DNA of 64,000 nucleotides from Gemmatimonadota bacterium (GTDB lineage: Bacteria; JAAXHH01). The number at the start of each line of letters is the position of its first letter. The stretch's first letter is position 1. This document shows positions 1 to 64,000 of this stretch, in pieces. The notes beneath the pieces are model-generated. The model was not told the DNA's origin. It saw nothing but the letters and a program-made list of their open reading frames with translations, and ran no database searches. The translations under genes and the position numbers were made by a program. The stretch lies in the NCBI GenBank assembly GCA_009837395.1, contig VXTP01000030.1, forward strand, positions 145,211 through 209,210. Reading direction: 5' to 3'.

Positions 1-2175
1 ATCATCGCCGCGTCCATCCCCGCGTCCATCCTCGTGACCTTTACGGTCATGTATTTTGTGAATACCGGTTACGGCATCCTGTCGCTCAACCTCATTTCGC
101 TCATGGGACTGATGCTCGGTATCGGCATGCTGGTGGACAACGCCGTAGTGGTGCTGGAAAACATCGTCCGGCTGCGGCGGATGGGCCTGGAGCCCGTGCA
201 GGCGGCGATCCAGGGCGCCCGTGAAGTATCTGTGGCCGTCAGCGCCGCCACGTTGACGACGGCCATCGTGTTCCTGCCCCTTTTGTTCATCGGAGGCGGA
301 AACGCGCAGACGGAGATGCGGGAGTTCGGCCTCGTCATCACCATCTCCCTGATCTCGTCCCTGGTGATGTCGCTCAGTTTCATACCGCTCCTGGCTTCCC
401 GGCTGTTGAAGGAAGGACGCCTGCCCACGGTCAGCTTGCTGGAGGCGCTCGAACAACGGTACGCCCAGGTGATCGGATGGGTACTGAACCACCGGCTCGA
501 CGTGGCGCTCATCCTTGGGGGGTTCGTCATCCTGACCTTCCTGGTGCCCATGCGCAGCGTGACCCTGGACAATTCGTCCTCGGACCCGCGAAGGGTCTGG
601 ATGTATATCGAACCCGGCGAGTTCGCCAGCCTGGAATACACCGATCGATTCGTGACCGACCTCGAGAACCAGTGGATGGCTTCGGCCGATTCGCTGAACA
701 TCCGGGCTATTCGTTCCGATTTCCGGCCCGGGCGCATCACCTTTGAAGTGTTCCTCCATAGCGGTTCGGACGACTCGGTCTGGGACAGCCTCCGGCACAA
801 CGCAAAAGCGCCGTGGGTCTGGGGATCGCTCGCCCTGTGCGCGGTCGTGCTCGTTCTGGTGCGCAGGAAAGCCAACGCGCTGCAGATTACCGCCGTGCTG
901 ACGGCACTTTACATCGCGATCCTGTTGATCCTCGGCACCCAGGGCGGCGTGCAGTCGTACCGTTCTTCGGAAGAGGTCGCCCGGATCATCAGGGACACCA
1001 TCCCGGAGGTGCCGGGACTCGTCGTAAGATGGCGTTGGGGCGAGGGCGGCGAGGAAGATCCGAGGGTGAGCATCGCCCTGCACGGAGAAAATCCGAGGCG
1101 GCTCGAACAGATCGCGGAGGACGTGAACGCGCGGCTGAGCCAGTTGCCCGAGATCACGGCCATCACCACCGACCTGGACAACGAGGAAACGCAGGACGAG
1201 GTCCAGGTCACCGTGGACCGGGAGATCTCAGGCAAGTTCGGCCTTACGCCCCGGCGCGTCGCCGAAATGACCCTTTCGGGCATCCGGGGCAACGAACTGA
1301 GACGCCTGAAGACCGAAGACCGGGAGATCCGGGTGTGGGTACAGTCCAAGGAGGAAGACCGCGAGACCGTTCACCAGCTCCGGGACCAGGCGGTCTACCT
1401 GGACGACGGGACCCAGCTCCCGTTGGCCACCATGGCCAGTTTCACCCAGACGCCGGCCTTCAGGACCGTCTTCCGCAGGGACAGCGAGACCATCCTGATG
1501 GTCCGCGCGAACACCACCAAAGAGGGCATCGAGACCATCGGCGGCAAAATCAGCACCAGCCTGGCGGACCTCTCCCTGCCCAGGGGCTATTCATGGCGCC
1601 TCGGGGACCGGTGGGAGCGATTGGAAGAGGATACGGCCGCCATGGTGACCGCGATCCTTCTCGCGCTCGTTGCCGTGCTGTTGCTCCTGGGGTCCCTCTT
1701 CGAGTCCTATATCGATCCCCTGATCATCATCCTCGTATCCATTCCCTTCGCCTACTTCGGGTGCTACTGGATGCTATGGGCTACCGGTACCAACATGTCG
1801 GTACTCGCCATGATAGGCATCGTGATCCTGATCGGGGTCGTGGTCAACAACGCCATCGTCTTCATCGACCATATCAAGCACCTGGAGCGGGAAGGCCGCC
1901 TGAAGGGCCGGGAACTGATCATCCAGGCCGGTCGCGACCGCCTGCGTCCGATCCTGATGACGGCGTTCACCACCATGCTCGGCCTGCTGCCCATGGCGAT
2001 CGGAACCGCCACCCTCGGCGACCAGCCCTACTACCCCATGGGCCGGTCGGTCATGGGCGGGTTGATCTTCTCCACCATCGGCGCCATGATCGCGCTGCCC
2101 CTGGTCTACAGCGCCTTCGAAGACCTGCGAAACTGGTGGGGCGGCATCGTGGCGAGGATCAAGCGGCCGGTCTGA
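1..2175 (+). CDS. RND-family efflux permease (AcrB/HAE1-like), 5' truncated by window edge
   Basis: This is the C-terminal two thirds of a proton-driven inner-membrane RND pump. The frame is open from base 1, and the first visible residues belong to a transmembrane helix running into the motif GIGMLVDNAVVVLENI, the TM4 region with its conserved acidic residue. A TM5/TM6 pair follows, then a periplasmic domain, then the C-terminal TM block with GVVVNNAIVFIDHI and LRPILMTAFTTMLGLLP. About 370 residues of a usual ~1050-residue protein lie upstream of the window. The oddity is at roughly bases 805-950: two extra hydrophobic segments (around WGSLALCAVVLVLV and ALYIAILLILG) sit inside what should be the soluble second periplasmic loop. 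Family assignment is firm; the substrate is unknown. Confidence 0.95.
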   Translation: MIAASIPASILVTFTVMYFVNTGYGILSLNLISLMGLMLGIGMLVDNAVVVLENIVRLRRMGLEPVQAAIQGAREVSVAVSAATLTTAIVFLPLLFIGGGNAQTEMREFGLVITISLISSLVMSLSFIPLLASRLLKEGRLPTVSLLEALEQRYAQVIGWVLNHRLDVALILGGFVILTFLVPMRSVTLDNSSSDPRRVWMYIEPGEFASLEYTDRFVTDLENQWMASADSLNIRAIRSDFRPGRITFEVFLHSGSDDSVWDSLRHNAKAPWVWGSLALCAVVLVLVRRKANALQITAVLTALYIAILLILGTQGGVQSYRSSEEVARIIRDTIPEVPGLVVRWRWGEGGEEDPRVSIALHGENPRRLEQIAEDVNARLSQLPEITAITTDLDNEETQDEVQVTVDREISGKFGLTPRRVAEMTLSGIRGNELRRLKTEDREIRVWVQSKEEDRETVHQLRDQAVYLDDGTQLPLATMASFTQTPAFRTVFRRDSETILMVRANTTKEGIETIGGKISTSLADLSLPRGYSWRLGDRWERLEEDTAAMVTAILLALVAVLLLLGSLFESYIDPLIIILVSIPFAYFGCYWMLWATGTNMSVLAMIGIVILIGVVVNNAIVFIDHIKHLEREGRLKGRELIIQAGRDRLRPILMTAFTTMLGLLPMAIGTATLGDQPYYPMGRSVMGGLIFSTIGAMIALPLVYSAFEDLRNWWGGIVARIKRPV

Positions 2176-2193
2176 CTTGCCGGCGGGCGTCAC

Positions 2194-2979
2194 CTATTCG
2201 GATTCCCTGCCAACAGCGCTCATGCCCTCGGCCAGTCGCCGCAAGCGGGGACGCTCGCTCGCCAGGAACGACGGGTGAGGCTGAAATCCCTGGGGTTTGC
2301 CTTCACGCAGCATGTCCCGATGGGCGCCGGTGCGTGGACGGGGGCCGAACTTGAAGACGATGACCCTCCGTTTCCCCGCCTTGCCGTAAACCGCGTGGTA
2401 GAGCCACTGGTTGAACAGGACGATATCACCCGGTTCGGTCTCGACGGCGCAACCGGGGATCCGGAGGCCGTCAATCCCGAAGGGGCTGGGATCGCCGCCC
2501 AGATGAGCATCCTGGAGGGGCAGGAGCGCCTGATGCAAGGGGTCCCGGTGGGAACCGGGGATGACCCGCAGCGCGCCGGTATCCTGGGTCTGCGGATCGA
2601 GGTACAGCATGACCTTGGTCCGGGTATAGTCGAGTAGTCGTGACGTCTTGTGTCCGTCGAAATGCCATGTGTGGTCGGCCAGCTCGGGGTCGATCCCCCA
2701 CATCCCCTCCGAACCGATCCAGATGAGGTCGTCACCCAGCAGTTCCGCCACGGGCAGGTAAATCCGGTCGTCTTCCACCAGCCGTGTCAAAACGGGGCGC
2801 GTCTCCACGAACTCCCCGTCCCACAGCCATTCCTCTTCGCCGATTTCGCGGCCGAGCTTCTGCGCGCACGCAGCGGCGGCCTCCCGGATCAGCGCTTCAA
2901 CTTCCTCCTCCGTGAAGGCCCGGCGAATGACCAGGAAACCGAAGGTATGGAAATGTTCGATCTGGACGCTGGAAAGCAT
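2194..2979 (-). CDS. PhyH-family Fe(II)/2-oxoglutarate dioxygenase
   Basis: A phytanoyl-CoA dioxygenase-superfamily oxygenase of 261 residues. The double-stranded beta-helix shows the metal motif H106-F-D108, the PGSH turn near residue 141, the distal iron ligand H195 and the 2-oxoglutarate-binding arginine at 204/205. The ATG at 2979 was chosen because family homology begins there (MLSSVQIEHFHTFGFLV); the 47 extra residues possible upstream look random and overlap the next gene. It lies downstream of another PhyH gene on the same strand with a gap of about 40 bases, so the two probably share the promoter at 3883-3912. The substrate cannot be inferred. Confidence 0.9.
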   Translation of the reverse strand: MLSSVQIEHFHTFGFLVIRRAFTEEEVEALIREAAAACAQKLGREIGEEEWLWDGEFVETRPVLTRLVEDDRIYLPVAELLGDDLIWIGSEGMWGIDPELADHTWHFDGHKTSRLLDYTRTKVMLYLDPQTQDTGALRVIPGSHRDPLHQALLPLQDAHLGGDPSPFGIDGLRIPGCAVETEPGDIVLFNQWLYHAVYGKAGKRRVIVFKFGPRPRTGAHRDMLREGKPQGFQPHPSFLASERPRLRRLAEGMSAVGRESE

Positions 2980-3017
2980 GGAGCGCTCCGGTTTTTCAGC
3001 GGGATGACCGGTCTGGA

Positions 3018-3824
3018 TCACGCCGCCACGATCCTGCTGCGTGACAGCAATGCCCTGCCGCGGTCCGAAAGTTTCCCGTATTCCGCTTCCGTCATCTCGA
3101 TCGTGGACGTGCGGAACCACGGTCTCGAATAGCAGATGACCAGCTCCGCCCGGGCATGGTTCGAACGGTTCGGCGTGCCCCGGTGGAGGGCTCTCGGGTC
3201 CTGCACCCAGAACGTGCCCTTCTTCAGGTTCAGCCGGTGGGCGGGCGGGAAATCCCCCCGCAGCAGCACGTCATCGTAGGATTTCTCCATGTCGGGGTCC
3301 GCCAGGTATTGCGTGCCCGGCATGACTTCGAAGCTGCCGTTCTCTTCACTGGTGTCCACCAGGGGGAACTTGATGCCGAAATGAGGGCAGACCGGCAGGC
3401 CGATATGGGGCGTAATCAGGTGAATGTCCCGGTGCCAGGGCTGGTACTCGCTGCCCGGATAGGGATTGTTGGAGTGGTAGCAGGTGATGTGGAAATCGTC
3501 GACGCCCCAGTATCGTTCCAGGAAAGCCAGCACGACGGGGTGCTCGTAGATCTCCGGATCGGAATATGGCGGTTCCCAGGGAACGTGCATGGTATAGCGA
3601 TTGACGAACTGCTGCCGTCCCTTGCCCGTCCTCACCTCGCCCCTTTCCTCCGGGTGGACCTCATTCGACTCGCGGGCCTTGAGCCGGTCGAGCCGTGGCA
3701 TGAAATCCGCCCGTATGCGGTCGATCTTCTCCGGTGCGACGAGGTCCTCGAAGAGCGTGAACCCGCTGATCCTGAGTTCCGCCACCTTCAGGTCGAGGTC
3801 GTAGTCCCCTGGCAGAGGCGTCAT
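3018..3824 (-). CDS. PhyH-family Fe(II)/2-oxoglutarate dioxygenase
   Basis: A 268-residue PhyH-superfamily protein. The iron site is H131-R-D133 (WHRDIHL) with distal H214 (RALHRGTPNRS) and a following arginine for 2-oxoglutarate. It is diverged from the neighbour at 2194-2979, with a longer N-terminal helical part and little similarity outside the core, so this is not a recent duplication. It is the first gene of a two-gene minus-strand unit, about 60 bases downstream of a near-consensus sigma70 promoter. The function is probably oxidation of a small organic acid or its CoA ester; the substrate is unknown. Confidence 0.9.
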   Translation of the reverse strand: MTPLPGDYDLDLKVAELRISGFTLFEDLVAPEKIDRIRADFMPRLDRLKARESNEVHPEERGEVRTGKGRQQFVNRYTMHVPWEPPYSDPEIYEHPVVLAFLERYWGVDDFHITCYHSNNPYPGSEYQPWHRDIHLITPHIGLPVCPHFGIKFPLVDTSEENGSFEVMPGTQYLADPDMEKSYDDVLLRGDFPPAHRLNLKKGTFWVQDPRALHRGTPNRSNHARAELVICYSRPWFRTSTIEMTEAEYGKLSDRGRALLSRSRIVAA

Positions 3825-3882
3825 GGGTGGTTGCCCCGGGCAGCATGTAGTGAAGCATGTCGTAAGCGTGTGAGTGGGAGAT

Positions 3883-3912
3883 ATATTACGGGTGCGGCAA
3901 GCGCAGTGTCAA
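3883..3912 (-). promoter_or_regulatory. Sigma70-type promoter for the two PhyH genes
   Basis: On the minus strand a perfect -35 box TTGACA (3907-3912) is followed after 18 bases by TAATAT (3883-3888). The predicted transcript starts about 50 bases before the ATG at 3824. The box sits in a short AT-rich gap between the PhyH pair and the convergently placed end of the GH89-like gene. Confidence 0.6.
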
Positions 3913-4021
3913 AGGTAAACGACGTGGAGGATAGGCGAAGGACGCAACAGGGAAAACCTGAACTTTATTGCGGATCCTGCGAAGTAGCCTTCCACCTGGC
4001 AGGGCTGACGCGAAATAGGAA

Positions 4022-6886
4022 CTAACGTGATGCCGGGGATCGTTTCACCACGAAGGACGCCACGTCCAGGTCCGTCCCGCTGTCGAACCACACCTTGTAC
4101 GCCGCGCCTACGGCACTGAAGGTAAACACCGCGACGTTATGGCCGTCCGATGGAGCGGGTTCGTCCTCCCGGCGAATCAAGTCGATCTCCGGCGGCACCG
4201 TCACCTGGTACAGGGCGATTTCGCCCCGGGCGATGTTGTATTCCCTGCGTACCTCGCGCACCGCGATGATCCCGCGGAGTTCCCGCGGGACCTCGACCCG
4301 TTCCACGAAACCGGGCACGTTGAATCCCTCGATCGTTTCGCCGGGCATCCCGTGCAGTACCAACCGGTGGCCCGGCGGCGCGTAGTCTTCCTCCGCGAGG
4401 ATCTCCTCGATGTCCCCGGGCGGCGGGAAGGCATCCAGCATCTCACGGACGAGGGCATCCAGCGGCCCCTCGTAGAAGTCGTACCGGCCGCTCACGGATC
4501 CTGCCTTGATGAGCCGGAGCGCCAGGGCCTCGTCCTCTCCGGTCAACTCGGGTTCGCAGGTGTCTCCGTAGGGCGACCAGGGCGCATTGCCCCGGGGTGT
4601 CGACCAGTTCGCCACGCGGGAGGGCAGATCAACGTCCGAATCCCGGTCCACGAGCCGCTCCGAGATGTCCTCTCCCCGATTCATGAGCGTCCGCATCCGG
4701 TCCAGGTACTGCTTGACGCGGGGCAGGAAGTAATGGACGATCATCTCGGCGAAGTCCTCCGGGAGGTAGTCGAGCAGCACTTGCCAGTTTTCGAGGGAGA
4801 TCAGCGCGGTGAAGGTGATCCAGTTGCTTTCACTGTTGGCATGTCCCGGCACCATCTCGGGCCACCGCGCCGCCCAGCCGTCGTGGGTCTTCAGCCTGAA
4901 CTGTTCATGGGCGCTGCAGTACCGGGCCATGGCAAGCATCACCCGTACCGTCTCCCCGGCCATCCGTTCGAACCGTTCCCGGTCCCCGGCGCGGAAGGCC
5001 TTGCGCGCTTCGGCCAGCCGGTGGTTGAAGATACCCGCCAGGTAGGTCCGGCCGATGTCCACCAGGTCGAAGCGGTACATGGGGGAATCTTCGAGTGCAT
5101 CATATTGAGACAGCAGGATCTCGAGCATGTCGTGCAGCGCCGGCAGAAACCCGATGAGCCGTTTGACCGAACCCGAGGTGAGGCCCGGCAGCAGCGTGCC
5201 GTCCCAGTTCCGGTACAGAGGGCCGTTGTGGGTGCACGGATCGAAGTAGGCCATGATGGATTCGGCGAATATACGCACGGCTGGTCGCGTTTCTTCTGCC
5301 GCCGGTCCGTACCGCCTGCGGTTCCACTGCTCGACGTAAGCGTCCGGTTCCAGGTCCGCGGGGTTCCAGGACAGTTCCGCGTAGAGATCCATGGTCATGA
5401 CGTTCCGGTGATTGGTTTCCGAAGACACCATGAATCCCTGCAGGTTGGATGCCCGGGGATGATCCGCCAGGGACCGGGCGTTGTCGATCGCCGTCCTGAT
5501 GTCGCCGTTGGGATTGGTCTCCCGGCCGCACTGGCCGCACATGCCCGTGGACCACGGCAGCCCCCAGTAGTAGTCGCACCGGAGGAAGTCGTACATGCGT
5601 CCTGCGTGGTTGAGGAACATGTTGCCGATCACGGGCAGGCCGGCGTCCCGTACCGCCCGCGCCTGGGCGGCCGCCGTGGGGTTGTCCGTGCACACCCGGG
5701 GACTGAACAGCACCGCGTCCGGATCGCCGTCCCGTATGGCCTGGATCATGCCGTCGACGGACGCATGGGTCAGTTCGGCGGCCCGGTCCGGGTCCTCCTC
5801 CACCCAGGTCTCTTCCGTGGGCAGCCACAGGCTGTAGAGATGGTCCGTGCCCAGCGCTTCCGCGTAGGATTCCACCACGGCGGTGGTGAAGCGGCGCGTC
5901 ACCGGGTCTCGCGGATCGAGGACGATCTCGGACTCGCCGCACCATTCCAGCGGCGCGACCCGGATCTTCTTGCCGTTCTTGGCCTCGTAGCCGTCCACGA
6001 ATTCCTGGAGCTGGCGACCGTCAGCGTAGGGTGAGAAACCCGGATTCACCGCCGGGGTGCCCACGTGGTGCTGCATGCGGTACCGGATCCGGATGCCGGC
6101 CTCCCGGGCATAATCGAAGACCCGGCGCAGCAGTGCGATGCGCTCCCTCTGCCAGTCCGTGAGCTGAACCGGAACGCCCAGCCGGTTGGCGGCCAGCGCG
6201 CCGATACCGCAGCAGTCGGCGATGTTGCCGCTTTCCAGGATGTTGAAGCGTTTCTTGACCAGGTAGTCGACCCAGGGCCTGAACTCTTCCCAGGTCCACC
6301 AGCGCATGCCGCTGTAGGCGTCCTGCATGTTCGCGAAGTACATCCGCCACTTGAACCGGGGCCTGTGGCATATCTCCGTTCCGTTCAGGTCGCCGATCGA
6401 CACGGTCTCTCTATACGGGATCTGTTCGCCTTCTTCGAAGAAACCGCAACCGAGATGATCTTCGAACAGCCGGTATACGGCATAGAGCGCGGAGTAGGGC
6501 CGGCGGCCCGCAAGCACAAGGCTGTTCCCGGCGCATCGGATGACATAGCCATCATATCCCAGAGCGGATTCGGAGAGGTCGACGTCGAGTTCGGCGGGCG
6601 CCCAGCCGATGTACACCCGGCCGGTTTCTATTTCGTGGCTGCCAGGGGATCTACCGGCCCCGTTCTCCGATGCCCCCCCGTTTACCGCTGGCCAGTCCGG
6701 TTCTGCCAGGATGGGGATCTCTACTCCGCCCATGCGCTTCACGATACGCTGGAATTCCCTGGCGGCCCGCCGCTCGGAAGGTCCCACTGTGGGCGAAAGC
6801 ACGATCCGCGACGCGGCCTGTCGGTTTTTGAAAAGGGTAAACATGGGGAATGCGGGTTGTCTTACGGTTTGATTTCCTGTACTCAT
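4022..6886 (-). CDS. GH89-like alpha-N-acetylglucosaminidase
   Basis: A 954-residue putative glycosidase resembling NAGLU (GH89), which removes terminal alpha-linked GlcNAc, for example from heparan-type glycans. The N-terminal alpha/beta domain (about 25-175) is followed by a TIM-barrel starting at KWRMYFANMQDAYS. Acidic residues E358/E359 (LPTEETW) and E490 (VSSETNHRNVMTMD, followed by LYAELSW) fall where the two catalytic glutamates of the family lie. The helical C-terminal domain contains EQWNRRRYG, also typical. Residues beyond about 760 match nothing I recognise. No signal peptide is visible, so it appears cytoplasmic, unlike the lysosomal relative. It starts only 8 bases from the divergent membrane-protein gene. 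Substrate specificity is inference. Confidence 0.72.
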   Translation of the reverse strand: MSTGNQTVRQPAFPMFTLFKNRQAASRIVLSPTVGPSERRAAREFQRIVKRMGGVEIPILAEPDWPAVNGGASENGAGRSPGSHEIETGRVYIGWAPAELDVDLSESALGYDGYVIRCAGNSLVLAGRRPYSALYAVYRLFEDHLGCGFFEEGEQIPYRETVSIGDLNGTEICHRPRFKWRMYFANMQDAYSGMRWWTWEEFRPWVDYLVKKRFNILESGNIADCCGIGALAANRLGVPVQLTDWQRERIALLRRVFDYAREAGIRIRYRMQHHVGTPAVNPGFSPYADGRQLQEFVDGYEAKNGKKIRVAPLEWCGESEIVLDPRDPVTRRFTTAVVESYAEALGTDHLYSLWLPTEETWVEEDPDRAAELTHASVDGMIQAIRDGDPDAVLFSPRVCTDNPTAAAQARAVRDAGLPVIGNMFLNHAGRMYDFLRCDYYWGLPWSTGMCGQCGRETNPNGDIRTAIDNARSLADHPRASNLQGFMVSSETNHRNVMTMDLYAELSWNPADLEPDAYVEQWNRRRYGPAAEETRPAVRIFAESIMAYFDPCTHNGPLYRNWDGTLLPGLTSGSVKRLIGFLPALHDMLEILLSQYDALEDSPMYRFDLVDIGRTYLAGIFNHRLAEARKAFRAGDRERFERMAGETVRVMLAMARYCSAHEQFRLKTHDGWAARWPEMVPGHANSESNWITFTALISLENWQVLLDYLPEDFAEMIVHYFLPRVKQYLDRMRTLMNRGEDISERLVDRDSDVDLPSRVANWSTPRGNAPWSPYGDTCEPELTGEDEALALRLIKAGSVSGRYDFYEGPLDALVREMLDAFPPPGDIEEILAEEDYAPPGHRLVLHGMPGETIEGFNVPGFVERVEVPRELRGIIAVREVRREYNIARGEIALYQVTVPPEIDLIRREDEPAPSDGHNVAVFTFSAVGAAYKVWFDSGTDLDVASFVVKRSPASR

Positions 6887-6894
6887 GTTACATC

Positions 6895-7602
6895 ATGACG
6901 CCAACCGGTTTCCAGACCTTCGGGCCGCCCCATCTCATCGTCCTGGGGCTCACGCTCGTGCTGCCCATCCTGCTTTCGAAACTCGCACGAAGCGCGAGCG
7001 ATGAACGGATTGCGGTGAGGATCGGCTATCTGCTCGCCGCCATGCTGCTGGTCAACGAATTCTCGGCCTGGGGATACCGCCTCTGGCAATTCGGTCCGGA
7101 ATACATGGTCCGAAACCACCTCCCACTGCACATCTGCGGCGCCGCAAGCCTGGTCACGGCCGCCACCCTGATTTTCCGGAACAAGTACCTTTACGAGATC
7201 GCCTACTTCTGGGGGCTCGTCGGTTCCGCCAACGCCGTGATCACCCCGGGCGCCATGGACACCGGCTTCCCATCATGGCGTTTCTTCCAGTACTTCATTG
7301 TCCACTCCGGGATCGTCGTGGCCGTCCTGTACGCCACCTGGGGCCTGGGCATGCGGCCCACGCTGCGCGGACTCTTTCGCGCCTTCGTCGCCCTGAATGT
7401 GTTCGCCGTCGTCGTGGGTATCGTAAACCTGCTCCTGGGATCGAATTACATGTACCTTTCGCGGCCACCCTGGGGAACGGTGTCGCCCTTCTTCTTCGCA
7501 CCGTGGCCCTGGTACATCCCCATCCTCGACGTGGTCGCGCTTGCCATGTTTTTCGCCGTGTACCTGCCGGTGCATCTGTCACGACGGCGTGAATCACGGT
7601 AG
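6895..7602 (+). CDS. TIGR02206 (YwaF-like) integral membrane protein
   Basis: A 235-residue protein with about seven hydrophobic helices, matching the TIGR02206/YwaF family (related to eukaryotic TMEM164). Typical signatures are the start FGPPHLIVLGLT, the LPLHICG motif, FQYFIVHSGIV, and the GSNYMYLSRPP stretch followed by the FAPWPWY segment. I chose the ATG at 6895 rather than 6850, since the family begins near FQTFGPPH and the upstream 15 residues overlap the divergent GH89-like gene. The family's function is unknown. The gene is followed by a 28-base tandem repeat and then a convergent glycosidase gene. Confidence 0.85.
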   Translation: MTPTGFQTFGPPHLIVLGLTLVLPILLSKLARSASDERIAVRIGYLLAAMLLVNEFSAWGYRLWQFGPEYMVRNHLPLHICGAASLVTAATLIFRNKYLYEIAYFWGLVGSANAVITPGAMDTGFPSWRFFQYFIVHSGIVVAVLYATWGLGMRPTLRGLFRAFVALNVFAVVVGIVNLLLGSNYMYLSRPPWGTVSPFFFAPWPWYIPILDVVALAMFFAVYLPVHLSRRRESR

Positions 7603-7609
7603 AAGCGCT

Positions 7610-7665
7610 CGTCCGCGCGGTCCGAACCGGTGACGCCCGTCCGCCCGGTCCGAGCCGGAGACGCC
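7610..7665. repeat. 28-bp tandem repeat, two copies, at a convergent gene junction
   Basis: Two adjacent 28-base copies (7610-7637 and 7638-7665) differ at only a few bases. Each contains the imperfect dyad CGGTCCGRRCCGG. The array fills the gap between two convergent stop codons and ends two bases before the stop of the GH43-like gene. It might form mRNA hairpins, but there is no T-run to call a terminator. Confidence 0.7.
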
Positions 7666-7667
7666 GC

Positions 7668-9056
7668 CTAGACCATCCGAATCGTCTCGCCGCCTTCGCT
7701 GTCCCAGTCCACCAGGCGCCTTATCGGAATCGTCCTCAATCCGACCTGGGCGTTCCCGGTATAGAACACGTATCCCAGGCCGTCCTTTACGACCATGCGG
7801 GGCCAGCCCGTCCAGGTGTGGTCGAATCGTTCCGTGCCGATTCCAAGGGCCGGAAGGGCGGGATTCCGGGGATAGTACGACCAGTTCTTCAGGTCCGTCG
7901 TACGGGCAAGACCCACCGAATCGCACCACCGCTCCGGCCCGGATGCGCCCGGCGGCGTCCACGCGTTGCAACCTTCGTACCAGAGATACCACGTATCGCC
8001 GATCCGGTTCAAAGACCGCGGCCGGACATGCACGGCGTCCCAGTCATCCGCCCTTTCCGGACCGAACACCGGATTGTGCTCGGCCTCGCGCCAGTCCACG
8101 AGATCATCGCTGAAGAGCAGGTAACCCCGGTCGCCGCCCGGCCAGCCTTTCGAAGACCGCGGCGTGTAGCCGGCATAGCACATGACGTACCGGAAATCCG
8201 GATGGTCCACGCGCAGCAGGTCGAATTCATGGGCGGCGTCATTGAAATGCCGGTAGACGGGATTTCGCGAATACGGCGTGAAAGGTCCTTTCGGATCGTC
8301 GGCCGAGGCCATCATGAAACCGAGCCAGGATGGATACTGCTGGACGGCGTACATGATGACGATCCGCCCGTCGGGTGCTATGACTGCGCCGTTCACGTAG
8401 ATATTGTCCCCCGGCGCGTCCGCGTAGGATAGAACTGGAACGGGATGCACTTCCCACGACCTGAGATCGTCGCTTTCCGCTACGGCGACGGTTCGCCGCG
8501 AGGATCCTTCCTGGTCGCCCTCCATGCCCGCCATGCAGTACATGTAGAACCGGTTGTCTATTTCGAGGATGGCGCCCGGTATGATCTGCTGCTCGTAGTG
8601 GCTGCCGGCCGGACCCCGCGCGATTAGCGGCTCCGTCTGCTGGTCCAGCCAGGGCAGTGTCGTGACCGTGCAGGACTCGAACTCGCAGCCCCCGGCTGCC
8701 TCCAGGTTCAGCTCGTTTACCCAGGGATCGTACCGCCCATCCCACTCGCCCGATGGACCCCTGATCCAGCCCTTTTTTCCGTTCACCCCGAATCGGAAGA
8801 AGTTACCCTTCTTTAGCACGCGGACATCCCAAGGGGACGGCCCCCCTCCGGGATAGTCCTTCAGGATCGTACGGTCTTCACCATCCTGCCTAACCACACG
8901 GAATCCCTGTCCGTCGATTTCCAGGTACACGCACACGGAACCGTCCGATCCGGAAAACCGGATGCGTGCCGCGGGTGTGTGCGCCGCGGGCGTCGATTCC
9001 GCACCGGCAACGTTTGCGCTCAGCTCGTAGTTGCCTGTTACGCGTCGGATAATCAT
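7668..9056 (-). CDS. GH43/GH32-like five-bladed beta-propeller glycosidase with N-terminal jelly-roll
   Basis: A 462-residue protein. Residues 1-130 look like a concanavalin-type beta-sandwich (FRFGVNGKKGWI, YDPWVNEL). Residues from about 140 form the repeated blades of a GH43/GH130-like propeller: AVAESDDLRSWEV, YLLFSDDLVDWREA, GLARTTDLKNWSYYP and the final blade GLGYVFYTGNAQVGL. Acidic residues that could be catalytic are visible (DNIYVNGAVI, AHEFDLLRVDHPD, WYLWYEGCNAW) but cannot be assigned with certainty. No signal peptide is visible. It probably acts on arabinose-, xylose- or mannose-type linkages; the family assignment is by fold pattern, not close similarity. Confidence 0.75.
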   Translation of the reverse strand: MIIRRVTGNYELSANVAGAESTPAAHTPAARIRFSGSDGSVCVYLEIDGQGFRVVRQDGEDRTILKDYPGGGPSPWDVRVLKKGNFFRFGVNGKKGWIRGPSGEWDGRYDPWVNELNLEAAGGCEFESCTVTTLPWLDQQTEPLIARGPAGSHYEQQIIPGAILEIDNRFYMYCMAGMEGDQEGSSRRTVAVAESDDLRSWEVHPVPVLSYADAPGDNIYVNGAVIAPDGRIVIMYAVQQYPSWLGFMMASADDPKGPFTPYSRNPVYRHFNDAAHEFDLLRVDHPDFRYVMCYAGYTPRSSKGWPGGDRGYLLFSDDLVDWREAEHNPVFGPERADDWDAVHVRPRSLNRIGDTWYLWYEGCNAWTPPGASGPERWCDSVGLARTTDLKNWSYYPRNPALPALGIGTERFDHTWTGWPRMVVKDGLGYVFYTGNAQVGLRTIPIRRLVDWDSEGGETIRMV

Positions 9057-9270
9057 CGACTGGATCCGGATTTGGGGACGACAAATACAGGGTCGACTAA
9101 CTTCCAGACGGTGAGAGGTACCCCATAGAACAGGGTGGTACGCAATACCGATTTGTCTCGCAAAAGATACACCCTATATTCCGGTTAATCCACAGCGAAA
9201 CCGAAGTTCGGCCATACCTTTTCGCAACTGGATTTAAGATAATGCTGTCACTGGTGTTTCCGCACGTTAC

Positions 9271-9354
9271 GAGGAGTTGAACGCCATGCCGGATGCCACG
9301 ACCTCCCCAGGTAAGGAGAATTCAGCCATGCCGGATGCCGCGACGCTGCCGGGT
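9271..9354 (+). repeat. 42-bp tandem duplication of a ribosome-binding site plus start codon
   Basis: Copy 1 (9271-9312) and copy 2 (9313-9354) each carry a Shine-Dalgarno sequence (GAGGAG or AAGGAG), a nine-base spacer and ATGCCGGATGCC. The result is two in-frame starts, at 9286 and 9328, each with its own ribosome-binding site. The duplicated protein segments read MPDATTSPG and MPDAATLPG. Confidence 0.8.
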
Positions 9355-9981
9355 ACGGCGGTCGTTCTAAACGGCGCCCCCAGGTCAGGGAAATCCAGTA
9401 TCGCGCTCGCCATCCAGTGCATGTCGCGGGAACCGTGGATGAACCTCGGCGCCGATCGATTCATTGAAATCACGCCGGAGCGACTGCGCCCCGGGATCGG
9501 GCTCCGGCCCGCCGGTATCGCGAACCGGCCTGGTGGCGAAAGGCCCGATCTCGAACCGTTGCTTCCCGGTTTGTACGGAGCGCTCTACGAATCCATCGCC
9601 GCCCACCTTCGACTGGGCCTGAACGTGGTGACCGACGTCGCGCATCACGACGATTACGCCACGCTGAGCGGTATCCTCTACGACTGTGCGGGACGTCTGG
9701 AGGGGTTGAACGCGCATTTCGTGGGCGTGCGCTGTCCCGCCGAGGCCGTGTGGCAACGGCGCAAAGATACCTGGCTCAGGGAACAGGACATACCGGATGA
9801 CGCACCCGTGCCCGAACTGGTGCGGATCTGGGACCGGGAGGTGCATAGACCCGGCATCTACGACCTCGAAGTCGATACATCGAAGTCGAGTGCCGAGACC
9901 TGTGCCGGCAAGATCCTGGCGCATATCGAAACGGGGGCCCGGCCGGATGCGTTCAGGCGGCTTGCCGCGATGTCCGGATGA
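9286..9981 (+). CDS. Chloramphenicol phosphotransferase-like P-loop kinase
   Basis: A 231-residue P-loop protein resembling the CPT family (PF07931), which transfers phosphate from ATP to a small hydroxylated acceptor. Walker A is GAPRSGKS at residues 30-37. Typical downstream pieces are PWMNLGADRFIE, VVTDVAHHDD (Walker B region), HFVGVRCPAEAVWQRR and the C-terminal YDLEVDTSKSS. The first about 22 residues carry the duplicated MPDA segments and are probably dispensable; the start could equally be 9328, which also has a good ribosome-binding site. There is no resistance context; neighbours are glycosidases, so the natural acceptor may be a metabolite. Confidence 0.8.
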   Translation: MPDATTSPGKENSAMPDAATLPGTAVVLNGAPRSGKSSIALAIQCMSREPWMNLGADRFIEITPERLRPGIGLRPAGIANRPGGERPDLEPLLPGLYGALYESIAAHLRLGLNVVTDVAHHDDYATLSGILYDCAGRLEGLNAHFVGVRCPAEAVWQRRKDTWLREQDIPDDAPVPELVRIWDREVHRPGIYDLEVDTSKSSAETCAGKILAHIETGARPDAFRRLAAMSG

Positions 9982-10135
9982 AACGTATCGACCAACTCTC
10001 GGTCGAAGCGCATCCTGTCCATATTTCCATTTACCACGATGAAGGCACGGGTATATTCTTGAATCCATCGTCGATCTCGATAAAACTCAAACCAGGGTGC
10101 AAAACCTGCATCGAGCACCGGGAAGGTGAGTCCAT

Positions 10136-11215
10136 ATGGGTTGGCGCGTAGCGGGACATTTTACGATCTACCGCGAGGCAGGCTGGTACGGCGCCCATCC
10201 GAACGTCGTCCGGACCCCCAATGGCGACCTGCTGGTCCTATTTCACCGGTCGCCCGCCACGGGGTTCAGCCACCACAGCCACCCTCTTTTCGACATACGG
10301 GCCTGCCGTTCCGGTGACGAAGGGCAGTCCTGGGGGTCGACCGAACTGGTTACGGCCTACCCGTACGGCGGCGTGATCGATTTTGGGACCCACACGCTGG
10401 CCGGCGGCGAGATCTTCCTGCACGCCAGCACGGTTGACCTGGTACTTGCCCAGGCGCCGGAAGTCTCCAAGCATACCTGGGTCTCCCGTCCCGGCGTGGG
10501 GTTCCACGTGCGTTCATCGGACAACGGGCGGACCTGGACGCACCCCGAGCCGTTTCCGCTGCTCCCGGATGCCGTGAACGGCCATCCCGCCTCGCACACG
10601 GGGATCTGCCGGAGCGGCCTGCTGGAGATGCCGGACGGACGGATGCTGCTTCCCGGCAAGGCTACGGACCATCCGGAAGGACGGCCCCCGTTCTTCGGCA
10701 TGATGCAATCGTCGACGGATGGCGGACGTTCCTGGGTCTACGAAAGACGTATCGCCGAGGACGACGTCGCCCACTTCAGCGAGCCCGCGATCTACCGGAC
10801 GCCGTCCGGCAGGATCCTGGTGCTTTTCCGTTGCCATCCGAACCAACCGCCAGGACAGGACGTGCACCTGGTGGAAGTACATTCCGACGACGGGGGCGCG
10901 ACCTGGTCGCCCTGGCGGTCGACGACGATGCGGGGATGTCCCGGTCACCTTCTGGGGCTGCGGGACGGCCGTGTCCTGGCCACAGTGGGCACCAGGTGGG
11001 AAGGACAGATGGGCTGCCTGGCGCGGGTACTCGAACCCGACGCCGGCGACCTGGACACCGCGCCGGACATCGTCGTGCGCGCCAATTCCCTGGAGCCGGA
11101 CTGCGGGTATCCATGGTCGGTCGAATTGAAGGATGGACGGGTGCTGGTCGTTTACTATTTTGTCTATGAAGACGGCACACGAGGCATAGAAGGATCGGTG
11201 CTCGAGGAATACTAA
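10136..11215 (+). CDS. Sialidase/neuraminidase-like six-bladed propeller (Asp-box) protein
   Basis: A 359-residue protein with four clear Asp boxes (SxDxGxTW type): GDEGQSW at 59-66, SSDNGRTW at 127-134, SSTDGGRSW at about 192-200 and SDDGGATW at 250-257. These are diagnostic of the sialidase (GH33/BNR) fold. An N-terminal HPNVVRTPNGDLLVLF and a C-terminal GYPWSVELKDGRVLVVYY complete the propeller. The usual FRIP arginine is not evident, so activity on sialic acid is uncertain. No signal peptide. The ATG at 10136 is preceded by GAAGGTGAG. It starts a compact plus-strand run with two PhyH genes (34- and 50-base gaps). Confidence 0.82.
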   Translation: MGWRVAGHFTIYREAGWYGAHPNVVRTPNGDLLVLFHRSPATGFSHHSHPLFDIRACRSGDEGQSWGSTELVTAYPYGGVIDFGTHTLAGGEIFLHASTVDLVLAQAPEVSKHTWVSRPGVGFHVRSSDNGRTWTHPEPFPLLPDAVNGHPASHTGICRSGLLEMPDGRMLLPGKATDHPEGRPPFFGMMQSSTDGGRSWVYERRIAEDDVAHFSEPAIYRTPSGRILVLFRCHPNQPPGQDVHLVEVHSDDGGATWSPWRSTTMRGCPGHLLGLRDGRVLATVGTRWEGQMGCLARVLEPDAGDLDTAPDIVVRANSLEPDCGYPWSVELKDGRVLVVYYFVYEDGTRGIEGSVLEEY

Positions 11216-11249
11216 ACCATTCCGGCACATTAGACTATCGGGAGCTTCC

Positions 11250-12038
11250 ATGTTTCAACTGGATGCACACCAGAAAGAATTCATGGATACCTTCGGGTAT
11301 CTGCACTTCCCCGGCCTTCTTGTCGACCGGATCGATGAGATCACAGAGGCTTTCGACGGGCTGTTGAAGAAAAACGGGGGCGACGACCACGAAGGCCTGG
11401 AGCGACTGGCCGTGGTGCCGTTCATCAACCATGATCCGTACCTGTGCACGCTGTTGGACGATCCGCGCATTCACGGCATCGCGGCCGGCCTGCTGGGTGA
11501 TCAGTACCAGTACTGGAACAGCGACGGGAACCTCTACGTCGGCGACACGAGATGGCACTCCGACACCCAGTGGCCCGAGCCCATCCGATTCTACAAGATG
11601 GCCATCTACCTGGATCCCATGACGAAGGACACGGGCGCGTTGCGGGTCATACCGGGAAGCCACCGGTTCGGCGAGGGGTACGCGGAAACCGTCCATGCGC
11701 ACCTGACGGGCAAAAAGGGCGGCTGGGGTGGACTCCACGGTAGCGACGTACCGGCGGTCGCCGTCGAGACCCGGCCCGGAGACCTCGCCGTGTTCAACCA
11801 TTCGACCAAGCACAGCGCGTGGGGTGGAGGCAAAAGAAGGCGCATGTTCACGATTGTGTACACGGGACACCACACGGACGGTCCATCTCTTGAGGCGTTC
11901 AGGAAGATCATCCGACAACATGGCTATACCACGCGGGAGGTATTCGGCGGGGAGGGCGGCCCCCTGCTTTCCACGGCCACGCCCGAACGACTGCGGCACC
12001 TGCAGAACCTGATTACGCAAATTCCGAAAGCGGCCTGA
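11250..12038 (+). CDS. PhyH-family dioxygenase
   Basis: A 262-residue PhyH-superfamily oxygenase with iron ligands H103-S-D105 (TRWHSDTQW) and H188 (TKHSAWGGGKRRRMF), the following arginines serving as the 2-oxoglutarate anchor, and the PGSHRFGEGYA turn. It is a close paralogue of the protein at 29834-30685: both share the FGYL.FPGLL..RIDEIT start and the SDGN.YV.DTRWHSDT core. It is second in the unit beginning at 10136. The ATG has GGGAG seven to eight bases upstream. Confidence 0.92.
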   Translation: MFQLDAHQKEFMDTFGYLHFPGLLVDRIDEITEAFDGLLKKNGGDDHEGLERLAVVPFINHDPYLCTLLDDPRIHGIAAGLLGDQYQYWNSDGNLYVGDTRWHSDTQWPEPIRFYKMAIYLDPMTKDTGALRVIPGSHRFGEGYAETVHAHLTGKKGGWGGLHGSDVPAVAVETRPGDLAVFNHSTKHSAWGGGKRRRMFTIVYTGHHTDGPSLEAFRKIIRQHGYTTREVFGGEGGPLLSTATPERLRHLQNLITQIPKAA

Positions 12039-12088
12039 CGATGTGACGCCGGGTAGAAGTAGCAGCAGCGGAAAGGAATTCCACCAGC

Positions 12089-13060
12089 ATGTCTCTTACA
12101 CAAAATCAGTTACGGCATTTCATGGATGAAGGCTACGTCATCGTCGAAGGCGCGCTCACCAGTGACGACCTGGATCCCGTCATTGCGGGGATCGAGGACT
12201 TTGTCGACGAAAGGGCCAGCGAACTCCACCGCGAAGGACGGATCGCCGAACTGCACGAGAACGAATCCTTCGAGCGGCGGCTGGCCCTGATCACCCGGGA
12301 AAACACCGCGATCTACGATGACATCGACATCATGAACATGCGGGCCGAGGCGGTGTTCCGCTTTCTCGGTAACGGCCGTATGCTGGACCTGGTGGAGTCC
12401 CTCGTCGGACCCGAAATCACGTGCAGCCCCATTCAGCATCTGCGGGCGAAGCTGCCGGAGGACCTGAACAACCCTTCGAGTCACGGGAATGGTGGCGGCA
12501 GCGGCGGTGGCAACGGCGAAGAGGACGCCCTGGCCGCCCGCATCAGGGAAAACGTGGCGCCCTGGCACCAGGACGCGCAGGTGCATCTCGAGGACGCCGA
12601 CCCGGTGTTCATTCTAACCGTTTGGCTGCCCCTGTGCGACACCGACGAGGAGAACGGATGCCTGCAGATCATCCCCCGGGTACACCACAGCCGGACCGTG
12701 TACTGGAGCGAAGGATTCGGCATCGAAGAAGGCCGGCTGCCCGATGGAGAGGTCCTGTCCCTGCCGATGAAGAAGGGCGACGTGCTGCTCATGCACAAGC
12801 TGATCCCGCACCGGTCCATCCCCAACCGTTCCAAAACGATCCGGTGGAGCCTCGACCTGCGTTACCAGCAGACCGGGCTGCCCACGGGCCGCTCCTTCTA
12901 CCCCAACTTCATCGTACGCAGCCGGCGCCATCCCGAATTCGTACTCTCGGACTACGGCACCTGGAACCGGGGCTGGGAGGAGGCACTGAAGGTCACCGCG
13001 CAGCGTCCGCCTCGCAAGAACAAGCCCACCGAGCCGACGCCGATCCGGATGTACGGATAG
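12089..13060 (+). CDS. PhyH-family dioxygenase with Gly/Asn-rich insertion
   Basis: A 323-residue PhyH protein. Iron ligands are H160-Q-D162 and H241 (LIPHRSIPNRSKTIRW), with the Arg that follows for 2-oxoglutarate. Directly before the metal motif lies a low-complexity linker, NGGGSGGGNGEED (about 134-146), absent from ordinary members and probably an expanded surface loop. The C-terminus is basic (PPRKNKP). It is third in the sialidase-like/PhyH/PhyH unit; the ATG has an upstream GGAAAGGAA purine tract. Confidence 0.9.
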   Translation: MSLTQNQLRHFMDEGYVIVEGALTSDDLDPVIAGIEDFVDERASELHREGRIAELHENESFERRLALITRENTAIYDDIDIMNMRAEAVFRFLGNGRMLDLVESLVGPEITCSPIQHLRAKLPEDLNNPSSHGNGGGSGGGNGEEDALAARIRENVAPWHQDAQVHLEDADPVFILTVWLPLCDTDEENGCLQIIPRVHHSRTVYWSEGFGIEEGRLPDGEVLSLPMKKGDVLLMHKLIPHRSIPNRSKTIRWSLDLRYQQTGLPTGRSFYPNFIVRSRRHPEFVLSDYGTWNRGWEEALKVTAQRPPRKNKPTEPTPIRMYG

Positions 13061-13148
13061 GTCCAGCGGCGCGACGTTCCAGCTGAAGCGTCGCGTAGTC
13101 CAGGCATTCAACGAATCGGTTGAAGCGGCGGGGATCGGACCTGCCCGC

Positions 13149-13649
13149 TCAGGCCCTAAGCGCAAATCGGTAAATCCGCCAGTACCCGATCACGTTGCTG
13201 ACCAGGAAGGTGGTCTCCATGAGCACCGCGACCGGGCTGCCGGCCAGGTAGTTGTGCACCATCCAGGTCACCGCGCAGACCATGTAGATCAGCCGTACCT
13301 TCCGGTCGGATCGCTGGAAATTTCCGTAGGTGGGCAGCAGGGAACCGAAAAGCGCCAGGATGTCGAGGGGACGTTCGTACGAGAAGAAGAAGCCGGCCAG
13401 AATCAGCGCCATGAACAGGTACATCAGGCGCCGGTCGGTCGTAAAGGCCGCGGTGAAGACCCTGACGCCCATGACGACATACATCGTTCCGGCGCTGCTT
13501 CTGCCGAGCACGAAGAAGTGGAATGCGTTCGTTAGCGCCGAGGCACTCAACCAGAGCAATACGTCGCGGCGCTTCTTGCACTGGAACGAAATCACGCCAC
13601 AGGTGAAAGCGACGGCGGCGAGTGCCTGAGATACGAGGAAGGAGTCCAT
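13149..13649 (-). CDS. YgjV-family inner-membrane protein
   Basis: A 166-residue protein with five to six hydrophobic helices, matching the YgjV (PF10688) family by its start (LVSQALAAVAFTCGVISFQCKKRRDVL without the first residues), the LTNAFHFFVLG helix, and the ending VSNVIGYWRIYRFALR. The family's function is unknown. The start at 13649 (MDSFLV) fits the family; a 21-residue upstream extension is less likely. It is convergent with the PhyH gene at 12089-13060 and divergent from the binding-protein gene. Confidence 0.8.
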   Translation of the reverse strand: MDSFLVSQALAAVAFTCGVISFQCKKRRDVLLWLSASALTNAFHFFVLGRSSAGTMYVVMGVRVFTAAFTTDRRLMYLFMALILAGFFFSYERPLDILALFGSLLPTYGNFQRSDRKVRLIYMVCAVTWMVHNYLAGSPVAVLMETTFLVSNVIGYWRIYRFALRA

Positions 13650-13822
13650 AGGGCGATTTACCCGGCCGGTTGGGGTCCACGTGCAAAATACAGACCGCCC
13701 GAAACGGGTCAAGGCGATTCACCTGACTACGCTTGACGCGGGACCGTGAAGTGAATAAGGTACTTTACAGCCCTTCCAACCCAACGTGAACGTCTACATC
13801 GTGACCAACGGATGGTCCCTCC

Positions 13823-15643
13823 ATGATCACCCATGCCCGCGTTGGTCCCTCCTTACGCAAAAAGGTCCGCGCCTTCGCACTCACCGCGATATGCTGCGCG
13901 ACCGCGGCCGGGATGCTGCGCGTCCTGGGCGGACCGGGCGGACCGGGCGGACCGGGCAGTCCGGCAGGTGACCAGCCCGACCAATCATCCTCCCGGTACG
14001 TGAACTCCGCGGGCGTCGAACTGCCCCCCGACGCGGCGCCGCCTTCGGAGCAGTACGTGCGCACGTTTCAGCTGGACAACACCTACATGGAGTGGTTCCG
14101 CACCATCTACAAAGGGACCTACGGCCACCGGATCATCGCGGAACCGCTGATCCGCTTCGACAAGAACTTCGACCTGATCCCGGCGGCGGCGAACCGCTGG
14201 GAACCCACCGACGACGGGCTGGGGTGGTATTTCTACCTGCGAGACGACCTCGAGTTTTCCGACGGCAAGCCCCTGACCGCCCACGACTACATATTTACCC
14301 TGCGGCGCGGCGCCGATCCGGAAAACGCCTACGACGTGGAGTGGTATTACCGTCCGATCAAGAACTGGGGCCGCGTCGTGGACCGGGAGCTGCCCCTCGA
14401 TTCGCTGGGTGTCCATGCGATCGACGACTACACGCTGCTCATCGAAACCGACGAACCCTGTGCCTACATGCCGGACCTGATGGTGGACAGCTGGGTCTCT
14501 CCCCAGCAGGCGGTGGAGAAGTACGGCGACGCCTGGTCTACCAGCCCGGAGACCTCCATCGCCAGCGGGCCCTTCTACCTGGCGGAGTGGACCAAGGCGG
14601 ACCGGGTCGTGCTCAAGGCCAATCCCCGGTACCACGGCGCCGCACGGCCTTACCTGGAAACCTTGATCGCCAAGCTACACAACGCCTCGACGCCACCACC
14701 CCTCCTCGCGTCCTACGAGGCCGACGAGGTGGATTTCGGTCTCGTAACGAACCACGCCGAACTCGCACGGATCAAATCCGATCCGCAGTTGAGCCGGGAG
14801 CTGCATTCCTACACCGACTTCGCGACCTACTACCTCACGATGGACACCTACAACCCGCCCTTCGACAACTTGAAGGTGCGCCAGGCCTTCAGCCACGCCA
14901 TCGACCGGGATGCCGTGTGCGAATCCGCGCTCCAGGGCTTCGCGATCCCCGCCTACTCCATGCTGCCGCCCGGCTTCCCGGCGGAAGCGACGGAAACCCT
15001 GAAACCCGTCCAGCGATACGACCCCGCCCTGGGGCGCAAACTGCTGGCCGAGGCGGGATTTCCCGACGGCAAGGGCTTCCCGCGCGTGGAGATGTGGGTC
15101 CGCCGCGACGTCCGGCCGGTCCACGAGGCCGGGGAGGCGATCCACGCCATGATCAAGCAGAACCTGGGCATCGACCTGGTGGTGCGCAACATGGAGGTCA
15201 AGATCTTCATGGACGCGATCAACAGCCACCAGCTTCCCCTGGGTCTTGTCCGGTTCGGGGCGGATTTCATCGATCCCAGCAGCTTGATGAACCTCTGGCT
15301 TTCCTCGGGACGTCACGCCTGGAAACACGACCTCTTCGACCGGCTGGTCGTCCAGGCGGGAGGGATCGTCGGCGACTACGAGGCGCGGATGGACGTCTAC
15401 CGGCAGGCCGAACGCATCCTGGTGGGGGAAGTGGGCGGCCTCTTCGTGTGGTACCCGACGATGAACCAGATCTGGAAATCGGACATCAGGGGGGACGCCC
15501 TCGAACCGAACCGCCGCGGATTCCGAGCCTGGCGGGGCGAGCAGATTGGAAACACGGCCTTCACGATCTACATCGCCGAGGAGAGCGACCAGGACGCCGA
15601 GACCAGGAGTTTCTGGGAAAGAGTGCTTGGGGGCGGCGGGTAG
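13823..15643 (+). CDS. ABC transporter solute-binding protein, family 5 (oligopeptide/dipeptide type)
   Basis: A 606-residue secreted binding protein. A basic, hydrophobic N-terminus (RKKVRAFALTAICCATAAG) serves as the signal peptide. The SBP_bac_5 core runs from about 75 to 570, with GHRIIAEPLIRFD, WYFYLRDDLEFSDGKPLTAHDY, ASGPFYLAEW and VRQAFSHAIDRDAV. Family members deliver peptides, nickel, opines or oligosaccharides to an ABC permease; no permease or ATPase gene is adjacent, so the transporter is encoded elsewhere or the protein acts alone. Directly after the signal comes GGPGGPGGPG, encoded by a perfect 9-base tandem repeat. Confidence 0.92.
   Translation: MITHARVGPSLRKKVRAFALTAICCATAAGMLRVLGGPGGPGGPGSPAGDQPDQSSSRYVNSAGVELPPDAAPPSEQYVRTFQLDNTYMEWFRTIYKGTYGHRIIAEPLIRFDKNFDLIPAAANRWEPTDDGLGWYFYLRDDLEFSDGKPLTAHDYIFTLRRGADPENAYDVEWYYRPIKNWGRVVDRELPLDSLGVHAIDDYTLLIETDEPCAYMPDLMVDSWVSPQQAVEKYGDAWSTSPETSIASGPFYLAEWTKADRVVLKANPRYHGAARPYLETLIAKLHNASTPPPLLASYEADEVDFGLVTNHAELARIKSDPQLSRELHSYTDFATYYLTMDTYNPPFDNLKVRQAFSHAIDRDAVCESALQGFAIPAYSMLPPGFPAEATETLKPVQRYDPALGRKLLAEAGFPDGKGFPRVEMWVRRDVRPVHEAGEAIHAMIKQNLGIDLVVRNMEVKIFMDAINSHQLPLGLVRFGADFIDPSSLMNLWLSSGRHAWKHDLFDRLVVQAGGIVGDYEARMDVYRQAERILVGEVGGLFVWYPTMNQIWKSDIRGDALEPNRRGFRAWRGEQIGNTAFTIYIAEESDQDAETRSFWERVLGGGG
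13928..13954 (+). repeat. 9-bp perfect tandem repeat (GGCGGACCG x3) inside a coding region
   Basis: Three exact copies of GGCGGACCG encode Gly-Gly-Pro repeats just after the signal peptide of the solute-binding protein. This is a slippage-prone spacer between the exported N-terminus and the folded domain. Confidence 0.8.
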
Positions 15644-15659
15644 GCGAAGCGGGAGGAAA

Positions 15660-15899
15660 TCAGACGATATTCAGCATTTTGTTGGCATAGTCTTTTCCCG
15701 CAGTCGGTGAAGGAAGAGACTCACCGTCCCGTTGATACGAATCAATGGTTTCTTCTACAATTCGACATAACTCGGAGAACACTTCCTGCTCGTTCTCCCA
15801 ATGACATCCACCGTAAAATAGACCGGGACAACTGCCAATGTAACACTGATCTTCGTCTGACCACTCCACGATTTTCACATACCGAGCACTCATCTTCAT
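15660..15899 (-). CDS. HicB-like antitoxin-family protein
   Basis: A 79-residue protein with the partial RNase-H-like HicB fold: YVKIVEWSDEDQCYIGSCPGLFYGGCHWENEQEVFSELCRIVEE shortened here to its key parts, namely IVEWSDEDQCYIGSCPGL, GGCH and the helix ELCRIVEETIDSY. No DNA-binding tail and no HicA-type toxin is visible nearby. It is translationally coupled (ATGA overlap) to a 47-codon frame upstream. Base composition is AT-richer than the flanks, suggesting acquisition. A role as antitoxin is inference from family. Confidence 0.7.
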   Translation of the reverse strand: MKMSARYVKIVEWSDEDQCYIGSCPGLFYGGCHWENEQEVFSELCRIVEETIDSYQRDGESLPSPTAGKDYANKMLNIV

Positions 15900-16039
15900 T
15901 TCTGTGATTCCTTTATCGCTACACGAATGGCCTGTTCCTGATAGTCTCTGGCGTCATCGCCGAGGTGAAAGGAACGAAATAAGAAAACACCTGTCAAGAA
16001 GGATGCAAGTTTCTCTTTTTCCACGAACGAAAACCCCAT
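15896..16039 (-). CDS. Small 47-residue hypothetical protein coupled to the HicB-like gene
   Basis: A short frame starting at ATG 16039 (MGFSFVEKEKLASFL) and ending ARDYQEQAIRVAIKESQK. Its stop overlaps the HicB-like start by four bases (ATGA), a classic sign of a two-gene unit. It matches no toxin I recognise and is shorter than HicA. It might be the remnant or analogue of the partner toxin. A longer version could begin at 16090, but that would overlap the ribosome-binding site of the divergent sigma-factor gene. Confidence 0.42.
   Translation of the reverse strand: MGFSFVEKEKLASFLTGVFLFRSFHLGDDARDYQEQAIRVAIKESQK
15971..15995 (+). promoter_or_regulatory. Possible ECF-type promoter upstream of the sigma-factor gene
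   Basis: GGAAC (15971-15975) and GTC (15993-15995) are 17 bases apart, the usual geometry of an ECF -35/-10 pair. It lies about 100 bases before the sigma-factor ATG, consistent with autoregulation. Such short motifs arise by chance and this one overlaps the small frame on the other strand. Confidence 0.25.
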
Positions 16040-16093
16040 ACATGGTGTTTTAAGATTGGTACCGAATGAGCGCCGGCCACAAAAGGACATTGC

Positions 16094-16654
16094 ATGACGC
16101 AAGACGAGGGACGATGCATCGCGCTGGAAATCCATCGCGGCAACCGGGACGCAGTGGGGGATCTGGTGGCGGCGTACCAGGACAGGCTCTTCACCTACGC
16201 CTTCCATATGCTGGGTGGTTCGGACGACGCCCTCGACGTTACGCAGGAGGCCTTTGTCAAGGCGTTCACCACGCTTACCGGGAAATACGACGCCGAGCGC
16301 TGCCGGACGCTCGAAGTCCGTCCATGGCTGTACCGCATCGTCCGGAACCTGGCGCTGAACAGGCTGAGGTCGCGCAAACGAAGGGACGACGCGCTGGTCA
16401 GCATGAAGGAAAACTTGCCAGCACAGGTTTTCGACACCGGAAACGACCTGGCCAGGACGAGCGCGATCCGGGCGGCCCTCACGGAATTGGGAAGAGAGAG
16501 CCGGGAACTGATCATCCTGCGCTATATCGAGCAATACACGTACGCGGAAATCGCGACGGTCACCGGCTCATCGGAATCGGCGCTGCGGAGCAAGGTGTAC
16601 CGTGCGCTGCGTAAACTTCGCAAAATCATGGAGGATGGTCCCAGTGGACATTAA
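16094..16654 (+). CDS. ECF-type sigma-70 factor
   Basis: A 186-residue group 4 sigma factor. Region 2 spans about 20-95 (DLVAAYQDRLFTYAFHMLG, DDALDVTQEAFVKAF, RPWLYRIVRNLALNRLR), and region 4 about 120-178 (ALTELGRESRELIILRYIEQ, YTYAEIATVTGSSESALRSKV). There are no extra C-terminal domains. The ATG is preceded by AAAAGGA at seven bases. The 3' end overlaps the next gene by 11 bases, and that gene encodes a protein starting with an anti-sigma-like domain; the pair therefore looks like a sigma/anti-sigma operon whose signal is DNA alkylation. Identification as an ECF factor is firm. Confidence 0.93.
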   Translation: MTQDEGRCIALEIHRGNRDAVGDLVAAYQDRLFTYAFHMLGGSDDALDVTQEAFVKAFTTLTGKYDAERCRTLEVRPWLYRIVRNLALNRLRSRKRRDDALVSMKENLPAQVFDTGNDLARTSAIRAALTELGRESRELIILRYIEQYTYAEIATVTGSSESALRSKVYRALRKLRKIMEDGPSGH

Positions 16655-17534
16655 CGAAGCGAGACAGTACCTGGATCAAATCAGATCCGGCGAGGCGGAC
16701 GATGAAGTCAGCCGGTCCGTGAAGGAACACCTTGAAAGGTGCGCCGATTTGCGCGAAGAGGCCGCTTTTGTGGAAAAACTGGCCGTGGAATCTCCCAAAC
16801 TGAAAATGACCGCTCCCGCAGGGATCGAGGAGGAAGTGATGATCAGGATTACAGACAAATACGATGTGATCGACACGGATTTCGGAACGGCACACGTGGC
16901 ATTTACACCCAGGGGCATTTCGGCGGTAAAACTCGATGTGGATGAGGACGGCGCCTTCGAATCCTACTACGCCGACAGGCTGGGGCGGCCCACGGTCAGA
17001 GGTTCGCTCCCCGAATCGTATGCCGATGCGGTCAGGCGGGCCATCAAAGGAGAGAAGAACACCCAGCCACCGGTCACGCTGGAGGGGTTGACCGAGTTCG
17101 AAAAGACCGTGCTGGAGCACCTGGCCAGGATTCCGACGGGAGAGGTCCGTCCCTATGCCTGGCTAGCCCGGGAAGTGGGCAGGCCGAAGGCGATCCGGGC
17201 CGTCGGCACGGTCATGGCCCGCAATCCCGTTCCCTTCCTGATGCCCTGCCACCGGCTCGTGCCCTCGACCGGAGGGGTGGGAAACTACTACTACGGACCG
17301 GAAATGAAATGGACCTTGCTGGAACGGGAAGGGATTCCGCGGGAGGACCTCGCGAACTGGAAGCAGCGCGGGGTTCGCTTCATCGGCAGCCGGACGACCG
17401 GCATCTACTGCTATCCGACCTGCCGTGACGCCCGCCGCGTTCAGCCGCAGCACCGGCTGGAATTCAGCTGTACGGAGGAAGCGGTGGACGGCGGATACCG
17501 GCCGTGCAAGCATTGCAGGCCGTTGTCGGTGTAG
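16644..17534 (+). CDS. Anti-sigma-like / O6-alkylguanine methyltransferase / Ada zinc-domain fusion
   Basis: A 296-residue three-part protein. Residues 1-60 resemble a ZAS anti-sigma helix bundle with H29-x3-C33, but the second cysteine of HxxxCxxC is leucine (L36). Residues about 70-235 are a complete MGMT: an RNase-H-like part, then the catalytic PCHRLV with acceptor C202 and GGVGNYYYG. Residues about 245-296 are an Ada-type zinc sensor, RTTGIYCYPTC...CKHC, with ligands C256, C260, C288 and C291 spaced as in E. coli Ada. The AraC-type DNA-binding part of Ada is missing. GTG 16644 is preferred over ATG 16635 because GGAGG (16630-16634) is nine bases before it and directly abuts the ATG. Role as alkylation-responsive anti-sigma is inference; the catalytic and zinc motifs are seen directly. 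Confidence 0.88.
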   Translation: MDINEARQYLDQIRSGEADDEVSRSVKEHLERCADLREEAAFVEKLAVESPKLKMTAPAGIEEEVMIRITDKYDVIDTDFGTAHVAFTPRGISAVKLDVDEDGAFESYYADRLGRPTVRGSLPESYADAVRRAIKGEKNTQPPVTLEGLTEFEKTVLEHLARIPTGEVRPYAWLAREVGRPKAIRAVGTVMARNPVPFLMPCHRLVPSTGGVGNYYYGPEMKWTLLEREGIPREDLANWKQRGVRFIGSRTTGIYCYPTCRDARRVQPQHRLEFSCTEEAVDGGYRPCKHCRPLSV

Positions 17535-17548
17535 ATACAATGTAGATA

Positions 17549-18382
17549 CTAGCGATTACGTGGAGGAATCCTGTCTCCGACGGGCCGGGGTATAGGTCTC
17601 CAGTAACCCGAGGGATCGGCGCCCCGGCAGATTACGGCCCGGTGGTATTCCGGGTAGCGGCCGCGCACGTCCGGCGGCAGGTACCGGATCGTCAGGCCGC
17701 ATCGACGGCGGTCGGATACATTCGGCTCGGACCCGTGCAACAAAAGATCGGTGTGCATGGAAATCTGGCCCGCCTTCATGACGAAGGGTACGGGATCGCC
17801 GCCCCACCTAAGCGGGTCGTGGACGGTCTGTCCCAGCACGTTGCGTTCGGCCTCTGTGCTGTTTTCGAAAGGGATCTGTCCGTGGAGGTGGGAACCTGGG
17901 ATGACCGTCATGGGTCCGTTTTCCTCTTCCACGTCGTCGATGGCCAGCCAGATCGTCACCACTTTGCTCGGGGTCAGGGGCCAGTAGGACGCGTCCTGGT
18001 GCCAGCTCACCCGCTGCACGTCGCCCGGCATCTTGCAGAAATAGTGGGTCATCTCGCAGATCAGCGTCTCCCCGACCAGGTCCTGCGCGTAGTCCAGTAT
18101 CCGTTCGTTCATGGCGAGATTGTAGATACCCTCGCAGTGCCGTTGCCAGCCGTTGATGGAGTAGCTGTTGTACCCTTCCTTCTCCGCGCGGGCCATCAGG
18201 TCTTCGAAATATGCTCGGTTCTCCTCGGCTTCTTGCGGGGTAAAGACGTCGAGGGGGCAGAGATATCCGTTCACGTTGAAGAAGCCGACCTGTTCGCGGG
18301 ATAGCGTTCTGGGGTGCTCGTTTGTTGCCGGGAAAAATCGAAGTTCCCGCTTCATCTCGGGCAAAGCATCGGTGATGGGCAT
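17549..18382 (-). CDS. PhyH-family dioxygenase
   Basis: A 277-residue PhyH protein with iron ligands H128-Q-D130 (SWHQDASYW) and H216 (LLLHGSEPN), the DDVEEENGPMTVIPGSH block and an arginine-rich C-terminal strand. The HQD-type core with WLAIDDVEEENG resembles the better studied phytanoyl-CoA/ectoine-hydroxylase side of the family. Start ATG 18382 is supported by AAAAGG seven bases upstream; the longer frame to 18694 has no coding character. It is convergent with the sigma/Ada locus, separated by 14 bases, and divergent from the J-domain gene. Confidence 0.92.
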   Translation of the reverse strand: MPITDALPEMKRELRFFPATNEHPRTLSREQVGFFNVNGYLCPLDVFTPQEAEENRAYFEDLMARAEKEGYNSYSINGWQRHCEGIYNLAMNERILDYAQDLVGETLICEMTHYFCKMPGDVQRVSWHQDASYWPLTPSKVVTIWLAIDDVEEENGPMTVIPGSHLHGQIPFENSTEAERNVLGQTVHDPLRWGGDPVPFVMKAGQISMHTDLLLHGSEPNVSDRRRCGLTIRYLPPDVRGRYPEYHRAVICRGADPSGYWRPIPRPVGDRIPPRNR

Positions 18383-18494
18383 GGGTGACCTTTTCGAGTT
18401 TCCGTTGGTGGGCGAACGTGGTCCGGTGGCGATGTTGAGTCGAGCGGCGCCGTTGAAGTCACGTAGCGACCTTGAATATACCGGCATAAATCGC

Positions 18495-18523
18495 TTGAGA
18501 CAACCCTTTGAATGACTTAAATA
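18495..18523 (+). promoter_or_regulatory. Candidate promoter placed for leaderless transcription of the J-domain gene
   Basis: TTGAGA (18495-18500) and TAAATA (18518-18523) are 17 bases apart. Transcription would begin about at the ATG (18531), and no Shine-Dalgarno sequence precedes that ATG, so the mRNA may be leaderless. Confidence 0.4.
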
Positions 18524-18530
18524 ACCATGT

Positions 18531-19361
18531 ATGGATGATACCACGAACAGGGCGCTGCATTCGCTTGACCTCGCTCCGGGCGCGTCGCTTGATGACGTGA
18601 AGAAATCGTACCGGGAACTGGCGCTGATCTGGCATCCGGACAAGGTGCCCGACCGGGTAAAGGACCGGGCCACCGCCAAGTTCACGGAGATCAACGAGGC
18701 CTACCAGTGGCTCGTCCGCAATCCGGAAAACCTGCGGGAATCTGCGTCAACCGGGGCGTCTTACCGGACAACTTCGCAGCGCCAGTCTCCCCCTCGCTAT
18801 CGTTCTTCCTCGCAATCTTCCCATACCCGAGCGGAGTATTCCAGGTCCGGCGCCTCCCGACCCGGCGCGTCAGGTCGAACCGGCGCTTCCTGGACCGACG
18901 CCTCCAGCGGTGCGGGAACCGGGTCGTCGACCGATCCGGCTGTTCAACGAGTCCGTCAGGCCGCTCGCGGCATCTGGACCGATACCAGGGCCGGCCTGTA
19001 CGTTTACCCCGATATCGACGCCGATCGGGCGGCGAACTTCATCGTTGCTTTGCAGCTTAACCATCGTTTCAGCGGTATGGCCGCGACGGTGAACGATCTG
19101 CTGGTGTTTTACGATATCGACGGCTCCGGTGAGGAAGGCATGGCCATCACCAGATCGAACCACCTGGTCAATAACAACACCGGGACCCTCTATGACATCG
19201 GCGACCTGGTGGAAGTCCGTTTGAAGGAGGGTTTCTTCTTCTGGAGTGAGATCGTGGTGCGTAGACGGGGAAGCCGGAAGTTGGAACTCGCGGGTTATGC
19301 GGAAAACGGGCCAGGGCGGGCGCTGGTGAGTATTCTCGGGAACCTGGTGTCCGAGGACTAG
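18531..19361 (+). CDS. J-domain protein with Ser/Thr-rich linker and unknown C-terminal domain
   Basis: A 276-residue DnaJ-type cochaperone. Residues 5-65 form a J domain with the Hsp70-stimulating H35-P-D37. Residues about 68-140 are a low-complexity Ser/Thr/Gly/Arg linker instead of the usual G/F region. The C-terminal 130 residues (GLYVYPDIDADRAANFIVAL, VFYDIDGSGEEGMAITRSNH, FFWSEIVVRRRGSRKL) look like a compact beta-rich domain I do not recognise; no zinc-finger or CTD client-binding region of DnaJ is present. Likely a specialised J protein that recruits DnaK to a particular client. Confidence 0.85.
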   Translation: MDDTTNRALHSLDLAPGASLDDVKKSYRELALIWHPDKVPDRVKDRATAKFTEINEAYQWLVRNPENLRESASTGASYRTTSQRQSPPRYRSSSQSSHTRAEYSRSGASRPGASGRTGASWTDASSGAGTGSSTDPAVQRVRQAARGIWTDTRAGLYVYPDIDADRAANFIVALQLNHRFSGMAATVNDLLVFYDIDGSGEEGMAITRSNHLVNNNTGTLYDIGDLVEVRLKEGFFFWSEIVVRRRGSRKLELAGYAENGPGRALVSILGNLVSED

Positions 19362-19404
19362 TGATTTGTTATAGCAATTCAAAGAAAGAAGGGAGAAAAC
19401 GATA

Positions 19405-19665
19405 GTGAAAGAACCTGGTTTAATTGACGATATTTACTATCAAGCAGGTCGAAATGCCGCCATCGAAATGTGCCTGGCGTCTTTAATCCATCAGGAACAC
19501 TATCCTGTCGTGTGGAATCGTCATGAAATGCTTGGTAGGTTACGACGGAAATACCCTGAGATGTTAAAGGATGGAGGGCAGTGGAGTAGATTTGAAAACG
19601 GTGTTAAAGATGGCCTGAACAATATGTTTATCAACTATCGAGAAGACCAGTTGGACGATGACTAA
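19405..19665 (+). CDS. Small hypothetical protein, AT-rich orphan
   Basis: An 86-residue acidic-tailed protein (ends REDQLDDD). The GTG start has GGGAG nine bases upstream. It has a plausible globular composition (YYQAGRNAAIEMCLASLIHQ, RLRRKYPEMLKDG) but no family I recognise. Codon use is AT-rich compared with the J-domain gene before it, marking the left edge of an accessory patch. No obvious partner gene. Confidence 0.6.
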   Translation: MKEPGLIDDIYYQAGRNAAIEMCLASLIHQEHYPVVWNRHEMLGRLRRKYPEMLKDGGQWSRFENGVKDGLNNMFINYREDQLDDD

Positions 19666-19807
19666 GGTCGTTGCAGTGTTGTCGGTAATTCCGTTATAGG
19701 CTGAGTCTTAACTATTCCCAATGCAACACAAAGCAAACTGAACCTACTACTGTAATGTTGAGTAAAGGTTTCTCTGTCACATGTATTTTGTACTGGGAGT
19801 CTACCGC

Positions 19808-19851
19808 ATAACGCCCCTATAACGCCCCTATAACGCCCCTATAACGCCCCT
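19808..19851. repeat. 11-bp perfect tandem repeat, four copies
   Basis: ATAACGCCCCT repeated exactly four times without spacers, in a 200-base non-coding gap between the small orphan gene and the truncated ATPase gene. Eleven bases is one DNA turn, so the copies lie on the same helix face. Confidence 0.9.
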
Positions 19852-19868
19852 AAGATTCATCTACGCCT

Positions 19869-21005
19869 CTACGCGCGTTTCCACCGCCCCGATTTTCCTC
19901 GCCCAGGGGACACGACCAGCCCGTGGTTTTGTAACTCCTCCAGTGCTCTACGCACTTGACGCTCGCTGACAGAAGGACCTAATCGGGCCTGGATCTCACG
20001 ACGCGTCAAACCATCTTCCGTGCTGGCCAGAAAGGCAAGTATCATCTCCTGTCGTTCGGAGTAACTGGCTATTCCTCCACGCCGCTGAGGCACGTACTGC
20101 CCGTGGCGGAACCGCACCGTGACGCACCAGCCGTCGTCTTCGATCTCGAGCATGGGGAGTCCGGCCGCGCTGGTCAGGTCCGACATCTTCAGCGTTCCGT
20201 GCCCCCATTCCTCTATGATCCCGCGTCGGTGGAACGCGCGGGCGATTAGTGGATTCCACGGACGTGATTCGTGCGGAACGAACAGCTTTTCCGGCGTCAA
20301 GCCGAAGTGCAGTGACCCAGCGGACGTGATCTCCAGGCGATCATCGTAGATCGCCGCGCCAATAGAACCTCCGCCAATGGAATAATCGCGATGGCACAAC
20401 GTGTTCGCCAGTGCCTCCCGCGTCGCAAGTGGTGGATAAAGCGGTTCGTCGATACGGTCGAAGCGATCGTCTTCGAACCGAGCGGCGATCGGCAGGCTGT
20501 CGCGCAGGAAACGTTCCGCGTTCGCAAGGAGCGTGAAGGCGTTGCCGTTGAACTGGCGATTGTCCAGAAAATGCATCTTGTCGGTACCCCGGAAACGGGC
20601 CACGCGAAGCAGGCATTGCGGCATATCTACCTCCAGCCGTTCGCCGTTGCCGAACAGCACGGCTGCGGCTCGAAGCAATACGCCATCGTGCAGCAGACCG
20701 AGTCCTCGCAGCAGATCGGCCGGCTCCCTGCTCGGTGGCTCATCCATGCGGCCGCGCCGAACGCCCTCAGCGACGACCCGTCGAATCTCCGCCACGTCGA
20801 GGTCGTTGATCGACCATCCTGCGGCAGGCTGATTTTCCCAGCGCTGCTCGCTGTGCATCCGTTCGAACAGCATCCGGTTGTACTCGTCCGGAGACATCGC
20901 CAGCGTGGTGTTTCCGACCCGGCGGTAAGCGTTGCCTCGGAAGATGTACGGCCTCGTCGGTCCCCGGCCCGTGCTGACCACGATGACTTCACGGCCACTA
21001 CCCAA
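19869..21005 (-). CDS. Schlafen/AlbA-type ATP-binding protein (RecG-related), 5' truncated
   Basis: A 378-residue remnant of the AlbA_2 plus HATPase family, usually annotated as ATP-dependent DNA helicase RecG-like or transcriptional regulator. Visible are the end of the AlbA_2 domain (IFRGNAYRRVGNTTLAMS), a middle DUF region, the GHKL-type ATP site (LANTLCHRDYSIGGGSIG, EWGHGTLKM) and a C-terminal winged helix (LTRREIQARLGPSVSERQVRRALEEL shortened: GLTRREIQARLG). Coding similarity continues upstream of the only possible start (TTG 21005) through PAFPTVERVSL, then hits a stop at about 21067, so roughly the first 80-90 residues have been lost. It is probably non-functional or acts without its nucleic-acid-binding domain. 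Confidence 0.75.
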   Translation of the reverse strand: MGSGREVIVVSTGRGPTRPYIFRGNAYRRVGNTTLAMSPDEYNRMLFERMHSEQRWENQPAAGWSINDLDVAEIRRVVAEGVRRGRMDEPPSREPADLLRGLGLLHDGVLLRAAAVLFGNGERLEVDMPQCLLRVARFRGTDKMHFLDNRQFNGNAFTLLANAERFLRDSLPIAARFEDDRFDRIDEPLYPPLATREALANTLCHRDYSIGGGSIGAAIYDDRLEITSAGSLHFGLTPEKLFVPHESRPWNPLIARAFHRRGIIEEWGHGTLKMSDLTSAAGLPMLEIEDDGWCVTVRFRHGQYVPQRRGGIASYSERQEMILAFLASTEDGLTRREIQARLGPSVSERQVRRALEELQNHGLVVSPGRGKSGRWKRA

Positions 21006-21139
21006 AGATACCCGCTCGACGGTCGGAAACGCCGGAGGTGGTGAGAGGGATGATATGTTTTGTATTCATGCTATCGTCTCCTGTTCACGCTGGTCTGTCA
21101 TACACACTGGTCTATCGGGAACAAGCAACTCGGATACAA

Positions 21140-23299
21140 CTATTCCATCAGCACATTCCTGAACCGGGCGATCGTCTCCCCGTCCAGGTCTTCGATCTGT
21201 ACTTCGCCGGACTCGAGTTCATACAGAAGGTCATCCAGATGCCTGTCGCGGTTCCTGAAGCGTTTGAAATCTGCTGTGGTCCTATCCTTGTGGATGAGTC
21301 TCAGTTGCTCCCGCTGCTCCGAAGTCGGATAGGTAAACTGCAACTCGAAACGCCGCGCTTTCAGTTTTTCATACTCAGCTTTCAACATGGCCATGGATTC
21401 ACCGAAACCAAGCACGCGAACCCACGCTTTGCTGCGCGTTATCGCCGTAAACAGACCAATTCGTACGCTCGCCAGATTACGAACCGCCGAATGGCAGTCC
21501 TGGGCATTGATGATGTAGACCATGCCGGCTTCGTTGCCCTTGGCGCGGTGAACCCCGGTCAGCGTCACCGATGCCTTGCCCGGTTTAAAGAAAGTATTCG
21601 GATCCGTGTCGACTCCGGCGAGATGGGATTTGATGCCCATTTCCTTCAAACGACGGCGTACCGGCTCGACGGCCAGTCGTGTCGAAAGAGGATCGGGGTT
21701 GATGACCATGATGTCGTCGTGTCGCAGTTCGTCCTTATTGAGGTTTTCGGCGATGGCCTCCGTCACCCAGTCCGTCTGTTCATCTGCGTTTCTGAAGGTG
21801 ACAAAACGGATCAGGTCATCGGGATCGGAATGGTCTTCCAGGAATCCGGGACTTGTATCTTCAGAACGGTCAAGGGTTACTGCCGATCCGTCGCGCAGTG
21901 CACCGGCCCGCACCCTGTAGCCAATGTCCTCCCAGATATGGGCCCGGTCGAACATCTGGACCAGACCGGTTTCCGCCCCATGGGACGGTTTCCGGTATAT
22001 CCCGAATCCAAGGGCAAAAGCGGTAGCCAGAACCGGCTTCGAGTTGCGGTAACATTTCGACAGCATGATATCCCGCCGCGGTGCGGGATGACCGGTATCG
22101 TCAAACCGCACTTTGGGCGATCCATCCTCGTTCTTCCCGAAAATCTCCTCTGGAGAAGGCAGAGAAATGCCGCGAAGACTCTGCAGTTCGTCATAGGCGT
22201 ACACCAGTCTCCCGGGGTCTTTGAGCAGTTTGAAGCAAAGCCTCAGAAAAATGGGCGGCAAATCCTGCGCCTCGTCGACAAATACCGCGTCGTAGACCGG
22301 TTCGAGTTCACGGGCATAAGCAAGGGCGTATTCGCACGCCCCCTCGAACTCCCTGCCTGGTCCGAATCTGCTGCGCGCCCTTCCGAAATCGAGAAACGCC
22401 ATGCCGTGCCGGCGACAGAACTCACGATAGATCCCCTCGCGGTCTTTACCCTTCCAGGAACCCCAGGCGCTTACGATACGCAGCTTATCCCAATCAGGTT
22501 CTGCGCCAGTCTGGTCCATGTGGAAGCTGTTGATCAGGCGACGAAAATGATCCTTGAGGGAACGTGAATTGAAGGTGACTGCGATGCGCCAGTCAGGATG
22601 ATACGCATGGAGATTGGCCGCTTTCAGCGCCAGTACGATGGTTTTGCCCGAACCCGCCAGACCACGAATGCGTTGTACGCCTTCGACCGTTTCCATGACG
22701 GTCTGACTTTGGATGTTGTCCAGTGTCGCGATCGATTTCTCGAGTTTTTCCAGCTTTGCGCCTCGCGATTCCTCCTCCGTTACGCTCCGACTTAATCCGC
22801 TTTTTCGAACCGTGGAAATGTGCTCAATCGCCGACAGCACCTTCTCACACATATCCTGGCCATGGGGACACGACCAGGTGAACCGGTTCAATGCCTGTAT
22901 GAGTGACGGTGCGTTCGCGAGCGGGTAATCGTCGATACGATGGGAATCCAGGTTCCTCAGTGCGGGAGCGAATGAGATGGTATGTATGGGAACCATAAGG
23001 TCCCGGCGCCGCATCAATGCCTGGTGGAACTTCAGCCGGGCTTCGAGCTTGTTGGCCGAATCGTCCTGCCGCACTCCGTAATCATCCGTGTCGTGTCCCT
23101 CGATGAGATCGAAAACGACCACGCCCATTTCGGCCGAAACCAGCAAGGCGTCAATCATCTGGAGTCCTTCGGACGTACTGTATATAGGATAGCCGATGAA
23201 CAAGCGCCCCGACCATGCGGATTGCTGTGAAACCACCTTCACCAGGGCTTCGCTTGACACGGGCTTCTGGCTGGTACCTCGAACGATATCGACACTCAT
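21140..23299 (-). CDS. UvrD/Rep-like superfamily 1 helicase with N-terminal nuclease-like domain
   Basis: A 719-residue protein. Walker A is GLAGSGKT at 213-220 and Walker B VFVDEAQD at 339-346, followed by SKCYRNSKPVLATAFALG, and the late helicase motif VTLTGVHRAKGNEAGMVYII and FTAITRSKAWVRV. Residues about 30-75 (RLFIGYPIYST, IDALLVSAEMGVVVFDLIEG) resemble a NERD/PD-(D/E)xK-like nuclease fold with spaced acidic residues. It probably unwinds and cleaves DNA, as in antiviral or repair proteins. Start ATG 23299 is backed by AAGGAA. It lies next to the truncated Schlafen-like gene and toxin-antitoxin genes, a setting typical of defence patches. Confidence 0.85.
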   Translation of the reverse strand: MSVDIVRGTSQKPVSSEALVKVVSQQSAWSGRLFIGYPIYSTSEGLQMIDALLVSAEMGVVVFDLIEGHDTDDYGVRQDDSANKLEARLKFHQALMRRRDLMVPIHTISFAPALRNLDSHRIDDYPLANAPSLIQALNRFTWSCPHGQDMCEKVLSAIEHISTVRKSGLSRSVTEEESRGAKLEKLEKSIATLDNIQSQTVMETVEGVQRIRGLAGSGKTIVLALKAANLHAYHPDWRIAVTFNSRSLKDHFRRLINSFHMDQTGAEPDWDKLRIVSAWGSWKGKDREGIYREFCRRHGMAFLDFGRARSRFGPGREFEGACEYALAYARELEPVYDAVFVDEAQDLPPIFLRLCFKLLKDPGRLVYAYDELQSLRGISLPSPEEIFGKNEDGSPKVRFDDTGHPAPRRDIMLSKCYRNSKPVLATAFALGFGIYRKPSHGAETGLVQMFDRAHIWEDIGYRVRAGALRDGSAVTLDRSEDTSPGFLEDHSDPDDLIRFVTFRNADEQTDWVTEAIAENLNKDELRHDDIMVINPDPLSTRLAVEPVRRRLKEMGIKSHLAGVDTDPNTFFKPGKASVTLTGVHRAKGNEAGMVYIINAQDCHSAVRNLASVRIGLFTAITRSKAWVRVLGFGESMAMLKAEYEKLKARRFELQFTYPTSEQREQLRLIHKDRTTADFKRFRNRDRHLDDLLYELESGEVQIEDLDGETIARFRNVLME

Positions 23300-23660
23300 G
23301 ACGATTCCTTTCCACCGAGTCGCTTCCACAATCGTACACGCATGCGCGACGCACGCGCCACGCACGCACCACGCACGCGTTTCAACGATTCGAAAGCGAC
23401 GGGTTCTTACGCAGTCCGGCAGCAGCCAGGCTGCGGCACAACTGGCTGTCCGTTCAGACTGCGTTTTTACGGTTGTATAATTGATTAGTGGAGAAAAACG
23501 AGAGAGTCTCGTAAGGAAACGTCAGATGAAGGGATGGCGTTTGTTGTCCTGTTTAGGAGACAACGCATGCTTCAGGAAAAACGGTATATTTGCTGTACAG
23601 TGAATAACGTATGAAGGTAGAGCGGGCCGAATGCGGCGACGGCGGTGCGCAGCCGCTGCT
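23300..23660. other. Non-coding gap with short repeats and a hairpin
   Basis: No convincing gene is present. Near 23345-23379 an 11-base unit ending ACGCACGC is repeated three times. At 23543-23564 GTTGTC and GACAAC can pair around CTGTTTAGGA, giving a hairpin without a T-run. A possible GTATAAT-like box lies near 23470-23480. AT content is raised between about 23470 and 23610. Confidence 0.5.
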
Positions 23661-23819
23661 TTAGCACCACCTGATCGTAGGTATCAAGTCGATGTTTGGG
23701 GTTTCGGGGGCGATATTGGGGCCGTGGGTCACGGCACAGTTGAGATCGGTAACCCGGCCGTGGTCGGAGAGCCAGACGAGGGCAGCTTGCTAGACGTCCA
23801 CTTCGGTGAGCACGGTCAT
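23661..23819 (-). pseudogene. Degenerate toxin gene downstream of the Phd-type antitoxin
   Basis: ATG at 23819 overlaps the antitoxin stop by ATGA, as expected for the second gene of a TA pair. The frame reads MTVLTEVDV and then a TAG; past it the same frame continues AALVWLSDHGRVTDLNC and NIAPETPNIDLIP before a second stop at 23661. This resembles a PIN-type toxin (start MTxLLDTNV..., end NPW) after a deletion and stop mutation. Assignment to PIN is tentative; that the toxin position is occupied by a broken frame is seen directly. Confidence 0.4.
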
Positions 23820-24100
23820 GGCGTCTTGCGATTGGTGCTGCGGTCCGGTATGGTCAGGTTGGAGCCGCGCGGTATGTTTTCCACCAGCCACTGACCGAGC
23901 GCTTTCCGCGGACCTTCCTTTCGCTCGCGCCAGACACGTTCCGGAATCACGACGAACGATCTGCGCATTCCGATGCGTTGCGGGCCTTCTTCTTCTGACA
24001 GGCGCAGTATCTCGGACAGCCGCGCCTTGGCCTCGGATACTTTCCAGACTCGTAGAGGTTTGACTTCGTGCTGATTCAATGTGCCACCTTTTAAGTTCAT
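23816..24100 (-). CDS. Phd/YefM-family antitoxin
   Basis: A 94-residue antitoxin. The core VSEAKARLSEILRLSEEEGPQRI (first part VSEAKARLSEILRLSEEEG) with MRRSFVVIPERVW is the typical Phd/YefM DNA-binding fold, followed by a C-terminal toxin-neutralising tail. Start ATG 24100 is preceded by a promoter with a perfect -35 box. The partner toxin appears degraded, so it may be an orphan antitoxin that could protect against related toxins. Confidence 0.78.
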   Translation of the reverse strand: MNLKGGTLNQHEVKPLRVWKVSEAKARLSEILRLSEEEGPQRIGMRRSFVVIPERVWRERKEGPRKALGQWLVENIPRGSNLTIPDRSTNRKTP

Positions 24101-24116
24101 ACCGTACCATTATGGA

Positions 24117-24146
24117 TTGCTATTTGAGTACTATTGCATCTGTCAA
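24117..24146 (-). promoter_or_regulatory. Promoter/operator of the Phd-type antitoxin
   Basis: TTGACA (24141-24146, minus strand) with a -10 of ATAGCA or TAGCAA 17-18 bases on. The spacer carries imperfect outward arms TGCnAT/ATnGCA that could be bound by the antitoxin. Confidence 0.45.
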
Positions 24147-24260
24147 GGGAAGTAAGTTCGGTGTTTAACCTAGAAGTTCTCCCACTGCCGTAAACGCAAC
24201 AACGTCCACCACTGCAGTCGAATCCGGCCCTGGTGCGTCAATTATCGCCCGTTTCAACCG

Positions 24261-24596
24261 TTATTCTGCGTACATCTCGGCGATGATGCGGCGCAACTGT
24301 GCCGCGCTTTCGGCGGAAAGGCTGTCGACATGTTGTCCCAGACGCTGCTTGCTGATAGCACGTATCTGGTCAACGGCAACCTCGGCGTCCTGCTCCGCGC
24401 ACCGCACTTGCAGACGCCCTCGCCAGCGTGGATGCAGTTTAGAGGTAAGGGGACAGACGACCACAGTCTCGAGGTGCCGGTTCATCTCATCGCGGCTGAC
24501 AATCACTACCGGCCTGGCCTTGCGAATTACAGCACTTTTGGTGGGATTCAAATCGGCCATATACACGGCGTACCGCCGGGGAAAAGGGGCCATCAA
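24261..24596 (-). CDS. mazF: MazF/PemK-family mRNA interferase toxin
   Basis: A 111-residue type II toxin that cleaves mRNA at specific short sequences. Family signatures: RRYAVYMADLNPTKSAVIRKARPVVIVSRDEMN in its key parts (YMADLNP, KARPVVIVSRDE), VVVCPLTSKL and AEVAVDQIRAISKQRL. The catalytic arginine and threonine positions (R in KARP, T in PLTSK) are kept. It overlaps the upstream MazE gene by four bases (translation coupling). Confidence 0.92.
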   Translation of the reverse strand: MMAPFPRRYAVYMADLNPTKSAVIRKARPVVIVSRDEMNRHLETVVVCPLTSKLHPRWRGRLQVRCAEQDAEVAVDQIRAISKQRLGQHVDSLSAESAAQLRRIIAEMYAE

Positions 24597-24847
24597 TCCA
24601 ATCCATCGGAAATAGTGAAGTCGAAGTCGCTCCAGTCCTCTGATTCTGCGGCCATGGCGCGGTAGGTCTCCTCCCAGGACAAGTTATGATTCACCTTGCC
24701 CCGCAAGACGACGCTTTCCTCCATCTCTTCCAGCGTCACCCGGTCACTCCATCCATACTTGTCCAGCAGCGACTTGGGTATACGGATGCCTCTGGAGTTT
24801 CCAATAGGAATCAGTTTGATTTCCCTGATGCGAGACGATTTGTCCAT
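24593..24847 (-). CDS. mazE: MazE/AbrB-family antitoxin
   Basis: An 84-residue antitoxin with an N-terminal SpoVT-AbrB swapped-hairpin domain (KLIPIGNSRGIRIPKSLLDKYG, key GNSRGIRIPK) and an acidic C-terminal tail (AAESEDWSDFDF) that would wrap MazF. Start ATG 24847 has GGGGGTGA about seven bases upstream; GTG 24856 is an alternative. It is preceded by a perfect palindrome overlapping the promoter, the expected autoregulatory site. Confidence 0.9.
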   Translation of the reverse strand: MDKSSRIREIKLIPIGNSRGIRIPKSLLDKYGWSDRVTLEEMEESVVLRGKVNHNLSWEETYRAMAAESEDWSDFDFTISDGLD

Positions 24848-24876
24848 ACATTTCACCCCCGCTGTGGGTTGATCAC

Positions 24877-24911
24877 GTAATTATAGTAATTACATTAATT
24901 GCCCGTGCCAA
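24877..24911 (-). promoter_or_regulatory. mazEF promoter with palindromic operator
   Basis: A perfect inverted repeat GTAATTA-TAG-TAATTAC (24877-24893) overlaps a minus-strand -10 (TACTAT 24883-24888, also TATAAT 24880-24885). TTGGCA (24906-24911) is 17 bases from TACTAT. Binding by MazE would block RNA polymerase. Confidence 0.6.
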
Positions 24912-25051
24912 TGCGATATCACCTATCGCTCCTGATTACCTGTCGAGCCAGACTCACCCTGATTTCCAAATCAAGTAAGTAGGATGCTTCTTGCCTTTCC
25001 TTTGTCATTTTCCTCCACTCCTCCGCTTACTCGCTGAACTCCTGGACCGTC

Positions 25052-25747
25052 TCACACCGGCCACTGCTCCTTCCGATAGCCCATATCCCAGAACATCCAC
25101 TCGTACCGGCTGGTCGTGACGTAGTGCCCCAGCATGGCCTCGCGGTCCTCAGCGGGAAGCCCGCGCGCGACGCGGTTGGTGATCTCGAGAACGGCGACGA
25201 CGCACTCGGCGAACTGCTCGCCGGCGTAGGTGTCGATCCATTGCTGGTACATGGGATCCGGTGATCCCTTTTCGGCCAGTGCCTTACCCACCTCCCAGTA
25301 GATCCAGTAGCAGGGGAGCACCACGGCCACGACCTCGTGGAAAGGCCGTCCGAAGGCCACGGAAAGCAGGTAGCTCGTATAGGCCTGACATACCGGCGCC
25401 TTGGGCGTGGCCCAGACCTCTTCAGACGACAGGCCGAAGACGTCGAAGAAGTTCTCCTGCATGGCCCGTTCTTCCACGAGACATCCCTTGGCGTGCTCGT
25501 TAAAGAGGATGATGGTGTCCTCGTCAGGTGCCTTCACCGCGGCGAGGCTCAGGGCCCGGGCGTAGTCCTTGAGATACAGCGCGTCCTGGACGGTGTAGAA
25601 TTCGAAGGCCGAACGGTCGAGGTCGCCGGAGGTAAGGCCCTTGATGAAGGGATGGGCGAGTATGGCGTCGTATATTGCGGCCGTCTCCGACCACATGATA
25701 TCGGTGATGTCGGCTTGCAACGCGCCTGCGGACTCGGGCGAGGTCAT
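25052..25747 (-). CDS. tenA: TenA-family aminopyrimidine aminohydrolase (thiaminase II)
   Basis: A 231-residue all-helical TenA protein that hydrolyses thiamin breakdown products to salvage the HMP pyrimidine. Conserved pieces are FYTVQDALYLKDYARAL, the active-site region VVLPCYWIYWEVG with C146, TYAGEQF and the C-terminal SRYEWMFWDMGY. The ATG overlaps the stop of the upstream PhyH gene by one base (TGATG), so the two are co-translated. No thiamin riboswitch (no CTGAGA-type thi-box) is visible upstream. Given its neighbours it may act on another aminopyrimidine-like compound. Confidence 0.9.
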   Translation of the reverse strand: MTSPESAGALQADITDIMWSETAAIYDAILAHPFIKGLTSGDLDRSAFEFYTVQDALYLKDYARALSLAAVKAPDEDTIILFNEHAKGCLVEERAMQENFFDVFGLSSEEVWATPKAPVCQAYTSYLLSVAFGRPFHEVVAVVLPCYWIYWEVGKALAEKGSPDPMYQQWIDTYAGEQFAECVVAVLEITNRVARGLPAEDREAMLGHYVTTSRYEWMFWDMGYRKEQWPV

Positions 25748-26556
25748 CACGACACTCCCGCCCGGGCCACCGTCCCAACTTCTGTCGCATCGTCCTTCCG
25801 CTGGTCGACCGCACGCACGTGTTCCGCATAGTCGTTGCTGCGGAAGTAAGCGCTGTCCAAGTTGGCCGTTTCGGTCGTGACCGACGCGGTGACCCAGTGG
25901 GTCGCGTAGCCACGCCGCCAGCGGTCCGACGTGTTGCGGCGCGAGGAGTGGAGCGTTTCCGAGTGGTGGAAGACCACGCCGCCCTTGCGCACCGGTGCGG
26001 AGGCTTCCTTCTCCCAATCGATCAGGTCGTCCGGTGGCGCCAGGTTGTAGGGCTGGCCAGGGACCTCAACGTGGTCGATGATCCCCTTTTTGTGCGAACC
26101 GGAGATGTAACGGAGGCAGCCGTTCTCCTCGTCCACGTCGTCGAGGGCAATCCAGGCCGTGATGACTTGGCCGCCCGGCGTGCACCGGAAGTAAAAGTTG
26201 TCCTGGTGGTAGGGTTTCTCCGAGCCGAACCGTGGTGGTTTCATGAAGAGCTGGTCGCTCTTGAGCAGAGGTTCTTCACCGGTGAGCTGCCGGAGGATGT
26301 CCCGGAGCCGGCCATCCAGGGCGAAATCGCGGAACAACGGACTCCGCAGGTAGGGACTGTCGATCTTCCGAGGCGCGGTCTCGCCCGATTCGGAACGGTC
26401 CAGCAGATAGCCCTCCATGGATTCCTCTACTTCCATGGAATCCGCCGTTTCCACGGCCAATCGGGCCACGTCGTCGACCTCGTCGGGACTGAAGATCCCT
26501 TCGACCACCAGCCATCCTCGTTCGTGGAATATCCGGACCTGTTCTGCGTCAATCAT
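25747..26556 (-). CDS. PhyH-family dioxygenase
   Basis: A 269-residue PhyH protein with H117-Q-D119 (PYHQDNFYF), the ALDDVDEENGCLRYISGSH block, distal H203 (HHSETLHSSRRN) and a following arginine. It belongs to the same HQD subgroup as the protein at 17549-18382. Start ATG 26556 has GGGAAGGA at seven bases, although this ribosome-binding site and start exist in two tandem copies (see the repeat at 26551-26611). It is coupled to TenA downstream and preceded by an HpcH-type aldolase gene, suggesting one three-gene unit. Confidence 0.92.
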   Translation of the reverse strand: MIDAEQVRIFHERGWLVVEGIFSPDEVDDVARLAVETADSMEVEESMEGYLLDRSESGETAPRKIDSPYLRSPLFRDFALDGRLRDILRQLTGEEPLLKSDQLFMKPPRFGSEKPYHQDNFYFRCTPGGQVITAWIALDDVDEENGCLRYISGSHKKGIIDHVEVPGQPYNLAPPDDLIDWEKEASAPVRKGGVVFHHSETLHSSRRNTSDRWRRGYATHWVTASVTTETANLDSAYFRSNDYAEHVRAVDQRKDDATEVGTVARAGVS

Positions 26557-26611
26557 CCCGGCATCCTTCCCGATTGCCGCCAATCATCCCGGTATCCTCC
26601 CGGTCGCCGCC
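26551..26611 (-). repeat. 31/30-bp tandem duplication of a ribosome-binding site plus start codon
   Basis: Units 26551-26581 and 26582-26611 both carry (minus strand) GGNAGGAT-CCGGGATGATTG. The upstream copy's ATG (26587) opens a 12-codon frame, MIGGNREGCRDD, whose TGA (26549-26551) overlaps the genuine PhyH start at 26556. It could therefore work as a leader peptide that couples or dampens translation. Confidence 0.75.
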
Positions 26612-26620
26612 AATCGTCCG

Positions 26621-27385
26621 TCATCCGCTCCGCAGCGTATCCAGGTTGTCCTTCAGGACGCGCAATCCGTAACCCAACGGGCTGCCGACGTTGATGTACC
26701 GGTAGCCCCAGTCGATTTTCTGCCGGATGTCCTGGAGGTCGTCCAGCGTCGTCCCCGCCATGATGCCCGTGCCCTCGAGCCGCCGGGGGAATTCCCGTAC
26801 GGCGGCCTGCACCTCGACCGAATCGATTTCCGAAATCACCCCCATGGTGGCGGACAGATCCGTGGGCCCCATGAAGAGGACGTCGATCCCCTCTACCTGC
26901 TTGATTTCGTCCAGGTTGTCGAGGGCCTCTACGCTTTCGATCTGCAGGACGGTGACGGTTTCCGTATTGGCCGTTTTGACCACGTGGTTGAATTCCAACC
27001 CGGCCATCATGGCCCAGTACGGAGATACGCCGCGCTGTCCCTCCGGCGCATAGCGGGCGTACTGCATTGCCTGCGCCGCCTCCGCAGCCGTATTGACCTG
27101 GGGGATCATCACCGCGACGGCACCAATGTCATAGGCTTTCTTGATCAGTGCGGGATCGTTCCAGGCTACCCGGATCATGGGCGCCACGTCGTTCTGACGC
27201 GCAATCACCGGGACCATGTCCAGGTCTTCCACGGCACTCGCGGAATGCTCGGTATCGATCCAGAGGAAATCAATGTCGGAACGGCATACCACCGAGGCCG
27301 TGAACGAATCGTGGGCGGGCAGGACCGTGCCCAGCAGCAGTTCGCCGTCGCGAATGCGCTGTTTCAGCGGATTGGGGTACTTCAT
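26621..27385 (-). CDS. HpcH/HpaI-family class II aldolase
   Basis: A 254-residue (beta/alpha)8 aldolase of the 2,4-dihydroxyhept-2-enedioate/2-dehydro-3-deoxyglucarate aldolase family, which cleaves or forms 2-keto-3-deoxy acids with pyruvate. Motifs: FLWIDTEHSA, PMIRVAWNDPALIKKAYDIGA (key IRVAWND), VMIPQVNTAAEA, TVLQIESVEAL (metal glutamate) and LFMGPTDLSATMG. It heads the minus-strand unit aldolase-PhyH-TenA. Its substrate is likely a sugar-acid degradation product. Confidence 0.9.
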   Translation of the reverse strand: MKYPNPLKQRIRDGELLLGTVLPAHDSFTASVVCRSDIDFLWIDTEHSASAVEDLDMVPVIARQNDVAPMIRVAWNDPALIKKAYDIGAVAVMIPQVNTAAEAAQAMQYARYAPEGQRGVSPYWAMMAGLEFNHVVKTANTETVTVLQIESVEALDNLDEIKQVEGIDVLFMGPTDLSATMGVISEIDSVEVQAAVREFPRRLEGTGIMAGTTLDDLQDIRQKIDWGYRYINVGSPLGYGLRVLKDNLDTLRSG

Positions 27386-27498
27386 CCGGAATCAGTACCT
27401 TTCTGACACGCCGAAACGCGCGCCCGGTTGTCCTGACGGCAGCTGACGCCACAAGCGTAAAACGCACCACGCACCTGCAACGCGCCGATCCCGCGCGC

Positions 27499-28659
27499 CT
27501 ACAACGCGCTGCGTTCCCGCTTGAAGGCGGAGATGAAGGCCTCGTTCTCGCGGGGCAGGCCGACGGATATGCGCATGAAGCCTTCCATGTCGAAGGCCTG
27601 GCGGACATAGACCTTCTTCTCCCACAGGCGGTCGATCAGCGTGTTCACGTTGGGACCGATTTCCACCGTAACGAAAATCGTCTGCGTGCGCAAGGGGCTG
27701 TATCCCATGGCCTCCAGTTCCTCGTAGAGAAATGCCTTCCCCTCGCGGACGATTTGCACGGTACGCTGGACGTGCTGCTGGTCCTTCAGCGCGGCCATCG
27801 CAGCCACGATCGACAGGGTGTTCTTGTTGAGCAGGCCGATGCTGAACCGCTGCATGCGCTCCAGCAGGGCGGGATGGGCCACGCCGTAACCGACCCGCAT
27901 GCCACCCAATCCGTAGGCCTTCGAGAAGGTCCGGGACACCAGCAGGTTCTCGACTTCCTTCGTCAGGGAAATCGTGGACGGATATGCAGGATCGTCGACG
28001 AACTGGATATACGCCTCGTCCACGCAGACGATGACGTCGTTCGGTACCGCCCGGATCGTTCGTTCCAGCTCTGCGGGATCGAGGAGCTGGCCGGTGGGGT
28101 TGTTGGGATTGCAGATGCTGACGATCCGGGTGTTATCGTCCACCGCTGCCGATATGGCCGGCAGATCGATTTGCCAGTCCCCGGTCAGCGGAACCTGCTT
28201 GACGGCCTGTCCGAGTTCCTCGGCCGTTCTCGGAATGGACCTATAGGACGGGAAGGCCGTGACCGCGTTTCCCGGATTGTTCCAGAAAGCCGCCAACGTC
28301 GCGGTCAGCAGGATTTCCGACGAGCCCACGCCCAGGACGACCGACTCGGGGTCGACACCGTGGTAGCCCGCCAGGGCTTCTTCGAGCTCGTTGTGCATGG
28401 TATACCGGTTCATGCCGAACATCTTGCCCGCCACCGCCTCGATGGCCCTGTGCGACGCGCCGAGGGGGTTCTCGTTGATACTGAGCTGCACGAGCAGGGG
28501 ATCGTCGAGTCCCACGCCGTTCACGGGGCTGCCCGCGGTGCCGTTGACCATCTGGGCCGCCGCTTCCCAGGCCGGCGTGCCCATCAGCGTGACGCCCACG
28601 CCGCCGAGCATGGTGCTGCGCAGGAAACTGCGCCGGTTCATGTCTTGTGCTTCAGCCAT
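27499..28659 (-). CDS. Histidinol-phosphate aminotransferase-like PLP enzyme with Tat signal
   Basis: A 386-residue fold-type I aminotransferase of the HisC group: SINENPLGAS, ICNPNNPTGQLL, VCVDEAYIQF, PLP lysine K247 in SRTFSKAYGLGGMRVGY. Unusually it begins with NRRSFLRSTMLGGVGVTLMG (residues 8-27), a twin-arginine export signal, so the folded enzyme with bound PLP is likely exported. Start ATG 28659 has GGAGG at about six bases. It may transaminate an aromatic or imidazole substrate in the periplasm rather than make histidine. It is divergent from an amidohydrolase gene. Confidence 0.88.
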   Translation of the reverse strand: MAEAQDMNRRSFLRSTMLGGVGVTLMGTPAWEAAAQMVNGTAGSPVNGVGLDDPLLVQLSINENPLGASHRAIEAVAGKMFGMNRYTMHNELEEALAGYHGVDPESVVLGVGSSEILLTATLAAFWNNPGNAVTAFPSYRSIPRTAEELGQAVKQVPLTGDWQIDLPAISAAVDDNTRIVSICNPNNPTGQLLDPAELERTIRAVPNDVIVCVDEAYIQFVDDPAYPSTISLTKEVENLLVSRTFSKAYGLGGMRVGYGVAHPALLERMQRFSIGLLNKNTLSIVAAMAALKDQQHVQRTVQIVREGKAFLYEELEAMGYSPLRTQTIFVTVEIGPNVNTLIDRLWEKKVYVRQAFDMEGFMRISVGLPRENEAFISAFKRERSAL

Positions 28660-28751
28660 AATTGCCTCCGTCTTCGATGGCGATCTGATTGGATGTGATC
28701 TAGTGGCAAATGTGCTTATGAAACCGTGCAATGTCAAAGTTTCTTTTGGCC

Positions 28752-28780
28752 TTGAAAAGGATGCGCGATGGGGGTACACT
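28752..28780 (+). promoter_or_regulatory. Candidate sigma70 promoter of the amidohydrolase gene
   Basis: TTGAAA (28752-28757), 17-base spacer, TACACT (28775-28780); start codon about 50 bases on. Confidence 0.45.
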
Positions 28781-28832
28781 GAACCGATCTCATACGAATC
28801 GCAGTTTCCCCCGCAACCCGCGAGGAGCCTTC

Positions 28833-29837
28833 ATGAACGTACCAGACTATCAGGATTTCGATCGGAGCTTCTGGGACGAGGAGCTGGCCGATTTCGTGCC
28901 GGATACGGTCTACGACATGCACGTGCACATGTGGTCGGAACGGCACCGGGGAAAGCTGCCCCCGGGCCCCACCGGGCTCCGGCTGGAGATCGACTACCAG
29001 GACCACCTCGCCTGGGCGGAACAGCTGTATCCGGGCCGCAGGATGCACTACCTGGTACTCGGCACGCCGATCCCCGGCGGGATCGACACGGAAGGGCACA
29101 ACGACTGGATGGCCGAGGAGATGAAGCAGGACCCCGAATCGGCGATCAACATGATGGTCACGCCCGACATGACGCCGGAATACGTGGCCGCGCAGGTGAA
29201 GCGACACGGCTTCCTGGGCCTCAAACCCTACCGGACCTTTGCGCCGGACCCCACCCACTGCCGCATCCGGGACTTCCTGCCCGAGTCCTTCATCGAGGTA
29301 GCCCACGACCTGGGACTGGCCATCACCATGCACATGTCCAAGCCCGAAGGGCCGGCGGACGCGGACAACCAACGGGACCTGGCCGACTACACGAAGCGCT
29401 ATCCCCGTGCCCAGTGGATCCTCGCCCACTGCGCCCGGGCCTTCAACTGCTTCATGATGGAGCGGGCTATCCATTTTCTCACGGACCTGCCCAACATCTG
29501 GTACGATACGTCGGCCGTGAACGACCTCTACTCCCAGTACCTGCTGATGAAGCACGAGGACCGCTCGCGCGTCATGTTCGGATCGGACAACGTGGTGGCG
29601 GGATGCGCCCGGGGCAAATACGTCACCTACGGGCGGGCGTGGACCTACTACGAGGGAACGACGGAAACGACGGTCCACTGCGATTCACGGGCGACGCTGG
29701 TCATCTACGAGCAACTGAGGCAGGAGAAACAGGTGGCGGACATGCTGGGGCTGACCTCGCAGGAGATAGAAGACCATTTCTCTGGCAACGCCCGTAGGTT
29801 CCTGCGGCAGGTCCGCGGCCAGCAGGACTGGCGTTAA
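28833..29837 (+). CDS. Amidohydrolase 2-family metal-dependent hydrolase
   Basis: A 334-residue TIM-barrel hydrolase of the amidohydrolase_2 (ACMSD-like) family. The metal motif is YDMHVHMW near residue 29; later LGLKPYRTF, LAITMHMSKPEG, WILAHCARAFN and the acidic VMFGSDNV. ATG 28833 has GAGGAG at five bases. Family members decarboxylate or hydrolyse small cyclic acids. The last four bases overlap the end of the convergent PhyH gene. Confidence 0.85.
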   Translation: MNVPDYQDFDRSFWDEELADFVPDTVYDMHVHMWSERHRGKLPPGPTGLRLEIDYQDHLAWAEQLYPGRRMHYLVLGTPIPGGIDTEGHNDWMAEEMKQDPESAINMMVTPDMTPEYVAAQVKRHGFLGLKPYRTFAPDPTHCRIRDFLPESFIEVAHDLGLAITMHMSKPEGPADADNQRDLADYTKRYPRAQWILAHCARAFNCFMMERAIHFLTDLPNIWYDTSAVNDLYSQYLLMKHEDRSRVMFGSDNVVAGCARGKYVTYGRAWTYYEGTTETTVHCDSRATLVIYEQLRQEKQVADMLGLTSQEIEDHFSGNARRFLRQVRGQQDWR

Positions 29838-30685
29838 CCCCGCGACGGCTCCGCCATGCGCAGCCTGGCCTTGCGGACCTCCTCCACGAGATGGTCCTGG
29901 TGGGCCAGGGGCTGTTCCAGGTGCTTCATGCGCGCCGGACCGGCCGTTTCCAGCATGGCTTCCCCGTAGACGCTGTCGAGCCAGAACCGCGCGGCGGCGG
30001 CGATCTCGTTCTTCAAGATCGGTATATCCTTTTCGGCGAACCGGGCTGTGCAGTTGATCGTGAACATCCTGCGCCGGTCGCCTCCGCCCCAGGCGCTGTG
30101 CTTGGTGTTCTGGTTGAACATAACGACGTCGCCGGGCTGCGTCTCGAGGGCCACAGCGGGCACCTCCCAGCCTTCGATGCCCCATTTTTCCGGCGATTCG
30201 CGGATCTGGGTTTCCAGCGAATCGGCATAGGCGTCACCCCACCGGTGACTGCCCGGGATCACCCGCAGCGCGCCGGACTCCCGGGTCAGCGGATCCAGGT
30301 AGAATGCCATCTTGTAGTAGATACGGGGCGGCGCGCCGCGCATCTTGCCCGACCAGTCCGTGTCCGAGTGCCACCGGGTGTCGTCCACGTAGAAATTGCC
30401 GTCGCTGCCCAGGTACACGAAGTCCTCCCCCAGGAGACTGCTGAAGATCCCGTTTACACGCAGGTCGTCGATGAGCGAGGACAGCACGGGATGCTGGTCG
30501 ATGAAGGGCACGATGCAGGACCGGGCTGTCCCGTCGTGGGGCTTGCCGTCATGGCCGCCGCCGCGCTCGGTCCAGATCGCCTCGAAAGCGCCTGTGATCT
30601 CGTCGATCCGGTCCTTCAATAACCCGGGAAAGCCGAGGTAGCCGAAGGTCTCCATGAACGCCAGTTGTTCTTTTGTCAGTTTCAT
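29834..30685 (-). CDS. PhyH-family dioxygenase
   Basis: A 283-residue PhyH protein with H106-S-D108 (TRWHSDTDW) and H196 (TKHSAWGGGDRRRMF) plus the arginine that follows. It is clearly the paralogue of 11250-12038, with the same N-terminal FGYLGFPGLLKDRIDEIT and SDGNFYVDDTRW; the C-terminal helix differs. The pair probably arose by a lineage-specific duplication. Divergent from the formamidase gene at 30875. Confidence 0.92.
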   Translation of the reverse strand: MKLTKEQLAFMETFGYLGFPGLLKDRIDEITGAFEAIWTERGGGHDGKPHDGTARSCIVPFIDQHPVLSSLIDDLRVNGIFSSLLGEDFVYLGSDGNFYVDDTRWHSDTDWSGKMRGAPPRIYYKMAFYLDPLTRESGALRVIPGSHRWGDAYADSLETQIRESPEKWGIEGWEVPAVALETQPGDVVMFNQNTKHSAWGGGDRRRMFTINCTARFAEKDIPILKNEIAAAARFWLDSVYGEAMLETAGPARMKHLEQPLAHQDHLVEEVRKARLRMAEPSRG

Positions 30686-30747
30686 GGCCTGTGCTCCGCG
30701 ACGGACCGACGCAAGTGCCGGACCGCTGTATAGGGTGGGTTTTGGGC

Positions 30748-30780
30748 TTGTAAGGCTTCACTGGATCGAATACAATCCAG
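30748..30780 (+). promoter_or_regulatory. Promoter with overlapping palindrome, formamidase gene
   Basis: TTGTAA (30748-30753), 17 bases, TACAAT (30771-30776). The inverted repeat CTGGAT/ATCCAG (30761-30766 and 30775-30780, 8-base loop) straddles the -10 box and would suit a repressor. Confidence 0.5.
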
Positions 30781-30874
30781 AATATAACCTGCCGACGTCT
30801 TGAATGATGATAAAAACACACCGGGAATCGCAATAAAATCATTGGGCCAGAAGCCCAAAAGGAAGGAGCGTTCC

Positions 30875-31807
30875 ATGCGCCGGTTTACCCGCACCCCCTA
30901 TCTCTCCGGACCGGACGATCCGGCATTCAAGGAGATCCGCGGCGTGCTCGAACCCGGGGAGACGGTCCAGGTGGAGACCTACGGCGGCCACGACCAGGAC
31001 TATCTGGCCAAGAAGGACCTGCGGGCCGGAGCGGTGATGGACGTGGATCCCTACCGGTTTTCGCGGCCATGCGGACCCTTCCATATCGAAGGGATCGAGG
31101 CCGGGGACTGGGTGTCCGTTGAGATCCTCGACATGGAGGTCGGTCCCTACGGCTTCTATCGCAACGGCGGCCCCCACTGGGGCAGCGTGCGCCTGATCGC
31201 TCCGGTACGGGACGGCCTGGTCCACTTCCCGCCCGATTTCGTGGTACCGGTGCGGCCCATGATCGGCGTCGTCATGCTGGAGTCGGTGGCCCTTCACCAG
31301 ATCGATACGGGCGGCAACATGGATTTCAACGCGATTCAACCGGGCAGCACGGTGCACATCTGCGCCCAGAAGCCGGGTGGACTGTTGTCCCTGGGCGACG
31401 TGCACGCCCGGATGGGGGACGGTGAGTTGACAGGCACGGGCGTGGAGATCGACTCGACGATCACGATGCGCGTGGACCGGTCGCCCGGGTTTCCGTGCAG
31501 CGCCCCGGTCGTGGAGAAGACCCGCATCGTGGAGTCGCAGGAGGAATACCTGACCAGCGGGCAGGGCTACAACTGGGAAGAGGCCGTCAAGATCGCCTGG
31601 AGCGAGATGAATGCACTGATCGCGGACCGGTACGACACCACCGTGGAATACGCCAACCTCATCGTCGGCACCATCGCCGATGCCCGGCCGGGATACGCCG
31701 CCGGCCTGCTGAACCGCCGCGGCAACACGGACGCCCAGGCCTACGTGACCTGCCAGATGGCGGTTACGAAGGAACTGCGCCGGACGGGGACCCCCTACGT
31801 GCCCTAG
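30875..31807 (+). CDS. Acetamidase/formamidase (FmdA_AmdA family)
   Basis: A 310-residue amidase that hydrolyses formamide, acetamide or similar short amides to acid and ammonia. Family marks: GFYRNGGPHWGSVRL, VVMLESVALHQIDTGGNMDF (key TGGNMDF), PGGLLSLGDVHARMGDGELTGTGVEI (key SLGDVHARMGDGE). Start ATG 30875 has AAGGAAGGAG seven bases upstream; the frame extending to 30800 is not needed. The last four bases overlap the convergent APC-type transporter gene. A second, longer homologue lies at 38696. Confidence 0.92.
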   Translation: MRRFTRTPYLSGPDDPAFKEIRGVLEPGETVQVETYGGHDQDYLAKKDLRAGAVMDVDPYRFSRPCGPFHIEGIEAGDWVSVEILDMEVGPYGFYRNGGPHWGSVRLIAPVRDGLVHFPPDFVVPVRPMIGVVMLESVALHQIDTGGNMDFNAIQPGSTVHICAQKPGGLLSLGDVHARMGDGELTGTGVEIDSTITMRVDRSPGFPCSAPVVEKTRIVESQEEYLTSGQGYNWEEAVKIAWSEMNALIADRYDTTVEYANLIVGTIADARPGYAAGLLNRRGNTDAQAYVTCQMAVTKELRRTGTPYVP

Positions 31808-33879
31808 TCGTGGTACATCCGCCGGAAGACGTTCAAGTCCCCGGGATCGCCGATAACGGTCAACAGATCGCCGGACTTGATCACGGTGTCGCCCGTGGGG
31901 ACGATCACCTCGTCGAACTGGCGTATCCACACGATCCGGCATCCTCCCGGGATTTCCATTTCCGATACGGGCACTCCGATCAGGCCGCTCGCGGGCGACT
32001 GGGGAAGGACCGGGACGGTCAGGTAACGGTCGCTCCGCAGGAAGATATCGCGAAGGGCGTGTTCGTCGACCGCGGCGAGCCACACCAGGCCGAAGTTTAC
32101 GTCATCGGCCCGTTCCGCGATCCGGGCCAGCATGCGCAGATGCAGCGAGGTGTGCTCCGCAGGGCTGACCAGGAAGAAAAACGCGTGTATTTCGTCGGAG
32201 TTCAGCGCGCCGGTCACGGGATTCTGATATTCTACCGGTACGCCCTCGAATGTGCGGACGAGTACCAGCTCCGGCTGGGCGATATCCTGCATGCGAAAAT
32301 GACGCAACATCACGCCGTCGGCGACCGGCGTTCCGCCTGCATCGGTCTTCTGTATGAATCGGTCGTTGATCTCATCGATTGAAAGCCCGATCCGGGGCGA
32401 CAGCTTTTCAGCAGCAACGGCGGTAACCCGACCGAAATCGACTTCCTCTTCGAAATCGACCGGCTGGCACCGGGTGATCATGTCTTCAAAGGGGTCTTCG
32501 TCCCGAAGCCCCTTCTCTTTGAGGATCCCGCGCAGTTCCCGGTCCAGCCCCTGGTAACGCGACCGGCCAAGCCGTTCGAACATGTGGTAGATCGCGCCGT
32601 TGCGGTCCGCCCTGAACCGCGCGTAGTAGAAATACCACAGGGTCCCCGCGGCAATGAAACCGACGATGAACAGAATGGCGGGCCAACCCATCTGCCAGAT
32701 CACCAGGAAGGGCAGTATCATGCCTACGATGTGCATCCAGGGGTACCAGGGCGAGCGATATCCCGGGTCGTACTCGGCGATGCGGCTTTCCCGCATCACG
32801 ACCACCGCGAGGCACACGACGGCGAAGACGACGAGTTGAAAAGCGCTCGCCAGCTTGGCGATGCCCACGGGGTCGAGGGTCAGCAGGATGAAGAGGATGC
32901 TGCCCACCGTGAGCAGCAGCGAGCGGACCGGCACGCCCCTGGAGGTTACCTGGCTCATTCCGACGGGCAGCAGGCGGTCGCGGCTCATGGCCAGCGGATA
33001 GCGGGAAGCGCTCAGGATGCCCGCGTTCGCCACGGAGACGAAGGCGAGCAGGGCCGCCACGGAGAGGAGCAGGCTTCCCCACCAGCCGTACAGGATGCCG
33101 GCCGCCGTCGCCGCCGGCGTGAGGTCGCCCGCGAGGCGTTCAATGGGAATGACGCCTACCATGACCGTCGTGCCGAGGGCGTATACCGCGACAGCGGTGG
33201 CCAGGGCCAGGAACACGCCCCGGGGTAGGGTCTTTTCCGGTTTTTCGATTTCTTCCGCGAGACTTGCGACCTTGGTCACACCTACGTAGCTGATGTAGAC
33301 CAGTCCCGCCGTCCCCATGAGCGTGGTGATCTCGACGTCGAAGAGGCCCTCGAACGCGACGGCATCCAGCGCCGGGACCCCGCCGCCGATGAAACCGGCC
33401 AGCAGCATGAGCAGGGCCATCACCAGGTAGATCTGCAGGCGGCCGCTCTTCGCGGCGCCGAAGAAGTTCACCGCGCCGAGACCCGCCGCCAGCACCAGGG
33501 CCACGGGGAGCTGGGGCAGGCCCGGGAAGAAAAGGGCGATGTAGGCACCCATGCCCACCAGCGCGAAGGTGACCTTGAGGATGAGCGCCAGCCAGGTCCC
33601 GATCCCCGTGATCAGCCCGGCGAAAGGTCCCAGGGACCGGTCGACGAAATAGTATACGCCGCCCGCGCGGGGCATGGCGGTGGCCAGTTCCACGACGCAG
33701 AGCATCGCCGGGATGAGGGGAACGGTCGCCAGCAAGTAGGCCAGCACCAGGGAGGGACCGGCCTCCATCGCCGCAAGGCCCGGCAGGAGGAAGAAGCCCG
33801 CGCTCAACGTGGTGCCCGTCGCGACGGCGTAGACTTCGAAGAACCGCAGTTCCTTCCGCAAGCGCTGTTGTTTCGCCAT
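31804..33879 (-). CDS. APC-family amino acid permease fused to PTS EIIA-like and RCK_C domains
   Basis: A 691-residue transporter. Residues about 10-440 form a 12-helix APC permease (GTTLSAGFFLLPGLAA, PRAGGVYYFVDRSLGP, SYVGVTKVASLAEEIEKP). Residues about 470-610 match a PTS EIIA type-2 domain: GTPVADGVMLRHFRM, with the histidine where EIIA is phosphorylated, and FFFLVSPAEHTSLHLRMLARIAE in its key part PAEHTSLHLRMLA. Residues about 620-691 look like a TrkA-C/RCK_C ligand-binding domain (GVPVSEMEIPGGCRIVWI, GDLLTVIGDPGDL). Transport may thus be gated by phosphorylation and a small ligand. It heads no obvious operon but lies with NIPSNAP and aminotransferase genes on the same strand. Confidence 0.85.
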   Translation of the reverse strand: MAKQQRLRKELRFFEVYAVATGTTLSAGFFLLPGLAAMEAGPSLVLAYLLATVPLIPAMLCVVELATAMPRAGGVYYFVDRSLGPFAGLITGIGTWLALILKVTFALVGMGAYIALFFPGLPQLPVALVLAAGLGAVNFFGAAKSGRLQIYLVMALLMLLAGFIGGGVPALDAVAFEGLFDVEITTLMGTAGLVYISYVGVTKVASLAEEIEKPEKTLPRGVFLALATAVAVYALGTTVMVGVIPIERLAGDLTPAATAAGILYGWWGSLLLSVAALLAFVSVANAGILSASRYPLAMSRDRLLPVGMSQVTSRGVPVRSLLLTVGSILFILLTLDPVGIAKLASAFQLVVFAVVCLAVVVMRESRIAEYDPGYRSPWYPWMHIVGMILPFLVIWQMGWPAILFIVGFIAAGTLWYFYYARFRADRNGAIYHMFERLGRSRYQGLDRELRGILKEKGLRDEDPFEDMITRCQPVDFEEEVDFGRVTAVAAEKLSPRIGLSIDEINDRFIQKTDAGGTPVADGVMLRHFRMQDIAQPELVLVRTFEGVPVEYQNPVTGALNSDEIHAFFFLVSPAEHTSLHLRMLARIAERADDVNFGLVWLAAVDEHALRDIFLRSDRYLTVPVLPQSPASGLIGVPVSEMEIPGGCRIVWIRQFDEVIVPTGDTVIKSGDLLTVIGDPGDLNVFRRMYHD

Positions 33880-33891
33880 GTCGGTGCCGGT

Positions 33892-34218
33892 TTACTGCAG
33901 GGGAGAGAAGGGAACCGGCGTCAGGATCCGGTTGGCCACCTCGGCGACCAGCACGCCGTTCTTTTCGCTGTCGGCCTTGGCCTTGATCCAAGCGGGGTCG
34001 GCCATGAAAGCCGCCCAGGCCCGGTCGCGGTGGTTCGCGTCTTCAAAGGCCAGCAGATAGGTGACCTCGTGGTTGCTCGGACCTACCGCGGTCTGCCAGA
34101 AACCGACCAGCTTCATGCCGTGTTTCTCAAAGAGGGGCACGGCGTGGTTCGTGAACCGGTCCAGGATATCCGGCACGCGGCCGGGCATGATTTTGTAGAT
34201 CCGTTCTTCGTAGATCAT
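33892..34218 (-). CDS. NIPSNAP-family protein
   Basis: A 108-residue dimeric alpha/beta-barrel protein. YEERIYKIMPGRVPDILDRF, KHGMKLVGFWQTAVGP and LLAFEDANHRDRAWAAFMADP are typical of NIPSNAP. Start ATG 34218 follows GGAGA at seven bases. Function in bacteria is unclear, often linked to degradation pathways. The gene is 12 bases upstream of the APC-type transporter gene and 55 bases downstream of the aminotransferase gene; the three are likely co-transcribed. Confidence 0.88.
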   Translation of the reverse strand: MIYEERIYKIMPGRVPDILDRFTNHAVPLFEKHGMKLVGFWQTAVGPSNHEVTYLLAFEDANHRDRAWAAFMADPAWIKAKADSEKNGVLVAEVANRILTPVPFSPLQ

Positions 34219-34273
34219 CTCGGATTCTCCAACCAGGTCGGGCGGCTCGTCCGGTGCCGGGCGGTCCGCGTGA

Positions 34274-35419
34274 TCAGTCCAGGCCGGCCAGGCACGCGCC
34301 GCGCGCCACGTCGAATCCCTGACGGCGCAGGTACTGCTCAAGTCCGACGAGGAAGGGCGTCACGGCCTCCAGGTTGGCGTTGTGCGCCATGTGGCCCACG
34401 CGTATGGTCCGGTTCACGTAGTCGCCCAGGCCCAGTCCGACATGCATGCCGTACTCGGTCTTCATGAAATCGGAGAAGGCGACGGGCTTGAACCGGTCTT
34501 CCGACAGGATGACCGTCATGTTGACGCAGGCGGCCCGCTCTTCGGCCATGACCTTGAGGCCCATGGCGCGCACGCCTTCCCGCACCACGCGGGAGACCTT
34601 GCGGTGCCGGGTCCAGCAGGCCTCGAGTCCCTCTTCCAGGATATCGTCCGTGCTTCTGATCAAGGCGACGAAGTTGTTGACAGGCATGGTGCCGGGATGG
34701 GGATGGACGTCTGCCTGGGTCTCGGCGAAGTGTCGCAGGTTCTGCAGGTCGGCCATGAACCCGCGGGGCTCCCGCCGGTCCTTCATGGTGTCCCAGGCCC
34801 GGTCGCTCACGGCCACGAGGGCCAGGCCCGGCGGCGCGCCCAGGGCCTTCTGGGAGGCGCACACCGTGACGTCGATGTCCCAGGCGTCCATCAGGTACTG
34901 CTCGCCGCCCACGGAAGCGATCGTGTCCACCAGGACGAGCATGCCGTGTTCCCGGGCGGCGGCGGCCAGTTCATGAACCGGATTGGCCACGCCCGTCGAC
35001 GTTTCCCCGTGCACCATGAAGACCGCCTTCAGACCTGGATTCGCCGCGGCCGCCTCGTGGATGTCCGCAGCCTCGAAAGGCACGCCCCAGGGCTTCTCCA
35101 ACACCACCGAATCCAGCCCGAAAGCCCTGGCCAGGTCGTCCAGCCGCTTGCCGAAAAGGCCGTTGTCGAGCGTCAGAATCCGGTCGCCCGGGTTGAACAG
35201 GCTGTTCATCACTATGTCGTTGGCCGTGTGGCCCGATCCCACGAGCGGGAAGACGTCGCCTTCCGTCCCGATCACGCGCTGGAGATTGGATACGGTCTTG
35301 CGCCAGATTTCCACCCATCGGTCGCCGTAATGGGCAGTGAGGGGATCGCTCATGTGGGCGAGGACGTCGGGGCTGACTTCGATGGGACCGGGGATCATCA
35401 GGCGGTAGTGTTTGCGCAT
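34274..35419 (-). CDS. Class V aminotransferase (alanine-glyoxylate/serine-pyruvate type)
   Basis: A 381-residue PLP enzyme. It shows LMIPGPIEVSPDVL at the N-terminus, GSGHTANDIVMNSL, VHGETSTGV, the aspartate of LVLVDTIASVGG, PLP lysine K191 in CASQKALGAPPGLA and the C-terminal IRVGHMAHN. It probably moves an amino group between alanine/serine and glyoxylate, or serves purine or taurine breakdown. It is first of the minus-strand run aminotransferase-NIPSNAP-permease. Confidence 0.92.
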   Translation of the reverse strand: MRKHYRLMIPGPIEVSPDVLAHMSDPLTAHYGDRWVEIWRKTVSNLQRVIGTEGDVFPLVGSGHTANDIVMNSLFNPGDRILTLDNGLFGKRLDDLARAFGLDSVVLEKPWGVPFEAADIHEAAAANPGLKAVFMVHGETSTGVANPVHELAAAAREHGMLVLVDTIASVGGEQYLMDAWDIDVTVCASQKALGAPPGLALVAVSDRAWDTMKDRREPRGFMADLQNLRHFAETQADVHPHPGTMPVNNFVALIRSTDDILEEGLEACWTRHRKVSRVVREGVRAMGLKVMAEERAACVNMTVILSEDRFKPVAFSDFMKTEYGMHVGLGLGDYVNRTIRVGHMAHNANLEAVTPFLVGLEQYLRRQGFDVARGACLAGLD

Positions 35420-35763
35420 GGAGGTTACCTGTAGATAGGGAGCATCAAATGAGTGCGGTCGTCGTTTGCTGTGTCGACTCCTGGCGGTCGAAACATCGTT
35501 CGAATATATGGCAACGGGGCAGGCGGATCAACAGAGAAAAACTGAAGGCGCGAGGGGTGTCCGCCGTATCTTAAAATAGTGAAATATGTAGCCTTTCGCA
35601 GGTTGCTGGATACACATTGGCCTTGACGCGGACGGGATGTCCGCCTTTATTACTTCAGTCTGTGCCGTGGAAGATGGTGTCCCCCATTTGAATACGAACC
35701 GCAAATATACATTCGACCCGTAAACATAGCGGTATTTTCACGATAAGCATGAGGTTTCGATAA
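35420..35763. other. Divergent intergenic region
   Basis: A 344-base gene-free stretch between the class V aminotransferase and gamma-glutamyltransferase genes. It is AT-richer toward the right. It holds one credible plus-strand promoter (35623-35651) and a repeated short word TGTCCGCC (near 35558 and 35638). No small frame looks real. Confidence 0.5.
35623..35651 (+). promoter_or_regulatory. Candidate promoter and operator of the gamma-glutamyltransferase gene
   Basis: TTGACG (35623-35628), 17 bases, TTTATT (35646-35651). A perfect dyad GCGGAC-GGGAT-GTCCGC (35628-35644) fills the spacer, an ideal place for a repressor or MerR-type activator. Confidence 0.4.
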
Positions 35764-37536
35764 ATGAACCATCGATTCAAGACCCTGGCCGTTCTGTTCG
35801 GCTTCATCCTTCTGTCCACCACGGTTCAAACGTCCCATGCGGCATCGCGCAAGCCGGTGGTCGGCAAGAAGGGCATGGCGGTGGCCGTCGAACCCCTGGC
35901 CACGCAGATCGCCGCGGACATCCTCAAGAAGGGCGGTAACGCGGTGGACGCGGCCGTGGGACTTGGGCTCGCCCTTGCAGTGACCCATCCTTCCGCCGGC
36001 AACATCGGCGGCGGTGGCTTCATGGTGATCCGCTTGGCGGACGGTACGGCCGTGGCCGTCGACTACCGGGAAAAAGCGCCCGGGAAAGCCCATGCCCGGA
36101 TGTACCTGGATCCGGACGGCAACCGGGCCGTGAACCAGAACGTCGTCCTCACCCGCGGCGACGGCACACCCTATCACCCCTTCACCAACCGGATCCACCA
36201 CCTGGCCATCGGCGTGCCGGGCACCGTCGCGGGATTCGCCCTGGCTCTCGAGAAATACGGCACCATGTCCATGGCGGAGGTCATCCAGCCCGCCATCGAT
36301 CTCGCCGAGAACGGTTTTATCCTGACGGAACGCATCGCCCGGGGACTGAACGGGCGCAAGGTAATCTTCGACCAGATCCCCGCGAGCAAGGCGGCCATGC
36401 TGCGCAGCGACGGCGAGGTCTGGCAGGAAGGCGACCGCTGGATCCAGAAAGACCTGGCGGAAACCCTGAAGCTCATCGCGCAACACGGTCACGACGGTTT
36501 CTACAAGGGCAGGACCGCCGAGTTGATCGAAAAGGACATGATGGCCGGCGGCGGCATGATCGACCGGACCGACCTGGCCAACTACCAGGCGATCGTCAGG
36601 GAACCCATACGCAACACCTACCGCGGGGAATACGAGATCATCTCCATGCCCCCGCCGAGTTCGGGCGGCATCACCATGTCGCTGATGCTCAATATACTCG
36701 AAGGGTACGACGTGAGCCGGATGGGCCATAACGCGTCTAACACCCTTCACATCATGACCGAAGCCATGCGCCGGGCCTACGCCGAACGCGCCCGGCACCT
36801 GGGAGACGCGGACTTCGTCGAGATACCGGGACATCTCACGACGAAGGAGTACGCCGCGGAGCTTCGGGCCACGATCGATCCCTTCTTCGCCACGCCCAGC
36901 GAGGAACTGGGACCTGAACTGACCATGGCGACTGAGCCCATGGAGACCACCCATTATTCCGTCGTCGACCAGTGGGGCAACGGCGTATCGAACACCTATA
37001 CGCTTGAAGGCGGGTACGGCTCCCACATCGTCATCGCGGGAACGGGCATGATCACGAACAACGAGATGGGCGATTTCAATTACCAACCGGGGGTCACCCG
37101 AAATACCGGACAGATCGGCACGCCGCCGAACCTCATCGAACCGAACAAGCGGATGCTGAGTTCGATGTCGCCGACTATCGTTACGCGCAACGGCGAACTG
37201 TACCTGGTAGTGGGCAGCCCCGGGGGACGCACGATCATCAATACGACCATGCAGCTGATCCTGAATGTCGTCGATCACGGCATGAATATCCAGGAAGCAG
37301 TCGACGCGCCGCGCATCCATCACCAGTGGTTCCCGGACTTCCTACGCGTGGAAGGCGGAGTGGGGACCGACGTCGTCGACGCCATGAAGACGAAGGGGCA
37401 CAATCTCAGCAGCCGCGGATGGGGAGGCGGTTCATACCGCCAGGGAGACGGCCACAGCATCATGGTGGACCCCGAAACCGGCGATCGCCTGGGCGCCCCT
37501 GACCCCAGGATCGAAGGCGCTGCATTCGGACATTAG
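35764..37536 (+). CDS. ggt: Gamma-glutamyltransferase, periplasmic Ntn-hydrolase
   Basis: A 590-residue precursor. A signal peptide (FKTLAVLFGFILLSTTVQTSHAA, cut near residue 26) is followed by the large subunit (GGNAVDAAVGLGLAL, PSAGNIGGGGFMVIR) and the autocleavage site before T395 in METTHYSVVDQWGN. The small subunit has MLSSMSPTIV and GSPGGRTIINT. The enzyme cleaves gamma-glutamyl bonds such as in glutathione, freeing glutamate and Cys-Gly in the periplasm. The next gene is a sulfur/amine PLP lyase, fitting a cysteine-scavenging role. Confidence 0.96.
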   Translation: MNHRFKTLAVLFGFILLSTTVQTSHAASRKPVVGKKGMAVAVEPLATQIAADILKKGGNAVDAAVGLGLALAVTHPSAGNIGGGGFMVIRLADGTAVAVDYREKAPGKAHARMYLDPDGNRAVNQNVVLTRGDGTPYHPFTNRIHHLAIGVPGTVAGFALALEKYGTMSMAEVIQPAIDLAENGFILTERIARGLNGRKVIFDQIPASKAAMLRSDGEVWQEGDRWIQKDLAETLKLIAQHGHDGFYKGRTAELIEKDMMAGGGMIDRTDLANYQAIVREPIRNTYRGEYEIISMPPPSSGGITMSLMLNILEGYDVSRMGHNASNTLHIMTEAMRRAYAERARHLGDADFVEIPGHLTTKEYAAELRATIDPFFATPSEELGPELTMATEPMETTHYSVVDQWGNGVSNTYTLEGGYGSHIVIAGTGMITNNEMGDFNYQPGVTRNTGQIGTPPNLIEPNKRMLSSMSPTIVTRNGELYLVVGSPGGRTIINTTMQLILNVVDHGMNIQEAVDAPRIHHQWFPDFLRVEGGVGTDVVDAMKTKGHNLSSRGWGGGSYRQGDGHSIMVDPETGDRLGAPDPRIEGAAFGH

Positions 37537-37550
37537 GCGAACGCGCCGGT

Positions 37551-37595
37551 TGATTCCCGGTGGGATGATTCCTGTTGGGATGATTCCCGTGGGGA
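37551..37595. repeat. 15-bp tandem repeat, three copies
   Basis: Three adjacent copies of TGATTCCCGKKGGGA-like 15-mers (37551-37565, 37566-37580, 37581-37595), differing at one to three bases, between the stop of the gamma-glutamyltransferase gene and the next start. Confidence 0.8.
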
Positions 37596-37626
37596 ACCCG
37601 GCCTCTCGCCTGCTGGAGCAGCCATA

Positions 37627-38646
37627 TTGAAGTTGTACGACCGTGACGCCGCGCAGGAACTGCGTCACCTTCTGGGCAGGTTCACCCGAGCGCCGGTGGC
37701 CCACCTGCCCACTCCGCTACAGGACTGTCCTCGCCTTGGGGAGGCCCTCGGGGGCCCCCGTATATACATCAAACGCGATGACATGACCGGACTGGCCATG
37801 GGCGGAAACAAGGCCCGCCAGTTCACCTACTCGCTGGGTCCCGCCCTCGAGAACGGGTGCGACTACCTGGTCCACGGCTCCGATTCCCAGTCCAACCAGT
37901 CCGCGCAGACTGCCGCGGCCGCCGCCCGGCTGGGCATGAAGTCCATCGTGGTCATCCCGCGGGACCATCGATCCTATCCCGTTTCCGGCAACCTGCTGCT
38001 CAACCACCTCATGGCGGACCAGATCAAGTACGTCTTTCCGCTGACGGTGAAGGACGAGTTGAAGAAGCAGATCGACGAGCTGGAATCCAAGGGATCGAAG
38101 GCATACGACACGAGCAGCGACGGCGCGATCCTGCGTGCCGTGGCCTACGTTGATGCCGTCCTCGAACTGTGCGAGCAACTCGCGCAGCGGAGCATAACGC
38201 CAAGGGCCATCTATACGAGTTCCATGACCCATACCATCGTCGGGCTGGTGGTCGGACTGCGCGCCGTCTCCGCCAGCTTCAAGGCCGTCGGGCTCAACTA
38301 CTGGGTGGGAGACGACCGGGAGATGCAGGAACGTCTCGCGCCCGTGGCCAACGAATGCGCCTCGGTCATCGGACTGAACCACACTTTCACACCGGACGAT
38401 TTCGATGTCTCCTGCGCGTTCGCCAAACCGGATTTCGGCGAACCGTCGCGTACCAGCCTCGAGACCATGCGCCTGGTGGCGCAGACCGAGGGCATCGTAC
38501 TCGACCCGGTATACACGGCCAAGGCCATGGACGGCCTGGCCATTCACATCCGCGAGGGGCGGTTTCAGACGGACGATTCCGTCATATTCCTTCACACGGG
38601 AGGAACGCCCGCCGTATTCGCTTATGGAGACGAGCTCTTCGGTTGA
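37627..38646 (+). CDS. D-cysteine desulfhydrase / ACC deaminase-like PLP enzyme
   Basis: A 339-residue fold-type II PLP enzyme. IYIKRDDMTGLAMGGNKARQ carries the Schiff-base lysine K62; GSDSQSNQSAQTAAAAARLG holds the phosphate-binding and carboxylate-binding groups; the C-terminal LDPVYTAKAMDGL and FLHTGGTPAVFAY are typical of DcyD/AcdS. Likely reactions are alpha,beta-elimination of D-cysteine (pyruvate, H2S, ammonia) or a related D-amino acid. The start is probably TTG 37627, preceded by GGAG at nine bases. Confidence 0.88.
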   Translation: MKLYDRDAAQELRHLLGRFTRAPVAHLPTPLQDCPRLGEALGGPRIYIKRDDMTGLAMGGNKARQFTYSLGPALENGCDYLVHGSDSQSNQSAQTAAAAARLGMKSIVVIPRDHRSYPVSGNLLLNHLMADQIKYVFPLTVKDELKKQIDELESKGSKAYDTSSDGAILRAVAYVDAVLELCEQLAQRSITPRAIYTSSMTHTIVGLVVGLRAVSASFKAVGLNYWVGDDREMQERLAPVANECASVIGLNHTFTPDDFDVSCAFAKPDFGEPSRTSLETMRLVAQTEGIVLDPVYTAKAMDGLAIHIREGRFQTDDSVIFLHTGGTPAVFAYGDELFG

Positions 38647-38695
38647 GCCGCTCCGGTTGGATCCACCAACCCATTCACGAGAGGTTATACCTATT

Positions 38696-40510
38696 TTGTT
38701 TCGCAGATCATCCAGGACGTCACGAACGTCCAAGACAAGCAAATCAGAGCAGGCCGTCCTGACCAGACGGGTTACCAGAGACCGGGTCCACCAGGTTTTC
38801 GGTCCGAACGTCTCACCGGCCATTACGGTGAGCCGCGGCGAAACCGTCGTAGTGGAAACGCAGGACTGCTACCGGGGTCTCCTTACGAAAGAACCCAATA
38901 CCCATGGAGACGCCGACCGGCCGGAGGGTATACCCGTAACCGGTCCAATCTACGTGGAAGAAGCCAGCATCGGCGATGTACTGTCGATCCAGGTCAAGCA
39001 GATCGAGACGGCCGGTACCGGCGTGTTCGCCGTGCGGCCGGAGACGGGCGTTCCCGGTCAGGATATCAAGGAACCGGATGTGCGCGTCCTCGAAGTCAAC
39101 GAGAACCAGGTTCACCTGGACGAGCGGCTCAAGCTGCCGCTTCACCCGGTGATCGGTAGCATGGGCGTGGCTGCCAGGCACGGGGAGATCGATACCGTCT
39201 ACCCGGGCCGGCACGGCGGAAACATGGACACCCTGGAAATCACGACCGGATCCCGGGTCTACCTCCCCGTGCAGGTCAACGGCGCCCTGTTGTCGCTGGG
39301 CGATGTGAAGGCCTGCGTGGGAGACGGACAGATCGCCGGTTCCGGCGTGGAAGTCGAAGCGGAGGTCACCCTGCGGGTGGACACGCTGCCGGGCGGGCGG
39401 TTCTCCTGGCCACGGGTCGAATCGAAGGGCGAATGGATCACCATCACGTCCGCGTCCACGGTGGACCAGGCAGCGCGCCTGGCGATCACGGAAATGGTGA
39501 AGTGGATCTCGCAGGACAAGGGGCTCGACTTCGATACGGCCTACGCGCTGGTCAGCCTGGGCGGCAGCCTGCGCGTCAGCCAGTGGGGGAATCCACTGAC
39601 GACCGCGCGCATGGTCTTTCCCAAGCGCCTGATCAACAAGCTCAAATCGGTGCCCGCCGCATCCGGCCGGCTCAATTACCGGGTACTTCCGCCCGCGGCC
39701 AATGGCGACGCCGGAGACGAGACCGTGGCGGCCGAATCGGAACAGCCCGCCGCCCGTTCATCCCGCAGGTCCGGCTCAGGGCGTTCGCAGCGTGGATCGG
39801 GCAGGTCCCGGCAATCCGGCGGCCGGCGCGGAACGCGCCAGAAGTCGAACGGCGCGCCGGCTCCCGCGAGCAGCGCGAACGACCAGCAAGTCGCGGCGAA
39901 AGACGACCAGAAAGACGCCTCCAGGGACGACCAGCAGGTCGCAGCCAGGGACGATCAGCAGGTCGCCGCCGAGGTAGACCAAAAGGACGCGGTCAAAGTG
40001 GACCGGAAGTCCACGGCCAAGGACGACCTGCAAGTCGCGGCCACCGACGACCCGCAGGCGGCAACCACCGACGATCAGCAAATCGCGGCCAAGGACGAAC
40101 AGCAGGTCGCGGCCACCGACGACCAGCAAGTCGCGGCTACAGAGAAACAGCAGGATACAGCCAAGGGCAAGCGTGCCGGGCGGGCAAGCCGGGGTGCCGC
40201 GCGAGGCAATGGTCACAGGCGGACCAGGGGTAGATCCGCCAGGAAAGACGAATCCGCCAGGAAAGACGAACCGGCCTCTCAAAAGGACTCATCGCCGGTG
40301 CAATCGGACGCCAAGACCGTCCCGGTGGAGACCGCTCCAGCAGCCCGCGGAGGGAAGGATGCCGTGACGGAACCGGCCGAAAACGCCGCGAAAGCCTCGG
40401 ATTCCCCCCGCAAGGAGGTGCCGCAGGCCGCAGGCGAGTCTGCGCAGGACACCACTCCCCCCAAGCCCACATTCGGCAGGAGGCAGCGTCGTACAGTCCG
40501 GCGGTCGTAA
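38696..40510 (+). CDS. Acetamidase/formamidase homologue with long repetitive charged tail
   Basis: About 604 residues. Residues 20-330 are an FmdA_AmdA domain: ITVSRGETVVVETQDCYRG, RHGGNMDTLEITTGS, the core ALLSLGDVKACVGDGQIAGSG and WISQDKGLDFDTAYALVS. The remaining 270 residues are disordered-looking: an Arg/Ser/Gly stretch (about 340-390, RSSRRSGSGRSQRGSGRSR), twelve 8-residue repeats of the DDQQVAAK type (395-490), a second basic stretch with SARKDE repeats and a final RRQRRTVRRS. Start TTG 38696 is chosen (GAGAGG upstream); ATT 38693 is possible. Such tails normally bind RNA or cell-wall polymers; none is usual in amidases. Confidence 0.82.
   Translation: MFRRSSRTSRTSKTSKSEQAVLTRRVTRDRVHQVFGPNVSPAITVSRGETVVVETQDCYRGLLTKEPNTHGDADRPEGIPVTGPIYVEEASIGDVLSIQVKQIETAGTGVFAVRPETGVPGQDIKEPDVRVLEVNENQVHLDERLKLPLHPVIGSMGVAARHGEIDTVYPGRHGGNMDTLEITTGSRVYLPVQVNGALLSLGDVKACVGDGQIAGSGVEVEAEVTLRVDTLPGGRFSWPRVESKGEWITITSASTVDQAARLAITEMVKWISQDKGLDFDTAYALVSLGGSLRVSQWGNPLTTARMVFPKRLINKLKSVPAASGRLNYRVLPPAANGDAGDETVAAESEQPAARSSRRSGSGRSQRGSGRSRQSGGRRGTRQKSNGAPAPASSANDQQVAAKDDQKDASRDDQQVAARDDQQVAAEVDQKDAVKVDRKSTAKDDLQVAATDDPQAATTDDQQIAAKDEQQVAATDDQQVAATEKQQDTAKGKRAGRASRGAARGNGHRRTRGRSARKDESARKDEPASQKDSSPVQSDAKTVPVETAPAARGGKDAVTEPAENAAKASDSPRKEVPQAAGESAQDTTPPKPTFGRRQRRTVRRS
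39878..40165 (+). repeat. 24-bp in-frame tandem repeat array, twelve units
   Basis: Exactly twelve 24-base units in register encode octapeptides of the form (D/N)DQQVAA(K/R/E/T) with drift in the middle units (VDRKSTAK, DDPQAATT). It spans residues 395-490 of the tailed formamidase homologue. Confidence 0.9.
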
Positions 40511-40512
40511 GG

Positions 40513-40902
40513 TCAGCGACGTTCCGATTCGTCGTCGATCGGGATATCTGTCTCGAAGGCGGTACCGAAATCGAAAACTTCGTCAAAGTCTTCGATGGAG
40601 TCTTCCTCGGTCTTGCGCAGTAGTCCCTCGTTGACGAGATTGAAAACGATATCGCCAAAGTGGCGGGTTTTCGAGATGTTCCACTCGTCGAAAACCAGCT
40701 TCGTCGCGATGCCGAACCGCTCGAGGGCCAGGTCCCGTATGCCGAGGGAGAGTTCTTTCCCCGTGATGTGCCTGCGGACGGTCAGTTTTTCCACCGTGAA
40801 AGAAACCGCCTCCATGACGAAGAGGTAAGCCCGCCGGGGAAACCGGCCATCCTTCTCCAGGATGCGGTCGAGTACTTCCTGGGGATCCTTTTCTTCCGTC
40901 AC
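40513..40902 (-). CDS. Minf_1886-family protein (TIGR04138)
   Basis: A 129-residue protein. RRAYLFVMEAVSFTVEKL, RRHITGKELSLGIRDLALERFG (key HITGKELSLGIRDLA), FGDIVFNLVNEGLLRKTEEDS and the acidic tail are diagnostic of this family, known mainly from Planctomycetes and Verrucomicrobia. No function is established. A GTG start (40902) follows GGAGG. Lies 82 bases downstream of the DUF6785-type gene on the same strand. Confidence 0.85.
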   Translation of the reverse strand: MTEEKDPQEVLDRILEKDGRFPRRAYLFVMEAVSFTVEKLTVRRHITGKELSLGIRDLALERFGIATKLVFDEWNISKTRHFGDIVFNLVNEGLLRKTEEDSIEDFDEVFDFGTAFETDIPIDDESERR

Positions 40903-40926
40903 CTCACACCTCCGTCGACCGAATCC

Positions 40927-40968
40927 GGCCGGCATCTCTGGCCCGCCGGCCGGCATCTCTGGCCCGCC
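40927..40968. repeat. 21-bp tandem repeat, two copies plus a partial third
   Basis: Two identical 21-base copies (40927-40947, 40948-40968), each with GGCCGGCATCTCTGGCCCGC, followed by GGCC. Sits between the Minf_1886-type start and the stop of the DUF6785-type gene. Confidence 0.85.
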
Positions 40969-40984
40969 GGCCTGTAGCCGACCT

Positions 40985-42976
40985 TTACCAGTTCTGTACG
41001 GGATGTCCGGCCCGTGGGAACCACGTGACGTCCGCCACGTAGGACAGAAACACGCCCAGCACGAAGGCCACGAGCATGCCCATCACCGCGGGTATGGCCT
41101 TTCTGTAAAGCTGGATGCCGCCGATCTTCAGCAGCAGGGCCTTCACGCACCAGACCACGAACAGGGAAAAGGCCGAGCTGGCCATGCCCGGCGTCAGGAC
41201 CACGGTGAACCCGATGGGATGCAGCGACCACCACGTGAACCGGTGATGGGCCTGGATCAGCAGGGCGGTAATCAATCCGCCGAACATCATGAACCAGAAC
41301 TCGGTGCCGGTGATCGCCTCCCGGTTGTTGATCCACTTGACCAGGTTGTTGTAGGGCAGTTGCACGGCGTTGGAGAAGGCGGGCTCGAAAAACTGCGATG
41401 CCCCGCCGTGGTTGTATCCCAGGTAAAGCGTGAAGACCAGTGCCACCACGATGCTCATCGCGAGCACGGCGGTGATCGTCTTGAAGGAGCCTTTCCCGGT
41501 GCCGCCCATCTCGTCGTCCACCTTCGCGATGTGCCCCATGGAGCACATGCCGAGGGTGCGCCAGTTCCGGGCGTAGGAATTGGCGATGGCCAGGTTGGTC
41601 AGGTCCCGCGTGCTGATACTGCCGGAACCGATGACGGCCACGGTGAAATCGTGGGTCTCGAAGGGCAGGTCCAGGAAAACGATGCCCGTTTCCGCCACGA
41701 TACGGGTCACGCCCACGAACATGATCAGGAGAGAACCCATCATGAAGGCGATGATGCCGAGGGACATGCCCGATGCATACAGCCAGCAGATGATGTAGAC
41801 GATCCCTCCCAGCACCCCCAGCACCGCCATGCGGTAGGAAAAGAACTCCCTGGAGTCGTCCACGTGGGGCGCTTTGCCCAGGGCCTTCATCACCACGTCC
41901 TTCAGGTGCCGCCGGGCGGCCCACAACGCGTACAGGGCAAACACCAGAAAACCGCCGGAATGCTGCGACTTGACGACGGCGAAGGCCCCGGGCACGCCGA
42001 GGCGCGTCATGATGCCCTGCTGAATGGTCATGATGACGAAAAACACCCAGATGCTGAACAGGACGTTCAGGTTGGTGAAGTATCCGACGCCCGCGACCAG
42101 GAAATTGAACTTAACGGGTATGTTGGGAAACGCCCGGGCCAGTACCACGTTGAAATTGTGCAGCGGACCGATGGGGATCGGACTGACCCAGCCGAAGAAA
42201 CCGACGATGTTCCAGAGGAAAATGAACAGCGTGATGCCGAAGGCGTACCAGAACAGCTTCGACTGCATCACGGCGGGCAGCGCCCGGCCCTTCTGCTCCT
42301 CGATCATGATCAGCGGGATCTGGGCGAGCGGGAAGGTCAGCCGCTCGTGTTCCACCCACTGCTTGCGGAGCATGACCATAGCCGATGCGCCGACCACGAA
42401 GATGGCGAGGAAGAAGGTGATCCACCAGATCATCGGAATCGTCCAGGCATTGCGGATGATGCCGAGAGCCGGAGGACGGCTGTCCGGGAGGCCTTCGAAA
42501 AACCACGTGAGCGCCTGCTGCTGGTCCTGGACGATGAGCCAGGAGGGCAGGTACTGGAAGAAGAGCTCCGCCCACTGGTTCTCCGTGGTGGCGTTGTAGT
42601 ACGGTCCCGTGATGCCGCCGATCCAGTAGGAACTGAAACCCCACGCCGGAATGGTGGACGCGGTGAACACCAGAAAGAAGACGATGATCTGCTCGTTCCG
42701 GTTGAGCACCCTGGAGGGCCAGAAGCGTTTCAGCAGGGGGTTGAGTCCCAGCACGACCAGCAGGAAGGGGAACAGCGCGGAAACGGGCAGGTGGGTCAGA
42801 CTGATGAAGGACGACTGGGAGATATAGCCCGCGTGGATTGTCCAGATGTTCAACAAAATGGACAGAAAGATGCCGATCAGCAACGCCCGGCGGGTGAGCC
42901 CGGTCGTCAATGTGGCTGACAGGCCCCCGCTTCCGGATTCGCCGGTCCGCGGGGTGGTCTTGCTGGTCTGGGACAT
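40985..42976 (-). CDS. DUF6785/DUF6784-type multi-spanning membrane protein
   Basis: A 663-residue protein with about 14 hydrophobic helices, resembling OPT-like transporters. Landmarks shared with its paralogue at 46996 are RNEQIIVFFLVFTAS, LRKQWVEHERLTFPLAQIPL (key KQWVEHERLTFPL), FFSYRMAVLGVLGG, TRIVAETGIVFLDLP, NSYARNWRTLGMCSMGH and the ending RFTWWSLHPIGFTVV. Transport substrate is unknown. It lies directly downstream (35 bases) of a sulfatase gene on the same strand, suggesting uptake of a sulfatase product or substrate. Confidence 0.85.
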   Translation of the reverse strand: MSQTSKTTPRTGESGSGGLSATLTTGLTRRALLIGIFLSILLNIWTIHAGYISQSSFISLTHLPVSALFPFLLVVLGLNPLLKRFWPSRVLNRNEQIIVFFLVFTASTIPAWGFSSYWIGGITGPYYNATTENQWAELFFQYLPSWLIVQDQQQALTWFFEGLPDSRPPALGIIRNAWTIPMIWWITFFLAIFVVGASAMVMLRKQWVEHERLTFPLAQIPLIMIEEQKGRALPAVMQSKLFWYAFGITLFIFLWNIVGFFGWVSPIPIGPLHNFNVVLARAFPNIPVKFNFLVAGVGYFTNLNVLFSIWVFFVIMTIQQGIMTRLGVPGAFAVVKSQHSGGFLVFALYALWAARRHLKDVVMKALGKAPHVDDSREFFSYRMAVLGVLGGIVYIICWLYASGMSLGIIAFMMGSLLIMFVGVTRIVAETGIVFLDLPFETHDFTVAVIGSGSISTRDLTNLAIANSYARNWRTLGMCSMGHIAKVDDEMGGTGKGSFKTITAVLAMSIVVALVFTLYLGYNHGGASQFFEPAFSNAVQLPYNNLVKWINNREAITGTEFWFMMFGGLITALLIQAHHRFTWWSLHPIGFTVVLTPGMASSAFSLFVVWCVKALLLKIGGIQLYRKAIPAVMGMLVAFVLGVFLSYVADVTWFPRAGHPVQNW

Positions 42977-43011
42977 GGGAGCTTCGATTTCCCTTGGTGT
43001 TCAGGCGCGGT

Positions 43012-44382
43012 TTAATCCCAGGTATTCAGTCCTTCCCGGCCGAAAGCCGGGAGGAGTACGAAGTGGTCATCGGTTTCCTTCATCCGCTGTCGAAGCAGGT
43101 CGTGGTGCCGCGTGATCTCCGCACGGCAGGCCGGATCGTCCAACAGGTTTCGCTGTTCCCATGGGTCCTTTTCCAGGTCGAAGAACTGCCAGGGACTGCC
43201 GCCGTGGTTGTCGCCGCGGACAGTGTACTTGTACCGGGCGGAACGGAATCCGCGCCAAACCCAGTCGTGAAAGGCCACGCCCTTCCTCTGTTCCGCTATG
43301 AATTCCAGCATCACGCCTTCCCGGTCCAGCTTGCTGACGCTGCCGTTGATCAGTGGAGTCAAATTCTCGCCCGGCAGGGCGTCTCGCGGCTTCTGCCCGG
43401 CAAGACCCAGTATGGTGGGGAACAGATCCTCGGTGGAGACCGGGTCCCCGATCACGGCGCCGGCCCGGTCCGGATGACGGGGGTCCGCGACGATGAACGG
43501 GATGCCCGTAGATTCTTCGTAAGGCCACTGCTTGCCCCGCAGTCCATGGGCGTCGCCGAGTTCCCCGTGGTCGGAAAGGAACAGGACAACCGTCTCGCTG
43601 TGCAGCCCGGTGCGCAAGAGGAAGGCCCCCAGGCGGCCCATGTTCCAGTCCAGGTTCTCGACCATGGCGTAATACCGCTTCCGGTTGAGCATGATCCGTT
43701 CCGCGGCCTCGGCGTCGGCCGCCTCCACGTTGGGCGGCAGCACGATGTCCATCGCCTCCCAGCTGCGCTGCAAGGCTTCCGGAGCCTCGAAGGGGTCGTG
43801 GGGCGGTTCGACGGAGATCACCATGCAGAAGGGACGGGACGGGTCCCGGCGCTCGAGGTAGTCCATGGCGAGGTCGAAGAGTCCGTCGGTCTGGTATCCT
43901 TCGACCGGCTTGGGCACCGGGTCGTCATCCTCGAAATACCAGGTGTCGAAGGGGCCGTTCCTGAGCTCGAAACCCATCCATTTCCGCCAGCGGCCCCGAT
44001 AGGCTTTCTTTACCGGCGTCCGTCCGCACTGCACGGCGGAACCCATGCGTCCGTGGCCGCCGTCGAGATGCCATTTCCCCGTGTAGATCGTCTCGTAGCC
44101 CGCCTCGTTGAACTCGTCGGCCAGGGTCCGTTCAGCCGGAGACATCCTGTACTCGATCGCGGGGACTTTCCGGTCGTGGGCGTACAGTCCCGTCATGAGC
44201 GTAAAGCGGAAGGGGACGCAGATGGGGCAGGTCGAGCTGGCGTGCTCGAAACGTACGCCCCGTTCGGCCAGGGCGTCGACGTGGGGTGTGACGATGTTCG
44301 GGTCCCCGTAGGTGGACAGGGCCTGCCGCCGCAGTTGATCACTCAGGACGATCAGTACATTGGGCGGTGATGGTGCCTTCAT
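43012..44382 (-). CDS. Sulfatase (formylglycine-type arylsulfatase family)
   Basis: A 456-residue alkaline-phosphatase-fold sulfatase. The metal motif NVLIVLSDQLRRQAL has D15-Q; the formylglycine site is C55-V-P-F-R59 followed by FTLMTG, fitting CxPxR although the usual serine/alanine is replaced by phenylalanine; LSDHGELGDAHGL holds the second metal ligands. No signal peptide is visible, so it acts in the cytoplasm and needs a formylglycine-generating enzyme encoded elsewhere. It is divergent from a PhyH gene and co-directional with the DUF6785-type gene. Confidence 0.93.
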   Translation of the reverse strand: MKAPSPPNVLIVLSDQLRRQALSTYGDPNIVTPHVDALAERGVRFEHASSTCPICVPFRFTLMTGLYAHDRKVPAIEYRMSPAERTLADEFNEAGYETIYTGKWHLDGGHGRMGSAVQCGRTPVKKAYRGRWRKWMGFELRNGPFDTWYFEDDDPVPKPVEGYQTDGLFDLAMDYLERRDPSRPFCMVISVEPPHDPFEAPEALQRSWEAMDIVLPPNVEAADAEAAERIMLNRKRYYAMVENLDWNMGRLGAFLLRTGLHSETVVLFLSDHGELGDAHGLRGKQWPYEESTGIPFIVADPRHPDRAGAVIGDPVSTEDLFPTILGLAGQKPRDALPGENLTPLINGSVSKLDREGVMLEFIAEQRKGVAFHDWVWRGFRSARYKYTVRGDNHGGSPWQFFDLEKDPWEQRNLLDDPACRAEITRHHDLLRQRMKETDDHFVLLPAFGREGLNTWD

Positions 44383-44467
44383 TCAGATTGCCTCGTCCGG
44401 TCTTCAGAATACGAAAAAAACAACGAAAAACCCAGTCGGCGGCGCCGGCTGAACCGGGTCAATTAGG

Positions 44468-44496
44468 TTGTGTTACGACGGAGTGACTGCTATATT
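44468..44496 (+). promoter_or_regulatory. Candidate promoter of the PhyH gene at 44566
   Basis: TTGTGT (44468-44473), 17 bases, TATATT (44491-44496), start codon 70 bases on. Confidence 0.45.
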
Positions 44497-44565
44497 GCCG
44501 GTCAAGAGAATAACGAATAAACGCGCGTAAATCAACCCGATTCCCCTGGAGGCGCCGCCACCCCG

Positions 44566-45411
44566 ATGACCAAACCGGACGACCTGGACATCTACCTGTT
44601 CGACCTGCAGGGCTTCCTCCACCTGAAGCAGGCGCTGACGAAGGCCGAGGTGGCGGAACTGAATGCCTGTCTGGACGCGATCCCGCCCCTGTCTCCCGGT
44701 GAGTGGCACGGCTACGTCCACGCCCACACCTACGGCACCGTGGACGGCCTGAACCTGCAGCAGATCTACGAGGCGGGCGCCCCCTTCGAGGCACTGATCG
44801 ACCATCCGTCCTGGATCGACAGGGTCAAGCACTTCGTTGGCGGGGAGGGCACCTTCGATTATGCCCACGGCCCCCTGTTCATCGACGAGAACTTCGCCAA
44901 TTTCCGGGAACCGGGCGAAGCGATCGGACTGCATTCCGGCGGGCACCCGCCCATCATGCGTAACGGATTCCGCTACCACGGCGGCCGGTTCATGTGCGGC
45001 CAGATCAACGTGCTGATGGCGCTGACCGATATCGGACCCGGGGACGGCGCCACCATGGTCATCCCCGGCAGCCACAAGTCCAACTTCACCCACCCCGATT
45101 TCGCCCGGCACGCCATGAAGCCGAAGGGCGCTTCCGTAGAGGGCATCGCCGCATCGGTGGAACTGTTCATGGAAGCCGGCGACGCGCTGCTCTTCGTAGA
45201 CGGTATTTCTCACGGTTCGGCCATGCGGCGGAACGCGGGTACCCGGCGTATCGTGGTCTACCGGTACGGACCGTCATGGGGCAACTTCCGCCACGGTTAC
45301 CAGCCGTCTCCCGAACTGCTGGAACGCCTTACCCCGGAACAAGGGCAGATCGTCTCACCGCAGAAGGCCTCGCCCGATGGCGCGCCCTACGACGGGCCCG
45401 GCCTGCACTAG
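44566..45411 (+). CDS. PhyH-family protein with HxG instead of HxD metal motif
   Basis: A 281-residue PhyH homologue. The fold marks are present: GFLHLKQALTKAEV, CGQINVLMALTDIGPGDGATMVIPGSHKSNF in its key parts (ALTDIGPGDGATMVIPGSH), distal H216 (GISHGSAMRRN) and R227/R228. However the first metal motif reads H123-S-G125 (GLHSGGHP), so the carboxylate ligand is missing. In Fe/2-oxoglutarate halogenases (SyrB2, WelO5) that position is Ala or Gly and binds chloride. It could be a halogenase-like enzyme, use another acidic residue, or be a non-oxygenase. ATG preceded by CTGGAGG. Confidence 0.85.
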   Translation: MTKPDDLDIYLFDLQGFLHLKQALTKAEVAELNACLDAIPPLSPGEWHGYVHAHTYGTVDGLNLQQIYEAGAPFEALIDHPSWIDRVKHFVGGEGTFDYAHGPLFIDENFANFREPGEAIGLHSGGHPPIMRNGFRYHGGRFMCGQINVLMALTDIGPGDGATMVIPGSHKSNFTHPDFARHAMKPKGASVEGIAASVELFMEAGDALLFVDGISHGSAMRRNAGTRRIVVYRYGPSWGNFRHGYQPSPELLERLTPEQGQIVSPQKASPDGAPYDGPGLH

Positions 45412-45532
45412 CCGGCAGAATCACGGCGCCGGGCGGCCCGGGCGGCGCGGCCGGAGCGCCGGCCAGATCAAGCGCCGGGCGGCCCGTCGGATGCGGTCCG
45501 GCAGTCGCGGCCGGTGGTCGCGCCCGACCCGG

Positions 45533-46939
45533 TCACGGCGGAAAGTGAAACCGCCGGCGCAGCCGTCTTCGCAGCGCGGCGACCTCTTCGGGCCGTTCGT
45601 CCGCCACGTTCTCTAACTCGTCCGGATCGCTTTCCAGGTCAAACAGTTCGACCTCGCCCGTGTGGTGCGCCACCAGCTTACGTTCTGCCGTGCGGACCAG
45701 CCTGAACTCCCGCAGCGCACTGGCCGCCTCCTCCCTGTGCGTTGTCCGCTCCCCCGCGAGCAAGGGGCTGAAATCGATCGCGTCGAGGCCTTCCTGCGCG
45801 GGCAGGCCCGCCAGCGCGCACAGCGTGGGATTGACGTCGATCAGTTCCACGAGGGCGTCGGACGTACGCCCGCCCGGTATCCCCGGACCGGCGGCGATCA
45901 GGGGCACCCGCAGGGCCGCCTCGTAGGGCACCGACTTGGTATACAGCCCGTGATCGCCCAGCATCTCGCCGTGGTCGCTGGCGAAGACGACCACGGTGTC
46001 CTCCCCCATGCCCCGTCGTTCAACCGATTCGATGATCCAGCCCACCTGGTCGTCGATCAGTTCGATGGCCGCGCTGTACTGGCGGCGGGTGACGGCGATC
46101 TCCTCGGCGGAGAGATCGCGGCGCCGGGCGTTGACCCAGTCCGGTTTTCCCGCGCGGCCGTGATCCTCGCTGTCGCCATCGTCGCGTCCGCCACCCACGC
46201 GCCCTCCGCGCACGGCGGGCGGCACGTTCGCGTCCCGGTAACGGTCGGCGTATTCGGTTGGTGGATCGAAGGGGTCGTGTGGACCCACGAAGCTGACGAA
46301 GAGGTGCCAGGGGTAGTCGTCCGGCACTTCGTCGATCCATTCGGCGGCGCGGCGGCCGATGTAGACGTCCTCGAAGGCCTCGGTGGGCAGCACCGAGTCA
46401 TGGGACGCGCCCTCGATCCAGCCCCGCGCTCCCCGGTCCGCGTAATCCGCCCGGAAGGCTTCGAACAACCCCTGCTCCTCCAGCCAGAAGCCGTAAGGCC
46501 CGCGCGGTTCGTCCGCCATGCCCGCGTGCATCTTGCCCTCGCACTCCACGGGTTGGGTGAAGCCCCAGCCGAAGACCCGGGGCCGGTCGCCGCGGCGTCC
46601 GTTGTAGGGGTCCGGCTTGGCCAGGTCCAGCTTTCCTGCGCACCCTACCCGGTAGCCCGCGTCCCGCAACCGGGCGTAATAGGGCGTGATATGCCGGGGC
46701 AGGTAGCAGTTGTTGTCGAGGCACCCCAGCCGCGCGGGCTGATATCCGCTGGCCAGGCCGATGCGCGCGGGGGCGCAGACCGGGGCGTTGGTGATGCATT
46801 GCGTGAACCGGACTCCGCGACTCGCCAGTAGGTCGAGGTTCGGCGTGTTCAGGAACGACGCACCCGCGGCCGACAGGTAGTCGTGGCGGTGCTGGTCGTC
46901 CATGATGAAGAGGAGATTGGGGCGTTTGGATTCGGCCAT
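45533..46939 (-). CDS. Sulfatase (formylglycine-type)
   Basis: A 468-residue sulfatase. NLLFIMDDQHRHDYL carries D14-D15; C55-A-P-A-R59 (CAPARIGLASG) is a good CxPxR formylglycine site; FVSFVGPHDPFDPP and FASDHGEMLGDHGLY are further active-site segments. A Gly/Asp/Arg-rich insertion (GGRVGGGRDDGDSEDHG, near 245-262) interrupts the fold. No signal peptide. It is followed convergently by the PhyH gene at 44566 and preceded by a second DUF6785-type gene, mirroring the sulfatase/DUF6785 pair at 41-44 kb. Confidence 0.93.
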   Translation of the reverse strand: MAESKRPNLLFIMDDQHRHDYLSAAGASFLNTPNLDLLASRGVRFTQCITNAPVCAPARIGLASGYQPARLGCLDNNCYLPRHITPYYARLRDAGYRVGCAGKLDLAKPDPYNGRRGDRPRVFGWGFTQPVECEGKMHAGMADEPRGPYGFWLEEQGLFEAFRADYADRGARGWIEGASHDSVLPTEAFEDVYIGRRAAEWIDEVPDDYPWHLFVSFVGPHDPFDPPTEYADRYRDANVPPAVRGGRVGGGRDDGDSEDHGRAGKPDWVNARRRDLSAEEIAVTRRQYSAAIELIDDQVGWIIESVERRGMGEDTVVVFASDHGEMLGDHGLYTKSVPYEAALRVPLIAAGPGIPGGRTSDALVELIDVNPTLCALAGLPAQEGLDAIDFSPLLAGERTTHREEAASALREFRLVRTAERKLVAHHTGEVELFDLESDPDELENVADERPEEVAALRRRLRRRFHFPP

Positions 46940-46995
46940 GTTTGCGTCCTTGTCGGATTCGGGGCGTCAGTCAGCGCGGTTACCCTGAAAGCAGC

Positions 46996-48960
46996 TTAAT
47001 TGATGAACGACTCGAACTGGTGCGGCGCCGCCGGAAACCACAGGCTGTCCACGAGAAACGAGAGGGCCATGCCGAGAACATACCCCACCAGGATGCCGAG
47101 AAAAAGCGGCTGCGCCCTGCGGTAAAGCGCTCCTCCGCCCAGGCGCAGCAGGATCACCTGGATAAGCCAGGCCAGGAAGAAGGGCAGGAACATGAACCGC
47201 ACGGTGTCCGCGGCCACGACGACCAGTCCGATGGGATGGAGCGGCCACCACAGGAACAGGAACCGACCGAGGATCATCAGCATGTACAGGACGATGCCGT
47301 TCCCGAAGAAGATCAGTTCCAGGTCGGAAACGCTGCGCACGCTGCTGTTCCACGTCATGATCGTGTTGTAGAAGAAGGGCACGAGGTCGCCGGGCTTGGA
47401 CAGGAGATTGTCGGCGCCGACGGCGTATCCCGCGCTGATGTAATAGTAGAGGGAAGTCACCACGCTGACGGCGAAGGCCAGGCAGATCCAGAGAAAGAGA
47501 TGCCGGGTGGCCGGCGCCATCCATCGCTGAAGGTAGGCGGCATGGGACAGCCCGATCATCGTGAAAGTCCTCCAGTTCCGGGCGAAGGCGTTCGTCATGC
47601 CCAGGGCGGTGATCGTGGAGGGATTCAGGTTGTCGGCGCCGATGATGCCCGCGGTGAAGTTGTTGGCGTTCACCGGCAAGTCCATGGCGACCAGTCCGGC
47701 CTCCGCGACGATCCGGGCCATGCCGAGGTAGATGGTGAAGAGCACGGCCAGGAGGACCAGGCTGACCGGCAGGGACATGCCGATGCTGTACAGCCAGGCC
47801 AGCAGGTAGAGCAGGCCGAAGATCAAGCCGAAAACCGCCACCCGGTACGAGAAGAACTCCCCGCTGTCGTCCACCGACGGATCATTTCGAAACGCCCGCC
47901 GGGCCACCGCGGCCAGGTGCCGGCGCGCCATCCAGAGTCCCCACACCACCAGGGCGATCAGGGCGCCGATCGACTGTGTGCCCACGAGGCCGGTAGGCGA
48001 CATGGTCGTGGCCGCCGTTACCCCGAGCATGTTCAGCACGCCCCGTTGCAGCGTGGTGAACAGCAGGAAGAAGCACAGGCTGAAGAGGATCTCGGCATTG
48101 ATGAAGAAGGCGAAGCAGAGCACGAAGACATTCAGCCGGATGGGCAGATCCGGGATCGACGGATGGACCTTCAGGTACAGCACGTCCGGCCCCATGATGG
48201 GCACCGGCGAAACGATGTCCCAGTAGGAGGCGATGTTCCAGCATACGACGGCCAGCGAAAGGCCGGCGCCGATCCGGAAGGCGGTCGTGCGGACCATGGG
48301 CGGGTCGTCCCGGTCCTTCCCCACGCCCATCAGGTTGAGCGACACCTCCCCCAGGGGAAAGCGCAGCCGCTCGTGGCTGACCCACTGCTTCCTCAGGATG
48401 ACCACGATGCACGCGCCTGTCCACATGAGGGCGCCGAAACAGGACATCCACCAGAGCAGGGGCGAGATCCAGGCCATCCACGGGATCCGGTATCCCGGCG
48501 CGGCGCCCTCGTAGAAGACCCGTACCGCGTCGGTCTTGGCGCTGATCACCAGCCACGTGGGCAGCGTGTCGAAGAATGTTTCCGCCCAGCGGTTTTCGGG
48601 ACTCGCATGGTAGAAGGGCCCGGTGATGAGGGAGACCAGGTACCTGGTCATGCCCCAGTCCGGCACCATCGAACCGATCATGCCCATAGCGAAGACCACG
48701 ATCAGTTCGGACGTCGTCAGGGCGTACCCCGGCGCCAGCCTTTTGAGCAGGACGTGGGGGCCCAGGATCAGGATCAGAAAGGGGATCAGCAGCGCCGCGG
48801 GGAGATGGGCGTAGGTGGAATAGTTGTACCCGGCGTGGTCGGCGGAGAACTGGCCCCAGAAAGCGACCACGGCAGAGAGCGCAAGGCCGATGATGCCGGC
48901 CCGCAGCGTAATGGGCGAAGCGCCCCGGGACCGGGGTGGTTCAGGGGACATGGCGTTCAT
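46996..48960 (-). CDS. DUF6785/DUF6784-type multi-spanning membrane protein (second copy)
   Basis: A 654-residue paralogue of the protein at 40985-42976 with the same landmarks: TSELIVVFAMGMIGS, LRKQWVSHERLRFPLGEV, EFFSYRVAVFGL, ARIVAEAGLVAMDLPVN, TNAFARNWRTFTMIGLSH and LWWPLHPIGLVVV. Overall identity looks well below half, so the duplication is old or the copies specialised. The gene lies between a PhyH gene (25 bases upstream) and a sulfatase gene (57 bases downstream) on one strand, a likely operon. Confidence 0.85.
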   Translation of the reverse strand: MNAMSPEPPRSRGASPITLRAGIIGLALSAVVAFWGQFSADHAGYNYSTYAHLPAALLIPFLILILGPHVLLKRLAPGYALTTSELIVVFAMGMIGSMVPDWGMTRYLVSLITGPFYHASPENRWAETFFDTLPTWLVISAKTDAVRVFYEGAAPGYRIPWMAWISPLLWWMSCFGALMWTGACIVVILRKQWVSHERLRFPLGEVSLNLMGVGKDRDDPPMVRTTAFRIGAGLSLAVVCWNIASYWDIVSPVPIMGPDVLYLKVHPSIPDLPIRLNVFVLCFAFFINAEILFSLCFFLLFTTLQRGVLNMLGVTAATTMSPTGLVGTQSIGALIALVVWGLWMARRHLAAVARRAFRNDPSVDDSGEFFSYRVAVFGLIFGLLYLLAWLYSIGMSLPVSLVLLAVLFTIYLGMARIVAEAGLVAMDLPVNANNFTAGIIGADNLNPSTITALGMTNAFARNWRTFTMIGLSHAAYLQRWMAPATRHLFLWICLAFAVSVVTSLYYYISAGYAVGADNLLSKPGDLVPFFYNTIMTWNSSVRSVSDLELIFFGNGIVLYMLMILGRFLFLWWPLHPIGLVVVAADTVRFMFLPFFLAWLIQVILLRLGGGALYRRAQPLFLGILVGYVLGMALSFLVDSLWFPAAPHQFESFIN

Positions 48961-48984
48961 CCGATCCGGTTGCGGGACTTGAAG

Positions 48985-49812
48985 TTACCCGACCCAGGGA
49001 TCCAGGCGGAACAGTTTTCGGCCCAGCGGGGTCAGCGCGTCCAGGGCGTCCGGGCTCAGGGGCCGGTCGGGGCCGGGCGCCAGGCGAGCCTCTTCGTCCG
49101 ACAGGCGTTGCAGCCGGGTGAACTGGGCGATCCGCGGCGAGGCGTTGTGGTTCGCGCTGGCCGAGTGCGGCATCAGGTGGTGCATGAGCACGTAGTCGCC
49201 GGCGTCCCCCGTGACTTCCATGGAAGACTCGAAATCGGTGATTTTCCCCCATCCGTCATTGCGCGTCAGCCCGTCCGGCTCGCTCAACATGATCTCCCGC
49301 ACCCGGTTCGGCGCCCGGGGCACCACGTGGATGCCGCCGCCGTTTTCTTCCACCCGGTTCATGTAATAGCATCCGCCGATCCCGATGCCCGTGCGCAGGA
49401 AACCCTCATTCAGTTCCTCGGGACCCTTCGGCACGGCGTCCAGGTGGAGATTCTGAAGCCGCCCCTCCATGGCGCGGTTACGGAGGGTGATCCCCGCCGA
49501 ACCGTCCCAGACCTGAATGTATTCGGTCTCCAGGATGTCCACGGCGGCGCCGTACAACGCCTCGTTCTGCAGCAGGGGCAGCATCGCCGGTTCAAAGAAG
49601 CTGCCGTTCCCGTCGGGATTATGGGGCTTGAACCGGCCGTGGTTCGCGTGGTAGTGGTCCGGGATGACCAGGTCGCGGGGGATCAGGTCCAGCAGGAAAT
49701 CACGGGCCGTCCGGACCACTTCGTCATCCAGCGTGCCCTTCAGGACGAGGTAGCCTTCGGACCAGAACTCCGCCAGTTGATCTTGGGTGAGGTAGCGGGG
49801 GGATGGGGTCAT
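48985..49812 (-). CDS. PhyH-family dioxygenase
   Basis: A 275-residue PhyH protein with H123-L-D125 (NLHLDAVP), distal H216 (LMPHSASANHNASPR) and arginine for 2-oxoglutarate. The region before the metal site (DHYHANHGRFKPHNPDG) is histidine-rich. It is closely packed with the DUF6785-type and sulfatase genes, suggesting joint use in handling a sulfated substrate. Confidence 0.9.
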   Translation of the reverse strand: MTPSPRYLTQDQLAEFWSEGYLVLKGTLDDEVVRTARDFLLDLIPRDLVIPDHYHANHGRFKPHNPDGNGSFFEPAMLPLLQNEALYGAAVDILETEYIQVWDGSAGITLRNRAMEGRLQNLHLDAVPKGPEELNEGFLRTGIGIGGCYYMNRVEENGGGIHVVPRAPNRVREIMLSEPDGLTRNDGWGKITDFESSMEVTGDAGDYVLMHHLMPHSASANHNASPRIAQFTRLQRLSDEEARLAPGPDRPLSPDALDALTPLGRKLFRLDPWVG

Positions 49813-49887
49813 GGGGATCCTGAACGGGGCACGTCCTATCGCTGGTGAATGGATCGCTATGTAAACCGGACCCAGGGAACCGCCGGT

Positions 49888-50637
49888 TCACACGGCCCAG
49901 TACTTCCACAGGTCATCGGGAATCTCGTACCGGAAGTCCTGTTCCAGGTGTTTCTCATGGTTCCAGCGGGCGAACAGGGCGAAGCGCGGCGAATGACTGG
50001 TGTTCTCCGACCCGTTGTGCGTCAGGTAGGAATGCCAGAGCACCACGTCGCCGGCTTTCGCGGTAAATTCCCGGCCGCCGGTGGCCGGGTTATCGCAGAA
50101 TACGTCCCAGGAGAAACCCTCGATCTCCAGGAAACTGCCGTCCACGTGCGAGGGATGCTCCAGGAAGTACCGGTGGGCGGCGTGGTGGCTTCCCGGCCAG
50201 TAGATGAGGGCGCCGCCGCCGGGTTCCACGTCGTACAGGTAAGTCGTCGCGCCGATCATGAAGGGCAGCCAGCGTCCGCCGTAGGCGTCGATATGTCCCG
50301 TTCTGGGGATTTCGAACGTCCGCTCCGGTTCGGGCCACCGGATAATGGGAATGCCGTCACCCGCGACGAAGTGCCCCCCGCTGAGCTGGTCGATGATCGA
50401 CATCATGGACGGATGGTGCACGAGAGCCGATTCAGGTGGGTCGTATTCGTATCCGTCGAGACCGCTCGTCTCCCGGGGCCAGGTTGCGGGATCCTCCAGG
50501 CAGCCATCGAGCGCCCGCCAGATCTGCCGACGCCAGGCTTCCAGGGTCTCCTCGTCAAACACGTTCTCCAGCACCAGGTAGCCGTTCAGCTTGAAGTAGG
50601 CGATCTGCTGGGCGTTCAGGGGTTGTGCGTTGGACAT
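49888..50637 (-). CDS. PhyH-family dioxygenase
   Basis: A 249-residue PhyH protein with H115-I-D117 (TGHIDAYGG), the GGALIYWPGSHHAAH turn, distal H207 (LTHNGSENTSHSPRF) and the next arginine. Start ATG 50637 fits the family; a 12-residue upstream extension lacks support. First gene of the minus-strand run PhyH-PhyH-DUF6785-sulfatase. Confidence 0.9.
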   Translation of the reverse strand: MSNAQPLNAQQIAYFKLNGYLVLENVFDEETLEAWRRQIWRALDGCLEDPATWPRETSGLDGYEYDPPESALVHHPSMMSIIDQLSGGHFVAGDGIPIIRWPEPERTFEIPRTGHIDAYGGRWLPFMIGATTYLYDVEPGGGALIYWPGSHHAAHRYFLEHPSHVDGSFLEIEGFSWDVFCDNPATGGREFTAKAGDVVLWHSYLTHNGSENTSHSPRFALFARWNHEKHLEQDFRYEIPDDLWKYWAV

Positions 50638-50726
50638 AGGCGTGAACTTAAGCGTCGCGCCGGACGCTGTCAAGACCCGCGGATTTCATGCTTGCGCCAC
50701 TTTGTATATGGACGGTTCGTTCCTGC

Positions 50727-50754
50727 TTGACACGAAACACGCAACCCGTATACC
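50727..50754 (+). promoter_or_regulatory. Candidate promoter of the 50.9-56.2 kb operon
   Basis: TTGACA (50727-50732), 16 bases, TATACC (50749-50754). It lies in the 243-base divergent gap, 127 bases before the first gene. Confidence 0.45.
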
Positions 50755-50880
50755 ATTGCAGAGAGCCGAGTCCAAATCCGGTCGTAGAGCCGGCCCGGCT
50801 TCTGTCATCGATCATTCATGCTTCTCACTTGAATCATCTATTTTCCCCCGCCGACGATGCGGCAAGAGGGACCTTGCGAA

Positions 50881-51237
50881 ATGCAATCGGAAATCAGTCG
50901 ATGGATCGCTGAAAGCCGGAAGAAACTGGATGGGAATGGGCTGGACAACAGCGACCTGGATCAACTTGAAACACTTATAGAAAACCAGCGGCCGTCCAGG
51001 ATCATGTATCTGACCGCCCGGTCGATCAACATGCGGTCCGGGATCGTCGGCTGGGCGGTATTCGTACCGGGCGAGGGGCCGGAGCTCAAGTTGCCGAGCG
51101 ACGAACCGCCTTACGAATCCGTGCTGGAGGCGGTCGCCGACGGGTGGCGCGTAGTGCAGTACCCGATCAACAAGCTTTATGAATACAAGGACCTCGAAAA
51201 CGACTACGTGGGTTTCGATTTCATACTCGAGAAGTAG
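50881..51237 (+). CDS. Conserved-looking hypothetical protein
   Basis: A 118-residue soluble protein. The N-terminal half is helical (WIAESRKKLDGNGLDNSDLD, QLETLIENQRPSRIMYL); the C-terminal half has GWRVVQYPINKLYEYKD and ends GFDFILEK. I do not recognise the family. ATG 50881 has GAGGGA nine bases upstream. First gene of the plus-strand operon with PhyH, cupin and dehydratase genes, 44 bases before the next ATG. Confidence 0.7.
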   Translation: MQSEISRWIAESRKKLDGNGLDNSDLDQLETLIENQRPSRIMYLTARSINMRSGIVGWAVFVPGEGPELKLPSDEPPYESVLEAVADGWRVVQYPINKLYEYKDLENDYVGFDFILEK

Positions 51238-51263
51238 ACTCGAGAAGCAGACTCGAAAAGTGA
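51225..51263 (+). repeat. 13-bp tandem repeat (three copies) starting at a stop codon
   Basis: ACTCGAGAAGTAG (51225-51237, ending in the stop codon), then ACTCGAGAAGCAG and ACTCGAAAAGTGA. The last codons of the hypothetical gene are copied twice into the intergenic gap. Confidence 0.85.
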
Positions 51264-51281
51264 AACTGAGGAGGCGTACCG

Positions 51282-52088
51282 ATGGCGGAAATCAGACCGA
51301 CTATGACCGATGACGACGTGATGGATTTCGTGGCCAAAGGATACGTCGTGCTCGACGAGATGGTGGGTGCCGATTTCAACGAGCGGTGCCGCGACCTCCC
51401 GCAAGGCCCCGCGAAGGAAACGGTCGGCTCGCTCGAATTCATCCGCGAAGTGCTGCTCCATCCCCGGTTGGCGGGTGTGATCCGTTCGCTGCTCGGGCCC
51501 AATTTCCTGATGCCCACGGGGGGCCACCACCATCTCATAGACCAGCCGGTCTCGGGACAGGACTGGCACTCTGACGGCATATCCGGCCTCGGCTACGAGA
51601 TCAACGAGCTCCAGTGCTACTACTATCCGCAGGACGTGAACATCGAAGACGGTCCGACCATGATCCTGCCCGGTTCCCACTGCCGGGCGGTCAACCGCGA
51701 CGCCCTGGCCCACTACGGCGATCTCACGGGCCAACTCTCGCTTGTCGTGAAGGCCGGCACCGTGGCCATTACCCGTTACGGCATCTGGCATAGGGCCGGT
51801 CCCAAGCTCAATCACAAGCCCCGCAGCATGATCAAGTTCTCCTATTTCCGAAATGCGGCGGCGCGACGGCGCGACTGGCTGATCGATTCGGAAGAGATCC
51901 CCGCATACCGTGACCGCCCGGCCGCAGCTTACACGAGCGGGGTGGAGTCCTACCGGGACCTGAGGCGCCGTATCCACACCTGGAACTGGCTGTGCGGGCT
52001 GAGCGAGGAAGAGTCCATGGCCCACGACCGTTGGCGGCCCGCCTACGAGACCGGCACGCAGCCCGTCGAGGAAGTCACGCTGCGGTGA
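51282..52088 (+). CDS. PhyH-family dioxygenase
   Basis: A 268-residue PhyH protein with H96-S-D98 (DWHSDGISG), the IEDGPTMILPGSH block, H170 (GIWHRAGPKLNHKPR) and arginine. A histidine cluster GGHHHL precedes the metal motif. The C-terminal 70 residues (SYRDLRRRIHTWNWLCGLS) are helical and unlike the other paralogues. The ATG follows GAGGAGG. In the same operon as the bicupin. Confidence 0.92.
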   Translation: MAEIRPTMTDDDVMDFVAKGYVVLDEMVGADFNERCRDLPQGPAKETVGSLEFIREVLLHPRLAGVIRSLLGPNFLMPTGGHHHLIDQPVSGQDWHSDGISGLGYEINELQCYYYPQDVNIEDGPTMILPGSHCRAVNRDALAHYGDLTGQLSLVVKAGTVAITRYGIWHRAGPKLNHKPRSMIKFSYFRNAAARRRDWLIDSEEIPAYRDRPAAAYTSGVESYRDLRRRIHTWNWLCGLSEEESMAHDRWRPAYETGTQPVEEVTLR

Positions 52089-52174
52089 TTTGACGGACAC
52101 GAGCTAAGGCACACGCTGTTTGACGCTACCATGCGGCATCTGATGCCAATTTGCGGCGGACCGGAGCGGCCAGC

Positions 52175-52990
52175 ATGCGGATTACCCATACCAGGCGTGA
52201 AGAGATGCACCTGGGCGTTAGCCACGGCGGCGCTGCGGCAAGCTACTTCAACCCAGGCTTCAGCGAACGTGACTTCGAATCGCCGTGGACGTTCATTCAC
52301 TCGGTGATCTTCCCACCCGGCAGCGGCATTGGTCAACACAGCCACACCTACGCGGAAGAAATCTTCGTCACCATCGACAACGCCGCACAGTTCACCCACA
52401 ACGGCCGCACGGCCGAAGTCGTCGGCGGCGCCGCGGTGCCCCTGCGATCGGGCGAGTCCCACGGCATCTACAACCACACGGACCGGGACACCTGGTTCTT
52501 CAATTTTCACTGCGTAGATACGGTCCGCGAACCGAAGCACGAGGATTTCGACGACCCGCGCATCGGAGTCGAGCTGGAGTCCACGGACCGGTTGCCCGTG
52601 GGACGGTTCGACCGCGCCCTGCTGAAACCTCGACGGCACCACGGCGGCAGGGGCGAAGTGTTTTTTCGGGAAGTGTGGGGCAGCCGGGATTTCACGACCA
52701 ACTTCGAATACCTCTGCCACATCCTGCTGCCGCCGGACACCTCGGTGGGCTACCACCAGCACGAGATCGTCGACGAGGCCTACATGATTATGAACGGTCG
52801 AGGCCGGATGACGGTCGACGACGAGACGGAAGAGGTCGTCCGCGGGGACGCCATCCCGAATAACATGGGAGGGGCGCACGGTATCTACAACCATACGGAT
52901 GAGGACCTGGAACTTTTCGTCGTCGGCGTGAGCATGGAAAAGGGCAAAGTGGACGCGACCGACCTGGGCGACGACCTAGCGGGGCGTTAG
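52175..52990 (+). CDS. Bicupin protein
   Basis: A 271-residue protein with two cupin barrels. Cupin 1 has PPGSGIGQHSHTYAEEIFV (HxH...E ligands) and a second strand GESHGIYNHTD; cupin 2 has GYHQHEIVDEAYMIMNGRG and GAHGIYNHTDEDLELF. Both barrels keep the metal-binding histidines and glutamate. It may be an isomerase, dioxygenase or sugar-acid sensor. ATG 52175 is preceded by GGAG at eight bases. Sits between two PhyH genes in the operon. Confidence 0.88.
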   Translation: MRITHTRREEMHLGVSHGGAAASYFNPGFSERDFESPWTFIHSVIFPPGSGIGQHSHTYAEEIFVTIDNAAQFTHNGRTAEVVGGAAVPLRSGESHGIYNHTDRDTWFFNFHCVDTVREPKHEDFDDPRIGVELESTDRLPVGRFDRALLKPRRHHGGRGEVFFREVWGSRDFTTNFEYLCHILLPPDTSVGYHQHEIVDEAYMIMNGRGRMTVDDETEEVVRGDAIPNNMGGAHGIYNHTDEDLELFVVGVSMEKGKVDATDLGDDLAGR

Positions 52991-53047
52991 ACAGCGACCT
53001 GGCCGCGCGGCCACTCGCCAGGCCTCTTAAAGAAACCGGTTTTGCAA

Positions 53048-53851
53048 ATGACAGACGAGTCCTTTCAGGCCCACGTACTGGACCTCAAGGTCGAGGGTTA
53101 CACCATCCTGACGGGCAAGTTGACGGCGGAGGAGTGCGCCGAGGCGCGCAGGGAACTGGAGGCCCGTTACCCCGACCGGGAACGGGGCAGTTTCGAGTGG
53201 CTCTTCAACAAGGCGCGGGTCTTCGAGCGGTTCTACCAGCTGCCCGATCTGCTGCGGCTGGTCCGTCACTTCCTGGGTTCCGACGCGCTCCTGAGCGCCG
53301 TGTACGGTTCGGTGGTGATGCCCGGAGAGGGCGGCCGGGGCCTGCATTCCGACAGCGGCATCACGGGACACAACCGCGAGGCGTCCATGCCGGACGCCGA
53401 CGAAGGCCGCCGGATCACCAGCCATTCGATCGCGCTTAACGTGATCTTCTGCCTGAGTCCCTTCACCGAGACGAACGGTGCTACCGAGTTCGTCCCCGGA
53501 AGCCACCGTTACGAGTACCTGGATGTGCCCGATTCGGCCTACGACAACGCCCGGACCGCCGTGGCGCCGGAAGGATCGCTGGTGCTCTTCGACGTGAATA
53601 CCTGGCATGGCACGACGAAGAACCAGACCGATGCGCCGCGTTACGCGGTGTTGAGCCCGTGGCGCCGGCGATGGACCAAGTGCGAATACGAGATGGCCCG
53701 CGTGGTCAAGCCCGAAGTGCTCGAACGGGCTGGCGAGGACGGACCGGTCATCTTCGGATTCCAGGCTCAGTCCCCCTACACGGAACTCTGGCAGTGGGAC
53801 CGGGAAGAAGGCGGTCCGAAACCGGAGTTCAGCCACCTGCGGCGGGACTGA
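53048..53851 (+). CDS. PhyH-family dioxygenase
   Basis: A 267-residue PhyH protein with H100-S-D102 (GLHSDSGIT), ETNGATEFVPGSHRYEY, distal H187 (NTWHGTTKNQTDAPRY) and arginine. It lacks a strong ribosome-binding site; TTG 53042 is an alternative start. Followed at 36 bases by the enolase-superfamily gene. Confidence 0.9.
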   Translation: MTDESFQAHVLDLKVEGYTILTGKLTAEECAEARRELEARYPDRERGSFEWLFNKARVFERFYQLPDLLRLVRHFLGSDALLSAVYGSVVMPGEGGRGLHSDSGITGHNREASMPDADEGRRITSHSIALNVIFCLSPFTETNGATEFVPGSHRYEYLDVPDSAYDNARTAVAPEGSLVLFDVNTWHGTTKNQTDAPRYAVLSPWRRRWTKCEYEMARVVKPEVLERAGEDGPVIFGFQAQSPYTELWQWDREEGGPKPEFSHLRRD

Positions 53852-53887
53852 GGGCGGCGGCCACCAGTACCGGTCCGGAGGAAACCT

Positions 53888-55009
53888 TTGAAAATCACCG
53901 ATGTGAAAGTTCACCTGGTGGAGTCCTGGCGCAAAACCCGGGACATCGGATCGCCATGGATCTTCGTCCAGGTCCATACCGACGAGGGCGTCGTGGGCCT
54001 GGGGGACGCCACGAACTGGCCGGGCGGTACGATCATCGCCCAATCCGTGGAGGAACTGGGCAAACTCATCATCGGCGAAAACCCCTTCCACATCGAGTAC
54101 CTGTACCATCGCATGTACTACGCCCTGGAGCAGATCGGGCAGACCGGCGCGGTCATCGCGGCCGTCAGCGGCATCGAGATCGCCCTGTGGGACATCGTGG
54201 GCAAGGTCACCGGGCAGCCCATTTACAACCTCATCGGCGGACCGTGCCGCGACCGCATCCGCTTCTACAGCCATGCGTCCAACCCGGAAGAATGCGCGGC
54301 GCTGGCCGAGAAGGGCGTCACCGCCATCAAGGCCTACTTCCCCGCCGACCCGATGGTCAAAGGTGAACGCATTGACTCACCCAGGTCCGTCACGCTCCGG
54401 GAAGAGAAGCTGGCCCTGGAACACATGCGGCGGTGCCGCGAGGCCGTGGGCGACGACGTGGACCTCTGCACCGACGTGGGATGCCGGTACACCACGAGCG
54501 CCGCGATCCGCATCGGCAACCGGCTGGAGGAGATCGGCCTGCTGTTCTACGAGGAGCCGGTCCACCCGGAGAACATCGACGCCCTCGCCCGGGTGACCGC
54601 GTCCGTCAACGTGCCCGTGTGCGTGGGGGAGCGCAGGTACACGCGCTTTGGCTTCCGGGACCTGATCGCCGCCCAGGCGGTGGACATGATTATGCCGGAT
54701 GTAGTGCGCACGGGCGGCATCATGGAGACGAAGAAGATCGCTGCCATGGCCGAAAGCTACTACATGCAGGTCTCGCCCCACAATCCGAACAGCGCCCTGT
54801 CGACGACAGCGAGCCTCCACGTCATGGCCAACATCCCGAACGCCCTGGTCCTCGAGTTCGTGGACGAAAAGTGGGACGCACCCTGGCGCGACGACCTGCT
54901 TACCGATCCGCCGGTCGTGGAAAGCGGTTACTTCCGGCTCCCGGAAAAACCCGGACTGGGGACGGAACTGAACATGGACGTCGTGGAGAAGTACCGTTTC
55001 AAAGGTTGA
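53888..55009 (+). CDS. Mandelate racemase/muconate-lactonizing (enolase superfamily) sugar-acid dehydratase
   Basis: A 373-residue enolase-superfamily protein close to galactonate dehydratases. The capping domain ends in IEIALWDIVGKVTGQPIYNLIGG; the barrel shows KAYFPAD, the first metal aspartate in LCTDVGCRY, glutamates in YEEPVHPEN and GERRYTRFGF and the catalytic histidine in QVSPHNPNS. It likely dehydrates an aldonate to a 2-keto-3-deoxy acid. TTG start at 53888, backed by GGAGG at six bases. Next to a bicupin and a VOC-cupin protein, suggesting one sugar-acid pathway. Confidence 0.92.
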   Translation: MKITDVKVHLVESWRKTRDIGSPWIFVQVHTDEGVVGLGDATNWPGGTIIAQSVEELGKLIIGENPFHIEYLYHRMYYALEQIGQTGAVIAAVSGIEIALWDIVGKVTGQPIYNLIGGPCRDRIRFYSHASNPEECAALAEKGVTAIKAYFPADPMVKGERIDSPRSVTLREEKLALEHMRRCREAVGDDVDLCTDVGCRYTTSAAIRIGNRLEEIGLLFYEEPVHPENIDALARVTASVNVPVCVGERRYTRFGFRDLIAAQAVDMIMPDVVRTGGIMETKKIAAMAESYYMQVSPHNPNSALSTTASLHVMANIPNALVLEFVDEKWDAPWRDDLLTDPPVVESGYFRLPEKPGLGTELNMDVVEKYRFKG

Positions 55010-55034
55010 GATTAAGGTTGAGGGAGCGGGCAAT

Positions 55035-56243
55035 ATGCAACTGCATGACGACAAACAGACCAATCGCGCGGACAATATCCAGGGCGCCGAGATCCGGCTG
55101 CCGTCCGAGGACCTGACCGCGGACCTGGCCTTCTTCATGAAGACCCTCGGGTTCCGCATGGACAAGATCTACCCCGCCGACTACCCGACGGTCTCCGTGC
55201 TCTCCGGCCACGGGCTCACCATCCGGCTGGAGCAGGATGCCTCCGAGCCTCCCGGTACGCTCAGGATCCTCTGCCGCGATCCTGCGGCCCTGGCCGGCGG
55301 CGAGACCGAACTCACCGCGCCAAACGGCACCCGCGTAGAGATCGTACAGTCCGATCCGCCGCTCGAGATCCCGCCGACGCAGCACGCCTTCCTCGTGCGG
55401 AGACTCAAGGACAACACGCCCTGGGTGATCGGCCGCGCAGGCATGCACTACCGCGACCTGGTGCCCGGCCGCCTGGGCGGGAGCATCATCGCCTCCCACA
55501 TCCGGATCCCCGACGCAGGTCCCGTTCCCGACGTCGTGCACTACCACACCGTGGGATTCCAGTTGATCTTCTGTTACCGGGGCGAGGTGAAGCTCGTCTA
55601 CGAGGACCAGGGGCCGCCCTTCATGCTGAAGGCCGGTGACTGCGTGATCCAGCCCCCGGAGATCCGGCACCGCGTGCTCGAATCGTCCGAGAACCTGCAG
55701 GTGATCGAGATCGGCGTCCCTGCCGACCACGTGACTACCATCGATCATGAGGTCGAGTTGCCGACCCAGGTGCTGAATCCCGATCGCGTCTTCGGCGGTC
55801 AGATGTTCTGCCGCCACCAGCTCAAGGACGCGGAGTGGGAACCGTGGAGACTGGCGGGATTCGAAGCGAGGGAAACGGGCATTGGAAAGGCGACGGACGG
55901 CGTGGCCTCGGTGCAGGTCGCCCGGATGACCACGGGCGCGAACGGCGGTTCAGCCGGTGGTGGCGCTGATGGCACGAGTGGCGGCGTCGCGAGCGGCGGC
56001 CCGGACGGCCGCTCCTTTGACGGCGGCGAACAGGTCACGAGCCACACGGGTGATATCCTCTTCACTTTCGTCATGGAAGGCGAGGTGACGCTGAACGGGG
56101 AAAACCAGGTTTCCCACCGGCTCGAGGCGGGGGACGCCTACGTCATTCCGCCCCACACGAAGACGTCGCTCACGGATCGCTCGGCCGACCTCGAGCTCCT
56201 CGAGGTGGCGCTCCCCGCGCGGTTCGAGACCATCGTGCACTAA
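55035..56243 (+). CDS. VOC-cupin-cupin three-domain protein
   Basis: A 402-residue protein. Residues 15-100 resemble a glyoxalase/VOC half (AEIRLPSEDLTADLAFFMKTLGFRMDK in its key part LTADLAFFMKTLGF). Residues about 130-235 and 285-400 are cupins: VVHYHTVGFQLIFCYRGEVKLVYED in part (VVHYHTVGFQLIF) with PPEIRHRVLES, and GDILFTFVMEGEVTLNGE with PPHTKTSL. The second cupin lacks the first histidine pair. A Gly/Ala/Ser-rich linker (about 295-325) joins them. Function unknown. Overlapping context suggests sugar-acid or keto-acid handling. A shorter diverged copy of part of this gene lies at 59301-59423. Confidence 0.85.
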   Translation: MQLHDDKQTNRADNIQGAEIRLPSEDLTADLAFFMKTLGFRMDKIYPADYPTVSVLSGHGLTIRLEQDASEPPGTLRILCRDPAALAGGETELTAPNGTRVEIVQSDPPLEIPPTQHAFLVRRLKDNTPWVIGRAGMHYRDLVPGRLGGSIIASHIRIPDAGPVPDVVHYHTVGFQLIFCYRGEVKLVYEDQGPPFMLKAGDCVIQPPEIRHRVLESSENLQVIEIGVPADHVTTIDHEVELPTQVLNPDRVFGGQMFCRHQLKDAEWEPWRLAGFEARETGIGKATDGVASVQVARMTTGANGGSAGGGADGTSGGVASGGPDGRSFDGGEQVTSHTGDILFTFVMEGEVTLNGENQVSHRLEAGDAYVIPPHTKTSLTDRSADLELLEVALPARFETIVH

Positions 56244-56321
56244 TCTACAAAGAACAACCGGTCGGGGCTGGGCCGAGGTCGAGGCAGGGCCTAGGTCGGA
56301 GCTGGACCGGATTCCGCTTCG

Positions 56322-57119
56322 TCAGACGCCCAGCACCCCGCGCAACCGTTCGGACGCCCGGGACAGCACCGTGGGTGGTACGGGTACGTGGTTGTATTCG
56401 GAAAACCGCCGGTGGGCCCAATGGGCGGCATACTGGGACTGAAAGACGTAACGCATCCGGTTCGACGTGACCGGCGCACCCCGGTGCCAACACTGGTTGT
56501 TCTGCAGGTAGACGTCTCCCGCCTTGCAGAAGACCGATTCCAGGCCTCGTCCTTCGAACACGGGATTCTCCTGGCTGTTGGGGTCCCTGCCGGAATAGTG
56601 GCTGCCCGGGACGAACTGCGTCGGGCCGTCCTCCACCGTGTCGATGTCGGTGAGCGCCATCTGGATGGTGAACCACTGCACCGGCATGCGGATGCGGGAG
56701 TCGTGGCGGGGCACGTCGTCCGGCAATGGGAACTCCACCCGGTCGTCCACGTGCCACAGATCGATCGCCTGGCCCGGCGCGTTACGGATCACGTTCTGGC
56801 CGCAGAACTTGCAGTCCTCACCCACGATGGCCTCGGCCAGACTCAGGATCGGTTCGCGGATCAGCATGTCTACGAACACCGCGTCCAGCTCCAGCGTGTT
56901 CCGAAGCACGAAACCGTCTCCCCGTCCGCTCAGGTAATCGGTGCCGGCCAGCACGGGATCGTTGAAGCAACGGTCCGTGACCTCGCGAAGCGCGTCGATT
57001 TCATCCCGGGTCAGTACCCCAGGGATGAGGGTGACCCCATTCCTGTAAAAGTCCTCGAGTATTACCTCCATCCGGGCGTCGTCGAGGCGCTCGCCGGATA
57101 GTATGCGTTTGGAAATCAC
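56322..57119 (-). CDS. PhyH-family dioxygenase
   Basis: A 265-residue PhyH protein with H123-V-D125 (LWHVDDRVEF), VEDGPTQFVPGSHYSG, distal H212 (NQCWHRGAPVTSNRMRY) and arginine. I prefer the GTG start at 57119, which has AGGAG six bases upstream; the frame runs on to 57248 but has no family similarity there. Convergent with the VOC-cupin gene and divergent from the methyltransferase-HNH gene. Confidence 0.92.
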   Translation of the reverse strand: MISKRILSGERLDDARMEVILEDFYRNGVTLIPGVLTRDEIDALREVTDRCFNDPVLAGTDYLSGRGDGFVLRNTLELDAVFVDMLIREPILSLAEAIVGEDCKFCGQNVIRNAPGQAIDLWHVDDRVEFPLPDDVPRHDSRIRMPVQWFTIQMALTDIDTVEDGPTQFVPGSHYSGRDPNSQENPVFEGRGLESVFCKAGDVYLQNNQCWHRGAPVTSNRMRYVFQSQYAAHWAHRRFSEYNHVPVPPTVLSRASERLRGVLGV

Positions 57120-57241
57120 GGGTAACTCCTGTCGGCTGGCACGTACACAGGGCATATCGGACAGACGCGGCCGGCAAACACGGCTGGCCAACGCGGTCGG
57201 CAACCCAGCGGAAGGCTCGGTCGGAAGGCGCATTGGATTGC

Positions 57242-57269
57242 TTGACATATCGCGCCTTCGAGCTACAAT
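57242..57269 (+). promoter_or_regulatory. Promoter of the methyltransferase-HNH gene
   Basis: Perfect TTGACA (57242-57247), 16 bases, TACAAT (57264-57269). The start codon preferred here lies about 115 bases downstream, leaving a long leader. Confidence 0.55.
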
Positions 57270-57390
57270 GGCAAGATCATAGATTATGGTTTCGACATTG
57301 TGTATTCAACCATTTTCCACGTCCCGCGTCCACGTCCCGCGTCCGCGTATCACGATGGTACCGTGCACGTGCGCGGAATTCCCGGTAAAC

Positions 57391-59205
57391 ATGAGCAGCA
57401 CCAGTTACTACGACCTCAACGCCCACGCCCTTGCCGCCCGGTATGACGGTGTCGATCCCGCCGACGTCCACGCCGACTGGGCGCCGGCCCACCTGCGTGA
57501 AGAACCCGGATTCGCCTGCGACATCGGTGCCGGTTCGGGACGCGACGCCAACTGGCTTGCGGCCAGGGGGTGGGAAGTCGTGGCGGTGGAACCGAGCGCG
57601 TTGCGGAACCTCGCCGCGGAACGCGCCCATCCGAGCGTGGTCTGGATGGACGATGCGCTGCCGGACCTGCGGGCATTGCGCGCGCTCGGCCGGCGGTTCG
57701 ACCTGATACTGCTGAGTGGCGTGTGGATGCACGTGGCGCCGAAGGTCCGGGAGCGGGCGTTCCGCATCCTCTCCGAGCTGCTCAACCCATCCGGACTGCT
57801 GGTGATTACGCTAAGGCGCGGCGGAGACGCCGCGGACAACGCCGCCCGTGGATTCCATGACACTTCGGCAGAGGAGCTTATCGGGTTTGCCAACCGGCGG
57901 GCCATCGCGCTGCGCAGCCATTCGACGCAACCGGACGTGACGCGCCCCGGCATAGACTGGGAGACGCTGGTCTTCGCCATGCCGGACGATGGCACCGGCA
58001 GCCTACCGCTGCTGCGCCACGTGATCGTGAACGACAACAAGTCTTCGACCTACAAGCTGGGGCTGCTTAGGACCCTGGTGCGACTCGCCGAAACGGCGCC
58101 GGGACTGGTCATCGATCGCACGGACGATTACGTGGAGATTCCCTTCGGCGCCGTCGGTCTGTACTGGCTGAAGCAATACTTGTCCCTCGTCCTGAATCAC
58201 GGGCTGCCGCAACGCCCTTCGGGACCGGGCGGTTATGGCTGGGCAAAGGAAGCGTTCTATCAATTGCGAGACTTTTCGCCTTCCGACCTTCGGCTTGGTG
58301 CACGGATGGATGCGGACCGGGCCGTCATCCTTACCCGCGCCATAAACGACGCCTGTGAAAATATCCAGCGAATGCCGGTACGCTACATCACGTTTCCCGG
58401 TACCGATGACCGGCAATTGTTCGAATCCGGGTTTTCCAGATTGCGGGCGACGTCGCGGCCCATCGTCCTGTCTCGCGAATTCCTGGTGCGGTTCGGCCGC
58501 TTCAGGATACCCGCGTTGCTGTGGCAGGCCCTCAGCCAGTTCGCCTGCTGGCTGGAGCCGGTCATCGTAGGGGAATGGCGGCAACTGACTTCGAACTGGG
58601 ATGACCCGGCAAACCGGGGTAAGGATATTCGGCGGGCGGCCAACGTCGGCCAATCTTTCGGCCCATCCACCGGCCAAACCGCCGGACAGTCTGCCGGTCA
58701 ATCCGCCGGAAAGCCCTCCCTGGTCAGGGAAGCCGGGGCCGAAACGGCAACGAACGACCCGTACGAATGGACCGAAAGCCGCTACGACACCGGCATCGCC
58801 CAGGAACGGGCGAAACAGTTGCGCGATGTCGGATTCCCGCTCACCTGCGTCTGGTCCGCTACGCGAATACGAAACGCTCCGCAAATCGACCACTGTTTTC
58901 CGTGGGCGCGCTGGCGCAACAACGATCTCTGGAACCTGCTGCCGACCCGCGGCAACGTCAATCTCAGCAAGAGCGACCGGCTGCCTTCCTCCAGCGCCAT
59001 GGCTGAAGCGCGAGACCGCATGCTGGATTGGTGGGAGAACGCCTGGGTCCACTCACCGCAGGAGGACCGGTTTTTCATGGAAGCGCGCTATTCCCTGCCG
59101 GGGCTCGACGTCGACACACCCGGGCTGGAAGAGATCTTCACCGCCGCCCAGCACCAGCGCGCGCGCCTGAAACAGGACCAGCAACTGATCGAGTGGCCGA
59201 CCTGA
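57391..59205 (+). CDS. SAM-dependent methyltransferase fused to an HNH endonuclease
   Basis: A 604-residue fusion. Residues 10-200 form a class I methyltransferase: motif I ACDIGAGSGRDANW (43-55), VVAVEPS, then LILLSGVWMHV and LVITLRRGG; there is no N/DPPY motif of DNA amino-methylases. Residues about 205-400 are an unrecognised domain (IVNDNKSSTYKLGLLRTLVR, LYWLKQYLSLVL). After a GQTAGQSAGQSAG linker, residues about 495-530 form an HNH nuclease: IDHCFPWARW, NNDLWNLLPT, NLSKSDRLPS. Target is unknown; the make-up recalls restriction-type or RNA-repair defence enzymes. ATG 57391 fits where homology begins; ATG 57286, near the predicted transcript start, is an alternative. Confidence 0.85.
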   Translation: MSSTSYYDLNAHALAARYDGVDPADVHADWAPAHLREEPGFACDIGAGSGRDANWLAARGWEVVAVEPSALRNLAAERAHPSVVWMDDALPDLRALRALGRRFDLILLSGVWMHVAPKVRERAFRILSELLNPSGLLVITLRRGGDAADNAARGFHDTSAEELIGFANRRAIALRSHSTQPDVTRPGIDWETLVFAMPDDGTGSLPLLRHVIVNDNKSSTYKLGLLRTLVRLAETAPGLVIDRTDDYVEIPFGAVGLYWLKQYLSLVLNHGLPQRPSGPGGYGWAKEAFYQLRDFSPSDLRLGARMDADRAVILTRAINDACENIQRMPVRYITFPGTDDRQLFESGFSRLRATSRPIVLSREFLVRFGRFRIPALLWQALSQFACWLEPVIVGEWRQLTSNWDDPANRGKDIRRAANVGQSFGPSTGQTAGQSAGQSAGKPSLVREAGAETATNDPYEWTESRYDTGIAQERAKQLRDVGFPLTCVWSATRIRNAPQIDHCFPWARWRNNDLWNLLPTRGNVNLSKSDRLPSSSAMAEARDRMLDWWENAWVHSPQEDRFFMEARYSLPGLDVDTPGLEEIFTAAQHQRARLKQDQQLIEWPT

Positions 59206-59269
59206 CCGTGGCGGCCGGTCCGACCTGACCCCACCCTGACGAAGACGGACCGCCCGGCCGAACACCACC

Positions 59270-59989
59270 CTACGCCTCGTCCATCACGGCCTGGATCATG
59301 GCCTCCCACATCCGGTTCGCCGACGCGGGACCGTACCCGACGTCGTCCACTACAAAATCGAGGGATTCCAACTGATCTTCCGTTACCGGGGCGAGGTGAA
59401 GCTCGTCTACGAGGACCAGGGGTCTCACAGGCAGCCAGTAGCATGGATTCCTCCCGTATCTACTAATCCAGTTTCTGCGAATGAATCGATGTAGTCCATC
59501 ACCAGAGTCCTTGATGATGAAACGGTGTTTTCGCGCCCATTGGTCCTTTATCGCCGTCGCTTCATTCTGGTTCAACAGCTTTTGATCAATCATGGATTGG
59601 AGCAGATCCGGTGTTGTAATTACCTTAAGGTTTTGGTTGATACTATGCGCGTGTTTTATGGCCCGGCGGTCATCCATTGCCAAAACGTAATCGCGATGGA
59701 CCGCAAGCGCGATGGCAGAACACTCGCCTCCACCCAGGGTTCTCGTTGCAATGAGTGATGCAAATAACTTTAGTTCATCAGTACTCTTTATGGTCATCTG
59801 CTGTAGCGTGCCGTCATGAAGGGAATTCCGTAATTGCCGCTTTTGATCTGTGTAATGGTCGGTTATTTCTGACACCACATGATCGGTAACGATGAAATCA
59901 AGGGGATGTCGCCTTAATAGGTCCAAACGAGCTATTCGCAGGAAATTGACAAGCACAGAAGTATCCAGGACGGCCAAAGACATTTGCAT
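59270..59989 (-). CDS. PIN-domain toxin-like protein with read-through tail
   Basis: A 239-residue frame. Residues 4-170 form a PIN-type RNase: VLDTSVLVNFLR (D9), VVSEITDH (E41), GGGECSAIALAV and YVLAMDDRRAI. From about residue 189 the frame is an antisense reading of a cupin-gene fragment and ends AMIQAVMDEA, matching the UxuA-like C-terminus, so the native toxin end has been lost. It lies 12 bases downstream of the XRE-ImmA gene, its likely antitoxin/partner. AT-rich coding, unlike the flanks. Confidence 0.78.
   Translation of the reverse strand: MQMSLAVLDTSVLVNFLRIARLDLLRRHPLDFIVTDHVVSEITDHYTDQKRQLRNSLHDGTLQQMTIKSTDELKLFASLIATRTLGGGECSAIALAVHRDYVLAMDDRRAIKHAHSINQNLKVITTPDLLQSMIDQKLLNQNEATAIKDQWARKHRFIIKDSGDGLHRFIRRNWISRYGRNPCYWLPVRPLVLVDELHLAPVTEDQLESLDFVVDDVGYGPASANRMWEAMIQAVMDEA
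59279..59303. repeat. 25-bp direct repeat, left copy
   Basis: This 25-base sequence recurs exactly at 61437-61461, where it encodes the C-terminus of the UxuA-like protein (minus strand). The two copies bracket the AT-rich PIN/XRE-ImmA cassette. It contains CATCACGGCCTGGATCATGG. Confidence 0.85.
59301..59423 (+). pseudogene. Fragment of a cupin gene related to 55491-55613
   Basis: About 123 bases align with 55491-55613 of the VOC-cupin-cupin gene at roughly 80-85% identity, e.g. both contain GGCGAGGTGAAGCTCGTCTA. One base is missing near 59330, breaking the frame. The match stops abruptly at 59423, where AT-rich cassette sequence begins. Confidence 0.8.
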
Positions 59990-60001
59990 CGCAATTCCCC
60001 T

Positions 60002-61234
60002 TCAATCCCCTCGAGCTTTAGCAGCAAAGTCCAGGAATCGTGGACCATCGATTTTCAACATTTTACTGAGTTCGAGAAGTCGTCCCTGCGAGATCTCTTC
60101 CTGCCGATAGGCTTCAATGGCCAGATTTGCAACCTCGAATCGTAACTCACGGCCTGACCGTTGTATATCGTCTTTTCTCTCGACACTATCCGCGTCACTC
60201 AACTCGTTGAGGAACTGTCTACCGAATTCCTCAAGTGCTATTTGTCTGTTCGTCTCTTTCTCAGACAGTAACTTAAGGCTTTTAAGTCTATATAGAGCCA
60301 CCTGATAGCTTACACCGAAACGGTGTGCTACTTTCGCTATATCCTTGAATGTGACTGTTCGAGAGCTTGATTCCGTACGTATAACTCCTTCAGAGGAACC
60401 ACCGCTCGCAGCATTGTATACAGTCTGAACCCTATGGTACGGGGTTTTAAGTTCCAGATTCCGAAGTAAATCATATACTCCATCGGCAGGCATCAGAAAA
60501 GACGCTGCAAATGCATTAGCTCTTACTTCAACCAGTTCCGATGAATTGCCACTGCTAGATACGGTCAACTGTCCATTTCTGTCCATTAAGGCATGCGCGT
60601 ATTCATGAGCGTACGAGAACTGTTTGCGTCCTCGTGAATGGTTCGCGTTTACCACAATGGCCAGACCGAAAGAGAAATGATTCAGAAATAGTCCAGAAAC
60701 ACCATTGGGCAGTTCCGCATCCGATGCCCAAATACCCTGTGATACGATGAGTTCGGAGATTCCATGAACTGGGGATTCGCCTAAGCCTAAGCGTCGTCGT
60801 TCTTCGATCGCCGCCTTATTGCCTTGAGTAATCGCGTCCCCCTTAGTCCTGGGAGATCTGAAATCAAACGTGGGTAAACCGGTACGAGATTCCAGTCCAA
60901 GGATCTCTTTCAGTGTAACTCCTTCTTGACAGAGATTAAGACGCTCCCAAACCTGATCGCGCACTATAGGATCCACATTTAACTCCGGCGCAGTGCGATA
61001 TAGGGCAACGAAGATATCCTGTTCCTCGGCGGCTTCTTGAAAGAAGAAGCTTATCGGTCGTCGAAAACACTCAGCAAGTTTTGACAGTTCCAGTGTCGAA
61101 ACTGACCGGTTACCGGATTCCATCTGAGTAATCGCCGTTCTTGTCACCCCGATGGCTTCCGCCGTCGACTGTTGACTGAGCCCCCTGAATTCCCGCGCAT
61201 AACGCAGTCTTTGTCCGAGCTCTCTGAGATCCAT
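60002..61234 (-). CDS. XRE-family regulator with ImmA/IrrE-type metallopeptidase domain
   Basis: A 410-residue protein. An N-terminal HTH (LGQRLRYAREFRGLSQQSTA, IGVTRTAITQMESGNRSVS) is followed by a long helical part and a zinc peptidase with H210-E-Y-A-H214 (QFSYAHEYAHALMD) and the later RANAFAASFLMP glutamate region. Such proteins act as proteolytic switches on phage-like elements and as antitoxins to PIN toxins. ATG 61234 is used; a 17-residue extension is possible. First gene of the cassette, with its own promoter. Confidence 0.9.
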   Translation of the reverse strand: MDLRELGQRLRYAREFRGLSQQSTAEAIGVTRTAITQMESGNRSVSTLELSKLAECFRRPISFFFQEAAEEQDIFVALYRTAPELNVDPIVRDQVWERLNLCQEGVTLKEILGLESRTGLPTFDFRSPRTKGDAITQGNKAAIEERRRLGLGESPVHGISELIVSQGIWASDAELPNGVSGLFLNHFSFGLAIVVNANHSRGRKQFSYAHEYAHALMDRNGQLTVSSSGNSSELVEVRANAFAASFLMPADGVYDLLRNLELKTPYHRVQTVYNAASGGSSEGVIRTESSSRTVTFKDIAKVAHRFGVSYQVALYRLKSLKLLSEKETNRQIALEEFGRQFLNELSDADSVERKDDIQRSGRELRFEVANLAIEAYRQEEISQGRLLELSKMLKIDGPRFLDFAAKARGD

Positions 61235-61282
61235 TACTCTTCTCCCTCGCAGTGGTGGATCGGTTGGCGATACGTAATAGGA

Positions 61283-61311
61283 CATATACTCATTTCGAAC
61301 ATTAATGTCAA
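61283..61311 (-). promoter_or_regulatory. Promoter of the XRE-ImmA/PIN cassette
   Basis: Minus strand: TTGACA (61306-61311), 17 bases, TATATG (61283-61288). The spacer contains the palindrome TTCGAA, a possible XRE half-site pair. Confidence 0.6.
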
Positions 61312-61427
61312 TATAGTTCCGTTATTGTTTGAAATTAAAACACACGTGGCAAGCGTAAATCAACAAGCTGTCACACGGTCAAATACTGATTAGTTGTTTA
61401 TGTATCTTCCGAAGAACCTGGTGGTCC

Positions 61428-62414
61428 CTACCCCTTGTCCATCACGGCCTGGATCATGGCCCGGATGTAGCCGAACTCGTAGGCGAAGGCCTGCCGGTAG
61501 CTGTCCGGATCCTTGTGACCCGGCGCGTGGTCCGGCACGCACATGTGCGGGTAGCCAACCTCCCTGAGCGCCTGCATGTTGCGGTGCATGTTCATCACGC
61601 CCTCGTCCGGCCAGACCTCCTGGAACTTGTTTCGCCCGCCCACGATGTTGCGGAAGTGGCAGAGGAAGATCTTCTTGCGCGAGCCGAGGTAGCGGATGAT
61701 GTCCGGCACCTCGTTGAGGGGATCGAGGGAACTCTCCGCCATGCAGCCCAGGCAGAGGTTCACGCCGTGATAGGGACTGGGGCAGATCTCGATGAACTGC
61801 TTGAATCCGTCGAAGCCGCCGAGCACGCGGTCCACACAGCGGTATCCGGGCGGCAGCCAGGGGTCGCAGGGATGGCAGGCCATTCGGACCTTGCACTCCG
61901 TCGCCACGGGGATCACCCGCTCCAGGAAGTAGGTGATGCGGGCCCAGTTCATCTCGGCGGTCACGGGCTCGTCGTACCTGGCCGGCCGGTCCTTCGCCTT
62001 CTCCAGGTCCCAGGTGCTGTAGATCGATCCCCCGCGGCCGGGCGGATCGCTCTCGGTGCGCTGGTTCTCCATCTCGCACAGGTAGTATTTGATCGCGGGT
62101 ATGCCCGCTTCCGCGGCCTGGCGCACCATGTTGCAGACCAGCTCGATTTCCTTGTCGCCCTCTTCATAGTTGCCCAGCATGTAGTTGGGCACCTGGCCGC
62201 CGTCCACGTTGAACTGGGCGATTGGAAGCGCCACCATCTCCATCTCGATCCCAAACCGGGCGCACTTCTCCTTCTTCGCCGCCAGTTCCTCCACGTCCCA
62301 GCCGTATTCCCGGTGGAAGGTGATGTTGTTCTCGTTCTTGTTGAAAACGCCGTGACGGGCGAGATACTCGAGGTCTTCGTCCGCCGTGCTGAACTGCTGG
62401 GTGCCGACGTGCAT
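61428..62414 (-). CDS. UxuA-like mannonate dehydratase family protein
   Basis: A 328-residue TIM-barrel protein. ACHPCDPWLPPGYRCVDRVLG (key ACHPCDPW), NLCLGCMAES, FLCHFRNIVGG, DEGVMNM and PDHAPGHKDP line up with the metal- and substrate-binding motifs of D-mannonate dehydratase, though CHPDDPP is altered to CHPCDPW. It likely dehydrates a uronate-derived acid to 2-keto-3-deoxygluconate or is an isomerase relative. Its last codons carry the right copy of the 25-base repeat. Same strand as an amidohydrolase and a molybdoenzyme gene. Confidence 0.85.
   Translation of the reverse strand: MHVGTQQFSTADEDLEYLARHGVFNKNENNITFHREYGWDVEELAAKKEKCARFGIEMEMVALPIAQFNVDGGQVPNYMLGNYEEGDKEIELVCNMVRQAAEAGIPAIKYYLCEMENQRTESDPPGRGGSIYSTWDLEKAKDRPARYDEPVTAEMNWARITYFLERVIPVATECKVRMACHPCDPWLPPGYRCVDRVLGGFDGFKQFIEICPSPYHGVNLCLGCMAESSLDPLNEVPDIIRYLGSRKKIFLCHFRNIVGGRNKFQEVWPDEGVMNMHRNMQALREVGYPHMCVPDHAPGHKDPDSYRQAFAYEFGYIRAMIQAVMDKG
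61437..61461. repeat. 25-bp direct repeat, right copy
   Basis: Exact copy of 59279-59303, inside the 3' end of the UxuA-like gene. This is the ancestral context: it reads AMIQAVMDK in the minus frame. Confidence 0.85.
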
Positions 62415-62444
62415 GGAATCCTCCGTGTTATGTAAACTTGCGGT

Positions 62445-63557
62445 TCAGGATACGCCCAATATGCGCGCGGCGGTACCGCCCATGATCGCGGCCAGGTCCG
62501 CCTCGCTCAAGAAATCCGCGTACTTATCGATCCAGTCCCGGGACTGGCGGTAGGTACAGAACCGGTTCTGGAAAGGCATGTCCGTGCCCCACAGCAGCCG
62601 GTCCGCTCCTATACGGCCGGCCATCTCCTCCAGCGCGGCCCAGACCTCGCGGTAGGGATAGTCGAACAGATCGCCGATCCGCACGGGAAAGCACACTTCC
62701 AGGCTGAGGTTGGGGTTTTCGAAGGGTCTCCACAGGCCGTCCGGCAGAACCAGGCGGTCGCCGCCTGTGAACATGCGCCAGGGGAAACCGTGGGTGATGC
62801 TGCAGACCGTGTCCGGGTACCGGTCCATCCAGTCCATGAGCACGCCGAGTTCGCCTAAGTACCCCTGCGTGAGGTCGGCATGGTAGCCGAGGACGGGTCC
62901 GGCGCCGAGGGTGAAGAAAACCGGGACGTTCAACGCGGTCACGGCGTCCCAGAACGGCTGGTAGGCGCCGCGGCTCCACGGCTGCCCGCTCCCGCGGTAG
63001 GCCAGCGAGGCATTGAACTTGACCGCGTGCAGGTCGTGAACCCGAACGGCCCGTTCGATCTCTTCGATCACCCGGTCCGTTTCCGCGGCGATGCGCCACT
63101 CGTCCACGGGCGCCATGGAGTACAGGCGGCCGGGAAAGGCGGCGACGCACGCGGCCTGGAACGCGCCGTCGCGGCCCAGCATGGGATTGGTATGGAGCAG
63201 GGCGGCGTCCACGCCCACGTAGTCCATCTCGGCGATCAGGTCGCCGGGGGTGTACTCGAGGTTGCGCAGGTGGGGCGGGTAGAACTGCTTGGTGTAGTCT
63301 TCGCCGTCGATCGTCCACACCACGCGGCCGTGGGTTCGATCGACGCGGAAATCCACGTCGGGGAGCGTGGACCAGTCGCCGGGCGCCGCTGGCGCGATCG
63401 CCTCCGACGAAGCGGGAGCCCGGTCCCGGACGCGCCAGGCCGGCTGGTGATGGACCGCGTGCTCGGCCTGCATCCACCGCAGATGGTCCCGGGCGTGGAC
63501 GTACCCGGCTTTCGCGTCTCCCGGCGGAAAGCAGTACGCATGGGAATCGATGATCAT
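62445..63557 (-). CDS. Amidohydrolase 2-family metal-dependent hydrolase
   Basis: A 370-residue TIM-barrel hydrolase. The N-terminal metal motif is IIDSHAYCFPPG (H instead of the second histidine of HxH); other marks are AEMDYVGVDAALLHTNPMLG, VKFNASLAYRG, SITHGFPWRM and the acidic WGTDMPFQNRF. Likely hydrolysis or decarboxylation of a cyclic acid or lactone. Located 30 bases upstream of the UxuA-like gene and 18 bases downstream of the molybdoenzyme gene, in one minus-strand unit. Confidence 0.85.
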   Translation of the reverse strand: MIIDSHAYCFPPGDAKAGYVHARDHLRWMQAEHAVHHQPAWRVRDRAPASSEAIAPAAPGDWSTLPDVDFRVDRTHGRVVWTIDGEDYTKQFYPPHLRNLEYTPGDLIAEMDYVGVDAALLHTNPMLGRDGAFQAACVAAFPGRLYSMAPVDEWRIAAETDRVIEEIERAVRVHDLHAVKFNASLAYRGSGQPWSRGAYQPFWDAVTALNVPVFFTLGAGPVLGYHADLTQGYLGELGVLMDWMDRYPDTVCSITHGFPWRMFTGGDRLVLPDGLWRPFENPNLSLEVCFPVRIGDLFDYPYREVWAALEEMAGRIGADRLLWGTDMPFQNRFCTYRQSRDWIDKYADFLSEADLAAIMGGTAARILGVS

Positions 63558-63575
63558 GGATCGGGAAACGGTTCC

Positions 63576-64000
63576 CTAGCTTTCGAAGGTCCGTATCGTA
63601 CGGGTTACCTGGCCGTTGCTCTCCCAGTAGGTCTTCTTGCCGGCCAGGTAGGGGTCGTCCGGCGCCGGTTGCATCGTCCCGGCCGCCGTTATGCCCCGCG
63701 ACGTGATCGTATGCTCGCCGGGGGACGGGCGGTCCCAGTCCAGCCGCCAGAACTTCCAGGCGTACTCGGCGTCCGCTCCCTCGATGATCTCCGCCGTCTG
63801 CCAGGGACCGTCGTCGATGCGCACCTGCACCTCCCTGAGCGGTTCGCCCCAGACCGCGCCGTAGATCCGGTGAAGGGGACCGACCCGGGTGACCCGCGCC
63901 GTGACAGAGTTGATGCGGCCCTTGCCCACGGACTCCTGGCGCCACACGGTCTCTCCGTTGTGGGTCTCTTCGCGGATCGTGACGTAATCCCGCGAGATGA
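63576..64000 (-). CDS. Sulfite oxidase-like molybdoenzyme, C-terminal part (truncated by window edge)
   Basis: The frame is open to the window's right edge (reads SRDYVTIREETHNGETVWR at its visible start). The final 130 residues match the Mo-co dimerisation (Ig-like) domain of sulfite oxidase-type enzymes: SVTARVTRVGPLHRIYGAVWG, VQVRIDDGPWQTAEI, RPSPGEHTITSRGI, PYLAGKKTYWESNGQ. The catalytic molybdopterin domain lies outside. It may oxidise sulfite released by the sulfatase/taurine-type metabolism of the region. Identity of the full enzyme is inference. Confidence 0.78.
   Translation of the reverse strand, partial: ISRDYVTIREETHNGETVWRQESVGKGRINSVTARVTRVGPLHRIYGAVWGEPLREVQVRIDDGPWQTAEIIEGADAEYAWKFWRLDWDRPSPGEHTITSRGITAAGTMQPAPDDPYLAGKKTYWESNGQVTRTIRTFES

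Follow-up and report, generated by a model that had tools for sequence, protein, structure and literature searches.

A widespread fusion of a class I methyltransferase with a Cas9-type HNH domain is a candidate anti-invader gene

Results

The stretch of DNA that we analysed, hereafter the window, comprises 64,000 bp of a Gemmatimonadota genome (contig VXTP01000030.1). It contains a gene coding for a class I SAM-dependent methyltransferase which is not of the DNA-methylating type and which is continued on the same chain by a middle domain and a Cas9-type HNH nuclease domain (Table 1). We propose, at a probability of roughly 0.55, that this is a horizontally spread anti-invader gene whose methyltransferase would control the DNA-cutting effector on the same chain. 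Apparently this methyltransferase–HNH fusion is undescribed so far; a search covering part of the literature did not find a description of it.

Table 1. Features of the fusion gene and of its surroundings in the window
Feature	Position	Strand	Basis and remarks
Phytanoyl-CoA dioxygenase (PhyH) family gene, left border of hotspot	56322..57248	-	in 11/11 genus members searched, with or without fusion; outside the system
Sigma-70-like promoter TTGACA-16-TACAAT	57242..57269	+	11/12 match; kept in genus members
Methyltransferase–middle–HNH fusion gene	57391..59205	+	open frame, 604 aa; full-length relatives in 76 loci
Class I SAM-dependent methyltransferase, residues 1-196	57391..57978	+	Pfam Methyltransf_23/25/11/12; predicted fold
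SAM-binding motif I DIGAGSGRD, residues 44-52	57520..57546	+	with acidic E67; near-invariant in 77 sequences
Middle domain, residues 197-410, mostly helical	57979..58620	+	mostly confident prediction; presumed DNA reader or coupling domain
Disordered linker, residues 411-455	58621..58755	+	pLDDT <50 at 414-452; GQTAGQSAG repeats private to the genome
Cas9-type HNH nuclease domain (HNH_4), residues 456-604	58756..59202	+	Pfam HNH_4; profile and fold matches
Catalytic D500-H501, equivalent of SpCas9 D839-H840	58888..58893	+	77/77 and 76/77; aligned to Cas9 DH
N524 and K527, equivalents of SpCas9 N863 and K866	58960..58971	+	77/77 each; aligned N..K
PIN + HTH-M78 toxin–antitoxin-like pair	59270..61285	-	separate cargo of the same hotspot; outside the system
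Isomerase-like gene, right border of hotspot	61428..62414	-	at the site's other side in 9/9 genus members read; outside the system

Architecture of the fusion protein

Mechanical ORF reading of the window places the start of the frame at 57286, and in the alignment with relatives the homologues begin at 57391. The initial annotation had described a methyltransferase and an HNH nuclease joined in one polypeptide. This is borne out by the single unbroken frame and by Pfam matches to Methyltransf_23 (E 7.6e-12) and HNH_4 (E 4.6e-6). Together with the 76 full-length relatives that were aligned to it, the window fusion forms a family of 77 members. Class I methyltransferase models recognise every member, and HNH_4 recognises 76. 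The AlphaFold2 model built from these members (mean pLDDT 87.6, pTM 0.84) is confident everywhere except for the disordered residues 414-452. The near-consensus promoter that had been assigned to the gene was found again and is conserved in the host genus; in the region two promoter-like sites were found versus 0.4 expected by chance.

Within the host genus the whole gene has a dN/dS of 0.20 and is free of stop codons in eight genomes. Calculated by part for the eight genus members, dN/dS is 0.166 for the methyltransferase, 0.185 for the middle domain and 0.180 for the HNH domain versus 0.74 for the linker, from which we conclude that purifying selection acts on the three domains and not on the linker. 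The GQTAGQSAG repeat in the linker, to which attention had been drawn, does exist. As a functional element it was rejected because it is disordered (pLDDT about 35), is absent from the relatives, whose linkers are shorter, and evolves nearly neutrally.

Pfam places the class I methyltransferase at residues 36-172. The features of the class, a Rossmann fold, a GxGxG motif I and an acidic residue after strand 2, are all present, and the predicted fold matches SAM methyltransferases, with VIA as the best match (Z 21.0, rmsd 2.5 over 187 residues). The nearest folds comprise NodS, UbiG, ChlM, CmoM, METTL6 and NTMT1, that is, enzymes acting on small molecules, tRNA and protein termini. Since this mix is broad, no substrate can be deduced from the fold. 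Nor is the protein assigned to TehB, UbiG or another named small-molecule methyltransferase, as it scored 30 bits versus the NCBIfam equivalog cut-offs of 175-218 of the best two models. No DNA methylase is found among the top 50 fold matches of the domain, and neither the fusion protein nor its 77-member family gave a DNA-methylase Pfam match. In agreement with the earlier statement that the catalytic tetrapeptide of DNA methylases is missing, the 604-aa protein contains neither a [DNS]PP[YFW] motif nor any PP or PC dipeptide. The only PADLOC model matching the methyltransferase is mad2 of MADS (E 2.6e-11 for the window, 6e-16 for the phage form described below), and this match is limited to about 120-160 residues of the methyltransferase region.

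The HNH_4 match is located at residues 495-532 and lies above the cut-off of the model. Both in sequence and in fold the best relatives of this part are the HNH domains of Cas9 (Z up to 6.8, rmsd 3.6 over 107 residues). In the printed alignment with Cas9 the DH and N..K residues of both sequences stand opposite each other, and the spacing (23 from H to N, 3 from N to K) is identical to that of D839, H840, N863 and K866 in SpCas9. The D-H general-base pair and the N and K metal-site residues thus occur in the beta-beta-alpha order of the HNH_4/Cas9 type. Lack of conservation of the catalytic histidine had been named as a possible objection; H501 is kept in all but one of the 77 sequences. Judged from these likenesses, the HNH domain probably cuts DNA, and it would introduce one nick per active site as the HNH domain of Cas9 does. 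Unlike Cas9, the fusion protein is without RuvC and guide-RNA parts, and no link to CRISPR was noticed.

Between the two enzymatic parts an unknown domain had been postulated, and indeed residues 197-410 have no recognised fold. No Pfam, NCBIfam or PADLOC model covers residues 197-450, and a Foldseek search with the middle and HNH parts against PDB and viral structures gave matches via the HNH part only. A resemblance between KSSTYKL and KSPHKV had raised the idea that the middle domain is a sulfur-binding domain (SBD) like that of the Vibrio proteins described below. A profile comparison with this SBD, using a set that was not diverse, lent the idea no support (probability below 1%), though the two motifs align in register. 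The middle domain may bind DNA or couple the two halves of the protein.

Distribution

Scanning 84,980 species genomes for motif patterns confirmed at least 474 relatives. The best 80 of these at least 474 loci derive mainly from Gamma-, Alpha- and Betaproteobacteria, and also from metagenome-assembled genomes titled Acidobacteria, Nitrospirae, Cyanobacteria and others. The fused form is present in about 4% of the sampled Pseudomonadota species, in 23% of the Vibrio species and in 26% of the Marinobacter species. As far as the sampled genomes tell, the fusion is widespread in bacteria. Genes in unannotated contigs were called as greedy ORFs.

The conservation of the motifs that served as patterns in the scan is partly built in; D500, H501, N524 and K527 lie outside these patterns. 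A pattern-free repeat was carried out with a profile of the middle and HNH parts alone against 398 Pseudomonadota genomes. It yielded 15 substantive members and one degraded fragment. Directly before the middle part a methyltransferase was present in all 15 members, one of them being a split gene. Motif I was found in 13 of the 15, including the split gene, and the other two carry the one-residue variants DVGAASGRD and DVGAGNGRD. On plasmids there were nine near-full matches, all in records with a full-length fusion, and a tenth match to a short HNH fragment. An intact middle–HNH unit without methyltransferase was seen neither in the 398 genomes nor in the plasmids. Viral contigs yielded no fused form and a single match to the HNH part.

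The hotspot in the host genus

In the genus members that were read, the fusion always lies between the PhyH-family gene and the isomerase gene. Six genomes carry the fusion alone at this site and the window carries it together with the PIN/HTH-M78 pair. This pair stands without the fusion in G002, and in G010 it is accompanied by a CBASS operon (L126:4200-8565) with a patatin effector (PADLOC, E 4e-80) and a cyclase fused to an E2-like domain (E 2e-115). G007 has an unrelated acyltransferase-like gene instead. By its gene content the hotspot is an exchange site at which the fusion takes the place of known defence cargo. In the methyltransferase tree the window fusion nests among gammaproteobacterial relatives and therefore was probably acquired horizontally.

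The initial annotation had emphasized that the gene sits next to a toxin–antitoxin cassette. The pair itself is real, with PIN at 59270-59989 and HTH-M78 at 60002-61285, convergent to the fusion gene. The significance attached to it did not hold up, as the pair is not linked to the fusion in other genomes. Being found alone in one genome and with CBASS in another, and being absent where the fusion stands alone, it was ruled out as a part of the system.

The sequence 59206-59440 is chimeric debris, in which a piece of 36 bp corresponds to the 3' end of the isomerase gene and another of about 130 bp to a cupin gene (55035-56243). Because the PIN frame on the minus strand runs into this debris, the annotated C-terminus of the toxin is probably not native.

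Defence-gene neighbours at other loci

At eight loci from several lineages the fusion is adjoined by a SauUSI-like gene of about 1,040 codons (PLD, SF2 helicase, DUF3427), whose domains differ from those of the fusion. Most often this gene is located directly upstream and in the same direction, and it matches the PADLOC type IV restriction model mREase_IV with E values of 1e-224 to 1e-252. In Marinobacter it immediately precedes the fusion at 14 of 30 fused loci and the methyltransferase at two of five standalone loci, in L212 with an overlap of 4 bp. Cytosine-methylase genes, Qat genes (L018), McrBC (L020) and a cluster that is Mza-like as read from the sequence alone (L078) are further neighbours of the fusion. 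In Vibrio, DdmDE-like genes directly precede a standalone methyltransferase with its SBD-HNH partner in one locus (L203) and a fused copy in another (L218), where they score as DdmD (E 1e-100) and DdmE (E 2e-30). Several neighbourhoods, among them many Vibrio fused loci, are without a recognised defence gene.

Three standalone Marinobacter methyltransferases (L211, L214, L215) face a NOV_C-domain gene, which in L214 (L214:5026-5874) matches the PADLOC candidate PDC-S36 (E 1e-110).

It had been stated that the reading should be dropped if the close homologues were all situated in housekeeping operons. This is not so, and a chance association with such operons was ruled out by the hotspot and operon data. 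Phage-defence genes, for which a neighbourhood survey had been proposed, were found in the form of CBASS at the hotspot in G010 and of SauUSI-like, DdmDE, Mza-like, Qat and McrBC genes elsewhere. The fusion is thus located as defence systems are, in defence islands and hotspots, with patchy occurrence and signs of mobility. A role of the fusion in defence appears likely from these surroundings.

Exchange of the partner of the methyltransferase

The methyltransferase also occurs on its own. Of 196 Vibrio genomes, 46 carry it fused and about 35 as a standalone protein of about 200 aa. At all 15 standalone loci read, it is followed on the same strand by the gene of a 375-aa protein with an N-terminal SBD (PDB 8h0l, E 3e-36) and a C-terminal HNH_2 nuclease (PDB 6yex, E 7e-36). 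A standalone methyltransferase directly adjoins 29 of the 34 Vibrio SBD-HNH genes, and an SBD-HNH gene directly adjoins 29 of the 35 standalone methyltransferases, the gaps ranging from -58 to +19 bp, mostly from -4 to +19 bp. As five SBD-HNH genes have no adjacent methyltransferase, this partner has no strict need of one. Mutual exclusion of the fused and standalone forms in Vibrio is weak (odds ratio 0.21, p 0.03, uncorrected for relatedness).

In the methyltransferase tree, which stems from a quick search and whose shuffled-label comparison is affected by near-copies, the standalone forms nest inside the fused radiation. Ten changes of the partner state are found on the full tree, seven when three unsure rows are left out, and at least six are forced by well-supported branches. 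A single clade of standalone forms is rejected (p-AU 0.0002). Repeated partner exchange, as read from this tree, is robust. The partners exchanged are the fused HNH_4 nuclease, the separate SBD-HNH protein, the SauUSI-like helicase-nuclease and, in temperate phages, a two-transmembrane protein.

This last form contains a more distant standalone methyltransferase, found in 19 viral contigs as well as 29 of 5,426 E. coli genomes. Where the upstream side is readable, a protein of 190-220 aa with two predicted membrane segments is encoded there, its gene usually overlapping that of the methyltransferase by 4 bp; the protein matches no model of PHROG or PADLOC. The cassette is present in L261-L272 and L275 and in phage phi458 (L023:2336-3519), and it usually adjoins a convergent PAPS-reductase gene. 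Because the phage form sits on a long branch of the tree, it is less certain that it belongs to the same functional family. It would support the picture of partner swapping and is not decisive for it.

Some loci show rearranged forms. A Vibrio frame of 428 aa (G258 C1:969-2243) joins residues 1-142 of the methyltransferase to a fragment of SBD-HNH (80-373) and apparently arose from the two-gene form by a deletion that fused the genes. One cluster (L047:7091-13078) combines a decayed fused copy and a further copy of the methyltransferase with a PAPS-reductase gene and with an SBD-HNH gene that matches NCBIfam PT-DNA_restrict (E 1e-80). On a Streptomyces plasmid (L112:6965-8095) an outgroup family methyltransferase has a C-terminal region that is GNAT acetyltransferase-like by eye. 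In L060 the fused copy has lost the SAM motif (it reads ALHLGGASSLASRN where others read ALDVGAGSGRDA) and has kept the HNH residues, and an intact standalone methyltransferase is located about 2 kb away. This is consistent with a methyltransferase activity that is needed but may act in trans.

Discussion

Type IIG/IIL restriction enzymes are N6-adenine methylases with a [DNS]PP[YFW] motif, a target-recognition domain and usually a PD-(D/E)XK nuclease. The fusion resembles them in carrying a SAM methyltransferase and a nuclease on one chain and differs from them in its non-DNA-type methyltransferase and its C-terminal Cas9-type HNH domain; Pfam and a motif scan detected no N6-adenine methylase, target-recognition domain or motif in it. 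With the phosphorothioate-dependent type IV endonucleases of the SBD-HNH kind (ScoMcrA/SprMcrA-like) it shares an HNH nuclease, and a relative of its methyltransferase is their operon partner in Vibrio. Unlike in these enzymes, no SBD was detected in it by the profile comparison, and its nuclease is HNH_4, not HNH_2.

What the methyltransferase does for the nuclease can be addressed tentatively. That it exerts control over the effector is an assumption to which we give somewhat less than even odds. In such a mechanism the methyltransferase would be the common sensor or regulator, the effector would stay silent as long as the methyltransferase has SAM bound or is turning over, and it would be released when an infection perturbs SAM or the substrate of the methyltransferase. 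We prefer a switch or sensor because one methyltransferase lineage pairs with unrelated effectors, a pattern of modular immunity with a shared control part. Carried to its full extent, the fused Cas9-type HNH, the sulfur-binding HNH nuclease, the helicase-nuclease and the prophage membrane protein might all be interchangeable effectors of one non-DNA methyltransferase acting as a SAM- or substrate-sensing switch, and together they would make up a hitherto undescribed class of modular immunity in bacteria; in this general form the proposal is less likely than not to hold.

The main rival is self-marking of DNA, a one-chain analogue of restriction-modification in which the methyltransferase would mark the DNA of the host by an unusual chemistry (or add its mark to the backbone or to a base that is already modified), with unmarked DNA being cut by the HNH domain. 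The asymmetry described above, intact methyltransferases without a nuclease partner yet no intact middle–HNH unit without a methyltransferase, is what such a system would leave, most bacterial partners are DNA nucleases, and the L060 locus would fit modification in trans. Against this stand the missing DNA-methylase motif IV, the top 50 folds without a DNA methylase, and the fact that the SauUSI-like and SBD-HNH partners belong to families that cleave DNA carrying modifications rather than unmodified DNA (PMC3874153; PMC6224610). In addition, the phage form is paired with a membrane protein, which lies beyond the protection that DNA marking could give. For this reason partner swapping, as far as it can be read from genomes, favours a control role or the sensor role that the initial annotation had suggested as one possibility, and we regard self-marking as improbable.

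Less probable still is that the methyltransferase assists type IV restriction by writing or maturing a mark on invading DNA or nucleotides, which the attached or neighbouring nuclease would read and cut. This would account for the association with the SauUSI-like and SBD-HNH type IV families and for the sulfur-related genes of PAPS-reductase type that lie next to the methyltransferase in phages and L047. However, SauUSI works as a single polypeptide without helper or partner (PMC3874153), the phage PAPS-reductase genes lie on the other strand and belong to the common accessory genes of phages, and an SBD-like reader is not detectable in the fused middle domain. A non-defence function, in which the methyltransferase would act on nucleotides, RNA or metabolites, the HNH domain would be structural or serve DNA repair, and the gene would have spread by chance with islands, agrees with the small-molecule and tRNA enzymes among the fold matches and with outgroup standalone methyltransferases beside ClpB or metabolic genes, but is the least probable alternative in view of the patchy distribution, the hotspot swapping with CBASS and the repeated exchange among nucleases.

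If the fusion is an anti-invader gene controlled by its methyltransferase, a common and apparently overlooked family would constitute a defence module in which a kind of methyltransferase not used in restriction-modification does the discriminating. The recurrence of a 'class I SAM-dependent methyltransferase' without assigned function next to type IV nucleases and in temperate phages would also find an explanation, and a testable question would arise, namely what a non-DNA methyltransferase does for a DNA nuclease.
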